Shown one piece after another: positions 1 to 64,000 of a stretch of DNA of 64,000 nucleotides (position 1 is the first letter of the stretch; the number at the start of each line of letters is the position of its first letter). The translations under genes and the position numbers were made by a program. The DNA is from Caldicellulosiruptor bescii DSM 6725 (GTDB lineage Bacteria; Bacillota; Thermoanaerobacteria; Caldicellulosiruptorales; Caldicellulosiruptoraceae): NCBI RefSeq assembly GCF_000022325.1, contig NC_012034.1:638501-702500 (forward strand), in the 5' to 3' direction. The notes beneath the pieces are model-generated. The model searched no databases and had not been told where the DNA came from. It saw only the letters and a program-made list of their open reading frames with translations.

Positions 1-27
1 AAAGGAAAATGAAAGGGGGCAGAGCAT

Positions 28-1014
28 TTGCCGTCGATTGAGGATGTTGCAAAAAGAGCTGGTGTTTCAAAGGCAACTGTGTCAAGAGTTATAAATGGAA
101 CAGCAAACGTCTCTGAGAAAAAGAAAAAGGCTGTTTTGGAAGCTATTAAAGCTTTGAATTATACTCCAAATGTGACAGCCAAAAATTTAGCAAGAAGAAA
201 GACAGATACAATAGGAATCATAATCCAACAGCTCAGTAGCTGGTTTTACAGTGAAGTTGTGGGGTTACTCAACAAATATATAACCCAGCGCGGGTACGGG
301 GCTATATTTTGTCAGCTGATAGATAATATTGACTACTTCAAATTTTTGGTAGGTAGAGTGGATGGAGTTATAGTTTTTGGATATAAAAGTATTGATAAAC
401 AAGCACTAAAGCTTTTGCATGCTAACAATGTTCCAGTTGTTCTTGCTGAAAACAATACTGAATTTACAAATGTTCCGAGGATAAATGTAAACAACCTGCA
501 GGGTGGCTACATTGCAACAAAGTACCTTATTGAAAAAGGTTGCAGGAAAATTGTACATATATCAGGTCCGCTTGAGTCTTTTGAAAGTGTTGCAAGATAT
601 GAGGGGTATAAGGCAGCATTAAAAGACTTTGGAATAAAATTTGATGAAGAACTTGTCATCGAGGGAGATTTTATGTTTCAAAAGGCATATGAAAATACAA
701 AAAAGCTTTTACAAAACAAAAAAATAGATGGCATATTTGCAGCAAACGACCTTATGGCATATGCAAGTATGTACGCATTAGATGAGATGGGAATGTCTGT
801 CCCAAATGATGTGAAAGTAGTCGGGTTTGACGATGTGGATTTAGTAGGGCTTCAGCTCAGCAAAATGCCAAGACTTACAACAGTTCGCCAGCCAATTGAC
901 CTTATGGCAAAGACAGCTTGTGATATTCTTTTTGAAAAAATAGATAACCCGAACAAAAAATTTGAAAGTGAATATATTCTTGACACTCAGCTTATAATCA
1001 GACAATCTGCATAA
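28..1014 (+). CDS. LacI/GalR-family transcriptional regulator
   Basis: DNA-binding sugar-responsive repressor (328 aa, usual LacI length). Residues 3-25 form the LacI helix-turn-helix (IEDVAKRAGVSKATVSRVIN) with hinge helix near residues 48-58; the rest is a periplasmic-binding-protein-like effector domain (GIFAANDLMA, VVGFDDVDL near the C-terminus). The start is TTG at 28, set by GAAAGGGGG just upstream; the window begins only 27 bases earlier, so any promoter lies outside. It sits 44 bases before xylulokinase and is probably co-transcribed with it, which suggests control of pentose or xyloside genes. That effector assignment is inference; CcpA-like global roles cannot be excluded, although a regulator placed in a sugar operon is usually specific. 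Confidence 0.9.
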   Translation: MPSIEDVAKRAGVSKATVSRVINGTANVSEKKKKAVLEAIKALNYTPNVTAKNLARRKTDTIGIIIQQLSSWFYSEVVGLLNKYITQRGYGAIFCQLIDNIDYFKFLVGRVDGVIVFGYKSIDKQALKLLHANNVPVVLAENNTEFTNVPRINVNNLQGGYIATKYLIEKGCRKIVHISGPLESFESVARYEGYKAALKDFGIKFDEELVIEGDFMFQKAYENTKKLLQNKKIDGIFAANDLMAYASMYALDEMGMSVPNDVKVVGFDDVDLVGLQLSKMPRLTTVRQPIDLMAKTACDILFEKIDNPNKKFESEYILDTQLIIRQSA

Positions 1015-1058
1015 AATATATTTTCAAGACAAAAATTCAAGAAAGGAAGGTGTTTTGA

Positions 1059-2567
1059 ATGTATTTTATTGGAATTGATGTTGGAACATCTGGTACAAAA
1101 ACTATTTTAACTGATTCAAAAGGCAACATTTTGGCAACAGCAACTTTTGAGTATCCTCTTTATCAGCCTCAGATTGGATGGGCTGAGCAAAACCCTGAAG
1201 ACTGGTGGGATGCAAGCGTAAAAGGAATTAAAGCTGTGCTTGAAAAGTCAAAGGTAGACCCAAAAGAAGTCAAAGCTGTAGGACTTACTGGGCAGATGCA
1301 TGGGCTTGTTATGCTTGACAAAAACTACAATGTCATAAGACCATCAATAATCTGGTGTGACCAGAGAACGGCAAAAGAATGTGATGAGATTACACAAAAA
1401 GTTGGCAAGGAAAGACTTATTGAAATAACAGCAAACCCTGCACTGACAGGTTTTACAGCGTCAAAGATTTTGTGGGTAAAAAACAATGAACCCCAAAATT
1501 ATGAAAAGGTTTACAAGATTTTGCTTCCAAAGGACTATATAAGATTTAAACTCACAGGCGAGTTTGCAACAGATGTATCAGATGCATCTGGCATGCAGCT
1601 TTTGGACATTAAAAACAGGTGCTGGTCTGATGAAGTTCTTGAAAAGCTTGAGATAGACAAAGATCTTCTTGGGAAAGTCTATGAGTCACCAGAGGTTACT
1701 GGAAAAGTGAGTAGGCAAGCAAGTGAGATTACAGGTCTTTGTGAAGGGACGCTTGTTGTTGCAGGTGGAGGGGACCAAGCAGCAGGTGCTGTTGGAAATG
1801 GCATAGTAAAGACGGGTGTGATTTCTTCTACAATAGGTTCGTCTGGTGTTGTTTTTGCCCATCTTGACGAGCTTAAGATTGACCCACAGGGAAGGGTTCA
1901 TACATTTTGTCATGCAGTGCCGGGAAAATGGCATGTGATGGGTGTAACTCAAGGTGCCGGGCTTTCTCTCAAGTGGTTTAGAGACAACTTTGCTCACGTC
2001 GAAAAGGCTGCGTTTGAGTTTATTGACAAAGACCCATACATTTTGATGGACCAGGAGGCAGAACTTGCAAATCCAGGGTCAGATGGGCTTGTTTTCTTGC
2101 CATACTTGATGGGCGAAAGAACGCCCATTTTGGACCCGTACGCAAAAGGTATTTTCTTTGGAATAACTGCAAAACACACAAGAAGGGAATTTATTAGAGC
2201 TGTTATGGAAGGTGTTGTATTTTCGCTTAAAAACTGTCTTGATATTTTGAATGAGATGGGTATTGAGGTAAAAGAAGTCAGAGTTTCAGGTGGTGGTGCA
2301 AAGAGCAAGCTATGGAGACAGATGCAGGCAGACATATTTGAGATGGATGTATGGACACTGAATTCCAAAGAAGGACCTGCATTTGGCGCGGCTATTCTGG
2401 CAGCAGTTGGTGCCGGAGAGTATAATAAGGTCGAAGAAGCCTGCGATGTTATGATTCAGAAGGTTGAAAGCTGTAATCCAAATAAAGACTTATTTGAAGT
2501 ATATAGAAGGACTTATAAACTTTATAATAGTATATATCCAAGAGTAAAAGATTTGTTTAACGCTTAA
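1059..2567 (+). CDS. xylB: xylulokinase
   Basis: ATP-dependent phosphorylation of D-xylulose to D-xylulose 5-phosphate, the second step after xylose isomerase, in the cytoplasm. FGGY-kinase fold of 502 aa, normal for XylB: N-terminal phosphate loop GIDVGTSGTKT (residues 5-15), the xylulokinase motif GLTGQMHGLV near residue 76, IIWCDQR near 98, and the C-terminal ATP-site glycine stretch RVSGGGAKSKLW near 408. The start is ATG after GAAAGGAAGG. It follows the LacI-type regulator by 44 bases and is closed by a strong terminator. The partner xylA lies 40 kb away in this window, so the isomerase and kinase are not in one operon here. Confidence 0.95.
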   Translation: MYFIGIDVGTSGTKTILTDSKGNILATATFEYPLYQPQIGWAEQNPEDWWDASVKGIKAVLEKSKVDPKEVKAVGLTGQMHGLVMLDKNYNVIRPSIIWCDQRTAKECDEITQKVGKERLIEITANPALTGFTASKILWVKNNEPQNYEKVYKILLPKDYIRFKLTGEFATDVSDASGMQLLDIKNRCWSDEVLEKLEIDKDLLGKVYESPEVTGKVSRQASEITGLCEGTLVVAGGGDQAAGAVGNGIVKTGVISSTIGSSGVVFAHLDELKIDPQGRVHTFCHAVPGKWHVMGVTQGAGLSLKWFRDNFAHVEKAAFEFIDKDPYILMDQEAELANPGSDGLVFLPYLMGERTPILDPYAKGIFFGITAKHTRREFIRAVMEGVVFSLKNCLDILNEMGIEVKEVRVSGGGAKSKLWRQMQADIFEMDVWTLNSKEGPAFGAAILAAVGAGEYNKVEEACDVMIQKVESCNPNKDLFEVYRRTYKLYNSIYPRVKDLFNA

Positions 2568-2593
2568 AGAGCCATGTTTGGCTCTCTTTTTTT
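2568..2593 (+). terminator. rho-independent terminator after xylB
   Basis: Stem AGAGCC / GGCTCT with a 6-base loop starts immediately after the xylB stop codon and is followed by a T-rich run. Confidence 0.85.
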
Positions 2594-2622
2594 GTCATTT
2601 TGTTTAAAGGATTTTTGTACCT

Positions 2623-2631
2623 TTTGTCGAA
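2623..2631 (+). promoter_or_regulatory. candidate Spo0A box (0A box)
   Basis: TTTGTCGAA matches the Spo0A-binding consensus (TTTGTCRAA; core TGTCGAA) exactly and lies about 40 bases upstream of the HD-GYP gene. A 9-mer can occur by chance in AT-rich DNA, so binding is only suggested. Confidence 0.4.
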
Positions 2632-2671
2632 ATAATAAGGTGTGTGACTTTTTTGACAGGGGGACTGAAGA

Positions 2672-4159
2672 TTGAAACTACAAAAGAATTTATGGATGAG
2701 GATTTTTGAGTTTTTTCTCTTCTTTTTAATATGTTTTCCCCTGGCAGTTCAGGTTGCTGAGATTTTCATACATATTCAAAAACCTGTCATTGAATATCTT
2801 AAAATTGTAACACTGTTCCTTGCAGTGGCATTTTTTACAGTATTTTATATTCTCAGATATGGCAGTATATTGAAAAGATATAGAGTATTTGAGAAAAAAC
2901 AAAAAGTCATAATTAAAAAGCTAAAAGAGGAAAAAGATAGTATTGAAAAGAACTACATTGATAGTATTCGACTGAACAAAGAAATGACAAATATTGTAAA
3001 GAGATTAATTGAAACAGAAAGGGACTTAAGAGAAAAAAATGAATGGTTTAAAAATTTTTTTGAGCTCTCGACTAAGATTATTAGTCTTTCGAATGTAGAA
3101 AATATAGTTGAGGTTATAGGTGAGTATAGCCATGGAAGTTTGAAATTTTCTCGTATAAGCATTTATCATGATGGTGATGATAAAAAATTCAAAATCTTGG
3201 GTCAGTTTGGGCAAAAAGATGTTCATGAACATCTTCTTCTGAGCAGAGCAAAAGAGGATATTAATATTGCTTACAAAATAGTAAATAATAACTTGGTAAA
3301 AGTAGCTATTCCGATTGTTTCAGAAGAGAGATGTGAAGGTATTTGTTTTTATGGAATTGAATGCAAAAGCACTTCAAGCGAAGATGTTGAATATTATATC
3401 AGCCTGTGCAATTTTATTACTATAGCCATAAAAAATGCCATTTATTATTCAAATCTCAAAAAACAGAAATCAGAAATAGAAGATTTGTATGAGAAAAGCA
3501 CTTACATGAACGAAAGACTGAAAGACACAATTGAAGAATTAAATAAATCAAAGGCAGAACTTGAAAAGAAAAATCAAGAAATTGAAAGGTTCTTCTATGA
3601 AACAATCTTATGCTTGTCCAAAGCGATTGAGTACAAAGATGTGTATACGAAAGGACATTGCGAAAGAGTGCAAAGTATTGCTTTAAAAATTGCTGATGAG
3701 CTTTCGCTTTCAGAGGAAGAAAAAAACGTTTTAAAGGTTGCGTGTTTGCTTCATGATATAGGAAAGATTGGTGTGAAAGAGGATATACTGAACAAGAAAG
3801 GTTCTTTAGAAGATCATGAGTATAAAGAAATCCAAAAACATCCTTTAATAGGTTACAACATTTTAAAAGATTTAGAGTTTACGGACAGAATTAAAAAGGT
3901 TGTGCTTCAGCACCATGAAAGGGTGGATGGCAGAGGTTATCCGTTTGGATTGAAAGATGAAGAGATAGACCTTCTTGCAAAGGTTGTAGCTGTTGCAGAT
4001 GCTTATGATGCAATGACTTCTGACAGACCCTATAGAAAAGCTTTTGATAAACAGGCGGCGTTGAGCGAAATGAAAAGGTGTGCTGGAAGTCAGTTCGATA
4101 CTACTATAGTGGAAAAACTGATTAATTTAGTCCAAAAAGGTTTAGTAATGTTTTTATAG
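2672..4159 (+). CDS. membrane-anchored HD-GYP domain phosphohydrolase
   Basis: Probable c-di-GMP phosphodiesterase of the HD-GYP class (495 aa). Two hydrophobic segments at about residues 8-30 and 42-62 anchor it. A charged coiled coil (about 70-115) leads to a GAF-like sensory region (about 115-265), a second coiled coil (265-310) and the C-terminal HD-GYP domain (about 310-490). Signature residues are present: HDIGKIG, HPLIGYNIL, QHHERVDGRGYP. The start is TTG after ACAGGGGG; no ATG fits. It stands alone between the xylB terminator and the ANTAR gene, 60 bases downstream. A perfect 0A-box-like 9-mer lies upstream. Degradation of c-di-GMP is inferred from intact HD and GYP motifs; the ligand of the sensory part is unknown. 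Confidence 0.85.
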   Translation: MKLQKNLWMRIFEFFLFFLICFPLAVQVAEIFIHIQKPVIEYLKIVTLFLAVAFFTVFYILRYGSILKRYRVFEKKQKVIIKKLKEEKDSIEKNYIDSIRLNKEMTNIVKRLIETERDLREKNEWFKNFFELSTKIISLSNVENIVEVIGEYSHGSLKFSRISIYHDGDDKKFKILGQFGQKDVHEHLLLSRAKEDINIAYKIVNNNLVKVAIPIVSEERCEGICFYGIECKSTSSEDVEYYISLCNFITIAIKNAIYYSNLKKQKSEIEDLYEKSTYMNERLKDTIEELNKSKAELEKKNQEIERFFYETILCLSKAIEYKDVYTKGHCERVQSIALKIADELSLSEEEKNVLKVACLLHDIGKIGVKEDILNKKGSLEDHEYKEIQKHPLIGYNILKDLEFTDRIKKVVLQHHERVDGRGYPFGLKDEEIDLLAKVVAVADAYDAMTSDRPYRKAFDKQAALSEMKRCAGSQFDTTIVEKLINLVQKGLVMFL

Positions 4160-4219
4160 AAAAAGAAAAAGGAGTGTGTTAAAATTATTAAATAAGCTTG
4201 GTAAGGGGCAAAAATATAG

Positions 4220-4804
4220 ATGTTCAAGGTTATTCTGGCTATAAAAAACCAAAGATTATTTTCTGTTGTAAAAAATGCTCTTATTGAAAATGGCTATACC
4301 ATTGCTGACGCTGCTTCGGACTTTGCAGATTGTCTGAGAAAGATAAGGGTATTAAAACCAGATATTGTTATTATGGAGTATGGATTTAGTGTTGGCAGTA
4401 TGGTGGAGATGATAGATATTTTAAAAAATGACAGAATATGTCCTGTTGTCATCTTGGCAAACCAGGCACAAAGGTCTAATATAGAAAGTGTAATCTTAGA
4501 GGATGATGAGTTTAATATTTTTTTGTACAGTCCATTTAATAAGTGGTCGTTCATATCCTTTGTTGAGACTATTGCTAAAAATTGGATGAAATTAAGAAAG
4601 TTAGAAGAACAAGTAAGGAAGCTTCAGGATGATTTGGAGACAAGAAAGCTTGTTGAAAGGGCAAAAGGGATTTTGATGAAGGAGCTAAAGCTTGATGAGG
4701 AAAGTGCAATGAAAAAACTTCAAAAGCTCAGCATGGACCACCAGATGCCTATTAAAGAAGTGGCAAAGAGAATCATAGAATGGAAATTGAAGAACTCAAA
4801 GTGA
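4220..4804 (+). CDS. ANTAR-domain antiterminator with a degenerate receiver
   Basis: RNA-binding response-regulator-like protein (194 aa). Residues 1-120 have a receiver fold but lack the acidic pair after the first strand (VILAIKNQ) and carry Glu at the usual phospho-Asp position (E53 in VIMEYGF), so classical phosphorylation is unlikely. A coiled-coil linker (about 122-140) leads to the ANTAR domain (KLVERAKGILMKE...MPIKEVAKRII), which binds paired hexaloop hairpins in mRNA leaders to prevent termination. ANTAR regulators commonly govern nitrogen metabolism, and the next gene is a glutamine-amidotransferase-type hydrolase with start codons inside or right at this gene's stop, which suggests translational coupling. 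The input signal and target RNA are unknown; a Glu may mimic the phosphorylated state. Confidence 0.85.
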   Translation: MFKVILAIKNQRLFSVVKNALIENGYTIADAASDFADCLRKIRVLKPDIVIMEYGFSVGSMVEMIDILKNDRICPVVILANQAQRSNIESVILEDDEFNIFLYSPFNKWSFISFVETIAKNWMKLRKLEEQVRKLQDDLETRKLVERAKGILMKELKLDEESAMKKLQKLSMDHQMPIKEVAKRIIEWKLKNSK

Positions 4805-4818
4805 ATAAGGTAAGTCCA

Positions 4819-5502
4819 ATGAAGGTTCTTATATTTGGCGGGTTTGATACAGAGAATAGAAAACTTTATGTTATGAATGAGTACATAGAAATACTTTTAA
4901 TGCTAAATGCAAAACCCATAATTTTCCCTATAAGTGTTTTATCAACTGATCTTTTAAGAGAGTACATACAGATGTGTGAGTATGTTCTTTTTTGCGGAGG
5001 TGAAGATGTTCACCCTAAATTTTATGGCAGAGAACCTCAAGTAGGAATAAGAAAAATCAATCTTTTGAGAGATAGAATAGAGCTTGAGGCAATGAAAATT
5101 TCATATGAGATGAGTAGAAGAGTTTTGGCAATTTGCAGAGGAGTGCAGGTTATGAACGTTGCGTTTGGTGGGACTTTGATACAGGACATAGAGAGAAAAT
5201 CCTCTATGTCTCATTACCAGAATCTTGATGGTATATATGGATATCATACTGTAGAGGTTGTTGGAGGGTTATTTGCTTGCATCTTTGGGGGCCGAAAGAT
5301 TTTAGTAAACTCTTTTCACCATCAAGCAATAGAAGAAGTAGCACCTGGATTTGAAATTGAGGCAGTATCAATGGATGGCATTGTAGAGGCAATTTCGAAG
5401 AAAGACAGAAATTTTTTTGTAGGTGTGCAATGGCATCCCGAGCTTATGGCAAAAGACGACCTTTTTCAGAAAAGGCTTTTTGAGAAGTTTTTGGGAGGGT
5501 GA
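4819..5502 (+). CDS. class I glutamine amidotransferase, gamma-glutamyl-GABA hydrolase type (peptidase C26)
   Basis: Predicted hydrolase of gamma-glutamyl compounds (PuuD-like), a free-standing class I amidotransferase of about 227 aa. The nucleophile elbow is LAICRGVQVMN (catalytic Cys) and the His-x-Glu of the triad is in VGVQWHPEL near the C-terminus; FCGGEDVHPKFY is the family oxyanion/substrate region. Start: ATG at 4819 has AATAAGG eight bases upstream and gives the family-like MKVLIFGGF. A GTG at 4801 would overlap the ANTAR stop as GTGA, and an ATG at 4780 would overlap more. It forms an operon with the ANTAR gene upstream and the MscS gene downstream. Substrate is inferred from family only. 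Confidence 0.85.
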   Translation: MKVLIFGGFDTENRKLYVMNEYIEILLMLNAKPIIFPISVLSTDLLREYIQMCEYVLFCGGEDVHPKFYGREPQVGIRKINLLRDRIELEAMKISYEMSRRVLAICRGVQVMNVAFGGTLIQDIERKSSMSHYQNLDGIYGYHTVEVVGGLFACIFGGRKILVNSFHHQAIEEVAPGFEIEAVSMDGIVEAISKKDRNFFVGVQWHPELMAKDDLFQKRLFEKFLGG

Positions 5503-6290
5503 TGTATTTGAGTATTGGGAAAATATCTGATATGATTTTGAAATACAGTGGCAAAATCATATACTCTGTGGTCATCCTAATTATTGGTTTTTTATTTTTG
5601 AAAGTTTCTAATAGAATGCTTGAAAAATGGAAGAAAAAACAGAGAAGTTCTGTATTTCCTATAAATCAAAAAAGAATAGATACTCTTGCAGCACTTTTCA
5701 AAAGTATTTTAAAATACTCTATATACTTTTTAGTGATTGTGCTCATTCTTGAAAACTTTAACGTTTCAATCAAGACAATCTTGGCTGTTGCAGGGATAGG
5801 TGGACTTGCGATAGGTTTTGGTGCACAGAGTTTGATTAAAGATGTCATAGCAGGTCTTTTTTTAATTATAGAAGACCAGCTTTCTGTCGGTGATTATGTG
5901 ACTATCGATGGAAGAAGCGGCACTGTAAAAGAAATGGGAATAAAGACAATAATAATCCAGGACTACAACGGCTCAATCCATATTATTCCAAATGGTTCCA
6001 TAGGTGCCATTACAAACTGGTCGAGGCATAACTCAAAGGCGATTGTGGATGTTAAGCTTAATACAAAAATGAACTTTGATGAGGTGTCTTTGAAGCTACA
6101 AGAGGTTTTTAAAGAGATTGAAGAGGAGTTCAAAGATGATATTGTAACACCACCACAAATTGTAGGGATTGTGGATACAAACTGGATAGAATATACACTC
6201 AGGATTGTGACAGAGACAAAACCTCTTCGCCACTGGGATTTAGAGAGGGCGATGAGAAAAAAGATTATTGAAAAACTTTTTATAAGCTAA
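5502..6290 (+). CDS. small-conductance mechanosensitive channel (MscS family)
   Basis: Tension-gated channel releasing solutes on hypo-osmotic shock, in the cytoplasmic membrane. It has about 262 aa with transmembrane segments near residues 12-32, 65-88 and the pore-lining TM3 (AGIGGLAIGFGAQSLIKDVI), followed by the MscS beta domain (EDQLSVGDYVTIDGRSGTVKE, IPNGSIGAITNWSR) and the alpha/beta C-terminal domain. The start overlaps the stop of the amidotransferase gene: GTG 5499, ATG 5502 and TTG 5508 are all possible behind GGGAGG; ATG is reported, although TTG has the best spacing. The size is typical of short bacterial MscS proteins. Confidence 0.9.
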   Translation: MYLSIGKISDMILKYSGKIIYSVVILIIGFLFLKVSNRMLEKWKKKQRSSVFPINQKRIDTLAALFKSILKYSIYFLVIVLILENFNVSIKTILAVAGIGGLAIGFGAQSLIKDVIAGLFLIIEDQLSVGDYVTIDGRSGTVKEMGIKTIIIQDYNGSIHIIPNGSIGAITNWSRHNSKAIVDVKLNTKMNFDEVSLKLQEVFKEIEEEFKDDIVTPPQIVGIVDTNWIEYTLRIVTETKPLRHWDLERAMRKKIIEKLFIS

Positions 6291-6327
6291 AAAACTAAGG
6301 TTTAGAAAGGGGTAGTAACAAAGGAAG

Positions 6328-8046
6328 ATGAAAGTTTCAGAGCTTTTTATGCCAACTTTGAAAGAGACACCTTCAGATGCAGAGATAGAATCACACAAGC
6401 TTATGCTAAGGTCTGGTTTTATGAGACAGCTTTCCTCTGGCATTTATGTTTATCTTCCACTTGGTTACAGAGTTTTAAGAAAGATAGAAAACATTGTAAG
6501 AGAAGAGATGGATAGAAGCGGTGCACAAGAGGTTCATATGTCTGCACTTATGCCAAAAGAACTTTGGGAAGAGTCGGGTAGGTGGGCTGTATTTGGCCCT
6601 GAAATGTTTAGGATAAAAGATAGAAACGAAAGGGAATACTGTTTGGGTCCCACTCACGAAGAAGCATTTACTTATATAGTCAGAAACGAGATTTCATCTT
6701 ACAGGGACCTTCCTAAAATTTTGTATCAAATCCAAACAAAGTTTCGTGATGAGAGAAGACCGCGGTTTGGTGTTATGCGTTGCAGAGAGTTTACAATGAA
6801 GGATGCTTATTCTTTTGACATTGATGAGAACGGCTTGGACATATCATACCAAAAGATGTATGATGCATATGTGAGGATATTCAAAAGATGCGGGCTTGAT
6901 GTAAAGATTGTCGAGGCAGACACAGGTGCAATGGGCGGGGCAAGCTCACACGAGTTTATGGTTCCATCATCTGTTGGTGAGGCAGAGATTGCATATTGTA
7001 AAGCTTGCGGATATGCTGCAAACTTGGAAAAGGCAGAGTGTTTGGATGAGCCTGTTGAAAACAAAGAGGAGCCAAAAGAAAAACAGGAAGTCTACACTCC
7101 AAATGTGAGAACAATTGAGGAGCTTGTGAGTTTTCTTGGCATCGACAGCACAAGGTTTGTAAAAACAATGATTTACAAGGCAGATGACAAGTTTGTTGCA
7201 GTGCTGGTAAGGGGAGATAGAGAGGTAAATGAGACAAAGCTAAAAAATCTTTTAAAAGCTACAGACCTTGAACTTGCATCGGCAGAGGATGTAGAGAAAA
7301 TTACAGGTGCAAAAGTAGGATTTGCCGGTCCAATTGGTCTTTCGATAGATGTGTACGCAGACAATGAAGTAAAATATCTCAAAAACTTTGTGGTGGGTGC
7401 AAATAAGACAGATTATCATATAAAGAATGTTAATCTTTCAGATTTTAAAGTAACAAAGTTTACAGACCTCAGGAATATAACCCAAGACGACCTTTGTCCA
7501 AAATGTCGCTCTCAGAAGGTGACAATTGAAAGAGGAATTGAGGTTGGACATATATTTAAGCTTGGCACTAAATATACACAGGCATTTAACTGCGTGTACA
7601 CAGATGAAAAAGGCGAAAAGAAGCTCATGATAATGGGATGTTATGGTATTGGTATCAACAGGACAGCTGCAGCTATCATTGAACAGATGCACGATGAAGA
7701 TGGTATAATTTGGCCAATTACAGTTGCACCGTATGAGGTAATTATTGTGCCTGTAAATGTAAAAGATGAAAATCAGAAAAAGATTGCATTTGAGATTTAT
7801 GAAAACCTTCAGAGAAATGGAGTTGAGGTTTTGATTGATGACAGAGATGAAAGAGCAGGTGTTAAGTTCAAGGATGCAGATTTGATAGGAATTCCGTTTA
7901 GAGTTACTGTTGGAAAGAAAATATCAGAGGGAAAACTTGAGATTAGAAATAGAAGAACAAAGGAATCTTTTGAAGTTGAAATTGAGAAAGCAATAGAGGT
8001 TGTAATTAATCTAATCAGGGAAGAAAAAGCAAAATACCAAATATAA
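6328..8046 (+). CDS. proS: prolyl-tRNA synthetase
   Basis: Charges tRNA-Pro with proline (class II synthetase, 572 aa, bacterial type). Motif 2 region is [15 protein letters not shown], followed by [13 protein letters not shown]; between the catalytic blocks lies the YbaK-like editing insertion (about residues 225-390, [13 protein letters not shown] through [13 protein letters not shown]). Motif 3 is [13 protein letters not shown], and the C-terminal anticodon-binding domain follows ([11 protein letters not shown]...[18 protein letters not shown]). The start is ATG after GAAAGGGG. It lies 37 bases after mscS and ends in a strong terminator. No T-box leader is visible upstream. Confidence 0.97.
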
Positions 8047-8065
8047 GTTTAAAATGTTTGTCAGC

Positions 8066-8096
8066 AAAAGGGGCTTTTAAGCAAAAGCCCCTTTTT
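8066..8096 (+). terminator. terminator after proS
   Basis: Stem AAAAGGGGCTTT / AAAGCCCCTTTT with a short loop, ending in a T run, 20 bases after the proS stop. Confidence 0.9.
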
Positions 8097-8142
8097 ATTA
8101 TTCTTATTTTTGAAAATGTTAAGTTTAAAGGAGGGTTTGAAA

Positions 8143-8772
8143 TTGAGGATTATAGATGTTAGTATTCCAATTTCAAATAATATGGTTTATTTTCCCGATG
8201 ATCCAAAACCGCAGATATCAAGGGTTTATAGTATTGAAAGAGGAGATGTGGCAAACGTAAGCAAGTTAATACTTTCATCCCACACAGGGACGCACATTGA
8301 CGCACCATCTCATTTTATAAAGGATGGTAAAACAGTTGACCAGATTCCTTTGGAATACCTGATTGGAGAAGTCAAGGTTTTCGAGGTACATGAAGATAAT
8401 AAGATAACCAGAGAGTTTCTTGAAAGCAAGAATATAGAGTATGGTGATAGGATATTTTTCAAGACCAAAAATTCTCTGTATCTTAAAAGGAGTTCAGAGT
8501 TCTATGAAAAGTATGTTTATTTGACTTTGGAAGCAGCCGAGTTTCTCATAGAAAGAGAGGTTAAAGTTGTAGGAATAGATTATCTTTCAATAGAAGAATT
8601 TGCTTCAAATGATTTTGCTGTACACAAGAGTCTGCTGTCAAATGGTGTAGTGGTTATTGAAGGATTGGATCTTTCACAGGTGTGTGAAGGGAAATACAGG
8701 TATGCAGCACTGCCACTAAAACTAAAAGACTGCGACGGTGCACCTGCAAGGGTGGTGTTGATTGATTTTTAA
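8143..8772 (+). CDS. cyclase-family (kynurenine formamidase-like) metal-dependent hydrolase
   Basis: Putative cyclase/arylformamidase-fold hydrolase (209 aa from this start). The family metal-binding motif HTGTHIDAPSHF is at about residues 45-56, and the later GIDYLSIE and AALPLKLKDCDGAPARVVL segments are typical of the family. Known members hydrolyse N-formylkynurenine or isatin, but nothing nearby indicates tryptophan catabolism, so the substrate is unknown. Start: TTG at 8143 sits eight bases after GGAGG; the longer reading from TTG 8110 would run through the ribosome site and is unlikely. It is a single-gene unit between the proS terminator and a weak hairpin. Confidence 0.8.
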   Translation: MRIIDVSIPISNNMVYFPDDPKPQISRVYSIERGDVANVSKLILSSHTGTHIDAPSHFIKDGKTVDQIPLEYLIGEVKVFEVHEDNKITREFLESKNIEYGDRIFFKTKNSLYLKRSSEFYEKYVYLTLEAAEFLIEREVKVVGIDYLSIEEFASNDFAVHKSLLSNGVVVIEGLDLSQVCEGKYRYAALPLKLKDCDGAPARVVLIDF

Positions 8773-8784
8773 TCCAAAAATTTT

Positions 8785-8815
8785 GTAGGTTCCATTTACA
8801 CCTACTTATTTTTGG
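8785..8815 (+). terminator. possible weak terminator after the cyclase-family gene
   Basis: GTAGGT / ACCTAC six-base-pair stem with a 9-base loop, followed by TTATTTTTGG. Confidence 0.4.
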
Positions 8816-8952
8816 TGGTATTTTTATCAGTAAAGATAACTTGATAATTAAATTGCAATTTATTTTTAAATATTTCTGTTTTAGTTTGATTAATTGGCAT
8901 TGATCTATAAAATGCTAATATTATTGTGGTTAAGGATTGAATATATTTGTAT

Positions 8953-9044
<92 letters not shown>

Positions 9045-9073
9045 ATATTCAAAAATAAAGGGGAGGTAGTGGA

Positions 9074-11026
9074 ATGGAACTTTCAAAATTACAGACACCG
9101 AGAAATCCTTTGAAAGCAGGCGCTCAACCTGCTGCATCAAACCAAATTCAAGATGTTTCTCAGAGCCAATCTTACAGTACCAGTATTTTTGACTCAACTA
9201 AGAGAAAAGAAAGAAGAGATGAGCTGAAGAAAAACACAATAATCGAGAGGCTGGCTGCAGCATCAGCTGAAACTCAGGCGGCTGTAGCCCAGGCAACACG
9301 TAATGTAAATGAGCTTCAGGTTGCAGTGCAAGAGATTGCAGCATCGGCTCAGGAAGCATCAAAAGCTGCTAATGAATCTTTAAAAGCTATTCAGGAGATT
9401 GAAAAGGTTGCAAAGGTTTCAGATGAAAAAGCAGTTGAACTTTCAAACTCTATTGCAAACCTTCAGACGCTTATTCAGAGTATTTCAGATGAGATAGAAG
9501 AAGTCATAAGAGGAATTGAAATATCTGCTCAAAGTTCTGTTGAGTCTGCAGAGAATGTTTTGCAACTTGAAAGACAGGCAAATGAAATTAAAAATACTGC
9601 CCAAGCTGTAATGGAGGTTGCTGACCAGACAAATTTGCTTGCACTCAATGCTGCGATTGAGGCTGCAAGGGCAGGAAAACATGGTCGTGGGTTTGCAGTT
9701 GTGGCAGATGAGGTAAGAAGCTTAGCAGAGATAACAAATAAAGCTGCTATAGAGATTCAAAACATCATAGAGGATATTCAAAAAGATGTAAATGTTGTAG
9801 CTCAAGACATAAGAAGCGTCGGAACACTTGTCAGAGGAGAAGCTGAAAAGGCAAAAGGTGTTACAGAGGATTTGAAGAAAATAGAGGATGCTATAAATAC
9901 AATTGTCGAAGCCATGAAGGAAATAAGGGTTTTGTCAAGGAACATGATGAATGCATCAAGCGAGGTCAGGGGCGGAAGCCAGCAGATTGCAGCAGCTGCT
10001 GAGGAAACTGCAGCTGCAACTGAAGAGTCAAATGCATCGTTAATTGAACAGACAAAAGCATTGAACGAGATTAACAATGCAATAACTATGCTTGCTGAAA
10101 TGGCAGATGAGTTAAAATCTACAACTGTAACTCAGAAAAATGCAGAAGAACTTGCTGCAGCGTCTTCTGAGCTTGCTGCTATGGTAGAAGAGTCACACAA
10201 GGCAAGTTATCAGATTTCTTCAGCGCTTGAACAAATAATGCAAGCTTCTGAAGAACAAGCAGCTGCATGTGAAGAATCCCAAAGGGCAACAGAGAATCTT
10301 AAAAACATGCAAAAAGACATAGTTGATAGATTAGAAAATGTTACAAAGTTGTCAAAAGAGCTTCAAGAAATTTTAGAAAAGAACAGGAAAGACGTAGAAG
10401 GATTGATTGAGGGTGTTTCCCAATCGGTTGAAAAGAACAAACAGTCATTGGAAAGTGTGAGAGTACTTGAGAAAAGAATTAGAAACATTGAAAAGATAAT
10501 TGATACAATCTCAAATGTTACAACAAAAGTAGACTTGCTGTCACTCAATGGTTCAATTGAAGCGGCCCGTTCCGGCAAGTATGGAAAGGGATTTGCAGTT
10601 GTTGCAGGAGATATAAAGCAGCTTGCTCAGCAGTCAAGTGAAGCTATTGGAAATATCAAAGAAATGGTGAGAAATATTGGCGACCAAGTAAGAATTGTGT
10701 ATGAGGATGTAGAAAATGCAGTAAAGACATCTACACAGGAAAACGAAAAAGCACAAAAAATTACCATTTCGCTTGAGAGAGTGAGGATTGCAACTGAAAA
10801 AGTTTTAGCTGAAGGCGGGCAGCTACTTAAGATGGCACAGGATGCAGAAGCAGCTTTAACCCAGATTGCAGCAGGAACCATGCAGATAGCAAGAGGAGCA
10901 GAAGAAGCATCACAAGCAGCTCAAAGTGCAGCAACCCAGGCACAAGAACAGCTAAAAGCAATATCTCAGATTGCTCAGGCAGCTCAGGAACTTGCTAATC
11001 TTGCTGAAGAGCTTAAAAATATTTAA
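9074..11026 (+). CDS. soluble methyl-accepting chemotaxis protein with two signalling tips
   Basis: Chemoreceptor-type coiled-coil protein (650 aa) without any transmembrane segment or recognisable ligand domain; the first 55 residues are polar and then helical Ala/Glu/Gln-rich sequence runs to the end. It holds the highly conserved receptor hairpin tip twice: [18 protein letters not shown] near residue 184 and, diverged, [17 protein letters not shown] near 485, each followed by GFAVVA. Stretches such as [14 protein letters not shown] resemble methylation sites. It should sit in the cytoplasm and bind CheW and CheA encoded downstream. The start is ATG after GGGGAGGT. First gene of an operon that runs to 21478. 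Two tips in one chain are unusual and suggest an internal duplication. Confidence 0.88.
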
Positions 11027-11060
11027 GCGGGGTTAGTTTAAAAGAGGAGGATTGAGTAAT

Positions 11061-11612
11061 ATGATTGAAGAAGAAAGAAAAAAATTGTTAAAAGCAGATA
11101 TAGCTGAAGATTTTGAAGAAGAAGATGAACTCACTGATGAAAAGCAGCTTGTCATTTTCAAACTTGGGGATGAAGAGTACGGTGTTGATATAATGCAGGT
11201 CAAAGAGATTATCAGAACAACCAACATTACCAAAATACCACAAGTACCATCTTTTGTTGAAGGGATAATAAGTCTGCGGGGAGAAATACTGCCTATAATT
11301 GATATGCGAAAAAAATTTGGACTTCCAGAGACAGAAAGAACAAGACAAACAAGAATCCTTGTCATAAACCTTGACAATATGACAATAGGCGGAATTGTTG
11401 ATGAAGTTACGGAGGTTTTAAGACTTCCAAATGATGCTATAACACCCCCACCACCTGTTATAAGGGGAATCAACACTGAGTACTTACAAGGTGTTGGTCA
11501 AATTAATGGTAGGATAATAATTCTTCTTGACATGTCAAAGATATTAACATCAAATGAGGTAATTCAAATTGAGGAGTTAAAAGAGGAACTTTTGAACACA
11601 AATACACAATAA
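11061..11612 (+). CDS. cheW: CheW coupling protein
   Basis: Adaptor linking receptors to CheA (183 aa). The CheW fold is at about residues 30-165: LVIFKLGDEEYGVDIMQVKEIIR, then IPQVPSFVEGIISLRGEILPIIDMR and VDEVTEVLRLP. The N-terminal 28 residues are very acidic. Start: ATG 11061 lies ten bases after GAGGAGG; the TTG nine bases earlier is too close to it. It lies 34 bases after the receptor gene in the chemosensory operon, and a second CheW domain occurs fused to an HPt domain at 17132. Confidence 0.93.
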   Translation: MIEEERKKLLKADIAEDFEEEDELTDEKQLVIFKLGDEEYGVDIMQVKEIIRTTNITKIPQVPSFVEGIISLRGEILPIIDMRKKFGLPETERTRQTRILVINLDNMTIGGIVDEVTEVLRLPNDAITPPPPVIRGINTEYLQGVGQINGRIIILLDMSKILTSNEVIQIEELKEELLNTNTQ

Positions 11613-11651
11613 AACTTTTACTAAACCATACGGGAGAGTAGAAATTCAAAG

Positions 11652-12683
11652 ATGGTAAGAGTGTTAGTAGCAGAAGATTCCCCTTTGATGAGAAGGGTTT
11701 TAATAAAAATACTTCAAAAAAGTCCTTTTATAAAGGTTATAGATTATGCAACAAATGGGCAGGAGGCAATCGAAAAGGTTGCCTCCCTTCGCCCAGACGT
11801 TGTCACAATGGATGTTGAAATGCCTGTATTAAACGGTCTTGAGGCTCTGAAAGCAATAATGCAAACATGTCCAACACCTGTTTTGATGATATCAACGCTT
11901 ACCCAAAAAGGTGCTGAAGTCACACTAAAAGCTTTGAGTCTTGGTGCGGTGGATTTTATTCCAAAGCCTTCTGCCTACTCAAGCGAGCTTGAAAGTATAG
12001 AAAATGAAATTATTAAAAAAGTATTAAATGCAGCAAAAGCGAATGTCTTTGGCAAAAAAGTAGGTTCTTTGAACACTACTAAAATTATTTCAGTTTCAAA
12101 AAAACCATTAGTAAAGCCAAATGCTATATTTATTGGTGTTTCAACAGGCGGACCAAAAACTCTTGGTGAGATAATACCCTATATTAAAAGTGATATAGGT
12201 GTACCAATATTTATTGTTCAGCATATGCCACCAAACTTTACACGACAACTTGCTTCAACCCTTTCAGAAAGAAGTTCGCATTTTATAAAGGAAGCTGAAA
12301 AGGGTGAATTTGTAAAACCTAATACAGTCTACATTGCACCAGGTGGCAAGCAAATGGAACTAATAATCTCTGGTGGCAGAACTGTAATAAATATAGTTGA
12401 TGGTCCAAATGATTTGATATACAAGCCTTCTGTTGATTATGTTGGGTTTTCACTTGCCAATCATTATAAAGACAGACTTGTTGCAATAATGCTGACAGGA
12501 ATGGGCAATGATGGCGCAAAAGCATTTGCATTTATCAAAAAACTTGGTGGTTTTATAATAGCTGAGGATCAGTCCACTGCTATTATATTTGGAATGCCAA
12601 AATCTGTAATTGATCAGGGGATTGCTGATTTGATTTTGCCTTGCACAAGTATTGCAGGGGCTATAAATTCTATATTTTCATGA
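11652..12683 (+). CDS. cheB: chemotaxis response regulator protein-glutamate methylesterase
   Basis: Removes methyl groups from receptor glutamates (or deamidates glutamines) when phosphorylated by CheA; 343 aa. Residues 1-120 are a receiver with the acidic residues in VAEDS and phospho-acceptor D54 (VTMDVEMP). The C-terminal methylesterase (about 155-340) shows the catalytic Ser motif FIGVSTGGP, the His in IVQHMPP and the Asp in MLTGMGNDGAKA. It is paired with CheR encoded later in the operon, so adaptation by methylation is expected. Its stop overlaps upstream candidate starts of cheA. Confidence 0.95.
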   Translation: MVRVLVAEDSPLMRRVLIKILQKSPFIKVIDYATNGQEAIEKVASLRPDVVTMDVEMPVLNGLEALKAIMQTCPTPVLMISTLTQKGAEVTLKALSLGAVDFIPKPSAYSSELESIENEIIKKVLNAAKANVFGKKVGSLNTTKIISVSKKPLVKPNAIFIGVSTGGPKTLGEIIPYIKSDIGVPIFIVQHMPPNFTRQLASTLSERSSHFIKEAEKGEFVKPNTVYIAPGGKQMELIISGGRTVINIVDGPNDLIYKPSVDYVGFSLANHYKDRLVAIMLTGMGNDGAKAFAFIKKLGGFIIAEDQSTAIIFGMPKSVIDQGIADLILPCTSIAGAINSIFS

Positions 12684-12712
12684 GAAAGATTTTTAAGGGC
12701 AGGGTTGAGAAG

Positions 12713-14350
12713 ATGAATTATGAAGAAAAGAAGTTTCTCATGGAACTTTTAGATGAGGGGAAAAAGATATACAAAATAGAGTTTTTATTAAAGCCAGAAG
12801 CTGAGTTTAAATCTCCATCTATGGCAAAGATATATAAAGCTCTTAAAGAAAAATACAATATTTTTTTAACAATTCCGGATGTAGAGCAGGAACATGTTAG
12901 TGAAGAAGTAAATGAATATCTATTTTTTATTGAAGGCGACATTGAAATAAATGCATTACGGCAGGATGTAGAGGATATCTGTAAAACTGAGGATGTAGTG
13001 GAAATTTTCTTTATACAAAAACTAATAAAAGAGGATTTAGAGGTAACAGAAACAGAAGAAGTGGACAAAATTGTAAACCAGTCTGAGAGTGATCAGACGG
13101 GGACTTTTGAGGATGGAATTAAGAATCTTAAAGAAATTGATATTAAAAGAATTGATTCAGTGCGAATAGATATAAACAAGCTCAATAATCTTACAAATCT
13201 TGCTGGCGAACTTATTACCTGTAAATCTCAATTGAATCAGATATTAAATGCATTCAAAGAAACAAACATAAAAGATAAAACGCTTAGTAACTTAATTTCA
13301 AATCTTGAAAAAGGAATTTTACGACTCGAAAGAATATCATTTGATATTCAGGAAGGAATAACAAGTTTGAGGCTTTTGCCTATAAAAAATGTTCTGAGAA
13401 AGCTTCCGCGAATTGTTCGAGAGGTTGCTCAAAAAGAAGGGAAAGAGGTTGAACTTATCATAAAAGGTGAAGAAACAGAAATAGACAAGATTATACTTGA
13501 AAAGATAACCGACCCACTTGTTCACTTGGTGAGAAATTGTGTAAATCATGGAATTGAAAAGCCTGAAGAAAGAATTGCTAAGGGAAAAAGACCTCAGGGA
13601 AGGATTTTGATAGAAGCATATGCAGAAGGTGAGAATATCTACGTAAATGTTGAAGATGATGGCAAAGGTATTGACATTGACAAAGTAAAAGAAAAAGCTC
13701 TGCTAAAAGGTATTGTGACAAAGGATGAGATTGAGAGAATGTCAGATGATGAAATAATAGAGTTTATTTTCTTACCAGGTTTTTCTACTGCTGATAAGAT
13801 TAATGATGTGGCAGGCAGAGGCGTTGGAATGGATGTTGTGAAAAAGAATTTAAGTGAGCTAAAAGGAGAGATAAAGGTTAAAACAGAAAAAGATAAAGGT
13901 ACAAGCTTTTTGATGATAATTCCTCTCACTGTTGCAATAATAAAGACATTGCTGGTTTTAGCTGGGGATAAATTGTATCTGCTTCCGCTTGAAAAAGTGG
14001 TTGAGACAGTAAAGATAAGAAAAGATTCAATAAAGTCTATAACTGGTAAAATGGTATGCAGTATTAAAGGGGAAATAGTACCATTTTTTAGTCTTCAGGA
14101 AATACTTGGATATCAGAAAAGTGAAGATGATAGAAGTTACTATTTTGGAATAATAGTAAAATATAGAGAAAGCAAGGTAGGAATAATCGTGGATAGGCTG
14201 ATGGGCGAATATGATGTGGTTGTAAAGCCTTTAGATCAGTTTGTCGGGAATGTAAAAGGAGTTGTTGGTTCAACAATCTTAGGTGATGGGAAGGTTGTAC
14301 TTTTGCTTGAACCAGAACAGCTAATTGAAAGAGTTATTCAGATGGTCTAA
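12713..14350 (+). CDS. cheA: CheA-type histidine kinase lacking the P1 (HPt) domain
   Basis: Chemosensory kinase, 545 aa from this start. The N-terminus has no HPt helical bundle and no HxxKG motif; residues about 15-105 look like the P2 (CheY/CheB docking) domain (KIYKIEFLLKPEAEFKS). P3 dimerisation helices follow (about 145-220), then the P4 ATPase with N box LVHLVRNCVNHG near residue 268, G1 VEDDGKGID and G2 GRGVGMDVV, and a P5 CheW-like domain (about 405-545). The missing P1 is probably supplied in trans by the HPt-CheW protein at 17132, like the CheA3/CheA4 pair of Rhodobacter sphaeroides. Start: ATG 12713 follows AGGGTTGAG; ATG 12680 overlaps the cheB stop as ATGA and is an alternative adding 11 residues, still with no P1. 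Confidence 0.9.
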   Translation: MNYEEKKFLMELLDEGKKIYKIEFLLKPEAEFKSPSMAKIYKALKEKYNIFLTIPDVEQEHVSEEVNEYLFFIEGDIEINALRQDVEDICKTEDVVEIFFIQKLIKEDLEVTETEEVDKIVNQSESDQTGTFEDGIKNLKEIDIKRIDSVRIDINKLNNLTNLAGELITCKSQLNQILNAFKETNIKDKTLSNLISNLEKGILRLERISFDIQEGITSLRLLPIKNVLRKLPRIVREVAQKEGKEVELIIKGEETEIDKIILEKITDPLVHLVRNCVNHGIEKPEERIAKGKRPQGRILIEAYAEGENIYVNVEDDGKGIDIDKVKEKALLKGIVTKDEIERMSDDEIIEFIFLPGFSTADKINDVAGRGVGMDVVKKNLSELKGEIKVKTEKDKGTSFLMIIPLTVAIIKTLLVLAGDKLYLLPLEKVVETVKIRKDSIKSITGKMVCSIKGEIVPFFSLQEILGYQKSEDDRSYYFGIIVKYRESKVGIIVDRLMGEYDVVVKPLDQFVGNVKGVVGSTILGDGKVVLLLEPEQLIERVIQMV

Positions 14351-14379
14351 TTAAAACTAAAAGGAGTGGGGCACAGAAG

Positions 14380-15858
14380 ATGAATTCAGCTATGGAAATA
14401 ATTGAAATGCTAAATTCAGATGACTATCTATTACAAAAAGAAGCTATTGAAAATGCACCAAAGTTTAAGGAACCTGAAATTGTTGATAGATTAATAGATC
14501 TTTTTATAAAAACAAACAATAAAATGATTGAGGAGCACATTACAGAAGCTTTAAAACAAATAGGTGGCAGTTATACTGTTGAAAAATTATTGAGGCTTTT
14601 AGACCATGAAGAAGCAAGGGTTAGGGTTTTTGCTTTTGAGGTTTTAAGTAAAATAGGTAATGATAATATTCACGCAATAATCAAAGAGGCGGAAAATCCA
14701 GATAAAAATGTTAGGAAATTTGTAGTGGATATTTTAGGTGCTCTTAAAAACAAAGAAGCAGTTGATACTTTATTGAAAAGGTTATCAGATGATGATGTAA
14801 ATGTAGTACAGGGGGCCATTGAGGCACTTGGCAATATTGGGGATGTTGAAGCTCTCAAAAAGGTAATTGAGTTTTTACCTTCTGCTCATCTGTGGGTACA
14901 GTGGACAATAATTGAGAGCATAAAAAAAGTGAACAATAGAGAACTAATTTCAGAGGTTTTAAATCTGCCATGGGAGATTGAGGATATCATCTTTGACAGT
15001 ATTTTTGACATGGTGAAAGAAAATGGTACCCTTGAGAATGTGGAGGATGCAGTAAATCTTTATTTAAAGCTTTCAACACAGCTGAGGATAAAGGTTTTAG
15101 ATACCATATATTCGATTTATATAAAGTCAGATAAACAAAAAGTTGAAAAAGTTTTATCAAATACAAGCTTTTTTGATGAAATAAAAACCATTTTGATATA
15201 TGGTTCTGATACACAAAAATTTGAGATTTTTAACTATATGGGTAGCATAGAAGATAAGGATTTTGTAAGGTTTATAAAGAGTAGGGTGTTTGATGAAACA
15301 GTTATTCTAAGCGCTATAAAACTCTATTACGCATCGAATACTTTAGAGAAAAGAGAATTAGTTAGAGTGTTTAAATATTTTAATAAGTCAAAACTGGTTG
15401 AATATATGAGAGAGATATTCAAAGGTGATGATAATATCTTAAAGCTTAGCGGGTTGAAGATTATGAGATACAATGGTATCAAGGAGGCAGCAGATGTGTT
15501 GCCAGAGATGATAAAAGAAGGAGAGCTTTTACCAGAGGTCTTAAAAACTGTGATAGAACTAAACTTGAAGGAGTTATTTGATAGAATTTATGAAGAATAT
15601 TTCAATGTCAAAAGCGATGACTTAAGACTTTTGATGCTTGAATGTATGGTTGAACTAAGACCTGACGATGCAAAGGTTGTGGCTCTAATTAAAGATGAGC
15701 TTGCAAATGAGTATTTATCTGATGTTCATATTCTCAAGCTTTTACAACTTGTAAGAAAAATTAATGATAAAGAACCATTTAGATTACAGTTAGAATATTT
15801 GGCTGACCATCCTAATATAGAGATTTCTATTGAAGCTCAGGACCTGCTTGGAGGCTAA
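14380..15858 (+). CDS. HEAT-repeat protein in the chemosensory operon
   Basis: 492 aa, no signal peptide, no enzymatic motif. The first 190 residues read as about five HEAT/PBS-lyase-type helical repeats (for example EEARVRVFAFEVLSKIG, KNVRKFVVDILGALK, VNVVQGAIEALGNIG, each about 31 residues apart). The remainder (about 200-492) is helical and probably a more diverged solenoid. Such solenoids bind proteins; the position between cheA and cheR suggests a scaffold or regulator of the chemosensory complex, which is inference. It is flanked by gaps of 29 and 11 bases, so it is clearly part of the operon. HEAT proteins occur in some non-flagellar chemosensory clusters. Confidence 0.8.
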   Translation: MNSAMEIIEMLNSDDYLLQKEAIENAPKFKEPEIVDRLIDLFIKTNNKMIEEHITEALKQIGGSYTVEKLLRLLDHEEARVRVFAFEVLSKIGNDNIHAIIKEAENPDKNVRKFVVDILGALKNKEAVDTLLKRLSDDDVNVVQGAIEALGNIGDVEALKKVIEFLPSAHLWVQWTIIESIKKVNNRELISEVLNLPWEIEDIIFDSIFDMVKENGTLENVEDAVNLYLKLSTQLRIKVLDTIYSIYIKSDKQKVEKVLSNTSFFDEIKTILIYGSDTQKFEIFNYMGSIEDKDFVRFIKSRVFDETVILSAIKLYYASNTLEKRELVRVFKYFNKSKLVEYMREIFKGDDNILKLSGLKIMRYNGIKEAADVLPEMIKEGELLPEVLKTVIELNLKELFDRIYEEYFNVKSDDLRLLMLECMVELRPDDAKVVALIKDELANEYLSDVHILKLLQLVRKINDKEPFRLQLEYLADHPNIEISIEAQDLLGG

Positions 15859-15869
15859 GGAGGAGCAAA

Positions 15870-16712
15870 ATGCTAACAGAAATTGTCTTGAATAATCAAG
15901 AGTGGTATATTATAAGAGATTTTATATACAAAATTACAGGATTGTACTTTTCCGATGATAAAAAAAGCTATATTCAAAAAAGATTGAAAATAGCAATGGA
16001 TAATTTAGCGATAACAGATTTTTGGGAGTATTTAAAAAGAATTGAGACTGACAGAAATGCTCTTAACAAATTATTGGAATTGATTACAACAAATGAAACA
16101 TATTTTTTCAGAGACATTCCGCAACTTGACATGTTTTCGAAAGATGTTTTGCCTGAACTTTTGAATAGAAAAGCAAGCAAAGGTGATTTTAGGTTAAAAA
16201 TTTGGAGTGCAGGATGTTCAACAGGTGAAGAACCTTACACTATTGCAATAATTTTGAAAGAAAGGCTTGAATATTTTGATGACTGGGACATTGAGATACT
16301 TGGAACTGATATTTCAGAAAGGGTTTTAAGGCTTGCGCAAGATGCTATTTACTTGCCACGGTCTTTGAAAGATGTTCCAGAGTATATAAAACTTAAATAT
16401 TTTGAGTACAGCCCTGTAGATAAAATGTACAAGCTCAAAGATGAGATAAAGAAGCTGGTAACTTTTAGGTACTTGAATCTTTATGATGAGAGTAAGATGA
16501 GGCTTATGAGAAATTATGATGTGATATTTTGTAGAAATGTTTTGATTTACTTTGACGAAGAGTCAAGAAAAAAGGTTGTAGAATATTTTTATGATGCATT
16601 AAATCCGGGTGGTTATATCTTTTTAGGACATTCAGAGAGTATCCTAAGAATCACAAAAGCTTTTGAAATTGTTTATTTTGACAACAACATAGCTTTCAGA
16701 AAACCCATGTAA
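15870..16712 (+). CDS. cheR: CheR chemoreceptor glutamate methyltransferase
   Basis: S-adenosylmethionine-dependent methylation of receptor glutamates, opposing CheB; 280 aa, standard length. N-terminal helical domain (residues 1-80) ends in the conserved LITTNETYFFRD, the SAM-binding core is KIWSAGCSTGEEPYT near residue 110 with LGTDIS, and the catalytic-domain signature is YDVIFCRNVLIYFD near 215 followed by GGYIFLGHSES. The start is ATG after AGGAGGAG, 11 bases after the HEAT gene stop. Confidence 0.95.
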   Translation: MLTEIVLNNQEWYIIRDFIYKITGLYFSDDKKSYIQKRLKIAMDNLAITDFWEYLKRIETDRNALNKLLELITTNETYFFRDIPQLDMFSKDVLPELLNRKASKGDFRLKIWSAGCSTGEEPYTIAIILKERLEYFDDWDIEILGTDISERVLRLAQDAIYLPRSLKDVPEYIKLKYFEYSPVDKMYKLKDEIKKLVTFRYLNLYDESKMRLMRNYDVIFCRNVLIYFDEESRKKVVEYFYDALNPGGYIFLGHSESILRITKAFEIVYFDNNIAFRKPM

Positions 16713-16743
16713 AAATAAAGAATAATGGGGGGTACGAAAAGAT

Positions 16744-17115
16744 ATGCCGAAAATTTTAGTTGTTGATGATTCGCCGGTTGTAAAGAAAATTGTAACAACA
16801 ACACTTGTGAAAAAAGGGTTTGATGTAAAAGAAGCAATAGACGGTGTTGCTGCATTGGAAATACTTTTAAGCGAGAAGATTGACCTTGTTATTACAGACC
16901 TCAATATGCCAAAGATGGACGGTCTGCAGCTTACCAGAGAAATAAGGAAAAACCCGATGTATAAGAGAATACCAGTTATTATGCTAACAACAAATCCATC
17001 AGAAGAGCAAAAAGCGTTAGAAGCGGGTGCAAATCTGTACCTGAAAAAACCTGTGACAAGCGAGGAATTGATTTCACATGTTCAAAAATTTTTGGGGATA
17101 GAAATGAGAAGTTAA
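16744..17115 (+). CDS. cheY: CheY-like single-domain response regulator
   Basis: 123-aa stand-alone receiver. All phosphorylation residues are present: acidic pair D8-D9 (VVDDS), phospho-acceptor D52 (VITDLNMP), Thr near 82 (MLTT) and the Lys before Pro (YLKKP). It could carry the signal from CheA or act as a phosphate sink. No flagellar motor genes are present in the window, so the target is unknown. The start is ATG after a GGGGGG-containing ribosome site. Confidence 0.9.
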   Translation: MPKILVVDDSPVVKKIVTTTLVKKGFDVKEAIDGVAALEILLSEKIDLVITDLNMPKMDGLQLTREIRKNPMYKRIPVIMLTTNPSEEQKALEAGANLYLKKPVTSEELISHVQKFLGIEMRS

Positions 17116-17131
17116 CAGAGGTGGGATTGTA

Positions 17132-18127
17132 ATGACTGACCAATTGTTCAGTGCAGCAGAACTTGAAGAGCTTAAAAAAGATTTTATTGTTGAAACATAC
17201 GAGCATCTTGAGAATGCTCAAGATGCTCTCCTGCAACTTGAGAAAGATCCAGCTAACTATGAAACACTAAATTTTATATTCCGTGAAATTCATTCAATAA
17301 AAGGAGGCGCAAACTTTTTAGGTCTGCAGGATATAATCAACGTTTCTCATGAAATGGAGAGCTTATTGGACAAGATGAGAAACTATGAGATATATCCTTC
17401 CAGTGATGTTATAAATGCTATTTTTGAAGGAATAGATATAATTCGAAAGTTGGCAGATAATTTGGAGAATAATGAACAAAGCTGTATTGATTATACCTCA
17501 TACATAGCACAATTGAAGAGAATAGACAGTTCAAAGCATTCATCAGATACAGCTATTCAAGGAAGAATAAAAAATAATGATGATTTTCAAACATCAAACG
17601 AACCTGAATTTGCAAGAAATCAAGAAGATGACAAAAATGGTGGATTTACAAACTTCAGAATAAATGATGATGACCAACGTATTGATGAAGATTCTTACCA
17701 AATGATTGTTTCATTTGAATATGGAGATGTTACTTATGGAATTGAAGTAGAGTTTGTCAGGGAGATAGTGAGGCCAACAGATGTAACCACAATACCGTTT
17801 GCACCTGAACATGTAATGGGGCTTATGAATCTGAGAGGAGATGTTGTAACAATAGTTGATTTTGGGAAACTACTGGGGGTTGAAAAGAGTGAAAGTAATA
17901 ATCACAAAGTTCTAATAATTGGCAATGATGAATTGACATTTGGGCTGTACGTTGATAATGTAAGAGAAGTTGTGAGTGTGCTTCCTGAGGAGATAAAAAA
18001 AGAATTAAATGTTTCTTCAATTTCATCAGGAGAGATTTTGAAAGGAATAGTAGAAAGAAATGGTGAGTTTATACAAATAATAGATATTAGGAAATTAATA
18101 GAAAGGTCAAAAATAGTATGGAGTTGA
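17132..18127 (+). CDS. HPt-CheW fusion protein (stand-alone CheA P1-P5 equivalent)
   Basis: 331 aa. Residues about 14-120 form a histidine phosphotransfer domain with the phospho-His motif IHSIKGGANFLGL (H54). A polar linker (about 130-185) leads to a CheW-like domain at about 188-325 (IVSFEYGDVTYGIEVEFVREIVR, IPFAPEHVMGLMNLRGDVVTIVDF). There is no dimerisation or ATPase domain. Because the operon's CheA has P2-P5 but no P1, this protein probably provides the phosphorylatable His while its CheW domain docks it on the receptor array, as in R. sphaeroides CheA3. That partnership is inference from domain complementarity and shared operon. Its ATG lies 17 bases after the cheY stop. Confidence 0.88.
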   Translation: MTDQLFSAAELEELKKDFIVETYEHLENAQDALLQLEKDPANYETLNFIFREIHSIKGGANFLGLQDIINVSHEMESLLDKMRNYEIYPSSDVINAIFEGIDIIRKLADNLENNEQSCIDYTSYIAQLKRIDSSKHSSDTAIQGRIKNNDDFQTSNEPEFARNQEDDKNGGFTNFRINDDDQRIDEDSYQMIVSFEYGDVTYGIEVEFVREIVRPTDVTTIPFAPEHVMGLMNLRGDVVTIVDFGKLLGVEKSESNNHKVLIIGNDELTFGLYVDNVREVVSVLPEEIKKELNVSSISSGEILKGIVERNGEFIQIIDIRKLIERSKIVWS

Positions 18128-18132
18128 TTTAA

Positions 18133-19122
18133 ATGGAATTGTATATATATCTTCTCTTTGCAATAATGCTGATGATAATAATTGCTGAAAAATTGTTACT
18201 TATGAAAAAGTCCAATGAAATAAAAAAAATTATTGAATTTGTGAGTTCAGGGAAAGTAAAAAAGGGAATACCTAAGGAATTTGTTAATGTATATAAAAGT
18301 AAGCTTGACTTGATAGAAAAACAGTTTAAAAATGAGATATCTAAGCTTAAATCTGAAAACCAGTACCTACAAAAAGAAATAGAGGAAAGTAGAAGAATGT
18401 TAGATAGTCACAACAGTGAGTTTAAAGAACAGTTGCATACTGTATTTGACTCAGTTAAGGAGCTTGCGGAAGCATTTAAGGTAGTAGTGGATGAGATAAA
18501 TGAGGTCCTGGTAAAGAATTTAGAGGACATGACTCAACGATCAAATAAAGTTGAAGATGATATAAGAAATGGTCGAGTTCAGGTTTCAAAGTCTGTAGAG
18601 GATATAAATATCCTTTTGGGTCAAATGCAAGAGTTATTAGAAAATGTTGTTAATCTTTCGGTGCATATTGAAAATATGAGCAAAGTAACGCAGATTATTA
18701 GCGATATTGTAAAGGAGATTTCTTTCATTTCATTAAATGCGCAGATTGAAGCTAATAAAGTGAAAGATTCTATGGCATTTAGTTTGTTGGCATCCGAGAT
18801 GAGAAAGCTTGCAGACAGTGGCAAACAGAGTTTGAAAGAAGTTAACAAGACCATTTCAAATATTGTTGAGGATATTAATACAAACAGTATCCGTATTAAT
18901 ACTTTTGTAAATAAATTGGAAGAGCTGAAAAATAGAACTAATGAAATAACCGATGAATTTGAATCTGTTCACAGACTAATTAGCTCTGTGCTACATTATC
19001 AAAATCAGTTATCAGACCAGGTAAAACAACACTTTGCAGGTATTCAAGAAATTGTTGGGGTGTTAGAGAATATCTACAATGAAGGTGTTCAGATTCTGGA
19101 AAAAAACATTGCACACATATAG
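18133..19122 (+). CDS. membrane-anchored MCP-like protein with a degenerate signalling tip
   Basis: 329 aa. One N-terminal hydrophobic segment (residues 2-24) then a continuous coiled coil. Near residues 195-225 the pattern ISFISLNAQIEANKV then MAFSLLASEMRKLA aligns with the receptor hairpin tip, but the otherwise invariant Ala-Ala-Arg-Ala-Gly after IEA and the GFAVVA segment are replaced. There is no extracellular ligand domain. It may modulate array assembly or be a receptor with altered kinase contacts; function is unknown. It starts five bases after the HPt-CheW stop, so it belongs to the operon. Confidence 0.75.
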   Translation: MELYIYLLFAIMLMIIIAEKLLLMKKSNEIKKIIEFVSSGKVKKGIPKEFVNVYKSKLDLIEKQFKNEISKLKSENQYLQKEIEESRRMLDSHNSEFKEQLHTVFDSVKELAEAFKVVVDEINEVLVKNLEDMTQRSNKVEDDIRNGRVQVSKSVEDINILLGQMQELLENVVNLSVHIENMSKVTQIISDIVKEISFISLNAQIEANKVKDSMAFSLLASEMRKLADSGKQSLKEVNKTISNIVEDINTNSIRINTFVNKLEELKNRTNEITDEFESVHRLISSVLHYQNQLSDQVKQHFAGIQEIVGVLENIYNEGVQILEKNIAHI

Positions 19123-19156
19123 ATGAAATAAAACTTGTGATGAGAGAGGTTAAGTA

Positions 19157-19600
19157 ATGAAAAAGGTGACCTTTCTTATTGTTGATGATTCTCCTATGTG
19201 GAGAAAGGTGATAAGAAGGTTTATAGAAGAAAAACTGGGTGGCAAAGTAATAGCAGAGGCAGAAGATGGAATAGAAGCTGTAAAGCTTTACAAAAGATTT
19301 AAGCCTGATGTGGTTACAATGGACATTGAGATGCCAAAACTTGATGGTATAAGTGCAATGGAAGAGATTTTGAAATTTAATAAAAGTGCAACAGTAATCA
19401 TCATAAGTTCAAAAGGTGAGGAGGATGTAGTAAGAAAAGCTCTTTTAAAAGGGGCAAGAGATTTTATTGTGAAAAATTTAGAGATTGAAAAGTGGACCAA
19501 AAGATTTGAAAAGGTTATAAAAGAAGTTGAGACAAAAAATTCGAAGATAAGTATATTTGTCAATATAAAAAACTACATCAACAGATTTAAAAGACAGTAA
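19157..19600 (+). CDS. CheY-like response regulator
   Basis: Second single receiver (147 aa). It has VDDS acidic residues (D10-D11), phospho-acceptor D56 (VTMDIEMP), Ser in the switch position (IIISSKGEE) and a Lys in DFIVKNLE, which lacks the usual following Pro. A basic tail of about 30 residues (ending NRFKRQ) replaces any output domain. It could compete with CheB and CheY for CheA phosphate. It is 34 bases after the receptor-like gene and directly abuts the GGDEF-EAL gene. Confidence 0.88.
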   Translation: MKKVTFLIVDDSPMWRKVIRRFIEEKLGGKVIAEAEDGIEAVKLYKRFKPDVVTMDIEMPKLDGISAMEEILKFNKSATVIIISSKGEEDVVRKALLKGARDFIVKNLEIEKWTKRFEKVIKEVETKNSKISIFVNIKNYINRFKRQ

Positions 19601-19624
19601 GTGCTCTGCAGCGGGGGTATTTGT

Positions 19625-21478
19625 ATGGGCTTTGAAAAGAAGAGGGATAAAGAGTTGATAGAAAACAATAAGGTTAAATTTTTTGTTGAGAATCTTAAAG
19701 GTTATTTCGGTAATATGAATGAATATGTTGTAGTGGTATGGGACGAGGAAGGAATAATCTTAGAATACAAGGAAAATGGCGAGAAATTGTTAGGCTATTC
19801 CCCTAACCAGATAGAAGGCAAAAAGTGGTTGGATGTTTTAATTGATGACAAAGAAAAAGAAGAGATGGAATGGGTTTATAACAAATTAATAAGTGGTGAA
19901 GTGTTTAAATATTATGTCAATCCTATTAGAGACGTGAATGGAGTAAAAAAGACATTCTTATGGTACAACTCTAAGATAGAAAGTGCGCAGAACAATAAAA
20001 GAATTTTTCTTTCAATAGGTTTTAGCTTAGATGCGATAGAGAGACTAAACAGAAAAATCCACAGATATGAAAAAGATCTCTATAAAATGAGTGCAGAAAG
20101 CGAGAATCTCAGGTTCAAAATTTCTAAACAGGATTTGATTTTGAAACAAAAAGATGAGATGATAAAAGATTATAAAACCAAAGTTGAGTTTTTGGCGTTT
20201 TATGATGAGCTTACCAAATTGCCAAACAAGAATTCACTTATGAGATGGTTAAATTTAAGAATTAGTCAAGCAGATAATATGAGTACATATTTGATCTTTT
20301 TGGAAGTGAGGAATTTAGAAAAGTTAAATGTTATGTATGGATATGACTTGGTAGATGAACTGATTATCCACATAAGTAAGAGGATAGAAGAGATATTGGG
20401 AAAAGAAAATAAAATATTTAAGATAGGATCTGATAGGTTTGCAATAATAGGCAAGACAGATAACGTATCTGAGTTTATTGAAAATTTGTTAAAAAAGTTA
20501 TTGGTGACATACAATATTAATGGAAACTTGATAAAGGTGAGTTACAATGTAGGAGCAACTGCAATAGAGGATGTTAATGACTCCACGGCGAACGTTATAA
20601 GGAAATGTGATTTAGCTTTAATCAGAGCAAAAGAGAAGGGTTTGAATAAGTATGAGATATTTAAACCTTCTTTGGAGGTTCAAACATTAAAGGAAGGGAT
20701 AATTGAAAGAGAACTTCGCAATGGATTGGACTTAAATGAGTTTGTAGTATTTTATCAACCAACTATAAACTTAAAGAATAACCAAATCTGTGGGTTTGAG
20801 GCTCTTTTGAGATGGCATTATTTAAAGTCGGTGTTTGTATCGCCATTGGAATTCATTCCGGTTGCTGAGAAGTGTGGTTTGATTGTGGAGTTAGGCAATA
20901 TTGTATTGGAACAGTCCCTAAAAGTAGCTAAGTGGTTAAGCAGATATATTACTGATGAATTTATAATTTCAATCAATATATCACCACAGCAATTTAGTGA
21001 TAGAGAATTTATTCGTTCCACAATTCAAATATTAGAAAATGAAGGATTAGCGAATGTCAAACTTCAATTCGAAATAACAGAAAAATTGGCAATTGAAAAT
21101 ATTGACTATGCAATTGAAGTGATAAATCAGCTAAGAAAATACAACATAACCTTTGCCTTAGATGATTTTGGTGTCGATTATTCTTCACTCAATTATCTGA
21201 GAAGATTGCCAATACAAGCTGTGAAGATTGATAAGTCCTTTGTTCAAGATATAGAAAAGGACGAAACGTATTTTATAGTAGAAACGATAATAAAACTATG
21301 TAAAAAATTGGGGTTAAAGGTTGTGGCAGAAGGGGTGGAAACAGAGGAACACTACAGAGCTGTAAAAGAACTGGGATGTGACTATGTTCAAGGGTATTTT
21401 ATAAGTAGGCCTTTGGGTGTTGAGGAACTTATAAAATTTATTGAAAAATATAAATGTCAAAATGAAAGCAATTTTTAG
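19625..21478 (+). CDS. PAS-GGDEF(degenerate)-EAL protein, probable c-di-GMP phosphodiesterase
   Basis: 617 aa, no membrane segment. A PAS domain (about residues 28-140) and coiled coil (about 145-185) precede a GGDEF-type domain whose active-site motif is GSDRF, so cyclase activity is unlikely. The EAL domain (about 360-610) keeps its catalytic signature: FEALLRW, NISPQQF, FEITEKL, LDDFG, KIDKSFV, AEGVETEE and QGYFISRP. Expected role: hydrolysis of c-di-GMP to pGpG, perhaps tuned by nucleotide binding to the inactive GGDEF domain. Start: ATG 19625 is seven bases after GCGGGGG; the frame is open from GTG 19601. Last gene of the chemosensory operon, so it is a candidate output module. Confidence 0.87.
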   Translation: MGFEKKRDKELIENNKVKFFVENLKGYFGNMNEYVVVVWDEEGIILEYKENGEKLLGYSPNQIEGKKWLDVLIDDKEKEEMEWVYNKLISGEVFKYYVNPIRDVNGVKKTFLWYNSKIESAQNNKRIFLSIGFSLDAIERLNRKIHRYEKDLYKMSAESENLRFKISKQDLILKQKDEMIKDYKTKVEFLAFYDELTKLPNKNSLMRWLNLRISQADNMSTYLIFLEVRNLEKLNVMYGYDLVDELIIHISKRIEEILGKENKIFKIGSDRFAIIGKTDNVSEFIENLLKKLLVTYNINGNLIKVSYNVGATAIEDVNDSTANVIRKCDLALIRAKEKGLNKYEIFKPSLEVQTLKEGIIERELRNGLDLNEFVVFYQPTINLKNNQICGFEALLRWHYLKSVFVSPLEFIPVAEKCGLIVELGNIVLEQSLKVAKWLSRYITDEFIISINISPQQFSDREFIRSTIQILENEGLANVKLQFEITEKLAIENIDYAIEVINQLRKYNITFALDDFGVDYSSLNYLRRLPIQAVKIDKSFVQDIEKDETYFIVETIIKLCKKLGLKVVAEGVETEEHYRAVKELGCDYVQGYFISRPLGVEELIKFIEKYKCQNESNF

Positions 21479-21520
21479 AAGGCACCCAATGTGGTAAAAT
21501 AAATTTAGGTGCCTTTTTTT
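21479..21520 (+). terminator. terminator of the chemosensory operon
   Basis: AAGGCACC / GGTGCCTT stem followed by a run of seven T residues, right after the EAL gene. Confidence 0.85.
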
Positions 21521-21570
21521 ATTTTTTAAGTCAAAGAGAAAGTTCTTTAATAAAGGAGAGAGTTTTGATA

Positions 21571-22197
21571 ATGCTTTTTAGAGACAGGGTTGATGCTGGA
21601 GAAAAGTTAGCTGAGAAATTAGAAGCATTTAAAGGAAGACAAGATGTTATACTTTTTGCAATTCCACGAGGTGGTGTGGTTGTCGCGAAAGTAATTGCCG
21701 ACAGGCTTAAAATACCCTTGGATATTGTGTTGGCAAAGAAGATTGGTGCACCTTTTAACAGGGAATTTGCTATTGCAGCAGTGGATATAAATGGAGATGT
21801 GGTTTTAAATAATGAATATGTAGAATATTTCTTTATGAGAGACGAATATATAGAACACCAAAAGAAAAGACTCTTAGAAAGCTTGAAGGACCAGCTTATT
21901 GAGTACAGGGGTTCTATCGAATATAAAAGCTTGGAAAACAAAGTGGCAATAATAGTGGATGATGGAATTGCAACAGGCGCAACAACAAAAGCATGCATAA
22001 GGTTTCTTTTGAAACTAAATCCTAAAAAAATATACGTTGCAACACCGGTAATTGCACCTTCGACGTTAAAAGAGCTGAAAAAAGAATGTGATGGTATCTT
22101 TTATATTGTAAGTAGCGAGCCATTTTGGGCAGTTGGACAGTTTTATGTTGACTTTTCACAAGTTTCTGAAGAGGATATTAAAAAACTACTAAGCTAA
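21571..22197 (+). CDS. predicted phosphoribosyltransferase
   Basis: 208-aa type I PRTase-fold protein of the stand-alone group often labelled 'predicted phosphoribosyltransferase'. It has the flexible-loop/PPi region FAIPRGGVVVAKVIAD and KKIGAPFNREFAIAAV, and the PRPP-binding signature VAIIVDDGIATGATTKAC near residue 130. Substrate is unknown; relatives are often placed beside dienelactone hydrolases or stress genes. Start: ATG 21571 is ten bases after GGAGAG; an in-frame TTG six bases earlier is less likely. Transcribed alone between the operon terminator and a new promoter. Confidence 0.85.
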   Translation: MLFRDRVDAGEKLAEKLEAFKGRQDVILFAIPRGGVVVAKVIADRLKIPLDIVLAKKIGAPFNREFAIAAVDINGDVVLNNEYVEYFFMRDEYIEHQKKRLLESLKDQLIEYRGSIEYKSLENKVAIIVDDGIATGATTKACIRFLLKLNPKKIYVATPVIAPSTLKELKKECDGIFYIVSSEPFWAVGQFYVDFSQVSEEDIKKLLS

Positions 22198-22228
22198 AAT
22201 TTTTTTGAAAACTGTGTGCACAAAAATG

Positions 22229-22257
22229 TTAACATAAAGAGGCTTTTGTGATAATAT
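22229..22257 (+). promoter_or_regulatory. candidate sigma-A promoter for the HTH / unknown-gene operon
   Basis: TTAACA, 17-base spacer, TAATAT, about 40 bases before the HTH gene start. GTGTGCACA just upstream (22214-22222) is partly palindromic. Confidence 0.55.
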
Positions 22258-22295
22258 AAAATAAAACAAATACTAAAATTGAGTGGGATGAAGAA

Positions 22296-22820
22296 ATGGA
22301 CTTTTACAGGGTTGGTGATAAGGTCATAAGTCTTCAAAAAATAGTGGATGAAGTCAAGAAGATATTGGACCTTCGTCAAAAAGGATTTTCGCAGATTGAG
22401 GTTGCCGAAAAGCTGAAAATAGATAGGTCTTTTATCTCAAAGCTTGAAGGGCTTGGAGAAGTACGCAAGGGCAAAAATATTGCTGCAATCGGATTTCCTG
22501 TAAAAAACAAGCATGAGGTAGAGCAGGTATTGAAAAGTTACGGAATAAACTACTATCTTTTAATGACAGAAGAGGAGAGAAATAGTTTTATAAACTCCCT
22601 TTCTGCTGCTCAGCTTTTGAACATCATGGGTGAATATATAAATAATTTTAAAATGTTTGACATTGTAATTGCCATGGGTTCGGACTTTAGACTAAACTGG
22701 TTCAAAGCTTTTCTTGATTGTGAGGTCATTACAATACCTCTGGGAAAATCCCCGCTCAAACATGATGTTGAAGTTGATGTTGAAGAGCTGAAGAGAATTT
22801 TAGATTCTATTGTGAAGTAG
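22296..22820 (+). CDS. helix-turn-helix protein, likely regulator
   Basis: 174 aa. An HTH lies at about residues 22-55 (KGFSQIEVAEKLKIDRSFISKLE). The C-terminal 110 residues (AAIGFPVKNKHEVEQVLKSYG onward, with IVIAMGSDFRLNWFKAFL) form an uncharacterised alpha/beta domain, perhaps sensing a ligand. It is 27 bases before the quinate-dehydrogenase-like gene and probably regulates or works with it. No enzyme motif was recognised. Confidence 0.7.
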   Translation: MDFYRVGDKVISLQKIVDEVKKILDLRQKGFSQIEVAEKLKIDRSFISKLEGLGEVRKGKNIAAIGFPVKNKHEVEQVLKSYGINYYLLMTEEERNSFINSLSAAQLLNIMGEYINNFKMFDIVIAMGSDFRLNWFKAFLDCEVITIPLGKSPLKHDVEVDVEELKRILDSIVK

Positions 22821-22847
22821 CAAGAAGGAAAAGGAGATGTTTTTTGC

Positions 22848-23759
22848 ATGAAAAGGATAGTGAGTGTCAGCATTGGTTCAAGCAAGAGGAATCACAAAAC
22901 AAAGACTAAAATAATGGGTATTGACTTTGAGATTGAAAGAATTGGGACAGATGGAGATATAAAAAAGGCAATAGAAATTATAAAGTCTTTGGATGGAAAA
23001 GTGGACGCCTTTGGTATGGGAGGAATTGACATTGTACTATACGGTGGAGGTAAAAATTATGTCATAAGAGAGGCTATTCCTATAAAAAATGCTGCTCAAA
23101 AAACTCCTCTTGTTGACGGTACAGGAGTTAAAAATACATTTGAAAAATGGGTTATAAAATATCTTCAAGACAACAGCATAATAGATTTCAAAGGAAAAAC
23201 TGCGCTTGTTGTGTGTGCGCTTGATAGATACAAGCTTGCAGAAGGACTATATGAGGCTGGATGCAAGCTTTTGCTTGGTGATGCCCTGTTTGCCTTAGGA
23301 ATTCCACTAATGATAAAGAGTCTCAAGGTATTTTACTATCTTGCAGCTTTGCTTGTCCCATTTATAATAAAGCTACCTTTTAACATGTTGTATCCTAATG
23401 ATGACAAAAAAGAAGAAAACCCTAAAAAGCTCAAGAAGTATTGGAAATATTTTGGAATAGCAGACATCATTGCGGGAGATTATAAATACATTCAAAAGTA
23501 CATGCCAGATAGTTTGGAAGGAAAGATAATCATTACAAATACCATTACAAAAGAGGATGTTGAAGAGCTTAAAAGAAGAAAACTAAAGATGCTTGTTACT
23601 ACAACACCTGAGTTTGATGGAAGGTCTTTTGGAACAAATGTTGTTGAGGCTATTTTAGTTGCTCTGACAGGCAAAAAATTGGAAGATATGAGCCAAAAAG
23701 AGATAGAAAAGCTCATAAAAGAGATTGATTTTAAGCCCAGGATAGAAATATTCTATTAA
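22848..23759 (+). CDS. conserved protein of the family sometimes labelled quinate 5-dehydrogenase
   Basis: 303 aa. The N-terminus MKRIVSVSIGSSKRNHKTK and the segment RIGTDGDIKKAIEIIK...DAFGMGGIDIVLY are characteristic of an uncharacterised Firmicute family that databases sometimes call quinate 5-dehydrogenase. A Rossmann-like strand-turn (KTALVVCALDRYKLAEGLYEAG, near residue 122) and a hydrophobic stretch (about 155-180) follow, then VTTTPEFDGRSFGTNVVEA near 250. There is no firm evidence for quinate or shikimate chemistry and no aromatic-pathway gene nearby. It is co-transcribed with the HTH gene before it and the unknown gene after it. Confidence 0.65.
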   Translation: MKRIVSVSIGSSKRNHKTKTKIMGIDFEIERIGTDGDIKKAIEIIKSLDGKVDAFGMGGIDIVLYGGGKNYVIREAIPIKNAAQKTPLVDGTGVKNTFEKWVIKYLQDNSIIDFKGKTALVVCALDRYKLAEGLYEAGCKLLLGDALFALGIPLMIKSLKVFYYLAALLVPFIIKLPFNMLYPNDDKKEENPKKLKKYWKYFGIADIIAGDYKYIQKYMPDSLEGKIIITNTITKEDVEELKRRKLKMLVTTTPEFDGRSFGTNVVEAILVALTGKKLEDMSQKEIEKLIKEIDFKPRIEIFY

Positions 23760-23778
23760 TAGAAGATATTTTCTTGGG

Positions 23779-24648
23779 TTGATAAAAATTTATACTGTTA
23801 CTTTTGTGTTAGAAGGTGAAAGCAGGATTTTTCTTCCAGAATATGCCAGATTTTTTCCTCTATTTTTAAGAAGACTTTTAGTTGCAGATTCAAAACCCAA
23901 GTTCGAAGAGTATATAAGGCTAATTAATGGAATAGAGATGAGGTTAGAATTTTTTATATTTCCGAAAATAGAAAAGATTTCAAAAAAACATAAAAAAATA
24001 AAATATTTTATTGACCAGCAAAGAGGAGGAAGAGTAATACACTTTGACTGGGTATATGAGGAAAATGTTCACATTAATTGTTTTATTGCATATTATATTG
24101 TAAGAGAAATATTAAAAAAGTACGGTCAACGTTTAAAAAATAGAAAAATAGGAATAATTGGACTTGAAAAAGCTAAAAAAAATGGACTTTTATATGAACT
24201 TGCGGAAAATACAGATATTCTTTATACTTCATTTGCTTCATTTCAAGAGATGAAAATAGCTGATGAACTTTTGGGAGAGTTCGGAACAGTTATAATAAAT
24301 TGCTGGGAAGAAGAGAAATTGTTTGAAAATGTAGATATAGTGTTTGTGTTCAGAGAATTAGACAAGACAGCTTATGAGTTAAAAAGAGGAATAGTGTGCT
24401 ATCCTGAAAAAGGAGTGGTAGAAGATTTTGAATTTTTGAAGAAGTTCTTTTTTCTTTCCGAGATTTGTGTTGATTTTCTTCCTCTTAAAGATATATGCAT
24501 ATATAACGTGACACCATTTGTTGATTTGCCTATTAACATGGTTGAAATCATTTGTGAAAAGCTTCTTTTTACAACCATAAATAGTTTTTCAGATGCCAAT
24601 AAAGTCTTTACAAAAGACCTCTTTGATGTTAAAATAAAGTTCAAATAG
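23779..24648 (+). CDS. uncharacterised protein, third gene of the HTH operon
   Basis: 289 aa, not recognised. Predicted soluble and rich in Lys, Phe and Ile. A central strand-turn RKIGIIGLEKAKKNGLLYELA near residue 130 resembles a Rossmann-type nucleotide- or substrate-binding crossover, followed by alternating hydrophobic strands (GTVIINCWEEE, VDIVFVFRELD). The start is TTG, 19 bases after the previous stop, with only a weak ribosome site (CTTGGG), so the true start is uncertain. Its linkage to the quinate-dehydrogenase-like gene suggests a shared pathway. Lineage-restricted, as far as can be judged. Confidence 0.6.
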   Translation: MIKIYTVTFVLEGESRIFLPEYARFFPLFLRRLLVADSKPKFEEYIRLINGIEMRLEFFIFPKIEKISKKHKKIKYFIDQQRGGRVIHFDWVYEENVHINCFIAYYIVREILKKYGQRLKNRKIGIIGLEKAKKNGLLYELAENTDILYTSFASFQEMKIADELLGEFGTVIINCWEEEKLFENVDIVFVFRELDKTAYELKRGIVCYPEKGVVEDFEFLKKFFFLSEICVDFLPLKDICIYNVTPFVDLPINMVEIICEKLLFTTINSFSDANKVFTKDLFDVKIKFK

Positions 24649-24675
24649 TTATGGAAAATTTAAATATTTTTGAAG

Positions 24676-24758
24676 TGGTCAGAAAAGAGCAGGTAAAAGG
24701 CTCTTTTCGGGCCTGGGATTTTACCAGGCAGCAGGGATAAAAAAATCCTGCGGGACCC
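24676..24758 (+). promoter_or_regulatory. candidate NiCo (czcD-motif) riboswitch aptamer
   Basis: The leader of the CDF exporter contains the order of elements known from NiCo riboswitches: GAGCAGGTAA, then CGGGC leading into a hairpin (GCCTGG / CCAGGC), GGCA, a second hairpin (GCAGGGAT / ATCCTGC) and GGGACC. GGTC near 24677 can pair with GACC near 24754 to close P1. The first helix differs from the crystallised aptamer, so this is a candidate. Sensing of Ni or Co fits the downstream cation exporter. Confidence 0.65.
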
Positions 24759-24800
24759 ATGTTTTTTATACAAAACATGAGTCTTGGCAGGATTTTTTTA
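24745..24800 (+). terminator. riboswitch-controlled terminator before the CDF gene
   Basis: AATCCTGC (24745 onward) pairs with GCAGGATT (24787 onward), CATGTTTT with AAAACATG inside, followed by a T run. The 5' arm reuses the 3' strand of the aptamer's last helix, so terminator and aptamer are mutually exclusive; metal binding would favour read-through. Confidence 0.75.
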
Positions 24801-24859
24801 TTGTTTTAAAAGTTTTGGCAAAAAAGATTATTATAATGAAAGGAGTTTTGTTAAAGTAT

Positions 24860-25717
24860 ATGGAAAAGCAGGGTGCGGCACTTTTATCAGTTTTTTCTAA
24901 TACAGCCTTGGTTTTATTCAAACTTATTGCAGGTAGCATAATGGGTTCTGTGTCTGTTATATCAGAAGCAATTCACTCTGGCATTGACCTTTTAGCAAGC
25001 TTGGTTGCATATTTTTCCATCAGACAGGCAAGAAAACCAGCAGACAATGACCATCCTTTTGGTCATGGCAAGTTTGAAAATGTCTCTGGTGCATTTGAGG
25101 CAATATTAATATTTTTAGCAGCAGCTATGATTATTTATGAGGCAATAAAAAAGATTGTGAAGGGTGGAGAAGTTGAGAAGATAGAAGCAGGGCTTTTGGT
25201 TATGCTAATCTCAGCCGTTGTAAACCTTTTTATATCCTCAAAACTCTTTAAGGTAGCTAAAAAAACAGATTCTGTGGCTTTGGAAGCTGATGCTATGCAT
25301 CTTTTCACAGATGTATTTACCTCGTTTGGAGTATTCTTAGGGCTTGTTGCAATAAAACTTACACATGTGTATATTATAGACCCAATAATTGCCATTGTTG
25401 TTGCTTTGATGATAATAAAAGCTTCTGTTGATTTAACAAAAAAAGCTCTCTGTGACCTTGTTGACAAGAGTCTTCCTCAAAGTGAGATTGAGATAATTGA
25501 AAATATAATAAGAAAATACTCCCAGGTTACAAGCTTTCACAAGCTCAGAACAAGAAAGAGCGGCGACAGGCGCGAGATTGATGTTCATATTAGAATGGAG
25601 AATTCAACTACATTAATAGATGCTCACAATCTCTGTGACCAGATAGAAAATGATATAAAATCAGCTCTGCCAAATTCACATATTACAATTCACATTGAAC
25701 CTGAGGATGAGAAGTAG
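24860..25717 (+). CDS. cation diffusion facilitator family transporter
   Basis: Proton-coupled metal-ion exporter (285 aa from this start; six transmembrane helices at about residues 12-180, cytoplasmic C-terminal dimer domain to the end). CDF hallmarks: ISEAIHSGIDLLAS (metal site in TM2), DNDHPFGHGKFENVSG and the TM5 motif LEADAMHLFTDVFTS; C-terminal VDIHIRME-type strand (EIDVHIRMENSTTLIDAH). Start: ATG 24860 gives a family-like N-terminus but is 14 bases after AGGAG; TTG 24848 and ATG 24836 are possible. The leader's candidate NiCo riboswitch argues for Ni/Co export rather than Zn or Mn; that specificity is inference. Confidence 0.9.
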   Translation: MEKQGAALLSVFSNTALVLFKLIAGSIMGSVSVISEAIHSGIDLLASLVAYFSIRQARKPADNDHPFGHGKFENVSGAFEAILIFLAAAMIIYEAIKKIVKGGEVEKIEAGLLVMLISAVVNLFISSKLFKVAKKTDSVALEADAMHLFTDVFTSFGVFLGLVAIKLTHVYIIDPIIAIVVALMIIKASVDLTKKALCDLVDKSLPQSEIEIIENIIRKYSQVTSFHKLRTRKSGDRREIDVHIRMENSTTLIDAHNLCDQIENDIKSALPNSHITIHIEPEDEK

Positions 25718-25739
25718 GAAGAGTCACAAAAAGTCTATA

Positions 25740-25768
25740 TTGAAATCCACTGTGTTCGATGATATAAT
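25740..25768 (+). promoter_or_regulatory. sigma-A promoter of the crcB operon
   Basis: TTGAAA (25740-25745), 17-base spacer, TATAAT (25763-25768), placing the transcription start just before the fluoride aptamer. Confidence 0.8.
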
Positions 25769-25774
25769 ATTAAA

Positions 25775-25826
25775 AGTGGCGATGGAGTCCGCCGTACAAA
25801 TGCCAATGAGGGCTGATGACTCCTAC
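25775..25826 (+). promoter_or_regulatory. fluoride riboswitch (crcB motif)
   Basis: GGCGATGGAGTCCGCC followed by GCCAATGAGGGCTGATGACTCCT split over 25778-25825 matches the crcB-motif aptamer (GGCGATGG.GT.CGCC ... GGCTGATGACTCCTAC). It precedes two CrcB fluoride-channel genes, exactly as known fluoride riboswitches do. The aptamer's last bases are also the 5' arm of the terminator. Confidence 0.93.
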
Positions 25827-25862
25827 AGATGCTGCAAAAGAGCAACATCTGTAGGAGTTTTT
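25820..25862 (+). terminator. fluoride-controlled intrinsic terminator
   Basis: CTCCTACAGATG (25820-25831) pairs perfectly with CATCTGTAGGAG (25846-25857), followed by five T. The 5' arm overlaps the aptamer 3' end, so fluoride binding should prevent termination. Confidence 0.9.
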
Positions 25863-25923
25863 GTATTTTATAGGTCTAATTTTCTGCTAACTTCTTTTAT
25901 TTTAATCAAGGGGGCAAAGGTGT

Positions 25924-26322
25924 ATGAAAAACATTGTTGCAATTGCTATTGGAGCTTTTTTTGGTGCTATTTGTAGATTTTTTATATCTCAGCTAAGTAT
26001 TGGCAGCTTTCCATTCTCAACACTTTTTATAAACGTTGTTGGCAGTTTTGTTTTGTGTTTTGTTGCGGAAATCACCGTAGAACATATAAAGATTTCAACC
26101 GCCTTAAGACATATGATAACAACAGGTTTTATAAGCAGCTTTACAACCTTTTCTACATTTGTACTTGAAATTGTGAGGTTTTTAATGAAAGGAGAATTTA
26201 CAGCTGCCATTGTCTATCCACTTTTATCCATTGTACTTGGGCTTTTAGCGTCAATTTTTGGCTTTGAACTTGCAAGGGTTATTTTAGAAAGACAGCAAAA
26301 AGAGGAGTACGAGGCAGCATGA
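25924..26322 (+). CDS. crcB1: fluoride channel subunit CrcB/Fluc (first of pair)
   Basis: Small membrane protein (132 aa, four predicted helices) exporting fluoride passively. Family residues: GAFFGAICRFFI near the N-terminus, FPFSTLFINVVGSF in the second helix and TTGFISSFTTFSTF in the third. The two Fluc genes are probably the subunits of a heterodimer. ATG lies after AAGGGGGCAAAGGTGT. Expression is gated by the fluoride riboswitch about 65 bases upstream. Confidence 0.95.
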   Translation: MKNIVAIAIGAFFGAICRFFISQLSIGSFPFSTLFINVVGSFVLCFVAEITVEHIKISTALRHMITTGFISSFTTFSTFVLEIVRFLMKGEFTAAIVYPLLSIVLGLLASIFGFELARVILERQQKEEYEAA

Positions 26323-26675
26323 ACTATCTCATTGTTGGAGTTGGCGGAGTAATTGGAGCAATCTTGAGATATATAGTTGGGAAAATATTTAGAGAGGTAA
26401 TGGATAAAGACCATCCTGTTGCTACATTGTTTATAAACGTGATAGGGAGCTTTTTAATAGGATATTTGTCAACAAAGCATCTTTCGAGTGAATACAAACT
26501 TTTTCTGATGATTGGTCTTCTTGGCGGGTTCACTACATACTCTACGTTTATGCTTGAGACATCAAGGTATATAAAGAGAGAAAAACAAATGAAAGCCTTT
26601 ATTTATGTACTTGTCTCTATCATTTTTGGAATAGTTGCAACTGGTGTGGGAATTTGGTTAGCAAGCTTTGTTTAA
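26319..26675 (+). CDS. crcB2: fluoride channel subunit CrcB/Fluc (second of pair)
   Basis: 118 aa, four helices. VGGVIGAILRYIVG, ATLFINVIGSFLIG and GLLGGFTTYSTFMLE match the Fluc family. Its ATG overlaps the stop of the first gene (ATGA), implying coupled translation and a 1:1 pair. Fluoride-responsive as part of the same transcript. Confidence 0.95.
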   Translation: MNYLIVGVGGVIGAILRYIVGKIFREVMDKDHPVATLFINVIGSFLIGYLSTKHLSSEYKLFLMIGLLGGFTTYSTFMLETSRYIKREKQMKAFIYVLVSIIFGIVATGVGIWLASFV

Positions 26676-26713
26676 GTATTACTACATTCTGACTATTTTT
26701 TAGGTCTCATCAC

Positions 26714-26743
26714 TTGAAACCCCGAATTGAATTAATATATAAT
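26714..26743 (+). promoter_or_regulatory. candidate promoter of hisS-aspS
   Basis: TTGAAA, 18-base spacer, TATAAT, about 50 bases before hisS. No T-box signature lies between it and the gene. Confidence 0.6.
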
Positions 26744-26793
26744 TTAAATATTGCAAATTCTAATCTTTTTAATTATTTTGAGGAGAGAAGGAA

Positions 26794-28059
26794 ATGAAAA
26801 TCCAAGCACCAAAAGGAACAAAGGATGTGCTTCCAGAGGAAAGTTATATGTGGCAATATGTTGAGAATAAATTCAGAGAGGTTTGCAAGCTTTATGGATA
26901 TCAGGAAGTTAGATTTCCCACATTTGAGTACACAGAGCTTTTCCAAAGAGGAGTGGGCGATACTACTGATATTGTCCAAAAAGAGATGTATACCTTTTTG
27001 GACAAGGGTGGAAGGAGCATTACTTTAAGGCCAGAAGGGACAGCATCAACAGCAAGACTATTTATCGAGCATGGTTTTGCGTCACGTCCGATGCCACAGA
27101 GATTTTACTACATTATTTCAGCTTTCAGGTATGAAAATACTCAAGGCGGAAGGTTTAGAGAGTTTCACCAGTTTGGAATTGAGAATTTTGGTTCTTCTTC
27201 GCCTGTAACAGATGCAGAGGTAATTTCACTTGCTTACAATTTTTTTACAAGCCTTGGGCTTGACAATATTACTGTGAATATCAACAGCATCGGATGTCCT
27301 GTATGCAGAAAAGAATATGTGAAAAATTTAAAAGAGTATTTTTCGGCAAATTCTCAAAAGCTCTGTCATACATGCCACCAAAGGCTTGACAAAAATCCTA
27401 TGAGAATTTTGGATTGTAAAGAAGAGGGTTGCAAGCTGATTACAAAAGACGCACCAAAACCAATAGATTATCTTTGTGATGATTGTAAAAGCCATTTTGA
27501 AAGTGTGAAAACTTACTTAGATTCAGCTATGGTTTCATACAAGGTTGACCCATTTATTGTTCGCGGCTTGGACTACTACACAAAAACAGTTTTTGAGATT
27601 GTTGCCACTGTCTCTGATAAAGAGCTTGCAATTTGCGGCGGTGGAAGGTACGACAATTTAATAGAGCAGATAGGTGGACCATCTATTGCTGGAATTGGTT
27701 TTGCAATTGGTGTTGAAAGACTTTTGATGCTGCTTGAGCAAAATGGTCTTCTTCCTGCAAGATCGCAGGTGCCGAGAGTGTTTGTGGCAACAATAGGGGA
27801 AAATGGTATCAAAAAAGCTTTTGAGATTGCAAGGATGCTTAGATTTGAAGGAATTTCAACCGTAGTTGAAGAGATGGGAAGAAGCTTAAAATCTCAGATG
27901 AAATATGCTGATAAGATTGGCTGCGAGTTTTCTATAATTATTGGCGATGATGAGATTGAAAAGGGTGTTTGCAAAGTTAGAAATATGAAGACATCTTCAG
28001 AGGAAATAGTAGAAATAGAAAATATTTGCGAGTATTTAAAAGAAAAACTTCAAAAATAA
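26794..28059 (+). CDS. hisS: histidyl-tRNA synthetase
   Basis: Charges tRNA-His (class II synthetase, 421 aa, usual length). APKGTKDVLPEES opens the catalytic domain, ITLRPEGTASTARLF is the ATP/His region, FRYENTQGGRFREFHQFG is motif 2, FIVRGLDYYTKTVFEI and GGGRYDNLIEQ are the histidine-specific motifs, GIGFAIGVERL is motif 3, and the last 90 residues are the anticodon-binding domain. The start is ATG after GGAGAGAAGG. Followed by aspS 41 bases later, a common pairing in Firmicutes. Confidence 0.97.
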   Translation: MKIQAPKGTKDVLPEESYMWQYVENKFREVCKLYGYQEVRFPTFEYTELFQRGVGDTTDIVQKEMYTFLDKGGRSITLRPEGTASTARLFIEHGFASRPMPQRFYYIISAFRYENTQGGRFREFHQFGIENFGSSSPVTDAEVISLAYNFFTSLGLDNITVNINSIGCPVCRKEYVKNLKEYFSANSQKLCHTCHQRLDKNPMRILDCKEEGCKLITKDAPKPIDYLCDDCKSHFESVKTYLDSAMVSYKVDPFIVRGLDYYTKTVFEIVATVSDKELAICGGGRYDNLIEQIGGPSIAGIGFAIGVERLLMLLEQNGLLPARSQVPRVFVATIGENGIKKAFEIARMLRFEGISTVVEEMGRSLKSQMKYADKIGCEFSIIIGDDEIEKGVCKVRNMKTSSEEIVEIENICEYLKEKLQK

Positions 28060-28100
28060 CAAGGACATTTTTATAACTTTAAAAATTTTCAAAGAAGGTG

Positions 28101-29891
28101 ATGGGTGTGGAAGGTATTAAAGGGTTTAAACGAACAAAATACTGTGCAGAAGTATCACTTGAGGATGTTGGAAAAGAGGTTGTATTAACAGGTTGGGTTG
28201 ATACAAGACGCGATCTTGGCGGGATAATATTTGTTGATTTGAGGGACAGAACAGGTATTGTACAGGTTGTATTTGATGAGAAGATGGGAGAAGAACTTTT
28301 AGACAAGGCCGACTCATTAAGGTCCGAATACTGTATCGGAGTTAGGGGTATTGTGGAGAAAAGACCACCTGAGACAGTAAACCCTAAAATAAAAACAGGA
28401 GAGATAGAAGTAAGAGCAACAGAACTGAGGATATTTAACAAGTCTGAAACACCCCCTTTTCCAATTGAAGAGGGAATAAATGTAAATGAAGCAGTAAGGC
28501 TAAAATACAGGTATTTGGATTTAAGAAGACCTGATATGCAGAGGAATTTGATGTTCAGACACAAGCTCTATCAGGTTGTGCGAAATTTTCTTTCTCAAAA
28601 TGGGTTTATAGAGATAGAAACACCCATGCTCACAAAATCCACTCCAGAAGGTGCAAGAGACTACTTAGTTCCAAGCAGAATATTTCCGGGAAAATTTTTT
28701 GCACTCCCACAGTCACCGCAGCTTTTTAAACAGCTTTTGATGGTTGCAGGGTTTGACAGATATTTTCAGATTGTAAAATGTTTTAGAGATGAAGACTTGC
28801 GAGCAGACAGACAACCTGAGTTTACTCAGATTGACATTGAGATGTCGTTTGTTGATGTTGACGATGTTATTGAGATAAATGAAAAACTGCTTAAGGCCAT
28901 TTTTGGAGAGATGCTGGGGATAGACTTGAAACTTCCTCTTCCAAGGCTTACCTACAAGGAAGCAATGGAAAGGTTTGGCTCAGACAAACCAGATACACGA
29001 TTTGGAATGGAACTTGTTGATATTACTGACATTGTGAAAAACTGCGAATTTAAAGTATTTTCTGATGCAGCAAACAAGGGTGGGTCTGTTAGAGCCATCA
29101 ATGCAAAGGGTTGTGCAGCTACATTTTCAAGGCGTGAGATTGATGCGCTTGTTGAGTTTGCAAAAAACTTTAAAGCAAAAGGTCTTGCATGGATCGCAGT
29201 TGAAAGTGATGGTCTGAAGTCCCCTATTGTCAAGTTTTTAAAAGAAGAGGAGATAAATGAAATTCTAAAGAGACTTGGAGCAGAGGTTGGAGATTTGCTA
29301 CTATTTTCTGCTGACAAGGATGAAATTGTTTTTGATGTTCTTGGGAACTTGAGACTTGAGATAGCAAGAAAGCTAAATCTTCTTGACAAGTCTAAATTTA
29401 ATCTCTTATGGGTGGTTGAGTTTCCACTTTTTGAATATTCAGAAGAAGAGGGTAGGTTTGTTGCAAAGCACCATCCGTTTACATCGCCAATGGATGAAGA
29501 TTTAGAATTTTTAGAGATAGATCCGGCGAAAGTAAGATCAAAGGCTTACGATATTGTATTAAACGGAACAGAAATTGGCGGTGGTTCTATTAGAATTCAC
29601 TCACCAGAGATTCAAAAGAGGATGTTCAAAGCACTTGGATTTACAGAGGAAAGGGCACAGGACAGGTTTGGCTTTTTGCTTGAAGCTTTCAAGTATGGTA
29701 CACCACCGCATGGTGGTATAGCTTATGGATTTGATAGGCTTTGCATGCTGCTTTTAGGTTTAGATTCTATCAGAGATACAATTGCCTTCCCGAAGGTAAA
29801 AGATTCGTCATGCCCGTTGACTGATGCACCCTCTGAGGTTGAACCAAAACAGCTTCGAGAACTTCACATCAAAGTTGATGTTGTAAAATAA
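28101..29891 (+). CDS. aspS: aspartyl-tRNA synthetase
   Basis: Charges tRNA-Asp; about 596 aa, bacterial type with the GAD insertion (about residues 280-420). An N-terminal OB anticodon-binding domain (VVLTGWVDTRRDLGGIIFVDLRD split over residues 22-45) precedes the class II core: FIEIETPMLTKSTPEGARD, CFRDEDLRADRQPEFTQID and the C-terminal GGIAYGFDRLCMLL. Candidate starts are GTG 28098, ATG 28101 and GTG 28107 behind AAGAAGG; ATG is reported. Second gene of the hisS-aspS operon. Whether it is discriminating for tRNA-Asn was not determined. Confidence 0.96.
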   Translation: MGVEGIKGFKRTKYCAEVSLEDVGKEVVLTGWVDTRRDLGGIIFVDLRDRTGIVQVVFDEKMGEELLDKADSLRSEYCIGVRGIVEKRPPETVNPKIKTGEIEVRATELRIFNKSETPPFPIEEGINVNEAVRLKYRYLDLRRPDMQRNLMFRHKLYQVVRNFLSQNGFIEIETPMLTKSTPEGARDYLVPSRIFPGKFFALPQSPQLFKQLLMVAGFDRYFQIVKCFRDEDLRADRQPEFTQIDIEMSFVDVDDVIEINEKLLKAIFGEMLGIDLKLPLPRLTYKEAMERFGSDKPDTRFGMELVDITDIVKNCEFKVFSDAANKGGSVRAINAKGCAATFSRREIDALVEFAKNFKAKGLAWIAVESDGLKSPIVKFLKEEEINEILKRLGAEVGDLLLFSADKDEIVFDVLGNLRLEIARKLNLLDKSKFNLLWVVEFPLFEYSEEEGRFVAKHHPFTSPMDEDLEFLEIDPAKVRSKAYDIVLNGTEIGGGSIRIHSPEIQKRMFKALGFTEERAQDRFGFLLEAFKYGTPPHGGIAYGFDRLCMLLLGLDSIRDTIAFPKVKDSSCPLTDAPSEVEPKQLRELHIKVDVVK

Positions 29892-29906
29892 CAAAGAAAT
29901 TTTCGC

Positions 29907-29962
29907 GGCTCCGTGTCCCTAAAATAGTTAAAGATTTTTGGTGGGGCAGGAGCCTTATTTTT
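29907..29962 (+). terminator. terminator after aspS
   Basis: GGCTCC (29907-29912) pairs with GGAGCC (29949-29954), with partial pairing inside, followed by TTATTTTTT. The remaining gap to the cellulase gene (29963-30087) is AT-rich with nothing else recognised. Confidence 0.65.
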
Positions 29963-30087
29963 TGCAAAATTTTTACCTTATCTTAGAACAAGATGCTACA
30001 AAAAGCAGGTCAAAAATTTCAAACAGATATGAAATTTTTTTAATTTAAAACTTTCTGAGCATGGAATATATTAAACTTATAACGAGA

Positions 30088-30101
30088 TGATAACGATTAC
30101 A
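30088..30101 (+). promoter_or_regulatory. cre-like LacI-family operator candidate before the cellulase
   Basis: TGATAACGATTACA matches the catabolite-responsive element consensus TGWAANCGNTNWCA at all but one position and has the central CG of LacI-family operators. It lies two bases before the ribosome site of the GH5 gene. The regulator could be CcpA-like or sugar-specific. Confidence 0.45.
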
Positions 30102-30118
30102 TAGGAGGGATTTGCATT

Positions 30119-32386
30119 ATGAGGAAAATTATTTTAAAGTTTTGTGCACTCATGATGGTAGTGATTTTGATTGTTTCCATTTTACAAATATTACCTGTAT
30201 TTGCCCAGAGCATACTGTATGAAAAGGAAAAATATCCACATCTTCTTGGCAATCAGGTAGTTAAAAAACCATCGGTTGCCGGCAGACTGCAGATTATTGA
30301 AAAGGACGGAAAAAAGTATTTAGCTGACCAGAAAGGAGAAATAATTCAGCTTCGTGGTATGAGTACACATGGACTTCAGTGGTATGGTGATATTATAAAC
30401 AAAAATGCATTTAAAGCTCTTTCAAAAGATTGGGAGTGCAACGTTATAAGGCTTGCGATGTATGTGGGTGAAGGCGGATATGCTTCAAACCCAAGTATTA
30501 AAGAAAAAGTTATAGAAGGGATTAAGCTTGCTATTGAGAATGACATGTATGTAATTGTTGACTGGCATGTATTAAATCCCGGTGACCCGAACGCAGAAAT
30601 TTATAAAGGGGCAAAAGACTTTTTCAAAGAGATAGCTACAAGTTTTCCCAATGACTATCACATAATATATGAACTTTGCAATGAACCAAATCCAAATGAA
30701 CCGGGAGTAGAAAATAGCTTGGATGGCTGGAAAAAAGTAAAGGCTTATGCACAGCCCATCATAAAAATGCTCAGAAGTTTGGGGAATCAGAACATTATAA
30801 TTGTAGGTTCGCCAAACTGGAGTCAGAGACCTGACTTTGCAATTCAAGACCCTATAAATGATAAGAATGTTATGTATTCAGTTCATTTTTACTCTGGAAC
30901 TCACAAAGTTGATGGATATGTTTTTGAAAACATGAAAAATGCGTTTGAAAATGGCGTGCCAATTTTCGTGAGTGAATGGGGAACAAGTTTGGCAAGCGGT
31001 GATGGTGGACCGTATCTTGATGAAGCAGATAAGTGGCTTGAATATTTAAATTCAAACTATATTAGCTGGGTGAACTGGTCGCTGTCAAACAAAAATGAGA
31101 CATCAGCTGCTTTTGTTCCATATATAAATGGTATGCATGATGCCACACCACTTGACCCTGGTGATGATAAGGTGTGGGACATAGAAGAGCTTAGTATTTC
31201 TGGAGAGTATGTGAGGGCAAGGATAAAAGGAATTGCTTATCAGCCAATTAAGAGAGATAACAAAATAAAAGAAGGAGAAAATGCACCTTTAGGCGAAAAA
31301 GTCTTACCATCCACGTTTGAAGATGACACTCGTCAGGGCTGGGATTGGGATGGACCATCTGGTGTGAAAGGTCCTATTACTATCGAAAGTGCGAATGGTT
31401 CAAAAGCGCTATCTTTTAATGTTGAGTATCCAGAGAAAAAACCACAAGATGGCTGGGCAACAGCTGCAAGGCTTATACTTAAAGACATAAATGTAGAAAG
31501 GGGAAATAATAAATATTTGGCTTTTGATTTTTATTTGAAACCAGATAGGGCTTCAAAAGGTATGATTCAGATATTTTTAGCTTTTTCACCACCTTCCTTA
31601 GGTTACTGGGCTCAGGTACAAGACAGTTTTAATATTGACCTTGCAAAACTGTCAAGTGCAAAAAAGATAGAAGACAGAATTTATAAGTTCAATGTATTTT
31701 TTGACTTAGACAAGATACAAGATAATAAAGTACTGAGTCCAGACACACTCTTGAGAGATATAATAGTAGTCATAGCAGATGGCAATAGCGATTTTAAGGG
31801 GAAAATGTATATAGATAATGTTAGATTTACCAATATCCTTTTTGAGGATATCAATTTTGAAAATAGCCTTTATGATGTTATAGACAAGCTTTATTCTAAA
31901 GGAATCATAAAAGGAATTTCAGTATTTAAGTACTTGCCAGATAAAAACATTACAAGGGCTGAATTTGCTGCACTTTGTGTCAGGGCACTGAACCTGAAAA
32001 TTGAAAAATACGATGGTAGATTTTCTGATGTGAAAAGCGGCAACTGGTATTCAGATGTAGTTTATACGGCGTATAAAAACAAATTGTTTGAAATAAAAGA
32101 GAATAAATTCTTTCCTGAAAATATTTTAAAAAGAGAAGAAGCAGTAGCTTTGGCAATTGAAGTGTATAAAAGATTGACTGGTAAGATAGAAGTTAATACA
32201 GACGATGTTCCAATTGCTGATGAAAAACTTATAAATCCTCAATACAGAGAAAGCGTGAAGTTAGCAATTAAGCTCGGTATTGTTGACCTGTATTCAGACG
32301 GAACATTTGAACCAAATAAGAGCGTTTCAAGAGGGGAGGTGGCAACAATTCTCTATAATCTCTTGAACTTAGCAGGCAAGCTATGA
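30119..32386 (+). CDS. S-layer-anchored GH5 endoglucanase (GH5-CBM28-SLH)
   Basis: Secreted beta-glucan hydrolase bound to the cell surface (755 aa). Signal peptide about 1-30 (ends PVFAQS). A GH5 catalytic domain spans about 45-370, with acid/base E189 in YELCNEPNP and nucleophile E286 in [10 protein letters not shown] beta-sandwich carbohydrate-binding module (about 395-575, like CBM17/28, with [13 protein letters not shown] and ending in MYIDNVRF) precedes three SLH repeats (about 580-755; [40 protein letters not shown]) that bind secondary cell-wall polymer. The same architecture is known for a surface cellulase of Caldicellulosiruptor saccharolyticus. A cre-like site sits at the ribosome binding site, suggesting catabolite or sugar control. 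Confidence 0.92.
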
Positions 32387-32415
32387 TACATGAATTTGAA
32401 AAAGTTTTAACAAAT

Positions 32416-32444
32416 GCTGCTGGCTAAATGCTGGCAGCTTTTTT
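32416..32444 (+). terminator. terminator after the GH5 cellulase
   Basis: GCTGCTGGC / GCTGGCAGC nine-pair stem (two G-U) with loop TAAAT and six T. Confidence 0.85.
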
Positions 32445-32531
32445 ATATTATTTTGACCCTTCAATATGACAAAATATTGCACATTTTAATATCAACATTT
32501 CACAAAAAAACTGCAATTTTTTCAATTCATT

Positions 32532-32559
32532 TTGAAAAATATAGGTTGTAAACTATAAT
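32532..32559 (+). promoter_or_regulatory. promoter of the first ABC-importer operon
   Basis: TTGAAA (32532-32537), 16-base spacer, TATAAT (32554-32559). It places the transcript start near 32566 and rules out the longer reading of the permease that would begin at TTG 32559. Confidence 0.75.
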
Positions 32560-32624
32560 TGAAAAGTTCAAAGAACAATTCAAAAGTTTCAATAAACAAC
32601 TTGAGAAAGGAGACGGCATCAGAA

Positions 32625-33566
32625 ATGGCAAACAATCAGCGCACATATCGAAGCGGTTTTTTGAGAGAATTGAATAAAAACTTTCCTCTATTCTTGATGG
32701 CACTGCCGGGGGTTGTTCTTTTAATAGCATTTTCTTACTTACCTCTGTTTGGGCTTATCATAGCATTTAAAGATGTGCACTATGATGTAGGAATTCTTAA
32801 AAGTCCGTGGGTGGGTTTAAAGAATTTTGAATTTCTTTTTAAAACACCTGATGCGTTTATTATAACAAGAAATACACTTCTTTACAACTTTGCTTTTATA
32901 GTCTTTGGGAACTTGGCTGCAATTGCAACTGCTGTTGCGTTGAGCGAAATGAGATCAAGATTTATGGCAAAATTTTACCAGTCAGTAATGTTTTTACCAT
33001 ATTTTTTGTCTTGGGTTGTTGTTGCGTATATGGCATTTGCATTTTTGAGTATAGACTTAGGGATTTTAAATACAATGGTTCTTCCAAAGTTGGGTTTACA
33101 ACCAATTGCATGGTATTTTGAAACAAAACCGTGGCCGGTGATATTAATACTTGCAAATTTGTGGAAATATACTGGTTACAATGCAGTCATATATTTAGCA
33201 GCAATTACAGGAATTGATCCTGAGTATTATGAAGCAGCTTTGATTGATGGTGCATCAAAATGGCAGCAGATAAAACATATTACAATTCCGCTTTTGTCAC
33301 CGCTTGTTGTTGTTCTTGTTCTTTTGGGTATAGGTAGAATATTTTATGCAGACTTTGGACTTTTTTATCAGCTTCCTATGAACAGTGGTGCACTTTATGA
33401 TGTTACAAATGTTATTGACACTTATGTTTATAGAACTCTTATGGGTATGAACGATATAGGAATGGCGTCTGCTGCAAGCTTTTATCAGTCGATAATGGGG
33501 TTTATTTTGGTTCTTACATCAAATCTTATTGTTCGAAGACTTGACCCAGAAAAAGCGTTGTTTTAA
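32625..33566 (+). CDS. sugar ABC transporter permease (LplB/YtcP-like)
   Basis: Inner-membrane subunit of an oligosaccharide importer (313 aa from this start, six predicted helices). The EAA loop that contacts the ATPase reads EYYEAALIDGASKWQQIKHITIPLL split over about residues 205-230. A YLPLFGLIIAFKDVHY N-terminal motif is typical of the LplB/YteP group that imports complex saccharides. Start: ATG 32625 is twelve bases after AAAGGAG and downstream of the promoter. The operon encodes no ATPase; a shared MsmK-type ATPase elsewhere is expected, as in other Firmicutes. Confidence 0.9.
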   Translation: MANNQRTYRSGFLRELNKNFPLFLMALPGVVLLIAFSYLPLFGLIIAFKDVHYDVGILKSPWVGLKNFEFLFKTPDAFIITRNTLLYNFAFIVFGNLAAIATAVALSEMRSRFMAKFYQSVMFLPYFLSWVVVAYMAFAFLSIDLGILNTMVLPKLGLQPIAWYFETKPWPVILILANLWKYTGYNAVIYLAAITGIDPEYYEAALIDGASKWQQIKHITIPLLSPLVVVLVLLGIGRIFYADFGLFYQLPMNSGALYDVTNVIDTYVYRTLMGMNDIGMASAASFYQSIMGFILVLTSNLIVRRLDPEKALF

Positions 33567-33608
33567 GAACTTTTATAGACAAACAGCAAAGAAAGGGGAT
33601 GATATAGT

Positions 33609-34514
33609 ATGCATTCAAAAAGCAGATTTTTACAGATTTCTGCATTATCAGAAGCCATTTTACACATCTTCTTTGGAATTGTAACTCTTGCATGTTTAAT
33701 TCCGCTGTGGTCTGTTATATCAATTTCGCTTAGTAATGATAACAAAATTAGACAAATTGGATATAGATTTTGGCCGGTTGGTTTTAGTACAAAATCATAT
33801 GATTTTGTTTTATCTCAGGGAAGAGCAATTTGGCATGCGTATGGTATTACTATTTTGGTTACTATTGTTGGAACAGTGCTATGTGTGTTGGTAGTTTCAA
33901 TGTACGCTTATATTCTATTCAGAAAAGATTTTAAATACAGAAAATTCTTCACATTCTTTGGTTTTTTCACAATGTTAATCAATGCAGGTCTTGTTCCATG
34001 GTATATAGTGTGTGTAAATATTCTTCACTTAAAAAATACTATTTATGCATTAATTTTACCGTATGTAATGAATATGTGGTATGTTTTAATTTTTAGAACA
34101 TATCTTTCGATGTCTTTACCTGATTCTATTATAGAATCTGCAAAGATTGATGGAGCAGGGGAATTTACAACATTTTTTAGGATTGTTATACCGCTTGTAA
34201 AACCTGGACTTGCGACAATAGCATTATTTTCAGCTATCACATATTGGAATGACTGGTGGCTACCATTCATGTTGATAGATACTGAAAAACTTTATAATCT
34301 TCAATATATGATGTATAGAGTTCAACAAAAGATTCAGTATTTAGCAGAAATTGCAGGAAAGCTTGGAGCATCGGGTATTGTTCCTACCGACCTACCAACA
34401 GAGTCTGCGCGAATGGCAATGGCAGTACTTGGAATGGGGCCAATAGTTTTAGCGTATCCTTTCTTCCAGCGCTATTTTGTAAAAGGTCTTACCATAGGTG
34501 CCATTAAGGGCTGA
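33609..34514 (+). CDS. sugar ABC transporter permease (LplC/YtcP-like)
   Basis: Partner permease (301 aa, six helices). The EAA motif is SIIESAKIDGAGEFTTFFRI near residue 178 and the C-terminus ends VKGLTIGAIKG, typical of this subfamily. It is 42 bases after the first permease, ATG after AAAGGGGATG. Together they should form the channel for the binding protein encoded next. Confidence 0.92.
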   Translation: MHSKSRFLQISALSEAILHIFFGIVTLACLIPLWSVISISLSNDNKIRQIGYRFWPVGFSTKSYDFVLSQGRAIWHAYGITILVTIVGTVLCVLVVSMYAYILFRKDFKYRKFFTFFGFFTMLINAGLVPWYIVCVNILHLKNTIYALILPYVMNMWYVLIFRTYLSMSLPDSIIESAKIDGAGEFTTFFRIVIPLVKPGLATIALFSAITYWNDWWLPFMLIDTEKLYNLQYMMYRVQQKIQYLAEIAGKLGASGIVPTDLPTESARMAMAVLGMGPIVLAYPFFQRYFVKGLTIGAIKG

Positions 34515-34536
34515 TGTGTGGTTGTATTAATGCGGC

Positions 34537-34584
34537 TATAAGCTTCAGAGCTGCTATAAAAAAAGCAGCATGCTGAGGCTTATA
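34537..34584 (+). other. intercistronic stem-loop before the binding-protein gene
   Basis: TATAAGC, TTCAG and GCTGCT pair with AGCAGC, CTGAG and GCTTATA around an A-rich loop. There is no T run, so it is more likely an mRNA processing or stability element than a terminator. Confidence 0.6.
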
Positions 34585-34617
34585 TACAAAAAAATTAAAA
34601 TTGGGAGGTTGATTTAT

Positions 34618-36120
34618 GTGAATCTCAAAAAGTTTTTCGTAGTCATGCTTGTTGTGACTTTTGTACTCACAAGTGTAATTGGTGTAGTGACGGGATTTGG
34701 TGCATCTTCTTCAAAACTTCCTTATGTTAAGCTTACATGGTATGTCATTGGAACACCTCAAAAAGACTGGGATTTAATCAATCAAAAAGTAAATGAGTAC
34801 ATCAAACCAAAGCTTAATGCTGAAATCAAAATGACAATGTTTGACTGGGGCGAATATAATGATAAGCTCCAGACAAAGATTGCAGCAAGTGAGCCATTTG
34901 ATATCTGTTTTACAGCAATCTGGACAAACAACTACAGAACTAACGTTGCAAAAGGTGCATTTTTGCCGCTCAATAAGCCCGGAAACGACCTTCTTTCTAA
35001 GTATGCACCAAAGACAAAGAAGCTTCTTGGCGATGATTTCATAAAAGGTGCATCCATTAACGGAATTCTGTATGCAATTCCAGCAAACAAGGAGAAGGCT
35101 CATAACTGGGGATTCATTGTTAGAATGGACTTGGTAAAGAAGTATAAATTAGAAGACATGTTTAAAAAGGTTAAGAAATTAGAAGATTTAGAGCCATATC
35201 TTAAGGTAATCAAACAAAAAGAGCCAGGTGTATATCCACTTGGAGCATATGCTGGTGAGTCGCCAAGATTCCTTTTAGACTGGGACAAGGTTGTAGACGA
35301 TGATGTTCCTGTATCACTTTATCCGAATAATAAGAGCACAAAGATTGTTAATGAACTTGAACAGCCAAATACAAAAGCTCTCTTTAAGACAGTAAGAAAA
35401 TATTACTTGGCAGGTTATATCAGAAAAGATGCAGCAAGTGTTACAGACTGGATGTCTGATTTAAAAGCTGGTAAAGTGTTTGTAATGCCCCAGTCGCTCA
35501 AGCCAGGAAAAGATGCTGAGATGTCTATTTCAACAGGTTATGAATGGAAACAGATAGATATAACACCACCTGTTATGTCAACAAGAGAATGTATAGGTTC
35601 TATGCAGGCAATCAACGCAAAGTCAAAGAATCCAGAAAGAGCTTTAATGTTCTTAGAGCTTTTCAACACAGACAAGTATCTTAACAACCTTGTAAACTTT
35701 GGTATTGAAGGTCAGCACTATGTATTTAAAGATAAAGCAAGAGGAATCATAGCTCCAGGACCAAAGGCAAAAGACTATAGCCCAGGTCTTGGCTGGATGT
35801 TTGGAAATCAATTTATAAACTATATTTATGAAAATGAAGATCCTAACAAATGGAAAAACTTTGAAGAGTATAACAAGAAGGCACTGCCTCTTCTTAGCCT
35901 TGGATTCAACTTTGATGACTCAAAAGTAAAAACACAGGTTGCAGCATGCAAGAGCGTATGGAAGCAGTATATTCCAATGCTTGAGACAGGGAGTGTAGAC
36001 CCTGATAAATACATTCCACAGGCAATTGACAAGTTCAAGAAAGCAGGTGTTGACATTATTATAAAAGAGGCACAGAAGCAGTATGATGAATTTCTGAAGA
36101 AGACAGGAAGAAAGAAATAA
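34618..36120 (+). CDS. extracellular sugar-binding protein of an ABC importer
   Basis: Family 1-type solute-binding protein (500 aa) delivering saccharide to the two permeases upstream. The N-terminus is basic then hydrophobic (residues 3-25, NLKKFFVVMLVVTFVLT) but no lipobox cysteine is present, so it is not an obvious lipoprotein; a signal-peptidase I site near GFGASS or an uncleaved anchor is possible. Start: GTG 34618 lies nine bases after GGGAGG; the frame is open from 34570 but that would add a non-signal extension. Flanked by stem-loops on both sides, which may raise its mRNA level relative to the permeases. Substrate unknown; the neighbouring cellulase suggests glucan or hemicellulose oligomers. 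Confidence 0.88.
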   Translation: MNLKKFFVVMLVVTFVLTSVIGVVTGFGASSSKLPYVKLTWYVIGTPQKDWDLINQKVNEYIKPKLNAEIKMTMFDWGEYNDKLQTKIAASEPFDICFTAIWTNNYRTNVAKGAFLPLNKPGNDLLSKYAPKTKKLLGDDFIKGASINGILYAIPANKEKAHNWGFIVRMDLVKKYKLEDMFKKVKKLEDLEPYLKVIKQKEPGVYPLGAYAGESPRFLLDWDKVVDDDVPVSLYPNNKSTKIVNELEQPNTKALFKTVRKYYLAGYIRKDAASVTDWMSDLKAGKVFVMPQSLKPGKDAEMSISTGYEWKQIDITPPVMSTRECIGSMQAINAKSKNPERALMFLELFNTDKYLNNLVNFGIEGQHYVFKDKARGIIAPGPKAKDYSPGLGWMFGNQFINYIYENEDPNKWKNFEEYNKKALPLLSLGFNFDDSKVKTQVAACKSVWKQYIPMLETGSVDPDKYIPQAIDKFKKAGVDIIIKEAQKQYDEFLKKTGRKK

Positions 36121-36142
36121 AAAATAAATTCAGAAAATTTAC

Positions 36143-36185
36143 AAACGGGATATCGGTGCGAAGTTAGAGTACCGATATCCCGTTT
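36143..36185 (+). terminator. 15-bp perfect stem-loop after the binding-protein gene
   Basis: AAACGGGATATCGGT (36143-36157) pairs perfectly with 36171-36185 around a 13-base loop. Followed only by a short mixed tract, so it may stabilise or process mRNA as well as terminate. Confidence 0.7.
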
Positions 36186-36287
36186 GCTTCTAATATTAAG
36201 AAAAAATGGATTGTAATTTTATATTATTGTGAGCTAAAATAAAAATAAAAGTGTTTATATTTAAAATCTTTAGGGTTGTGATTTTTT

Positions 36288-37628
36288 ATGAATGACTCAT
36301 TCAATAAAAGGCGTTTATTATCAATAAGTTTTTTAGTACCACTTGTAACTACTCTGGTGCTAATAATTGTACTCATTTTGAATACGCAAAAGACAATAGA
36401 AGAAAGTGTAACTATTGAAAATGAAGAGTTAGAAGTTAATACGAAAATAAGATTTTTAAGTCCATGGGGTGGGAGTGACCCTTATGCTGAAACACTCTCG
36501 TTTGTACTTCAAAAGTTTCAGGAAGAGAATCCTGGTGTAACTATTGTAAACGAATCTCTGTTTGGTGATGATTTTTTGATAAAACTTCAGACAGATTTTG
36601 CATCTGGAAACCCTCCTGATGTTTTTGGTCTTTTTCCAGGTTCTGTTAGAGATTTACTAATTAAAAGAAAACAAATAGCTGAATTAACAAATATATTAAA
36701 AAAAGATGTAAAGTGGTATCAGAGTTTTTATTCTAACATGTGGAAATATGTGACTTTCAATGGTAAAATTTATGGCGTTCCGCTTGAAACAATAGTTGAG
36801 TGCCTATTTGTTAACAAGGATATATTTGAAAAATACAATTTAAAAGTTCCTCAAACGTTAGATGATTTGATAAGTGTCTCAAAAATACTAAAGAGCAAAG
36901 GAATAATTCCCATTGCTTTCAATGCGCAGCCAGAAGGAACATATATATACCAAAACATTATTGTTTCTATAGGGACAAAGTATGAAGTTGAAAACCCTAT
37001 CAAAAACGGTGAATTTTCCTTACCTTACATAAAAGCTCTTGACTATTTAAAAGTTCTATACAAGGCAGGTGCATTTCCAGCAAACTACTATTCACTTACA
37101 AGTAAACAGCGAAATGATTTGTTTTTGACAAAAAAAGCTGCAATGATAGTTCAGGGTTCATGGTTCATACCAAAGTGTGATCCAAAAACAGTTGACATAT
37201 ACATTTTTCCTCAGGCTAATGAGAAAGGCAAAAAACATTTAATTTACGGTCTTGGTGCAGGAACGTTTTATGTCAGCAGTCAAGCATGGCAAGACATAGA
37301 AAAAAGAAACAGTGCAATAAAACTTTTAAAATTTTTGTCTTCTGAAAAGATTGCAAGAATATTTGTGGAAAGAACGGGATTAATTTCAAATGTAAAGATA
37401 AAGAATCCGCCAAATGTCAAAAATTCTCTGCGTTCAAAGGTGGAAGGGCTTATAAAAGAAGCTGATGTGCTTGTTGCACCGCCTGACCATTTTGTTGATA
37501 GAATGGTTTGGGAAGAGGTAATAACAAAAAATATTCCTTATTATCTACAAGGAACCATTTCTTCAAAGTTATTTTGGGCAAGAGCAGTCAAGGCGTGGAA
37601 AGAGAATATGGAGAAATTAGGTGAATGA
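36288..37628 (+). CDS. membrane-anchored solute-binding-like sensor protein
   Basis: 446 aa, family 1 solute-binding fold outside the membrane, tethered by one N-terminal helix (about residues 14-32) without a lipobox cysteine. Binding-protein hallmarks: KLQTDFASGNPPDVFG near residue 100, WKYVTFNGKIYGVPLE near 155, KAAMIVQGSWFIP near 283. It is translationally coupled (ATGA overlap) to a YesM-type kinase and YesN-type regulator rather than to permeases, so it is probably the ligand-binding part of a three-component sugar sensor. That role is inference from the operon; a third importer binding protein is the alternative. Confidence 0.82.
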   Translation: MNDSFNKRRLLSISFLVPLVTTLVLIIVLILNTQKTIEESVTIENEELEVNTKIRFLSPWGGSDPYAETLSFVLQKFQEENPGVTIVNESLFGDDFLIKLQTDFASGNPPDVFGLFPGSVRDLLIKRKQIAELTNILKKDVKWYQSFYSNMWKYVTFNGKIYGVPLETIVECLFVNKDIFEKYNLKVPQTLDDLISVSKILKSKGIIPIAFNAQPEGTYIYQNIIVSIGTKYEVENPIKNGEFSLPYIKALDYLKVLYKAGAFPANYYSLTSKQRNDLFLTKKAAMIVQGSWFIPKCDPKTVDIYIFPQANEKGKKHLIYGLGAGTFYVSSQAWQDIEKRNSAIKLLKFLSSEKIARIFVERTGLISNVKIKNPPNVKNSLRSKVEGLIKEADVLVAPPDHFVDRMVWEEVITKNIPYYLQGTISSKLFWARAVKAWKENMEKLGE

Positions 37629-39496
37629 AAATGTTAAAAATAAAACTTATTTTTAGAAATTTAATAAAATATTACAGAAAAATTTCCATATACAAGAAGT
37701 TCTTGGTAGTATCATATATTCAAATATTTATCCCGATAATTCTTATTGGGGTTTTGAGTTTTAGAATTTCGTCAGATTTGATTTTCAAAAAATATGTAGG
37801 ATACACTTCTGATGTTATAAAGACAGCAAGGCTTCGCATTGTTGACAAGATAAACGAGTTAAATAGCATAACTCAGGATATTTTGTATCAAACAGAATTA
37901 TACAATGTTTTGGACAAATCAATGAAAAATATGGATTACTATGATGATGTCACTTCACTTACAAACAAGTTTCGAAAGATAATCTTAGGACATTTAGATG
38001 TACAGTCGATAGGAGTATTTACAAAAGAAAAAAAGCTGTGTATAGTTGATAACACTTCAAAAGAAATAGGACTTGATGAAATAATACCTTCTCAAATTTC
38101 GTTAGAAAAAGTATATAAAATAGCTGAAATGGGAAATGGGAAACCTATTTGGTATGTAACATTACTGAAAAAAGACAAAGAAAACAAAGCGGCAGTTTTA
38201 ATAACAAGATGTATAAACAATCCTAAAACATTAAAGTTTGAAGGAATTTTAGCTGTCATGATAAACACAGAGCTATTTGACAAGACATTTTCTGAACTTG
38301 TTGCAGAAAAAAGTCAGGCAATTTCAGTGGTGGGAAATGGCATATTTATTTCAACAAAAGGTGAAATAAATAAAGAAAAAGTCCTCAAATTTATGTCTCA
38401 AATAAGAAATAAAAATGGAATTGTTACATACACTTCGAATGAATATATTGTAAATATTCTGCCAATAAAACAAGTAGAATGGTACATAGTTACGTCTATT
38501 CCAGTTAAAATATTATTTAGGGATATAGACAAACTCAGGATGTGGCTTATAGTTTTGTGTTTTTTGTCGTTTGTTATAACATCAGCAATGTCAATAATGC
38601 TTTCAATGGACTTTTTAAAACCAATTAATGCTATTGTAGAAGCAACAAAGAGAATAAGAAAAGGCGAATACAAGACGATAGAAAATCTTGACAGAAAGGA
38701 TGAACTTGGTATTCTAATTGATAACTTTAACAGTATGGTGGTAAAAATAAATCATCTGATAAATTCGATTTACAAGGAACAGATAACACGAAAAGAAGCA
38801 GAACTAAAAGTTTTGCAAACCCAGCTAAATCCACACTTTTTGTTTAATATTTTAGAATCGATTAACTGGCTTGCACAGCTAAACGGCGTATCTCAAATAA
38901 GCGATGTTGTCATTGCACTTTCAAAGCTTTTAGAGGTGAATCTTAAAGAAGAGAAGTTTTTAACCTTAGAGGAAGAGATAAAATACATATCTTCATATGT
39001 ATCTATTTTAAAGATAAATTTTGGTGAAGAGAATTTGAAACTTGAAGTGGATGTAGACAGAAAAGCTTTAAAACTTAGAATTCCCAAACTTCTTATACAG
39101 CCCCTTGTAGAAAATTCCATTTTTCATGGTATACGTCCAAAAGGTTTTGGCAGAATATTTGTGGGTTGTTATATTTGGAACGATAAGCTCGCCATAATTG
39201 TAAAAGACGATGGTATAGGAATTCAACCTGAAAAATTAAAGGGGATACGCCAAAATTTAGAAGATAACAGTGAGGTTTTGCTTGATCAGTATGAAAGGTC
39301 ATATACAAGAATAGGGCTTGTCAATGTGGTAAAGAGACTAAAGCTCATTTATGGCAGGGATGCAAACTTTTCAATTGAAAGCTTGCCACAGAGGGGTACT
39401 ACTATAAAAATTGAAATTCTATTAGATGCGCTTTCAAAAGCGGTAGAAGAAAGTTTGCAAGAATTTTCTGGCGAAGGGGAAGAGGTAAATGTATAA
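37625..39496 (+). CDS. YesM-type sensor histidine kinase
   Basis: 623 aa. Two transmembrane segments (about 27-48 and 303-325) bracket a large extracytoplasmic domain; HAMP about 325-378 (DFLKPINAIVEATKRIRKGEY), His_kinase domain with phospho-His H404 in LNPHFLFNILESINW, and an ATPase domain with N box IQPLVENSIFHG and G box KDDGIGI. The start ATG overlaps the upstream stop (ATGA). It should phosphorylate the AraC-type regulator whose ATG lies inside its last codons. Such pairs usually control a neighbouring polysaccharide importer, here the one at 32.6-36.1 kb. Confidence 0.92.
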   Translation: MKMLKIKLIFRNLIKYYRKISIYKKFLVVSYIQIFIPIILIGVLSFRISSDLIFKKYVGYTSDVIKTARLRIVDKINELNSITQDILYQTELYNVLDKSMKNMDYYDDVTSLTNKFRKIILGHLDVQSIGVFTKEKKLCIVDNTSKEIGLDEIIPSQISLEKVYKIAEMGNGKPIWYVTLLKKDKENKAAVLITRCINNPKTLKFEGILAVMINTELFDKTFSELVAEKSQAISVVGNGIFISTKGEINKEKVLKFMSQIRNKNGIVTYTSNEYIVNILPIKQVEWYIVTSIPVKILFRDIDKLRMWLIVLCFLSFVITSAMSIMLSMDFLKPINAIVEATKRIRKGEYKTIENLDRKDELGILIDNFNSMVVKINHLINSIYKEQITRKEAELKVLQTQLNPHFLFNILESINWLAQLNGVSQISDVVIALSKLLEVNLKEEKFLTLEEEIKYISSYVSILKINFGEENLKLEVDVDRKALKLRIPKLLIQPLVENSIFHGIRPKGFGRIFVGCYIWNDKLAIIVKDDGIGIQPEKLKGIRQNLEDNSEVLLDQYERSYTRIGLVNVVKRLKLIYGRDANFSIESLPQRGTTIKIEILLDALSKAVEESLQEFSGEGEEVNV

Positions 39497-41129
39497 AATT
39501 GTAATAGTTGACGATGACATGCTTATTCGAAAAGGAATTAGAAATGTAATAAGATGGAAAGATTTAGATTGTGAAATTAGCGGTGAAGCTTCAAGCGGGG
39601 ATGATGCTCTAAAGGTGATCGAGAAAGTAAAACCTGACATTGTCATTACAGACATTAAAATGCCCAATATGGATGGTATTGAACTCATAGAAAGAATTAA
39701 AAAGATTATACCACATTGCAAGATTGTAATTTTAACAGCTTACAGAGAGTTTGAATATGCACAGAGAGCTATAAAATGTGGTGCTTTTGATTTTCTTCTA
39801 AAACCAACCAAGGTAGAAGATATAATAAATGTTGTGCAAAAAGCTATAGACGAGATTAAAAAAGAAAAAACAATATTAGAAGAGGTAGAAAAGATAAATA
39901 ACATTTTGAAAGAAAAATTACCAATCTTGAGAGAAAATTTTTTGTTCAATGTCATGTTTGAGATGATTTCAAATGAGGACGAGATTCTTCAGATGGCATC
40001 TCTTTATGAGATTGAAATTGATATATTTTTAATGATTTTAGCTGAGTGCAGTACAAAAGAAGAAAGAGGAAGACAGAATACTCATTTGTACCTTTTGGGA
40101 ATCTCAAATATGCTAAATGATTTTTTGAGCAATAATTTTACCATCTATACTATTTATTTAAATAACTCTCAAGCAGTGTATATTGTAAACTCAAAGAAGG
40201 AACTTGATAAAGAAGAAGAGAAGAAATTCTTTGAACTTTTGAGCCAGCTAAAAAAAGCAGCAATGGAATGTTTTAATATTGATTTGACATTTGCAGTAAG
40301 TACGTGGGGCAGGGGATTAGTGCAGCTTCCAGACAAATATAAAGAATGCATAGATGCAATAAATTACAGATTTTATTTTGATGAAGAAGATATCATATAT
40401 TACAAGGACCTTTCTCACTTTTTCATGTATGTGGATGATAGAAAGTTGAAAAATCTGAAAAATGAAATTTTGTTGAGTGTCAGATATGGAAATTATTCAA
40501 ACATAAATAATATCTTGCTTGAGCTCGAAGAGACCTTGAAAAAGTCAAAAGCAGATAAACAGTATATCTTCAATTTTTACTATCTTCTGCTCATTGAAAT
40601 AAATATGATAAAAGCTCAGCTTTCTTCGGCCATAAATAAACCTGATAATCCAGAGATGTTTGAAAATTTTGATTATTTTAATGAGATTATAAAATGCAAA
40701 AGTTTGTCAGAACTCAGCAACATCTTGCGAATATCTATCCAGCGTACAATTGAAGAAGTCCAAAAACACAACCTAAACAAAATGGGCAGTTTAATAAAAA
40801 AGGTGATAGATTACATAAAAGAAAACTACCACTCAAGCGAGATTTCCCTCAGCGATATTTCAGAGAAATTTTTTGTAAGTCCTTCATATTTGAGCAGACT
40901 GTTCAAGAAAGAGACAGGAAAAAACCTTTCCGACTTTATAAATGAGTATAGAATAGAAAAGGCAAAGCAGCTTTTGCTCACAACCGACATTAAAACATAC
41001 GAGGTTGCAGATAAGGTTGGTATTCCAGACCCACACTACTTTTCAAGACTTTTTAAACGCTACACTGGCTACAGCCCTTCTGAATACAAAGAAGGTGCAA
41101 AACTAAAAGGTGAAAAAGTAAGCGAATAA
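39489..41129 (+). CDS. YesN-type response regulator with AraC DNA-binding domain
   Basis: 546 aa. Receiver at 1-120 with D8-D10 acidic cluster, phospho-acceptor D55 (VITDIKMP), and Lys in LLKPTK. A central helical/sensor region (about 130-430) has no firm match. Two AraC helix-turn-helix motifs lie at about 445-540 (ISLSDISEKFFVSPSYLSRL and TYEVADKVGIPDPHYFSRLF). It overlaps the kinase gene by eight bases. Expected to activate saccharide uptake or hydrolase genes nearby. Confidence 0.93.
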   Translation: MYKIVIVDDDMLIRKGIRNVIRWKDLDCEISGEASSGDDALKVIEKVKPDIVITDIKMPNMDGIELIERIKKIIPHCKIVILTAYREFEYAQRAIKCGAFDFLLKPTKVEDIINVVQKAIDEIKKEKTILEEVEKINNILKEKLPILRENFLFNVMFEMISNEDEILQMASLYEIEIDIFLMILAECSTKEERGRQNTHLYLLGISNMLNDFLSNNFTIYTIYLNNSQAVYIVNSKKELDKEEEKKFFELLSQLKKAAMECFNIDLTFAVSTWGRGLVQLPDKYKECIDAINYRFYFDEEDIIYYKDLSHFFMYVDDRKLKNLKNEILLSVRYGNYSNINNILLELEETLKKSKADKQYIFNFYYLLLIEINMIKAQLSSAINKPDNPEMFENFDYFNEIIKCKSLSELSNILRISIQRTIEEVQKHNLNKMGSLIKKVIDYIKENYHSSEISLSDISEKFFVSPSYLSRLFKKETGKNLSDFINEYRIEKAKQLLLTTDIKTYEVADKVGIPDPHYFSRLFKRYTGYSPSEYKEGAKLKGEKVSE

Positions 41130-41131
41130 AA

Positions 41132-41169
41132 AGAGGGGCGCGTAAGAAATAGCCCCTCTCATTTTTTTG
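41132..41169. terminator. bidirectional terminator between the regulator and MFS genes
   Basis: AGAGGGGC / GCCCCTCT stem with T runs on both strands (ATTTTTTTG on plus, TCTTTTTATT on minus), serving convergent genes. Confidence 0.85.
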
Positions 41170-41178
41170 AACTTAAAA

Positions 41179-42405
41179 TTATTCTTGCTTCATGTTCACT
41201 ACCTTCAGTAGCATCACTGAGGCAAAAATAGCAAGGATGGCGCCGAAGATGAAAGGTGCAGAAGGACTTATATATTGCCACAAAAATCCTGCAACCAAAC
41301 TTGCTGGAAATGCGAAAATTCCGACAGCGCCGTTGTAAAGACCGTAAGCTGTACCTCTTTTTTCAGGGGGAACTAAATCTGCAACAAGTGCCTTTTCAAC
41401 GCCCTCTGTAAGTCCATAGTAAAGACCGTACAAAATGTACAGAGCAACTATTTGATATGTCTTTGTTGCAAGTCCAAAGCCTAAGTATATCAAGGCATAT
41501 ACAATCCAGCCCATCACAATCAAATATTGGCGTTTTATTCGATCTGACAAAATTCCAGCAGGGTAAGCGCTAAGAGTTGTTATCAAATTGAAGGCGGCCA
41601 GCATCAAAAATATCTCTAAAACTGTCAATCCTCTGTTTTGAGCCTGCAGGATTAAAAAAGCATCTGAAGAATTTCCAAGGGTAAAGATTGAAATAGTCAA
41701 AAGATATAGTTTAAACTTTTTATCAAATCCTTTCAATGATAGGTTGACCTTTGCTGCCGATGGGTTTTGGTTTTTAGTATCTACTGCAAATGCAATTATT
41801 AAAAAAAGCGCAACAAAGACTGGAAAAATTGACACTAAAACAAGAATCTGAAACAAGTGTTGCGTTAGCTTTAAGGCGTTTTTAGAGGTAAAGTATATTA
41901 TAAAACTGCCCACAATCAAAGCTAAAATTGCCCCTGCCGGATCCATTGCTCTGTTAAATCCAAATGCCTTTCCAAGTTCTTCTTTTTTTGTTGTGTTCGC
42001 AATCAAGGCATCACGAGGAGAAGTCCTAATACCTTTTCCAACTCTGTCCAAAAACCTTATAATCAATACGAATACCCAGTTATTGGCATAATATAAAAGT
42101 GGTTTTGAAAGTGCAGAAAGGCCGTAACCTATGGTTACAAGCCACTTTCGTTGATTTAGCTTGTCAGAAAGATACCCTGAAAAGATTTTTAGGATTGTTG
42201 CGGTTGAATCTGCCACACCTTCAATAAGACCTATTACAGAGGTTTTTGCATTTAAAACGTTTTTCAAAAAGAGAGGGAGAGCCCTTATTGTCAGTTCACT
42301 TGAGAAGTCATTGAGAAAACTTACAAAACCGAATATAAAAGCATTCCACGGTATACCAAGAATTTTCTTTTCCTCAAGATTGTTCTTTCCATTCTTCACT
42401 TTCAT
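41179..42405 (-). CDS. major facilitator superfamily transporter
   Basis: 408 aa from this start, 10-12 predicted helices. The loop motif RFLDRVGKGIRTSPRDALIA near residue 110 and GYLSDKLNQRK near 67 place it in the group of MFS proteins with the 'DRxGKGIRTxPRDA' signature, uncharacterised exporters. Substrate unknown. Start: ATG 42405 follows AGGAGAGA; ATG 42420 and GTG 42399 are alternatives, and the gene overlaps the 3' end of the HTH gene, so the two are translated from one message. Confidence 0.85.
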   Translation of the reverse strand: MKVKNGKNNLEEKKILGIPWNAFIFGFVSFLNDFSSELTIRALPLFLKNVLNAKTSVIGLIEGVADSTATILKIFSGYLSDKLNQRKWLVTIGYGLSALSKPLLYYANNWVFVLIIRFLDRVGKGIRTSPRDALIANTTKKEELGKAFGFNRAMDPAGAILALIVGSFIIYFTSKNALKLTQHLFQILVLVSIFPVFVALFLIIAFAVDTKNQNPSAAKVNLSLKGFDKKFKLYLLTISIFTLGNSSDAFLILQAQNRGLTVLEIFLMLAAFNLITTLSAYPAGILSDRIKRQYLIVMGWIVYALIYLGFGLATKTYQIVALYILYGLYYGLTEGVEKALVADLVPPEKRGTAYGLYNGAVGIFAFPASLVAGFLWQYISPSAPFIFGAILAIFASVMLLKVVNMKQE

Positions 42406-42817
42406 TCTCTCCTTTCTCATCAGTTTGCCATTCAAATTCGAGCTCAAACTTTATGGTGTCCATTCTTCTTTTAATCTTGACCTCCATTTCAACATTTTCT
42501 GGGAAATCGAACCTTCGATTTTCAATGGTAATAGACCTTTCGCGAGAGATTGTGTCAAGAATCTCTTTTGCATGAGAAATGAGGTTTTCAGTCTTTCCTT
42601 TTCTTGTCTCTTCAAAACGAGATATGGTCTGGTTCTTAAAATAATCTTTTGATGATCCTCTTCCAAGCCAGTCAAGTAAAGCATGTTTAGAAAAACGCCA
42701 CTCTCTGCCTATCTTTCTTGCTGGTATATCTTCATCTTTTAGAATTTGATTGAGTGTTTTAGTAGAAATTTTCAAAAACTCAGCTGCTTCTTCAAAGTTC
42801 AAAACTTCTTTTTCCAT
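42374..42817 (-). CDS. excisionase-type helix-turn-helix protein with an amphi-Trp-like C-terminus
   Basis: 147 aa. Residues about 5-52 are a MerR/excisionase-like HTH (NFEEAAEFLKISTKTLNQIL, IPARKIGREWRFSKHALLDW). After a linker, residues about 85-135 (RRFDFPENVEMEVKIKRR...KFELEFEWQ) have the alternating pattern of the amphi-Trp domain, of unknown role. Start: ATG 42817 is well spaced from GAGGTG; GTG 42826 is less likely. It overlaps the MFS gene and probably regulates it. It diverges from xylA. Confidence 0.75.
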   Translation of the reverse strand: MEKEVLNFEEAAEFLKISTKTLNQILKDEDIPARKIGREWRFSKHALLDWLGRGSSKDYFKNQTISRFEETRKGKTENLISHAKEILDTISRERSITIENRRFDFPENVEMEVKIKRRMDTIKFELEFEWQTDEKGENESEEWKEQS

Positions 42818-42864
42818 TTGTATCACCTCATATTACATCTAAATTCTATTTAATTTATAGTTAT

Positions 42865-42892
42865 ATTATAAACAAAAACATTCATCGTGCAA
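42865..42892 (-). promoter_or_regulatory. promoter of the HTH-MFS operon
   Basis: On the minus strand: TTGCAC, 16-base spacer, TATAAT, about 50 bases before the HTH gene start. Confidence 0.65.
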
Positions 42893-42954
42893 GTTGAACT
42901 GACAATCTGCCATTATTTTTTGCAAAATAATCTTTGTCTTGAAAGAAGGATTTT

Positions 42955-42983
42955 TTGAAAAAATGAAGAATATATATTATAGA
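42955..42983 (+). promoter_or_regulatory. candidate xylA promoter
   Basis: TTGAAA (42955-42960), 17-base spacer, TATAGA (42978-42983). The XylR-type palindrome begins three bases downstream and would cover the start point. Confidence 0.55.
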
Positions 42984-42985
42984 TA

Positions 42986-43010
42986 TTAGTTTGTTTAATA
43001 AACAAACTAA
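42986..43010 (+). promoter_or_regulatory. XylR-type operator upstream of xylA
   Basis: A 25-base palindrome: TTAGTTTGTTTA, central A, TAAACAAACTAA. The arms match each other perfectly and match the Bacillus subtilis xyl operator half-sites (TTAGTTTGTT ... AACAAACTAA). A ROK-family XylR-like repressor is encoded at 62000, and a related site lies at 58673. Confidence 0.85.
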
Positions 43011-43087
43011 GTACACGTACTGGCATGTTTAAAAAATAAGGTTTAGTTAAAAAACTGATTTATTATAGAAGGAGAGTGAGTTATAAA

Positions 43088-44404
43088 ATGAAGTACTTCA
43101 AAGACATTCCAGAAGTAAAATATGAAGGACCACAGTCGGACAACCCATTTGCTTTCAAGTACTACAATCCTGACGAAATCATTGACGGCAAGCCTTTGAA
43201 AGACCACCTTCGTTTTGCTATTGCTTACTGGCACACATTCTGTGCAACAGGAAGCGATCCGTTTGGACAACCTACAATTGTTCGTCCTTGGGATAAGTTT
43301 TCAAACCGAATGGACAACGCAAAAGCAAGGGTTGAGGCAGCATTTGAATTTTTTGAACTGTTAGATGTACCATTTTTCTGCTTCCATGACAGAGATATTG
43401 CACCTGAAGGGGAAAATTTAAAAGAGTCAAATAAGAATTTGGATGAGATTGTTTCTTTAATAAAAGAGTATTTGAAAACCAGCAAGACAAAAGTATTATG
43501 GGGAACAGCAAACCTATTTTCACATCCGCGATATGTTCATGGTGCTGCAACATCCTGCAATGCCGATGTTTTTGCATATGCAGCAGCGCAAGTGAAAAAG
43601 GCGTTAGAGGTTACAAAAGAGCTTGGCGGCGAAAACTATGTGTTCTGGGGCGGAAGGGAAGGTTATGAGACACTTCTAAATACAGATATGGGATTGGAAC
43701 TTGATAACCTTGCAAGATTTTTGCATATGGCGGTTGAGTATGCAAAGGAAATAGGTTTTGACGGACAGTTTTTAATAGAACCAAAACCAAAAGAGCCAAC
43801 TAAGCATCAGTACGATTTTGATTCGGCTCATGTTTATGGATTTTTGAAAAAGTATGATCTTGACAAATACTTCAAGCTCAACATAGAGGTAAACCATGCA
43901 ACCTTAGCAGGACATGATTTCCACCATGAGTTGAGATTTGCGCGAATAAACAACATGCTTGGTTCAATTGACGCTAACATGGGCGATTTGCTTTTGGGCT
44001 GGGATACAGATCAGTTCCCAACAGATGTAAGACTTACTACACTTGCTATGTATGAGGTTATTAAAGCTGGTGGTTTTGACAAAGGTGGACTTAACTTTGA
44101 CGCAAAGGTAAGAAGAGGTTCTTTTGAGCTTGAAGACTTGGTCATTGGTCACATTGCTGGCATGGATGCTTTTGCTAAAGGCTTCAAGATTGCGTATAAG
44201 CTTGTTAAAGATGGCGTATTTGATAAATTTATAGATGAGAGATACAAGAGCTACAAAGAAGGAATCGGTGCTAAGATTGTAAGCGGTGAAGCAAACTTCA
44301 AGATGTTAGAGGAATATGCTCTGTCTCTTGACAAGATAGAAAATAAATCTGGCAAGCAAGAGCTTCTTGAGATGATTTTGAACAAATATATGTTCAGCGA
44401 ATAA
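43088..44404 (+). CDS. xylA: xylose isomerase
   Basis: Interconverts D-xylose and D-xylulose (438 aa, class II length). Metal and substrate residues lie in the conserved blocks [12 protein letters not shown] (catalytic His), [54 protein letters not shown] and GSIDANMGD. Start: ATG 43088 gives the standard [17 protein letters not shown] 43076 is too close to the ribosome site AAGGAG. Monocistronic, ending in a bidirectional terminator. Controlled by the XylR palindrome at its promoter, so it should be induced by xylose. Confidence 0.97.
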
Positions 44405-44422
44405 AGCTGATATTCTCAAATG

Positions 44423-44453
44423 AAAGCTGGAAGAGTTTCCTTCCAGCTTTTTT
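44423..44453. terminator. bidirectional terminator between xylA and the arginase-like gene
   Basis: AAAGCTGGAAG / CTTCCAGCTTT perfect 11-pair stem with a 6-base loop and six T in total on the plus strand. Confidence 0.85.
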
Positions 44454-45160
44454 CATGCAACAATACTTTGAGATTTTGCTGTGAACAAAGAAAGAAGTTG
44501 TATATTTATGTTCTCGCTTTTTTTGTGTTCGGGTAAGAAAAAATGTGCGGGTGGTTCACCACAAATATCTGCTCCAACTATTTCAAAAGATGACGTAAAA
44601 TGCAAAACTATTTCAATTAAGGTTTTTGGCTGGCAGTGTCCCTGGTCCCAAGTTGTGTTTATTGAGGACTTTGTCAAGATGTCTTTGTCGATGCTTATAT
44701 AAACCGGTAGGTGAGGTTTTATCTTTTTATATTCAAGTGGTGAAAAAATTTTGATTTTACTGTTGTGCACATTTTTTTTCTCCTCTGAGAGAACAAAGAT
44801 TTCGACAATTTGATTTAATCCTGCTGCATCTTTTAACCATGAACCGCATGTTATAAATCCTTGGTATGTATCTGAATAGTCAACGTGTTTGTCTATGACT
44901 ATTAAAGAAAGGGTTTTATCAAATTTTTTTAACAGCATATATGTAAAGTGATGATATTCGCCAGCACCAAGAAAGAACAAGGAATTTTCAACTTTTTTTA
45001 TCTTTTCTGAGATTGAGTCAAGCACCTTTTTTGAGCACATGTATTTAGTTGAAGAAAGGTCTTTGAGGTCAATGCAAATGCACATCTCTTTAAGTCTTGG
45101 CTGAAAAGAATAATACTCATCAAACATCAAAATGTATGAAGAAGATAATAAGCTTTTCAT
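44453..45160 (-). CDS. arginase/agmatinase-superfamily protein, short form
   Basis: 235 aa, shorter than classical arginases (about 300). Binuclear-manganese residues of the ureohydrolase fold are recognisable: GAGEYHH, IDKHVDYSD and SIDKDIL; ICGEPPAHF near 205 occupies the place of the usual active-site loop. Substrate unknown; it may be a distinct hydrolase on the same fold. Start: ATG 45160 lies nine bases after AAGGAG; two upstream ATGs touch the ribosome site. Convergent with xylA, monocistronic. Confidence 0.7.
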   Translation of the reverse strand: MKSLLSSSYILMFDEYYSFQPRLKEMCICIDLKDLSSTKYMCSKKVLDSISEKIKKVENSLFFLGAGEYHHFTYMLLKKFDKTLSLIVIDKHVDYSDTYQGFITCGSWLKDAAGLNQIVEIFVLSEEKKNVHNSKIKIFSPLEYKKIKPHLPVYISIDKDILTKSSINTTWDQGHCQPKTLIEIVLHFTSSFEIVGADICGEPPAHFFLPEHKKSENINIQLLSLFTAKSQSIVA

Positions 45161-45312
45161 GCTCATCATCTCCTTCTTTTGCAGAGTTTACATATATAAT
45201 TATATCACTTTAAGGTGAAGATGCTGTTATAAAGAAGAAAAATGGTGGTATAAAAAATTATTGAAAGCAGAAGATATTGTAAGAAATTAATGTTGGAAGG
45301 GAGATGGATTTT

Positions 45313-45489
45313 ATGAGCGCAAAAGAGATGGTGTTAGAGGCTTTGAAGAGTTCTCCAGAGCCGATGAAAACTCAGGATATTGTTCAAAAGACAGGGCTTG
45401 ACAAAAAAGAGGTTGAAAAAGTTATCAAGGAACTAAAAAGTGAAGGGCTGATAGAGTCACCAAAACGCTGCTTTTACAAAGCAAAATAA
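45313..45489 (+). CDS. small winged-helix DNA-binding protein
   Basis: 58 aa. It is a single winged-helix fold (AKEMVLEALKSSPEPMKTQDIV, TGLDKKEVEKVIKELKSEG, then LIESPKRCFYKAK as the wing). No other domain. Start: ATG 45313 is nine bases after AAGGGAG; ATG 45304 abuts it. Stand-alone gene followed by a terminator that coincides with the left end of a decayed insertion sequence. Target unknown. Confidence 0.7.
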   Translation: MSAKEMVLEALKSSPEPMKTQDIVQKTGLDKKEVEKVIKELKSEGLIESPKRCFYKAK

Positions 45490-45507
45490 ACACTAAAAAA
45501 ACTTGTT

Positions 45508-45555
45508 GCCTGTCCACTTTATAAGGTGCTAAGGAAGATGGACAGGCTTTTTTTT
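45508..45555 (+). terminator. terminator after the winged-helix gene
   Basis: GCCTGTCCA (45508-45516) / TGGACAGGC (45539-45547) followed by eight T. Its 5' arm overlaps the left terminal repeat of the insertion sequence. Confidence 0.8.
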
Positions 45556-46849
45556 AGCGAGACTTGTCAAGAATTTTGTATTTCCACATCAATAGCGCAT
45601 ATTGTAGAGCTGTAATATATTGTAACTGCATTTTTTAAGAATAGGTATTCCGTTTTTCCACTTGCCACGATGCAAGTTTTCTCTTTGTAAGTAAATGTTT
45701 ATTTCTAAAATTTCTACAGATTGAAAATAACCGCCTGAGTTTATTCTTATTTTTTCAATTATACTGTTAACACTTTCTACTGCACAGGTAAGTATAGATA
45801 TGCTTTCTTAAATCTTCAGGATACTTCATATGTGCAAGATAGAACTCTGCTTTTTCGCAAACACCCTTTATGAATCTGGGGTATTTTGAGGAATATTGAT
45901 TACAAAGTTCTTTAAACTTTAAAACTGCTTCATCGAAGTCAGAAGAGGAAGTTCTTAATTTATCAAGTTCTTTGTTGAAAACAGAAGCATCATCTCAAGA
46001 CTATTGTTTTCTAACATTGCGTTGAAGGTGAACAAGCTTATGGTCGGCAAGGGGATAAGCGAGCCAAGCAGCACCGATTATACCTGGGAAATCATCGCTT
46101 ACGACTATTAAGACTTTTTTAAGACCTCTTGTAATTAAGTCGTCAAAGACTCTCATCCAATCGGCTTTGTTTTCTTTGCCGAAGAAAGGGCAGAATACGA
46201 AGATATCTTTTTTGCCTTCTAAATCAATACCGAGGACAACATAGCAAGTAGCTTGTTTAGCTTTTGAGTTATCTTTAATTTCGCTTTTGAATAACCGTCA
46301 ATGATGAGAGCAAAAGTACTTTCAGGAAGTTCTCTTTGTTTAAAGAGTTGAAGCTCGTTTTTTAGATCGTTTTTGATTTTTTCGATTTCGTCTTCAGAAT
46401 AAGGCAAATTCATGCTTTTAAGAGTTTGGACAAGAGAACGCTCAAGAGTAACCATTGATGTACTTGCGACATAAGCAGGGAAGTAGATAAGCTATCAACT
46501 CTTTTGTAGCGGAAAGAAGAGAATAGAAGGTCGGAAATTCTAAGGGCGTCTGCGAGGGACAGAGATTTCAAACTACATAGCAGGTGTTGCAAGTTTTCTT
46601 TCATAGAAGCCATTGCCTTTGTCGTTTTCGTTTTTAGCAAGGTAAACAGTTCTTTCTGATAACATAAAGCAATCGAGCAAGTTTTCTAAAAGCTGTTTTA
46701 GAGCTGGGCGAGTAGGATCATCACAGGAAGCAATACATATTTAGCACTTGTTCGATAGCCATATTTTTAGCGGTCTCAAAAATTTCATTTTTCTCCATAA
46801 TCGTGAACCCCCTTTGGTGATTATTTCAATACTAATTATACAGTGGACA
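45511..46849 (-). mobile_element. decayed IS256-family insertion sequence
   Basis: About 1.34 kb bounded by near-perfect 14-base inverted repeats: TGTCCACTTTATAA on the left (45511-45524) and TTATACAGTGGACA on the right (46836-46849), one mismatch. The interior is a mutator-type transposase reading on the minus strand, broken many times. No target duplication is visible. Its right end cuts a secreted carbohydrate-active gene, whose 5' part is absent on the other side, so insertion was accompanied or followed by a deletion. Confidence 0.75.
45554..46798 (-). pseudogene. IS256-family (mutator) transposase, frameshifted
   Basis: Pieced together across frames on the minus strand: MEKNEIFETAKNMAIEQVLN at the start (46798), then FYERKLATPAM followed by an in-frame stop, RYKRVDSL, LKSMNLPYSEDEIEKIK, RELPESTFALIIDGY, ADWMRVFDDLITRGLKKVL, IVVSDDFPGI and DHKLVHLQRN, ending near 45554. 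These are the catalytic-region blocks of mutator transposases. Several frameshifts and stops make it inactive. Full length would have been about 410 aa. Confidence 0.8.
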
Positions 46850-47909
46850 CAATTTTATTTTAACTCCCGCTGATTCAGGTTTTTGGTGTGCAATAGACGA
46901 TGTTATGTTCTATCGGCAGGACCCAGATATCGAAAAGAATATAGTGAGTGTTCAAAGATTAGATATTACAACAGAGGTAGGGCAAAAGCCACAGCTTCCG
47001 CCAACTGTCATGGTGGTTTATGATGATGATACATCCTCTGAGGCAAATGTTACATGGGAAGCTATTGATGAGAGTAAATACTCAGCGATTGGTGAATTTA
47101 CTGTGACTGGTACTGTAGAAGGCACAACTCTAAAAGCATATGCCAAAGTCAAGGTTATCAACAGCAAAAACCTTGTAAAAAATTACAGTTTTGAAGAAGG
47201 ACTAAAGTATTGGATAAGCGAAGGAAATACAAATGCAGTCAAAACTGAAAGTGGTGGGCATTCTGGGACAGCGCAGCTTACTCACTGGAGTGACAAACCT
47301 TACAAGGTGGTCACATATCAAACAATTGAGAATATACCAAATGGTATATACATTTTCAGAGCCTTTGCAAATGGAGGAGGCGGTCAGAATGCTAACTACC
47401 TGTTTGTAAAAGACTATGGTGGAGAAGAATTGAGAATAAATATGCCAACTACATGGGTCGCTGAGTGGCACAGAATGGTGATTGCAAACATTAAGGTTAC
47501 GACCGGACGTGTTACAATAGGGCTTTATTCAGATTCAGAGAATGCAGGAGGTACATGGTGCAACCTTGACGATGTTGAATTTTTCAAGGTTGCTGACAGT
47601 GAATTTGAAATTTTAAATGCAAATCTGCAAAAGGATAAAGGAATTGTTGCGAGTGTTACAGTGAAACAATCAGAAGGTATCCAGCATGAGGGGAAAGAGG
47701 CCATTGTATTTGAGCTACTTAAAGGGACAACTCCTGTTTCAATTGTTGCTATTGAAAAAGATATAATAGATGCTGAAGATTTCAAGGCATACTTTAATGT
47801 AAATGATTATCTTAGCCCTGATTACAGGGTAAAAGTATTTGTATTTGACAAATTTGACACAAGCCTTTCTGTTCCAAATAGTCTTGCTGAGCCTGTTGAG
47901 CTTCGATGA
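46850..47909 (+). pseudogene. 5'-truncated secreted carbohydrate-active protein (C-terminal modules only)
   Basis: An open frame begins inside the IS end and runs to 47909; the first ATG is at 46905 and has no ribosome site or signal peptide. Order: the tail of a carbohydrate-binding module (SGFWCAIDDVMFY), a Big_4-type Ig module (about residues 10-85 from that ATG; VVYDDDTSSEANVTW), a complete carbohydrate-binding module (about 88-225; NLVKNYSFEEGLKYWISEG...GTWCNLDDVEFFKV) and a C-terminal Ig-like domain. This tail resembles that of secreted GH53 galactanases with CBM61-like modules. The catalytic domain is missing, so it is a remnant unless expressed by chance. Confidence 0.75.
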
Positions 47910-47919
47910 GGTTTTAACC

Positions 47920-47958
47920 GCCCGGCAACTATTTTTAGTGGTTACCGGGCAGATTTTA
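47920..47958 (+). terminator. terminator-like hairpin after the truncated gene
   Basis: GCCCGGCAAC / GTTACCGGGC stem (one mismatch) followed by AGATTTTA. Confidence 0.6.
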
Positions 47959-48000
47959 AAGGTTTTATAAGGCTATAATCCCAAAAGGAGGATTTTAGTA

Positions 48001-49644
48001 ATGAAAAAAAGAACAAGGATAGCTTCAAGTCTATTGCTTGTTTTTGTGTTTTTGTTCTCTTTATTGTCTGTGGGATATTCTGCCCAGGAAGTTATTTTAA
48101 ATTCCATACCTGATAAAAATCCAGGTGAAGACGTTGTAATTTCTGGGCAAACGATGTTTGATGAGATTGTTATCAAAGTGTTGAGACCAAATTCTACCAT
48201 ACTTTATATAAATACAGTGAAGGGGAAAAACTTCAGTGACAAATTTACTTTACCAGCAGACTTGCCTGAGGGTACTTACACAGTTGTTACTGGAAAAGGT
48301 TCTATTGTCGATATAAAAACTTTCAATGTAGTAAGGAAACAACCATCTTTACCTAATTCGTTTCCTGAGATTTTAATCCCTAATTTCAAAGAAGCTGAAA
48401 AACAGGCAGGTGTACAGCCATCTCAAAAGGAAGATATTAAACAAACTGATAAAGCTGCTTTGCCTGAAATTACAATTGATAATAGTGGGATAATTAGGCC
48501 CAAAATATATCAGCTGTCAGAGGGAAGATTAGACGTTAGATTAGATGAGTCTTTAGTACAAAAAGCACTGCAGATGCAGGTGTCAAAAAACAAAATTTTA
48601 ACGTTGGATTTAAAAAACAGCAAGCCTTTAGTACAGTACAATATTGTGCTTCCATCGAAAGTATTTACAGCTTCTTTTGATGTGCAGGAAGTTTTAGTTG
48701 ATACAGATGAATTAGATTTGAAACTTCCAGCTGACCTATTAAAGGAAAAGAACATAGACAAGAACAAGCAAATAGAGATATTGATAAAAAAAGTAGAAAA
48801 TTCTAATATACCTTCAGAGATTCGTGCGGCAGTTGGGAAAAGACCAATATATGAAATTGGGTTTTATCAAGATTTGAAAAAGGTGAATGTTGAAAGACCT
48901 ACAAATTCTATAAAAATATCTATTGCTTATACTCCTGGAATAGAAGAGCTGAGCGGTATTGAAAACTTGGTTTTGTTTCATATAAAAGAGGACGGGAAAA
49001 CAGAGATTTTATCAAATAGTAAATATGTAAGGACATCGAAATGTGTGATTGCAAATGTGAATGGTTTTAGCAAGTTTGCAATAGGGTATGTTACCAAAAA
49101 ATTTGACGACTTAAAAAATTATTCGTGGGCTGAAAAAGCTGTGTCTTCCCTGGCCGCAAGAAATATAATAAGTGGTGTTGACAAAAGTAGTTTTAGACCT
49201 CAAGAGTATATAAAGCGTGGAGAGTTTGTCAAGTGGCTGGTAAATGCTCTTGGCCTTGATGCTCAGTATTCTTCGAACTTTGAGGATGTCAAAAAAGATA
49301 GCAGCTACTGGCGTGAAGTTGCAATTGCAAAAGCACTTGGCATTGCAAAAGGTTATGCGAATAAGTTTAAACCAGAAGATTATATAACAAGGCAAGATAT
49401 GATGGTTCTTGTTAAAAGAGCATTGGAGGTTGCAAACAAACCAATTGTAAAAACAAAAAGTAGCCTTGCAACTAAATTTTCTGATTCATCTGATATATCT
49501 TTGTATGCTCAAGATAGTATTTCTATTTTGGTTGCAAATGATTTAATAAAAGGAAATAGCAAAAATCAAATACTGCCTCGAAAGTTTGCAACTCGTGCAG
49601 AAGCTGCTCAGCTTTTGTTCAGGATATTTTTCAAATGGGAATAG
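48001..49644 (+). CDS. S-layer-homology protein with Ig-like and hydrophobic-core modules
   Basis: 547 aa, secreted: signal peptide about 1-27 (LFSLLSVGYSA). Residues about 28-105 are an Ig-like/E-set domain (NPGEDVVISGQTMFDEIVIKV split there). The middle (about 155-360) is beta-rich and unassigned. Three SLH repeats fill about 370-547 (YIKRGEFVKWLVNALGL, ITRQDMMVLVKRALEV, ATRAEAAQLLFRIFF). No catalytic domain was recognised, so it is probably a structural or binding surface protein. ATG follows AAAGGAGG. Preceded and followed by terminators. Confidence 0.85.
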   Translation: MKKRTRIASSLLLVFVFLFSLLSVGYSAQEVILNSIPDKNPGEDVVISGQTMFDEIVIKVLRPNSTILYINTVKGKNFSDKFTLPADLPEGTYTVVTGKGSIVDIKTFNVVRKQPSLPNSFPEILIPNFKEAEKQAGVQPSQKEDIKQTDKAALPEITIDNSGIIRPKIYQLSEGRLDVRLDESLVQKALQMQVSKNKILTLDLKNSKPLVQYNIVLPSKVFTASFDVQEVLVDTDELDLKLPADLLKEKNIDKNKQIEILIKKVENSNIPSEIRAAVGKRPIYEIGFYQDLKKVNVERPTNSIKISIAYTPGIEELSGIENLVLFHIKEDGKTEILSNSKYVRTSKCVIANVNGFSKFAIGYVTKKFDDLKNYSWAEKAVSSLAARNIISGVDKSSFRPQEYIKRGEFVKWLVNALGLDAQYSSNFEDVKKDSSYWREVAIAKALGIAKGYANKFKPEDYITRQDMMVLVKRALEVANKPIVKTKSSLATKFSDSSDISLYAQDSISILVANDLIKGNSKNQILPRKFATRAEAAQLLFRIFFKWE

Positions 49645-49676
49645 AAAGTAAAATAAATTTTGCAACTTTTCTATAC

Positions 49677-49712
49677 GGCAGTCTTCACAGTGAGTGGAGA
49701 TTGCCTTTTTTT
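49677..49712 (+). terminator. terminator after the SLH protein gene
   Basis: GGCAGTCTTC / GGAGATTGCC stem with wobble, followed by seven T. Confidence 0.75.
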
Positions 49713-49761
49713 ATTTACTTTTCATAAATTCAAGTCTTTAATTTATTCAAATTGCAGCATA

Positions 49762-49790
49762 TTGACAATTTTAATAAAAAGATATATAAT
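49762..49790 (+). promoter_or_regulatory. consensus sigma-A promoter of the pullulanase gene
   Basis: TTGACA (49762-49767), 17-base spacer, TATAAT (49785-49790): a perfect match to consensus. The untranslated leader is about 115 bases and holds an imperfect hairpin (AAACCTTTG / CAAAAGAGGTTT). Confidence 0.85.
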
Positions 49791-49910
49791 CATTACAAAG
49801 TTAAAGCAAACCTTTGCATTCACAAAAGAGGTTTTTGGATTTTCGAAATTATTGTTTAGGTGGGTTGTTTCAAAAAAAAAAATAATTAAATTTATTGGGA
49901 GGTAAGAGAG

Positions 49911-52900
49911 ATGGCAAAGTATTTTAAAAGCAAACGTTTTATAAGCATTTTGCTAGCGTTCATATTTTTCACTACTCTTGTTTTCCCACTCACCATTCTT
50001 GGAGCAGACGAAAAAACAACTCTCATCATTCACTACTACAGATACAATGAAGACTATCAAGGCTGGAATTTGTGGATATGGCCTGTTGAGCCAGTGGGTG
50101 CAGAAGGCAAAGCTTATGAGTTTACTTCCAAAGATGACTTTGGTGTAAAAGCAGTAGTTGAACTTCCTGGAAAGGTGACAAAAGTAGGTATCATAGTTAG
50201 AAAAGGTAACTGGGAAGCAAAAGATGTTGCTGTTGACAGGTTCATCTCAGGAATCAGCGGTTCAAAAGAGGTTTGGCTGATAGAAGGTGAAGAGCAAATC
50301 TATACATCTCAGCCTCAGAAAACTCCAAAAATGACAGCTTTTATTGATGGTCTTAATACCATCGTTGTAAAGCTTGCAAAGAAGGCAGATATCCTTTCAA
50401 ATAACAGGACTCAAGGGTTCAAAGTTACAGCCTTTTATGAAGAAGTTCCTATCAAAAAAGTTGAGCCAGTTTTGCCTAAGATAAATAAGAATTTTAAACC
50501 AGAAGAAGCTGGGTATGAACTCATTGATGGTGGCACAAAAGTGAAATTTATATTAAAACCTGGTGCAGGTGATTTTAAATTTACAGACACCTCTGGCAAG
50601 CTAGATGTATATGTCTCTGGAACAATGAACGACTGGGGCGGAACAGCATCTTCCGAAGGAAAGTACAAACCGCTTCCTGCATGGAAAATGACATGGAATG
50701 CAGAGAAAGGTTACTATGAACTTGTAAAAGAACTTGGCAAAGACGGTGTTGTAATTGGTGCTAAGTTCAAGTTTACCTCATGGGATGGTACATCTGCAAA
50801 GTGGTATCCAGATGGAATGGGAAATGACAAGGTTATTGAAGAGCTTTATACAGGTAATGAGAAGATAACAAAGGTTGACACTTTTAAAATCACAACTGAA
50901 GATGAATTAGAACCACAGGTTCCTTATGTTGTGTCAAAAGATAGCTTCAAACCAACAGTTGCACAGGCAAGAAATATTTTAGACAATCCAAAGTACTACT
51001 ACAAAGGCAATGATTTAGGATGCACATATACAAAAGCTTATTCAGCGTTCAGACTTTGGGCTCCAACAGCAATTGGAGTTATACTAAGACTCTACGATGA
51101 TTATAAGACTACCAAGTATAAAGAGTATGAAATGCAGCAGTCTTTCAACGGAACATGGTATCTTAAGATAAATGGAGATTTGAAAGGGAAATACTACCAG
51201 TATGAAGTTTGGCATGCTTCTAACTCTATAACTGACGATACAATCAGAAAATATGTTGTGCCAGATCCATATTCAAGAGCAACATCTGCAAATTCTGAAA
51301 GAACCTTAATCTTTGATCCAAAAGATACAAACCCTGTCGGCTGGGAAAAAGATACTTTTGTGACTCTAAAGAATCAAGAGGATGCGATAATTTATGAGAC
51401 GCATGTAAGAGACTTTACAATAGATGCTTCAAGTGGTGTAAGGCCAGAGTTTAGAGGCAAATACTTAGGCTTCACCCAAACAGGGGCAAAAGGACCAAAT
51501 GGAGTAAAAACAGGTATTGACCATTTGAAAGAGCTTGGTATAACCCATGTACATCTGCTTCCAACATATGACTTTGGTTCAATAGATGAGACAAATCCTG
51601 ACAAAGGCTATAACTGGGGATATGACCCAGTTTTATATCAAAACGTTGAAGGTTCCTATGCTACAAATCCAAACACAATTGTAAGGATTAAAGAGTACAA
51701 ACAAATGGTCATGGCACTGCACAAGGCTGGCATAGGCATTATCCAGGATGTTGTTTTTAATCACACATTTCAGATAGGTGATGCAAAATTCTCAATATTC
51801 GACAAGATAGTACCAGGATACTTCTACAGAAAAGACAAAGATGGGAACTACTCCAATGCATCAGGCTGTGGTAACGAAATTGCAACAGAAAAACCTATGG
51901 TAAGAAAGTTTATAATTGATACCTTGACATACCTTACAAAAGAGTATCACATAGATGGTTTCAGGTTTGACTTAATGGCAGCAATAGATAGAGTTACAAT
52001 GGCAAAAGCTCAAGAAGAAGTAAGAAAGATAAATCCATCAGCAGTAATCTATGGAGAGGGCTGGCTTGCAGGTTCAACACCGCTTGATAGCTCACTTAGA
52101 ATGGAAATAGGCTCATTTAATCAGGCAGGCCTTCACATAGGACTTTTTAACGACAGAATAAGAGAGGCAATAAGAGGAAACCTTGACAATGAATCTAAGG
52201 GATTCATGCAAGGGAATTACTCGTTTAGGCTTGAAGATCTCAAAAGAGGCATTCAAGGTGGTCTTGGTGATTTTGCTGCAGACCCGGATGAATGCATAAA
52301 CTATGTTTCGGCACATGACAACCTAACTCTTTGGGATAAACTTCAAAAGAGTGTGCCAAATGAACCAGATTACATCAAGGATAAAATGGGCAGACTTGCG
52401 AATGCAATTGTTTTGACAGCACAGGGTGTTCCATTCTTGCATGGTGGAGTTGAATTCAACCGAACAAAATATATGAATCATAACTCATACAATGCGGGCG
52501 ATAAAATTAATAAGTACAACTGGAACCTTAAAGTAAAGTGGTACAACACTTTCAAGTACTATCAGGGGCTAATTGCATTAAGAAAAGCTCATCCAGCTTT
52601 CAGGATGACAACTGCAGAAGACATACAGAAATATCTTACATTTATCCAAACACCGAAAGGAACATTAGGTTTTAGACTCACATATCCAAAAGATACATGG
52701 AATGACATTATAGTTGTTTACAACTCAACAAAGAAAGTACAAGAGGTCACACTGCCAGAAGGAAACTGGGTAGTTGTTGCAAATGGAGATGAAGTTGGCA
52801 CAACACCAATTAAGAATCTTACAAACTTTGTTGCTGGCAAGGCATTGGTTGCACCAATTTCTATGTTTGTTGCATACAAGAGCAATGAATTTCCACAAGG

Positions 52901-53321
52901 TTTTACTAAGGTAACCGGTAAGGACCCTGTATCATTAGAAAGCTCAAGTACAGTAACAGTTCCAAAAGTTTATGGTAATGGAAATATTGAAGTCACATTT
53001 AAAGTAAAGGTACCACATGGGACAGATGATGATGTTATCTATTTGGCAGGTTCGTTTGGGAAAGCTGGACTTTCTGATTGGAATCCAGGAGATAAGGATG
53101 GAGCAATAGAACTTGTAAGATTGCAAGATGGGACATATACTGTGACTGTTAAACTTAACGCAGGTGAAACATTCGAATATAAATACACAAGAGGTAGCTG
53201 GACTACAGTCGAGAAAGGTGCAAATAAAGAAGAGATAGAGAATAGGAAACTAACAGTTAAAGATGAAGGCGGAGGAAAGATGATAGTCAGCGATACAGTT
53301 TTGAACTGGGCTGATAAATAA
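49911..53321 (+). CDS. pulA: secreted type I pullulanase (GH13) with starch-binding modules
   Basis: Cleaves alpha-1,6 branches of pullulan and starch dextrins outside the cell (1136 aa). Signal peptide about 1-32; CBM41-type module (about 33-125, [16 protein letters not shown]); a second Ig-like/binding region (about 190-300, [12 protein letters not shown]); CBM48 (about 365-460); GH13 catalytic domain (about 485-960). The type I marker is YNWGYDP near residue 566; nucleophile D687 in FRFDLMAA, acid/base E716 in YGEGW, and D803 in SAHDNL. A C-terminal starch-binding-like beta domain (about 1025-1130, EYKYTRGSW) resembles one in the next gene. Strong promoter and GGGAGGT ribosome site. Confidence 0.95.
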
Positions 53322-53340
53322 GGCAAGATTATTTGCCCAC

Positions 53341-53382
53341 CTTGCGCACCATCCAATCTCTAAGTGAGATGGATAGGTGTGC
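53341..53382 (+). terminator. imperfect hairpin between pullulanase and the next gene
   Basis: GCGCACC-ATCCA-ATCTC faces GAGAT-GGAT-AGGTGTGC; no clear T run follows, so it may be partial termination or an mRNA-processing element. Confidence 0.4.
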
Positions 53383-53437
53383 AGGGTTGGGTATTCACCC
53401 CAAAAAACAAAATAAATAGAAGGAGGTCAAGAGAAGG

Positions 53438-55351
53438 ATGAGAATGCTATTAAAAAGGTCTCTTGCTCTGCTGGTAAGTATTGTCCTTGTATTTTCGTTG
53501 TTCTTAAGTGTTTTTCCACAGCAAGCAAGAGCACAAGATACCATAAAAATTGTAGGTAACTGGCAGGATGCTGGTAACTGGAATTTTGACAGCTCTAATA
53601 TTGTTTTGAGTGAAACCTCAACTCCGGGACTTTATTATGGTGAGTATACTTTTAAAACTGGTGGTTCTTATGAGTTCAAAGCAGTTATAAATGGTAGTAT
53701 ATGGTGTACAGGCGCTCCAAAAGTAGCAGATAATAATACTAACATACCTCTTAATGTTACAGATGGTCAGACAGTTAAGTTTTGGTTCTTCAAAAATTCT
53801 CAACTTGTAATTGACAGCACTCATTTTCCAAATGGGCCTGATAGTTTAGTAGGGCAAAATTCTTTTAAATTTGTAGGAGTAAATAATGAATGGAACCCTA
53901 ATGATGGTAAGTATCAATTTATAAGAGTCCCAGATGCAACATATACCTATTTATATGATAATAGTTACAATGATTTTTCGATACCATATGGATTTAAGAT
54001 TATAATAGGTGGTTTTGGGAACCTATCATGGGCATGGAATGGTGCAAAAGAAGGTTCAGTTGTTAAATTTAAAGAGGGTGGAGATAATATTGACCTGAAA
54101 GAATTTAAAGAATCTAATGATAATCTTCTAAAAACAAAATTTTTCCTTGATATCCTAAACGGCTGGCTCTTTACAGAAAAAGATTTGACAAATATCCAAC
54201 CAGTAGATTTTGCAAATAACGGCTCTGTAATTGGTGGAACTTCAGTTCATCTTACATGGACACCATATACACCAAATGCAAATCCACTTTCAGCCAAGCT
54301 TTACTACAAAATAATTGATGTGAGCAATGATAGCGAGTTGGTTAGTCTCACCGATTACAGCACAATCCACAAAATAGATATCCCAAGAGAGTGGATAGGA
54401 AAGACAATTAAAATTATTGCAAATGCCAAGATAGGTGAAATAACAGGACCTAATGTTGAGTTTACATTAAATATTGTTGACTTGCCACAAAACTTAATAG
54501 TTGAAGCAGCTAACTATATAACATACAACTCTATAGATGAGACATTTTTAAATTTGGCTCAAGGTGATACAGTTCAAAACATAACTTCTAACTTCGCAGT
54601 TGTTACATCATATGTTTACAATGTGGTGTACGAGGGAAATAGTTATCCACTGACATTTAATATTGACTGGGAGAGCAGTAATTCATCTGTATTAACAATA
54701 AATGGTAGTACAGTTGTGGTTACAAGGCCAACACAAGGTGACCTTCAGGTTGAGTTGAGAGCAAGAGCAAGATTTGGTGCTATTTCAGCAGATGGACAAA
54801 AAATATTTACTCTTACAGTAAAGAAATTCCTATTAGGAGTAGATGGTGGAATACCTGTTACATTTAACGTAACAGTTCCAGATTATACTCCTGATAATGA
54901 CAATATTTACATTGCTGGAGATTTTAAGACTGATAAGCTTCCAAAATGGGACCCTGTAGGTATCAAATTGATAAAGGTCGGAGATAAAAAATATAGTATA
55001 ACAATGTATCTTCCACCGAATGTAACAATTGAATATAAATATACCCGCGGAAGTTGGTCAAAAGTAGAAAAGGATGCATTTGGTAATGAAATATCAAATA
55101 GAGTTCTGCAGATAAATAATCAGGCTGTGACAAAAAATGATGTAGTTGAAGCATTTGCGGACCTTGGAGCTGTCAAGCAAGGTCTTCCAACGGTGAATTT
55201 GGTCATCAATGTTCCTCAACAAACTGTAATTGATACAGGTGATGGAGGAAGGGTAATAAAAGCAGAAGGTGGTGCTATTTCAGTTCCAAATACTAAGAAC
55301 ACTGTTTTGATAGATATTCGGAGTGCATTAAATGCTATTATATTAAAGTAA
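53438..55351 (+). CDS. secreted multi-domain starch-binding-like protein without a catalytic domain
   Basis: 637 aa. Signal peptide about 1-32 (ending QQARAQ). It begins with a beta-sandwich resembling starch-binding modules (KIVGNWQDAGNWNF, YEFKAVINGSIW), repeats a similar unit (FKFVGVNNEWNPNDG), then has Ig-like domains, and near residues 470-570 a CBM20-like domain ([26 protein letters not shown]) closely related to the pullulanase C-terminus. No GH13 or other active-site motif is visible. It may tether or present starch for the pullulanase, or be a truncated enzyme; the IS256-family element begins only 96 bases after its stop. ATG after AGGAGGT. Confidence 0.75.
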   Translation: MRMLLKRSLALLVSIVLVFSLFLSVFPQQARAQDTIKIVGNWQDAGNWNFDSSNIVLSETSTPGLYYGEYTFKTGGSYEFKAVINGSIWCTGAPKVADNNTNIPLNVTDGQTVKFWFFKNSQLVIDSTHFPNGPDSLVGQNSFKFVGVNNEWNPNDGKYQFIRVPDATYTYLYDNSYNDFSIPYGFKIIIGGFGNLSWAWNGAKEGSVVKFKEGGDNIDLKEFKESNDNLLKTKFFLDILNGWLFTEKDLTNIQPVDFANNGSVIGGTSVHLTWTPYTPNANPLSAKLYYKIIDVSNDSELVSLTDYSTIHKIDIPREWIGKTIKIIANAKIGEITGPNVEFTLNIVDLPQNLIVEAANYITYNSIDETFLNLAQGDTVQNITSNFAVVTSYVYNVVYEGNSYPLTFNIDWESSNSSVLTINGSTVVVTRPTQGDLQVELRARARFGAISADGQKIFTLTVKKFLLGVDGGIPVTFNVTVPDYTPDNDNIYIAGDFKTDKLPKWDPVGIKLIKVGDKKYSITMYLPPNVTIEYKYTRGSWSKVEKDAFGNEISNRVLQINNQAVTKNDVVEAFADLGAVKQGLPTVNLVINVPQQTVIDTGDGGRVIKAEGGAISVPNTKNTVLIDIRSALNAIILK

Positions 55352-55616
55352 GTTGTTGAATAAATAATTATACCATTAATGTTACTATATAGGATTACAA
55401 ATTATTCCACGTGTATTTAAAAGAAAATTTAAACAGTTGGGTGTGTAAATAATTTTGTGTATTTAAGATAAGCCGTCCTTCTTGGTAAGTAATCATTCAA
55501 AATTTTATTGCCAACTTTCTATTTTTAGTATTTCCATTTCAATATTTTTTATGCATAAATTTTTAACTTCATGGAGAAAATTTAATACTGGGTTATATTA
55601 TCTTTTTTTTTATTTG

Positions 55617-55652
55617 TTTTTTTAACTGCTTCTATAGAAGCAGTTAAAAAAA
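55617..55652. terminator. perfect 36-bp palindrome in the IS, probable bidirectional terminator
   Basis: TTTTTTTAACTGCTTCTA is followed immediately by its exact reverse complement; a hairpin flanked by A/T runs works on both strands and would insulate the element's transposase from outside transcription. Confidence 0.7.
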
Positions 55653-55671
55653 CGCGAACAAATGATTGCTT

Positions 55672-56897
55672 CTACTTTATATATTCTCTCAACCGCTCAG
55701 GATACATTATTAAAAGCTGGTTTAATATCATATCCCAGTTTCTGTATCTTTGCGTCCACTTTCTTACAACATTTTTAGTCGCAAGATAAAGCATCTTTTC
55801 TAAAGCTATATCATTTGGAAACACTGATTTTGACTTTGTAACTTTCCTAAACTGTCTGTGAACACCTTCTATAATGTTTGTTGTATAAATTTATTCTTCT
55901 AATCTCTGGGGGAAACTTAAAAAACGAGGTCAGCATTTCCCAGTTGCTTTCCCAGCTTCTAAATGCATAAGGATATTGTTTCCCCCATTTCTCTTTTATT
56001 TGACAAAAATTCTCAAATGCCTCTTCTTCATTTGTTGCCTGGTATACTCTCTTGAAATCTTTTGAAAATTCTTTTATGTGTTTATACGAAACATACTTAA
56101 ATGAATTTCTCAACTGGTGGATTATACATCTTTGAATATCACTCTTTGGAAACACTGCTTCTATTGCTTCTTTCAAACCAGTAAGACCATCAACACAAAA
56201 CAGCAGGACTTCTTCTACTCCTCTTGTCTTTAAATCATTCAATCGACCTTGCCAGAATTTAGAACTTTCACTTTCTCCTATCCATATTCCTAAAACATCC
56301 TTATATCCCTCAATGTTAATCCCTAAAACAACATAGGTAGCTTTATTCACAATTTTACCCTCATCTTTTATCTTGTAATGGATCGCGTCCATGAAAATAA
56401 ACGGATATATCTTTTCCAATGGTCTATTTTGCCATTCTCTTATTCTATGGTACTATTTTTTCTGTAATTTTGCTTACCATCTCAGCAGACACTTCAATAC
56501 CATAGATATCTTTTATTTGTTCATGAATATCTCTTGTTGTCATCCCTCTGGAATATAAAGCTATTATTTTATCTTCAATTTCAGAGATATCTCTTTTATA
56601 CTTAGGAATTATCTTAGGTTCAAATTCACCTTCTCTGTCTCTTGGAATATCAATTTCCATCTCTCCAAATTTTGTTTTTACGGTTTTCTGAGTATATCCG
56701 TTTCGAGAGTTAGTAGTTTGTTTGTTTTTAATATCATATTTTTCATAACCCAGAGTTTCTTCAATTTCTGCTTCTAAAAAGCTTTGAAGTACATCTTTGA
56801 ACAGGTCTTTTAAACTTTCGTAAATATCACTTACGCTCTGAATATTATTTTTTCTTATAAACTCTAAGAGCTGCTCTTTTGTTAAAACATTCTCCAT
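55672..56897 (-). pseudogene. IS256-family transposase with two frameshifts
   Basis: Reads from ATG 56897 (RBS AAGGAGG; MENVLTKEQLLEFIRK) to PERLREYIK and a stop at 55672, about 400 aa. Recognisable blocks: FLEAEIEETLGYEKY, GMTTRDIHEQI, PFIFMDAIHYKIKDEG (catalytic Asp), VEEVLLFCVDGLTGLKEAI, DIQRCIIHQLRNS and FRSWESNWEML. One extra base near 56443 gives a stop after KITEKIVP, and one extra A near 55890 breaks the C-terminal fifth. Both could be recent decay or sequencing errors in short runs; if the former it cannot transpose on its own. Confidence 0.85.
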
Positions 56898-56992
56898 AAC
56901 AAAAAACCTCCTTCTTGGATATTTTTGTTTATATTCTGATTCTTACCAAGAAGGAGGTCATTATACTTTACACAAAATTATTTATAGTCTCA

Positions 56993-57028
56993 AGAAGGCT
57001 GTTAAAACTCATTATTGAACAGCCTTCT
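56993..57028 (-). terminator. hairpin after the DNA glycosylase gene
   Basis: AGAAGGCTGTT / AACAGCCTTCT perfect 11-pair stem seven bases beyond the minus-strand gene's stop; T run poor. Confidence 0.5.
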
Positions 57029-57034
57029 ATTTAA

Positions 57035-57712
57035 TTACTCTTCATTATAATAATTACAAATTAATTTTAAACAGCATTTGTTACAAATTGGCTTTTTGCT
57101 TTTACAAATTTCTTTGCAATGCTTTACAATAAGTGCATGAAACTCGTTATAAAGCTGGGTTTGTGGAGTTAGGTTAGTCATGACAATTGCTTGTAAATCA
57201 TTGTATGATATTTTTTCACTTTCTATTAACCCCAGTCTATAAAAAAGTCTTTTTGTATAACTGTCTACCACAAAGATGGGTTTTTCAGCACCATACAAAA
57301 TTATGCTATCAGCTGTTTCAAATCCTATACCTTTTTGAGAAAGTAGAACCTGTCTCAAACTTGAGATATCAAGAGCAAACAATTTTTCTAAGTCAGAGTT
57401 AAATTCTCTTTTTAAAAAGTTGCAAAATTCCTTCAACCTTTTGGCTTTTTGGTTATAATAACCTGCAGGTTTGATTAATTCAGACAACATTTCATCAGAA
57501 GTCTGGAAAATTCCTTCAATTGACAGGATATTTGCTCTTTTTAGATTACAAATAGCCTTTTCCACGGAGTTCCAAGAGATATTTTGAGCTAAGATTGCAC
57601 CAATGACCATCTCAAATTTGGTTTCAGCAGGCCACCAGTGTTGAGGGCCCCAATATTCATAGAGCTTGTTATATACGTTATAAAGAAATTGCGAAACATC
57701 TTCTTGTTTCAT
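57035..57712 (-). CDS. endonuclease III-like (HhH-GPD) DNA glycosylase
   Basis: 225 aa base-excision-repair protein. Opening motif PQHWWPAETKFEMVIGAILAQ, helix-hairpin-helix LLSQKGIGFETADSIILYG, catalytic Asp in FVVDSYTKRLF, and a C-terminal 4Fe-4S cluster of the C-x6-C-x2-C-x5-C type. The Lys used by endonuclease III for lyase chemistry (in its GVGRKTA) is replaced (GIGFETA), so it is probably a monofunctional glycosylase, resembling the alkylpurine glycosylases MpgII/MagIII; substrate is inference. Its ATG lies nine bases after the stop of the upstream gene and has only a weak ribosome site, so it is likely coupled to it. Confidence 0.85.
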   Translation of the reverse strand: MKQEDVSQFLYNVYNKLYEYWGPQHWWPAETKFEMVIGAILAQNISWNSVEKAICNLKRANILSIEGIFQTSDEMLSELIKPAGYYNQKAKRLKEFCNFLKREFNSDLEKLFALDISSLRQVLLSQKGIGFETADSIILYGAEKPIFVVDSYTKRLFYRLGLIESEKISYNDLQAIVMTNLTPQTQLYNEFHALIVKHCKEICKSKKPICNKCCLKLICNYYNEE

Positions 57713-57721
57713 AGCGTTTTT

Positions 57722-58417
57722 CTAATCCTCGTCTCCTTTCTTTATCACAGTAAATTTATAAACCGACTTTAAAAACACATTAAAAAAGTCGTTTGGGCTG
57801 TGGTCTTTTATCACAGATAAGAGCGAATATTCTTCTGGTTTTTTACTTCTATCGACATAGACTGTAAGGACAATCATTTCACCGTCAATTAAAGAACTTT
57901 TATTGCTTTCAATCTTTTCTAAAGGATAAAACATTACAGCAGCATTTATATACTTTGATGTTACGTCAATTTTTTCAATGTACACATCATAAATTCCTTT
58001 TTCAAAGACATTTGACATCAAGATTTGAGACTTGATAAAACTAATAACAGGGTTATAATATTTCATCTCAGATGCAGAAACCTTATTTTTATAGTAAATT
58101 TTCTGAGTAGTGATCCCATTTGAATTTTTACTACTTACAATATAAATGGAATCTGAAACCTTTTGAGCGTAAACATTGTCAGAGATAGTAATATTTCCAT
58201 ATATTTGTTGATTTTCATACGGCTTACTGTATACAGAAGTCGAAATGTATGATCTATTATCAGAAATTTTGTTTGGGGCTGTTATATAATACTGACGATT
58301 AGAAGAAGATTTAATCTCATTTTTTATCTTAACGTTGTTAACAATAGTAGTTATGATATACATAGGTACAAGCAAGAACGCAAGAATGGTAAAAAGTTTT
58401 ACTATTGTTTTGTTCAT
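57722..58417 (-). CDS. membrane-anchored protein of unknown function
   Basis: 231 aa, not recognised. One hydrophobic N-terminal segment (about residues 7-27, FTILAFLLVPMYIITTIV) is followed by a polar, Ser/Asn/Tyr-rich region (30-110) and a folded C-terminal domain (about 120-225; AAVMFYPLEKIE, EMIVLTVYVDR). Topology suggests an extracytoplasmic domain on a single anchor. ATG follows GAGGAG. Co-transcribed with the downstream glycosylase. No motif ties it to DNA repair. Confidence 0.65.
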   Translation of the reverse strand: MNKTIVKLFTILAFLLVPMYIITTIVNNVKIKNEIKSSSNRQYYITAPNKISDNRSYISTSVYSKPYENQQIYGNITISDNVYAQKVSDSIYIVSSKNSNGITTQKIYYKNKVSASEMKYYNPVISFIKSQILMSNVFEKGIYDVYIEKIDVTSKYINAAVMFYPLEKIESNKSSLIDGEMIVLTVYVDRSKKPEEYSLLSVIKDHSPNDFFNVFLKSVYKFTVIKKGDED

Positions 58418-58672
58418 AGTTTTAAAATCTCCTCAACAAAAGTGTATATTGAAATATCTAATTTAGATTATAAAACATTTCAACCAAAAAATCAGCTTCA
58501 AAAGCTCATTTGAAATTGTTAGCATTTAACAATATAAAGTTATATATTTCATTACAGAAGCTAATAAAAATACAACAAAAATATATTGAAAGATGACAAA
58601 TTATTTAATATTAATTAACAAAAGATTAAAAAATCGAAGAAGGAGTTTTAAAATTTGCAGCGAAATATATAA

Positions 58673-58697
58673 ATAGTTTGTTTAAGAAATAAACCAA
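58673..58697 (+). promoter_or_regulatory. XylR-like operator at the second ABC-importer operon
   Basis: ATAGTTTGTTTAAGAAATAA then ACCAA: agrees with the 25-base xylA palindrome at 21 of 25 positions, the left half-site being nearly perfect. It directly abuts the ribosome site (AAGGAG). The rest of the 58418-58672 gap is AT-rich; no clear promoter was identified. Confidence 0.7.
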
Positions 58698-58712
58698 AAG
58701 GAGTGATTTAAT

Positions 58713-60020
58713 GTGAAGAGGCTTGGAAAAATTGTAGCGTTGGTAACTTTGGTTGTTTTTATGTTGAGCTTAGTTTTAGTTTTTTCACCATCTGAAAAGG
58801 CTTTCAGCTCAGCTGGTGGAACAAAGAAGATTGTATTTTGGCACATCACAACTGATGCTGTCGGAAAGCAAATGATTCAAAACCAAGTAAACAGATTTTT
58901 GAAAGCGCATCCAGACTTTAAGGTTGAAGTAGTTCCGCTACAGAATGATTCATTCAAGACAAAATTGAAAATTGCTATGGGTTCTAACCAGGCACCAGAT
59001 GTATTTGTTACATGGGGTGGCGGTCCTTTCTTTGAATATGTAAGGGCTGGTAAGGTAAAAGATATTACAGCTTATATGAACGAGAAAAATTATAAGAGCA
59101 GATTTGTTGATGCAGCATTTGGGCCAATTACTTATAACAATAAGATATGGGCAGTTCCAGTTGAAGGCGCTGGTGTTGCGCTTGTATGGTACAATAAGGA
59201 AATATTCAAAAAATACAATTTGAAAGTACCAACGACTTATGATGAGTTTCTAAATATTGTAAAGGTATTAAAATCAAAAGGAATAACTCCAATAACTCTT
59301 GCTAATAAAACAAAATGGCCTGGTTGTTTCTGGTACTGGAATTTGGTAAATAAATTAGGTGGTGCTTCAGCGTTTGAAAAAGCTGCTGAGAGAACAGGTG
59401 GTAGCTTTGCAGATGAACCGTTTGTGAAAGCAGGTCAAATGCTTCAGGATTTGGTCAAAATGGGGGCATTCCCAAAAGGATTTAATGGACTTGACTGGGA
59501 TACGGGACAATCAAGAATGCTTTTATACTCTGGTAAAGCTGCAATGGAATTAATGGGAACTTGGCAGATACCTATAGTAAAGGCTGAAAAGAAAGAATTT
59601 TATGAAAAGAATCTTGATTTCTTCCCATTCCCATCGATTAAGGGTGGGAAAGGAGATCCAACAAGTTTAGTTGGGATGGCGTCTTCAAACTACTATGCTG
59701 TGACAACTACATGTAAGTATCCAAAAGAAGCATTCAATATGATTCAATACTTGATTGATGATCAGGCTGTAAAAGAGAGAATTAACTATGGACAAATTCC
59801 TCCTGTAAAAGGATTAAAGTTTTCTGATCCAATGCTTCAAAAGGTTTACAACATAGTTGCAAAAGCAAAGAGTATTCAGCTTTGGTGGGATCAATACCTT
59901 CCACCACAACTTGCAGAGACTCATAAGGATATTGTGCAATCTCTCTTTGGCTTGACAATTACACCAAAAGCTGCTGCAGAAAAAATGGAGAAAGCTGCTA
60001 AGGAATATTTCAAGAAGTAA
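58713..60020 (+). CDS. sugar-binding protein of the second ABC importer (xylose/xylooligosaccharide candidate)
   Basis: 435 aa, family 1 solute-binding protein. Signal-like N-terminus (residues 8-27 hydrophobic, VTLVVFMLSLVLVFSPSEKA) without a lipobox cysteine. Fold hallmarks: KIVFWHITTDAVGKQ, TKLKIAMGSNQAPDVFVTW, ITYNNKIWAVPVEG, AAMELMGTWQIP. Start: GTG 58713 is nine bases after AAGGAG. The XylR-like operator just upstream and the ROK repressor and CBM22 protein genes just downstream make xylose or xylooligosaccharides the likely cargo (inference). First gene of a binding protein-permease-permease operon; no ATPase is encoded, so a shared one is expected. Confidence 0.9.
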   Translation: MKRLGKIVALVTLVVFMLSLVLVFSPSEKAFSSAGGTKKIVFWHITTDAVGKQMIQNQVNRFLKAHPDFKVEVVPLQNDSFKTKLKIAMGSNQAPDVFVTWGGGPFFEYVRAGKVKDITAYMNEKNYKSRFVDAAFGPITYNNKIWAVPVEGAGVALVWYNKEIFKKYNLKVPTTYDEFLNIVKVLKSKGITPITLANKTKWPGCFWYWNLVNKLGGASAFEKAAERTGGSFADEPFVKAGQMLQDLVKMGAFPKGFNGLDWDTGQSRMLLYSGKAAMELMGTWQIPIVKAEKKEFYEKNLDFFPFPSIKGGKGDPTSLVGMASSNYYAVTTTCKYPKEAFNMIQYLIDDQAVKERINYGQIPPVKGLKFSDPMLQKVYNIVAKAKSIQLWWDQYLPPQLAETHKDIVQSLFGLTITPKAAAEKMEKAAKEYFKK

Positions 60021-60048
60021 GAATTAAATATTTTATACTGATAAAGAA

Positions 60049-60095
60049 AATTGGTATTAGCCATGGAAAGTAAATCTCCATGGCTAATACCAATT
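60049..60095 (+). other. 19-bp perfect stem-loop between binding-protein and permease genes
   Basis: AATTGGTATTAGCCATGGA (60049-60067) pairs perfectly with 60077-60095 around a 9-base loop. With no strong T run it probably protects the upstream binding-protein mRNA and lowers permease expression. Confidence 0.75.
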
Positions 60096-60151
60096 CAATT
60101 TTCTATAAAACTGTTTAAATTAAAACTTAATTTTGGGGAGTGAAGTTAAAG

Positions 60152-61042
60152 TTGCAGAGAGATAAGGCATCAAAACTAATGCAAAATTTAGGCATTTTAT
60201 TGTTTTTGGCTCCTGCTTTAATTCTTATTGGAGTTTATATAATTTGGCCAATAATTATGTCTTTTGACCTCAGTATGTACGAATGGGACGGTGTTTCTCC
60301 TCAAAAATTATATCTTGGTTTTAAAAACTGGATTGATCTTATACATGACTCGATATTTTGGCACGCATTTGGTAATAATATTAAATTTATATTTTTTTCT
60401 ATAATAATTGAAATGCCAATTGCAATATTGATAGCAGTAATGCTTGATAGAGGTGGCAAAAAGTTTGATGCATTTAAGTCACTGTTTTATCTTCCGATGT
60501 TAATGTCATCAGTGGCGATTGGTGTACTATTTAAATATATATATGATCCATCATTTGGGCTTTTAGCTGGAATACTTAACTTTTTACACCTTGACTTTTT
60601 AAATCAAGATTGGCTGGGTGATCCAAATGTAGCTTTCTACTCTGTTGTTGCTGTTATATGTTGGCAATATATACCTTTTTATATGATATTCTTTATAGCT
60701 GCAATTTCTAACATTCCTCATGAACTTTACGAAGCAGCAAGAATAGACGGGGCAACACAAGGTCAGTATTTTTGGAAAATAGAACTTCCTCTTTTAGCTC
60801 CGTCCATAAAGACTGCTTGTATTTTATCCTTGATTGGTTCTCTTAAATATTTTGATTTGATTTATGTTATGACAGAGGGCGGACCGTCAAACGCAACAGA
60901 ACTCATGGCAACTTATATGTATAAAAACGCTTTTGCCTCATTTAAGATGGGATATGGCAGCACAATTGCTTCGGCAATGTTCATAATAATTACAACAGCA
61001 GGAATTTTAGCATATTTTGCGACAAAGAAAAAAGAAGCTTAA
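60152..61042 (+). CDS. sugar ABC transporter permease, MalF/UgpA-like
   Basis: 296 aa from this start, six helices. GILLFLAPALILIGVYIIWP is the first helix, and the ATPase-contact EAA loop is ELYEAARIDGATQGQYFWKI near residue 193, followed by LPLLAPSIKTA. Start: TTG 60152 is eleven bases after GGGGAG; GTG 60140 overlaps that ribosome site. It pairs with the next permease to import the sugar bound by the 58713 protein. Confidence 0.92.
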   Translation: MQRDKASKLMQNLGILLFLAPALILIGVYIIWPIIMSFDLSMYEWDGVSPQKLYLGFKNWIDLIHDSIFWHAFGNNIKFIFFSIIIEMPIAILIAVMLDRGGKKFDAFKSLFYLPMLMSSVAIGVLFKYIYDPSFGLLAGILNFLHLDFLNQDWLGDPNVAFYSVVAVICWQYIPFYMIFFIAAISNIPHELYEAARIDGATQGQYFWKIELPLLAPSIKTACILSLIGSLKYFDLIYVMTEGGPSNATELMATYMYKNAFASFKMGYGSTIASAMFIIITTAGILAYFATKKKEA

Positions 61043-61079
61043 ATTTTAAGTTTGCGCCAAAAGGAGGTACAATACTATA

Positions 61080-61907
61080 ATGGGTTTTGCAAAAGAAATT
61101 AAAAAATGGTATTTCATATTTTTAGCTATATGGACATTAGTTGCAGATGTGCCATTTTTGTTTATGTTTTTTACGTCTATAAAAACACAATCAGAGCTAC
61201 TTGAAGGTAACACATGGCAAATACCAAAACAGCCTACTGTTGGAAACTATTCAACTGTAATTCATGGTAGTTTTTTTAACTACCTCAAAAATAGTGTTAT
61301 TGCAGTTTCAATTTCAGTAATTTTAATACTTATTATATCTTCAATGGCAGCGTATGTATTTGCGAGAATGAAATTTTCTCTGAATAATATATTGTATTCT
61401 CTTATAATTGCAGGAATGGCAATTCCTATTCATGTTACTTTAATCCCAATTTATGTTCTTACTAATAAAATTAAGTTATATGATACTATATTTGCATTAA
61501 TTGGGCCGTATGTAGCATTAAGTTTGCCTATGTCAATATTTATCCTGACAGAGTTTATGCGAGAGATTCCTATTGAGCTTGAAGAAGCAGCTAAAATAGA
61601 TGGATGTTCCATGTTTAGATTGTATTCTGATATCCTTCTTCCTCTTTCGAGACCTGCTTTAATTACAGTTGGCATATACAATGGGACATACCTTTGGAAT
61701 GAGTTTGTTTTTGCTTTAGTATTAACAAGTTCGCCAGATAAAAGGACACTCCCACTTGGCATTTGGGATTTTCAGGCGAGGTATGGTTCAGACATACCAG
61801 CTATCATGGCATTCTTAACATTATCGCTTTTGCCAATGTTGATTGCGTATATTTTGGGTCAGGACAAAATTATAAAAGGTATGATGGCAGGTGCAGTAAA
61901 AGGATAA
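61080..61907 (+). CDS. sugar ABC transporter permease, MalG/UgpE-like
   Basis: 275 aa, six helices; EAA loop ELEEAAKIDGCSMFRLYSDI near residue 170 followed by LLPLSRPALITV; ends KGMMAGAVKG as usual for the family. ATG follows AAAGGAGGT with good spacing, 37 bases after its partner permease. Last gene of the importer operon. Confidence 0.94.
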   Translation: MGFAKEIKKWYFIFLAIWTLVADVPFLFMFFTSIKTQSELLEGNTWQIPKQPTVGNYSTVIHGSFFNYLKNSVIAVSISVILILIISSMAAYVFARMKFSLNNILYSLIIAGMAIPIHVTLIPIYVLTNKIKLYDTIFALIGPYVALSLPMSIFILTEFMREIPIELEEAAKIDGCSMFRLYSDILLPLSRPALITVGIYNGTYLWNEFVFALVLTSSPDKRTLPLGIWDFQARYGSDIPAIMAFLTLSLLPMLIAYILGQDKIIKGMMAGAVKG

Positions 61908-61999
61908 GAAGTTGTTTTAGCGTCAAAAACTGTTTTCCCGCAACCTATTTTTGTTGTATAATAATTTGCAAAGCTTAATTAGCAAAGGAAAATGACAGG

Positions 62000-63199
62000 A
62001 TGGGTAACCACACGCTACTAAAGCAAATAAACAAGCTTTTGGTTTTGAAAACAATTTTGGACAACAAGATAATATCTCGTACAAAGATATCGAAACTTGT
62101 AGATTTAAATAAAGCAACAGTCTCAAACCTCACCGATGAGCTCATAAAAGAAGGGTATGTAGTAGAAAAAGGATACGGTAAGTCCAAAGGCGGAAGAAGA
62201 CCTGTCCTTTTACAGGTAAACAAAGATGTAGGTTCAATCATCGGAATTGACTTAGGTGTTGACTATATTCATATTATTCTCTCAAACTTTGTGGGAGAAG
62301 TTATTTTTGAAGAATATGCCAACATGAAAATAGGTGAGGATAAGGAAAAACTTTTAAGGCTTCTTTTTGACCTGATTGAAAAATCAGTAAAAAAGGCGCC
62401 ACAAACTCCAAAAGGGATTTTAGGTATTGGAATTGGTGTTCCAGGTATTATAGAAAAAGAGTCTGGAACTGTCCTTCTTGCTCCCAATTTGAAATGGCAA
62501 AATGTCCCTTTGAGGTCAATTGTTCAGCAAAAGTTCAACCTCCCTGTTTATATTGACAATGAAGCAAATGCAGGCGCACTGGGCGAAAAGTGGTTTGGTG
62601 AGTGGGGAAAAGTTAGTGATTTGATTTATTTGAGTGTTGGAATTGGGCTTGGTGCAGGAATTATTATCGACAACAAACTTTTCAGAGGTGCTGCAGGATT
62701 TGCAGGTGAAGTTGGACATACCACTATCAACTTTCAGGACGATGTTTGCAGCTGCGGCAATATTGGCTGTCTTGAGAACTTTGCATCCGAGAGGGCACTT
62801 TTGAGTGTTATAAAAAAGCTTGTAAAACAAGGAGTAGAGGATAGGTATATAAGCTGGGAAAATGTAGATGAAATCACTCCTTCTCGGATAATACAAGCAG
62901 CAAAAGAAGGAAGCAGAGTTTGCAGAATGGCTATACTTGAGGTTGCTGAAAAGATGGGGATAGGCGTGGCAAATCTTGTAAATATTTTTAATCCTGAAAT
63001 GGTAATTATAGGTAATAAGGCATCATTTTTTGGAGAGTTGTTTTTAGAAAAATTGAGGGAAGTAATTAACCAGAGATCCTTTATCGCCCAGTTTTATAAT
63101 CTTAAGATAGAGGTTTCAAAACTGAAAGACAGAGCTGTGGTGCTGGGATGTATAGCTATGGTGATTTCCGACATGCTTTCTTTTCCAGAATATGCATGA
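62000..63199 (+). CDS. xylR: ROK-family transcriptional repressor, XylR-like
   Basis: 399 aa. N-terminal winged HTH (about residues 5-65: LKQINKLLVLKTILDNKIISR, LNKATVSNLTDELIKEG) then a ROK sugar-kinase-like effector domain: GIDLGVDYIHIILSN, GIGIGVPGIIEKESG, DNEANAGALGEKWFGEW and the zinc motif CSCGNIGCLENFAS near residue 250. Closest in plan to the XylR repressors of Bacillus, whose operator is matched at xylA and, less perfectly, before the adjacent importer. Expected: xylose releases it from DNA. A TATAAT at 61957 may be its promoter. The gene name is inferred from operators and context. Confidence 0.85.
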   Translation: MGNHTLLKQINKLLVLKTILDNKIISRTKISKLVDLNKATVSNLTDELIKEGYVVEKGYGKSKGGRRPVLLQVNKDVGSIIGIDLGVDYIHIILSNFVGEVIFEEYANMKIGEDKEKLLRLLFDLIEKSVKKAPQTPKGILGIGIGVPGIIEKESGTVLLAPNLKWQNVPLRSIVQQKFNLPVYIDNEANAGALGEKWFGEWGKVSDLIYLSVGIGLGAGIIIDNKLFRGAAGFAGEVGHTTINFQDDVCSCGNIGCLENFASERALLSVIKKLVKQGVEDRYISWENVDEITPSRIIQAAKEGSRVCRMAILEVAEKMGIGVANLVNIFNPEMVIIGNKASFFGELFLEKLREVINQRSFIAQFYNLKIEVSKLKDRAVVLGCIAMVISDMLSFPEYA

Positions 63200-63213
63200 G
63201 GAGGAGGTACTAA

Positions 63214-64000
63214 GTGAGTGTTTGTCTTTATAAAAGGTTGAAAAGGTTTTCAGTATTGATTTTAGTAATTTTATTTTTGATTGTAACCTTAATTGGTATA
63301 GAAACTACTAAAACTAGTAGAGTCATTGGAGAAACAAAAAAGAGTTTTGTGGAGTATAATTTTGAAAATAGGTTTATAGCACCATTTAAAGCGTCAGGAA
63401 AATCTATGAGTTTAAGGATTGACAATACAACAGCAGCAGAAGGGACCTTTTCACTTCTTGCAAGTGGCCGAAAGCAAATAGATGATGGAATTTTGCTTGA
63501 TGTAACCAATCTTATAGATTATGCAAATGAATATAAAATTACTCTATATGTTTATCACAAGTCAAGCAAAATGCAGCGTTTTGTTGTGAGTAGCGAAATT
63601 GAGACAAAAAGCGGAAAAGAAAACAAACTGCTGTGTGAAAAAATTATTATTCCAAAAAGTTGGAAAAAACTTGATGCAAATTTAAATTTGACTGAGCAAA
63701 AAGGGATAAAAAAAGTTTGGCTAAAGGTATATGTGCCAACCTCAACCACAAATTTTTACGTTGACCTTTTTACACTCAAAGTTGCTGACAAATCTCATCT
63801 AATAAAATTTGAAAACTTTGAAGATAAAAGTATAGCAGGATTTATCTCTCAAGATAAAAAATGTAAATTATCCATTTCAAAAGAAAAAGCTTACCAAGGT
63901 ACATATAGCATAAAAGTTCAGCAAACAGTTAAAAGACAAAACACAACAGTTATCTTGCCTGTAAAAGGAACATTTGAAAAGGGGAAAAGTTATTCAATAT
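63214..64000 (+). CDS. secreted CBM22-type protein, probably the start of a modular xylanase (runs off the window)
   Basis: Open from GTG 63214 to the end of the window (262 residues seen, no stop). Ribosome site GGAGGAGGT, five bases before the start and just after xylR. An N-terminal hydrophobic segment (about residues 8-27) is a signal peptide or anchor. Residues about 48-190 form a beta-sandwich of CBM22/CBM4_9 type (SFVEYNFENRFIAPFKASG, ending FYVDLFTLKVAD) and a second copy starts near 195 (IKFENFEDKSIAGFIS, YQGTYSIKVQQ). Tandem CBM22 modules usually precede a GH10 xylanase domain, which fits the xylose context but lies outside this window. Confidence 0.8.
   Translation, partial: MSVCLYKRLKRFSVLILVILFLIVTLIGIETTKTSRVIGETKKSFVEYNFENRFIAPFKASGKSMSLRIDNTTAAEGTFSLLASGRKQIDDGILLDVTNLIDYANEYKITLYVYHKSSKMQRFVVSSEIETKSGKENKLLCEKIIIPKSWKKLDANLNLTEQKGIKKVWLKVYVPTSTTNFYVDLFTLKVADKSHLIKFENFEDKSIAGFISQDKKCKLSISKEKAYQGTYSIKVQQTVKRQNTTVILPVKGTFEKGKSYSI

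Follow-up and report, generated by a model that had tools for sequence, protein, structure and literature searches.

A P1-less CheA and an HPt-CheW protein as probable halves of one split CheA in a Caldicellulosiruptor che operon

A chemotaxis kinase that has no phosphorylatable domain of its own raises the question of which protein receives its phosphate. Such a kinase is encoded in the window analysed here, a stretch of 64,000 nucleotides from the thermophilic cellulose degrader Caldicellulosiruptor bescii DSM 6725 (Anaerocellum thermophilum; NC_012034.1, positions 638,501 to 702,500). Its gene belongs to an operon (9074-21478) with intergenic gaps of 0-39 nt, whose genes follow each other in the order of Table 1; the fourth gene after cheA codes for HPt-CheW, which offers a conserved HPt histidine and an adaptor domain. 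By gene content (MCP-CheW-CheB-HEAT-CheR-CheY) and by the kinship of its CheR, which lies inside the HEAT-type clade (97/90), the cluster is of the HEAT type, which other members of the class and phylum also possess, with a double MCP, triple CheW, CheB, HEAT, CheR and CheY. Scans for regulatory signals gave promoter-like sites at chance level and 10 terminator-like sites against 5.1 expected, nothing clear among them.

Table 1. Features of the che operon and its upstream region (positions within the window)
Feature	Position	Strand	Remark
Poly(A) tract, 58 nt	8958..9015	+	58 nt 5' of the operon's first gene
Soluble chemoreceptor (MCP), 650 aa, two MCP signalling stretches	9074..11026	+	both repeats also in sister MCPs
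CheW	11052..11612	+	domain content
CheB	11652..12683	+	domain content
P1-less CheA, kinase half: P2 (aa about 15-105), linker, P3, P4, P5	12713..14350	+	
HEAT-repeat protein, kept in che clusters of the same type	14380..15858	+	
CheR	15870..16712	+	domain content, CheR tree
CheY-like single receiver, candidate acceptor of HPt phosphate	16744..17115	+	
HPt-CheW, phosphodonor half: HPt 1-133, disordered linker 136-186, CheW 190-325	17132..18127	+	
Short MCP-signal-like coiled-coil protein	18133..19122	+	N-terminal hydrophobic segment, seen in the sequence
Second single receiver protein	19157..19600	+	
PAS-GGDEF-EAL protein, possible c-di-GMP output	19601..21478	+	

The preliminary description had read the CheA as starting with a P2-like domain, followed by P3, P4 and P5, and as lacking an HPt bundle and the HxxKG motif; Pfam, alignment, hhalign and AlphaFold2 agree with this reading. 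Within the 545 residues, Pfam matched H-kinase_dim, HATPase_c and CheW and gave no match to Hpt at E≤1; the HxxKG motif is absent, and a single histidine lies ahead of P3. The N-terminal 115 residues align with the P2 domain of full CheAs, just past the P1-P2 linker (hhalign 94.9%), and were modelled by AlphaFold2 as beta-alpha-beta-beta-alpha-beta, which is the P2 fold. As the cheB stop is located 29 nt upstream of the cheA start, a wrongly chosen start codon cannot hide a P1. The P3-P5 part matches T. maritima CheA at 3e-91, the P3 region containing extra residues in the alignment with flagellar CheA, and P4 could be modelled onto P4 structures with bound ATP. Each of the five aligned orthologue sequences has the N, G1, F and G2 boxes, and the ATP-binding motifs are kept save for one exchange: the N-box (13532-13555) reads RNCVNHG, with an asparagine instead of the aspartate found in 40 of the 47 compared CheAs. 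This asparagine is fixed in the five orthologues and occurs in no other CheA of the compared set. Values of dN/dS are about 0.04-0.15 in the domains of this protein, and 0.05-0.11 for P3-P4 across the genus.

The complementary protein was likewise correctly recognised beforehand as an HPt (H54) and CheW protein devoid of a kinase core. Pfam assigned to its 331 residues an Hpt domain (1.7e-12) and a CheW domain (1.1e-29) and found no kinase core; no P2 was found by the domain search. In the AlphaFold2 model, helices between residues 8 and 133 form the HPt bundle, residues 190-325 adopt the CheW fold, and the linker of about 50 residues has pLDDT values below 50. A superposition of the predicted model with P1 of T. 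maritima (1tqg) gave a TM-score of 0.92 and an rmsd of 0.9. H54 sits in HSIKGGANFLGL and is invariant in all seven genomes that possess HPt-CheW. The protein is distinct from CheV, which combines CheW with a receiver domain, in that it carries an HPt in the receiver's place. The operon combines a P3-P4-P5 core that is free of a phosphorylatable HPt with a separate HPt protein bearing a conserved histidine.

A full CheA elsewhere in the genome with HPt-CheW as its partner had been named beforehand as a finding that would speak against this pairing; three full CheAs do exist, the flagellar CheA and proteins of 633 and 608 aa. A census of HPt domains across the genomes of the genus yielded those of the full CheAs plus HPt-CheW; no other HPt occurs apart from a full CheA. 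As the P1-less kinase itself lacks an HPt, HPt-CheW is the sole candidate for a dedicated substrate; on the other hand, the three full CheAs make an alternative partner or cross-talk possible for HPt-CheW, and the pairing may not be exclusive.

HPt-CheW was found in 7 of the 12 genomes of the genus, and six of these seven also possess the P1-less CheA; for six same-genus genomes, both halves lie in a syntenic cluster with identities of 67-100%. For the HPt domain, dN/dS is about 0.05-0.11 with the exception of one very close pair, and it is about 0.05-0.15 across the domains of both proteins, barring a few higher CheW values. These ratios indicate purifying selection on both proteins, and the presence of the two genes in six same-genus genomes together with low dN/dS argues against chance or a sequencing error. 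The seventh genome, G003, encodes HPt-CheW only: an IS110-type transposase gene (L065 11213-12541) occupies the span from mid-MCP to mid-CheY, the kinase gene lies in the replaced part (cheW-cheR), and HPt-CheW is intact. This loss of the kinase may be a recent deletion. G003 can be regarded as a natural knockout that has HPt-CheW without the operon kinase. Relaxed selection on HPt-CheW in this genome was considered, but the dN/dS value of 0.47 in the comparison with G009 rests on few changes, which by eye are mostly on the G009 side, and is uninformative on this point. Between genomes, the stretch 17126-19600, which comprises HPt-CheW, the MCP-like protein at 18133 and the receiver at 19157, is 57-90% identical if the very close G004 is left out; the che genes upstream of it are mostly 73-96% identical. 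This suggests that the three genes may constitute a faster-evolving output module.

Division of CheA into two proteins is not confined to this genus. Ten sister clusters of other Bacillota genomes (L122, L124-L127, L158-L162) encode a CheA of 477-821 aa without a detectable HPt, directly followed by an HPt protein of 287-387 aa. The latter has HPt-P2 architecture according to Pfam in all nine partners scanned; that of L126, which was outside the Pfam scan, aligns with the others. Given these ten cases, a bipartite CheA is, as far as domain content tells, recurrent in HEAT-type che clusters of Bacillota, other members of which (L090, L092, L119, L121) have a full CheA with two HPts. Some of the HPt-P2 partners bear a further C-terminal domain, STAS-like by eye, and in G367 (L162 6019-8334) the HPt-less CheA carries CheY as an N-terminal fusion, resulting in a receiver-CheA core. 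One scan of the genome contigs found no second pair of HPt-CheW and P1-less CheA. A sample of 399 genomes from the phylum yielded one further HPt-CheW, in G151, where it is of separate descent and adjoins a full CheA; the HPt-CheW architecture alone does not imply a P1-less partner. The full CheA of G151 contains a receiver (L085 8371-9270, 10934-13963), and the HPt of the adjoining HPt-CheW is 64% identical to its P1, which suggests a local duplication. A match on an Agrobacterium vitis plasmid was discarded as a parallel case: the annotated CheW protein has about 470 aa, the alignment starts beyond H54, and the CheA of that cluster carries its own HPt.

The phylogenetic placement of the individual domains bears on the origin of the two halves. 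The HPt of HPt-CheW groups with the P1 domains of two-HPt and receiver-bearing CheAs; placing it in the HPt-P2 clade or in the flagellar P1 clade was rejected (AU p = 0.008 in either case). A common origin with the HPt-P2 partners of the sister clusters was discarded on this basis; moreover, HPt-CheW contains no P2. Its CheW domain belongs to the stand-alone CheWs (100/99; the alternative with P5 had AU p = 0.075 and is not fully rejected), and because it groups with these and not with P5, the simplest reading is that the protein arose by fusion of an HPt onto a CheW. The synteny of L090 and L092, where a full CheA comes after CheY, had suggested that HPt-CheW might be the remnant of a full CheA after loss of P2-P4, an idea with which the position of the CheW domain does not agree. 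The kinase core of the P1-less CheA forms its own lineage (100/100). Alternatives in which it shares its origin with the HPt-P2-type kinases gave AU p = 0.067 and 0.28, and a tree holding all HEAT-type CheAs together with this core was even slightly better. Since its HPt is of another clade and the partner is of CheW type, the Caldicellulosiruptor pair is a differently built split CheA, with P2 on the kinase and the HPt on the adaptor, and it was apparently assembled independently.

Taken as a whole, the data make it probable that the P1-less CheA and HPt-CheW are the halves of one split CheA, and the complementary kinase in a Firmicute that the preliminary description had proposed is the best-supported reading, although one or another full CheA may be an alternative partner of HPt-CheW. 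This assignment relies on the complementarity of the halves, on their location in one tight operon and their co-occurrence in six of seven clusters, on the intact motifs, the invariant H54 and the low dN/dS in both, and on the precedent given by the ten sister clusters and by known split CheAs. The P1-less CheA would dimerise via P3 and join the receptor array via P5, and its P4 would bind ATP and phosphorylate H54 of HPt-CheW in trans. The CheW domain of HPt-CheW would bring this protein to the array, and a flexible linker of about 50 residues would tether the HPt to that domain; this docking mode, also proposed beforehand, gained strength from the grouping of the domain with true CheWs. From H54 the phosphate would pass to the CheY at 16744, to the CheB at 11652, and perhaps to the receiver at 19157, whereby the P2 domain kept on the kinase half would dock the receivers; a link to the GGDEF-EAL protein as output is conceivable. 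The amount of HPt might then regulate the phosphate flux, as was further suggested beforehand. Against this assignment speak the three full CheAs, the intact HPt-CheW that G003 keeps after its possibly recent loss of the kinase, the HPt-CheW next to a full CheA in G151, and the asparagine in the N-box of the kinase half in place of the aspartate of nearly all other CheAs compared.

The first three of these would fit an HPt-CheW that is a cross-talk adaptor or phosphate sink: phosphorylated by a full CheA (flagellar, 633-aa or 608-aa), it would couple arrays or drain phosphate somewhat like CheV does. We regard this as unlikely, as HPt-CheW is encoded in the operon of the only HPt-less CheA, which would then be left with no substrate of its own. 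Moreover, G001 has only one other HPt, located in the flagellar CheA, which is also the only other CheA detected there; since the HPt of HPt-CheW is outside the flagellar clade, cross-use in G001 would be across families. In enterics, a short CheA without the P1 histidine is known, and the P1-less CheA, whose P3 is present and intact, might similarly pair up with a full CheA in mixed dimers, or phosphorylate the P1 of other CheAs, HPt-CheW being a side player. This is considerably less probable still: the P1-less CheA is a separate lineage rather than a second product of a full cheA gene, its P3 region deviates from that of flagellar CheA by the extra residues, and a complementary HPt is at hand in the same operon. 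Loss of P1 and the N-box exchange could finally indicate a decaying or inactive kinase half that is only a structural component of the array, which is hard to reconcile with the integrity of all other ATP-site motifs, with the dN/dS of P3-P4 across the genus and with the modelling of P4 onto ATP-bound structures; we give this interpretation hardly any credence.

Split CheAs are already known in kind, although they are rare, and the Caldicellulosiruptor case was noted in print in 2010; the preliminary description mentioned neither this record nor the frequency of split CheAs in the sister cluster type. Hamer et al. 2010 list a P1-less CheA for C. saccharolyticus, and proteins consisting of P1 and P5 only for this species and for A. 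thermophilum (PMC2829493); these are almost certainly the same proteins or orthologues. The paragraph on rare architectures in which they appear contains no analysis of operon, P2, origin or mechanism. Berry et al. 2023 described bipartite CheAs whose Hpt is encoded by a gene of its own within the operon of the kinase (PMC10782961). In these and in the ten HEAT-type clusters, as in our case, the kinase core has no usable HPt, and another gene of the cluster supplies one; however, in the ten clusters an HPt-P2 protein directly follows the kinase, whereas here an HPt-CheW of another HPt clade is encoded four genes away. Biochemically, split CheAs are known from essentially one system, CheA3/CheA4 of Rhodobacter sphaeroides (PMC3591291, PMC10782961), which also combines in one operon a P1-less CheA (dimerisation, kinase, P5) with a partner having an N-terminal HPt and a C-terminal domain of CheW type. 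CheA3, however, is large, with a middle region of 794 aa, CheY6-P phosphatase activity and kinase-domain relics; its size and these relics indicate that it arose from a full CheA. The partner found here consists of HPt, a linker of about 50 aa and a stand-alone-like CheW domain instead of a large middle region and a C-terminal P5, and the P1-less CheA keeps the P2 that CheA4 lacks. Hik36 and Hik43 of Synechocystis (PilL-N/PilL-C) likewise distribute HPt and kinase core over two proteins, but their genes are far apart and belong to a Tfp-type system, and the description of the Hik36 HPt reports no CheW domain (PMC7656254). New findings are the recurrence of split CheA with an HPt-P2 partner in ten sister Bacillota clusters, the different origin of the HPt of HPt-CheW and the stand-alone-like nature of its CheW domain, and the poly(A) tract described below. 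The Caldicellulosiruptor version is minimal and thermophilic, and its phosphodonor is physically separable from the kinase and P2; the pair would thus permit a direct test of how location and stoichiometry of the HPt affect phosphate flux. According to modelling, ultrasensitivity or bistability requires that the HPt half act as a phosphatase as well (PMC3591291).

The poly(A) tract just before the operon is present in all seven related clusters (including L065-L070) with a length of 23-58 nt; at the same position, the other six clusters contain 55, 48, 37, 34, 25 and 23 A. Only four A/T runs of at least 25 nt exist in the whole genome, the tract at 8958-9015 among them. A second precedes the MCP of the second che cluster (that of the 608-aa CheA) by 86 nt, a third precedes a GAF-GGDEF gene by 32 nt, and no signalling gene is obvious downstream of the fourth. 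The fixed position and variable length of the tract suggest a slippage-prone expression switch, that is, a candidate contingency locus. A more far-reaching idea, which we hold to be doubtful, is that the fusion of an unrelated HPt and a CheW turned the phosphodonor into an exchangeable subunit of the array's coupling rings; kinase output would then be set by the proportion of CheW to HPt-CheW, and poly(A) slippage would further vary the operon dose. Between the tract and the ribosome-binding site of the MCP gene lies a palindrome, ACCACAACATTGTGGT (9024-9039), a possible operator or short terminator; it is absent in G010 and imperfectly kept in several orthologues.
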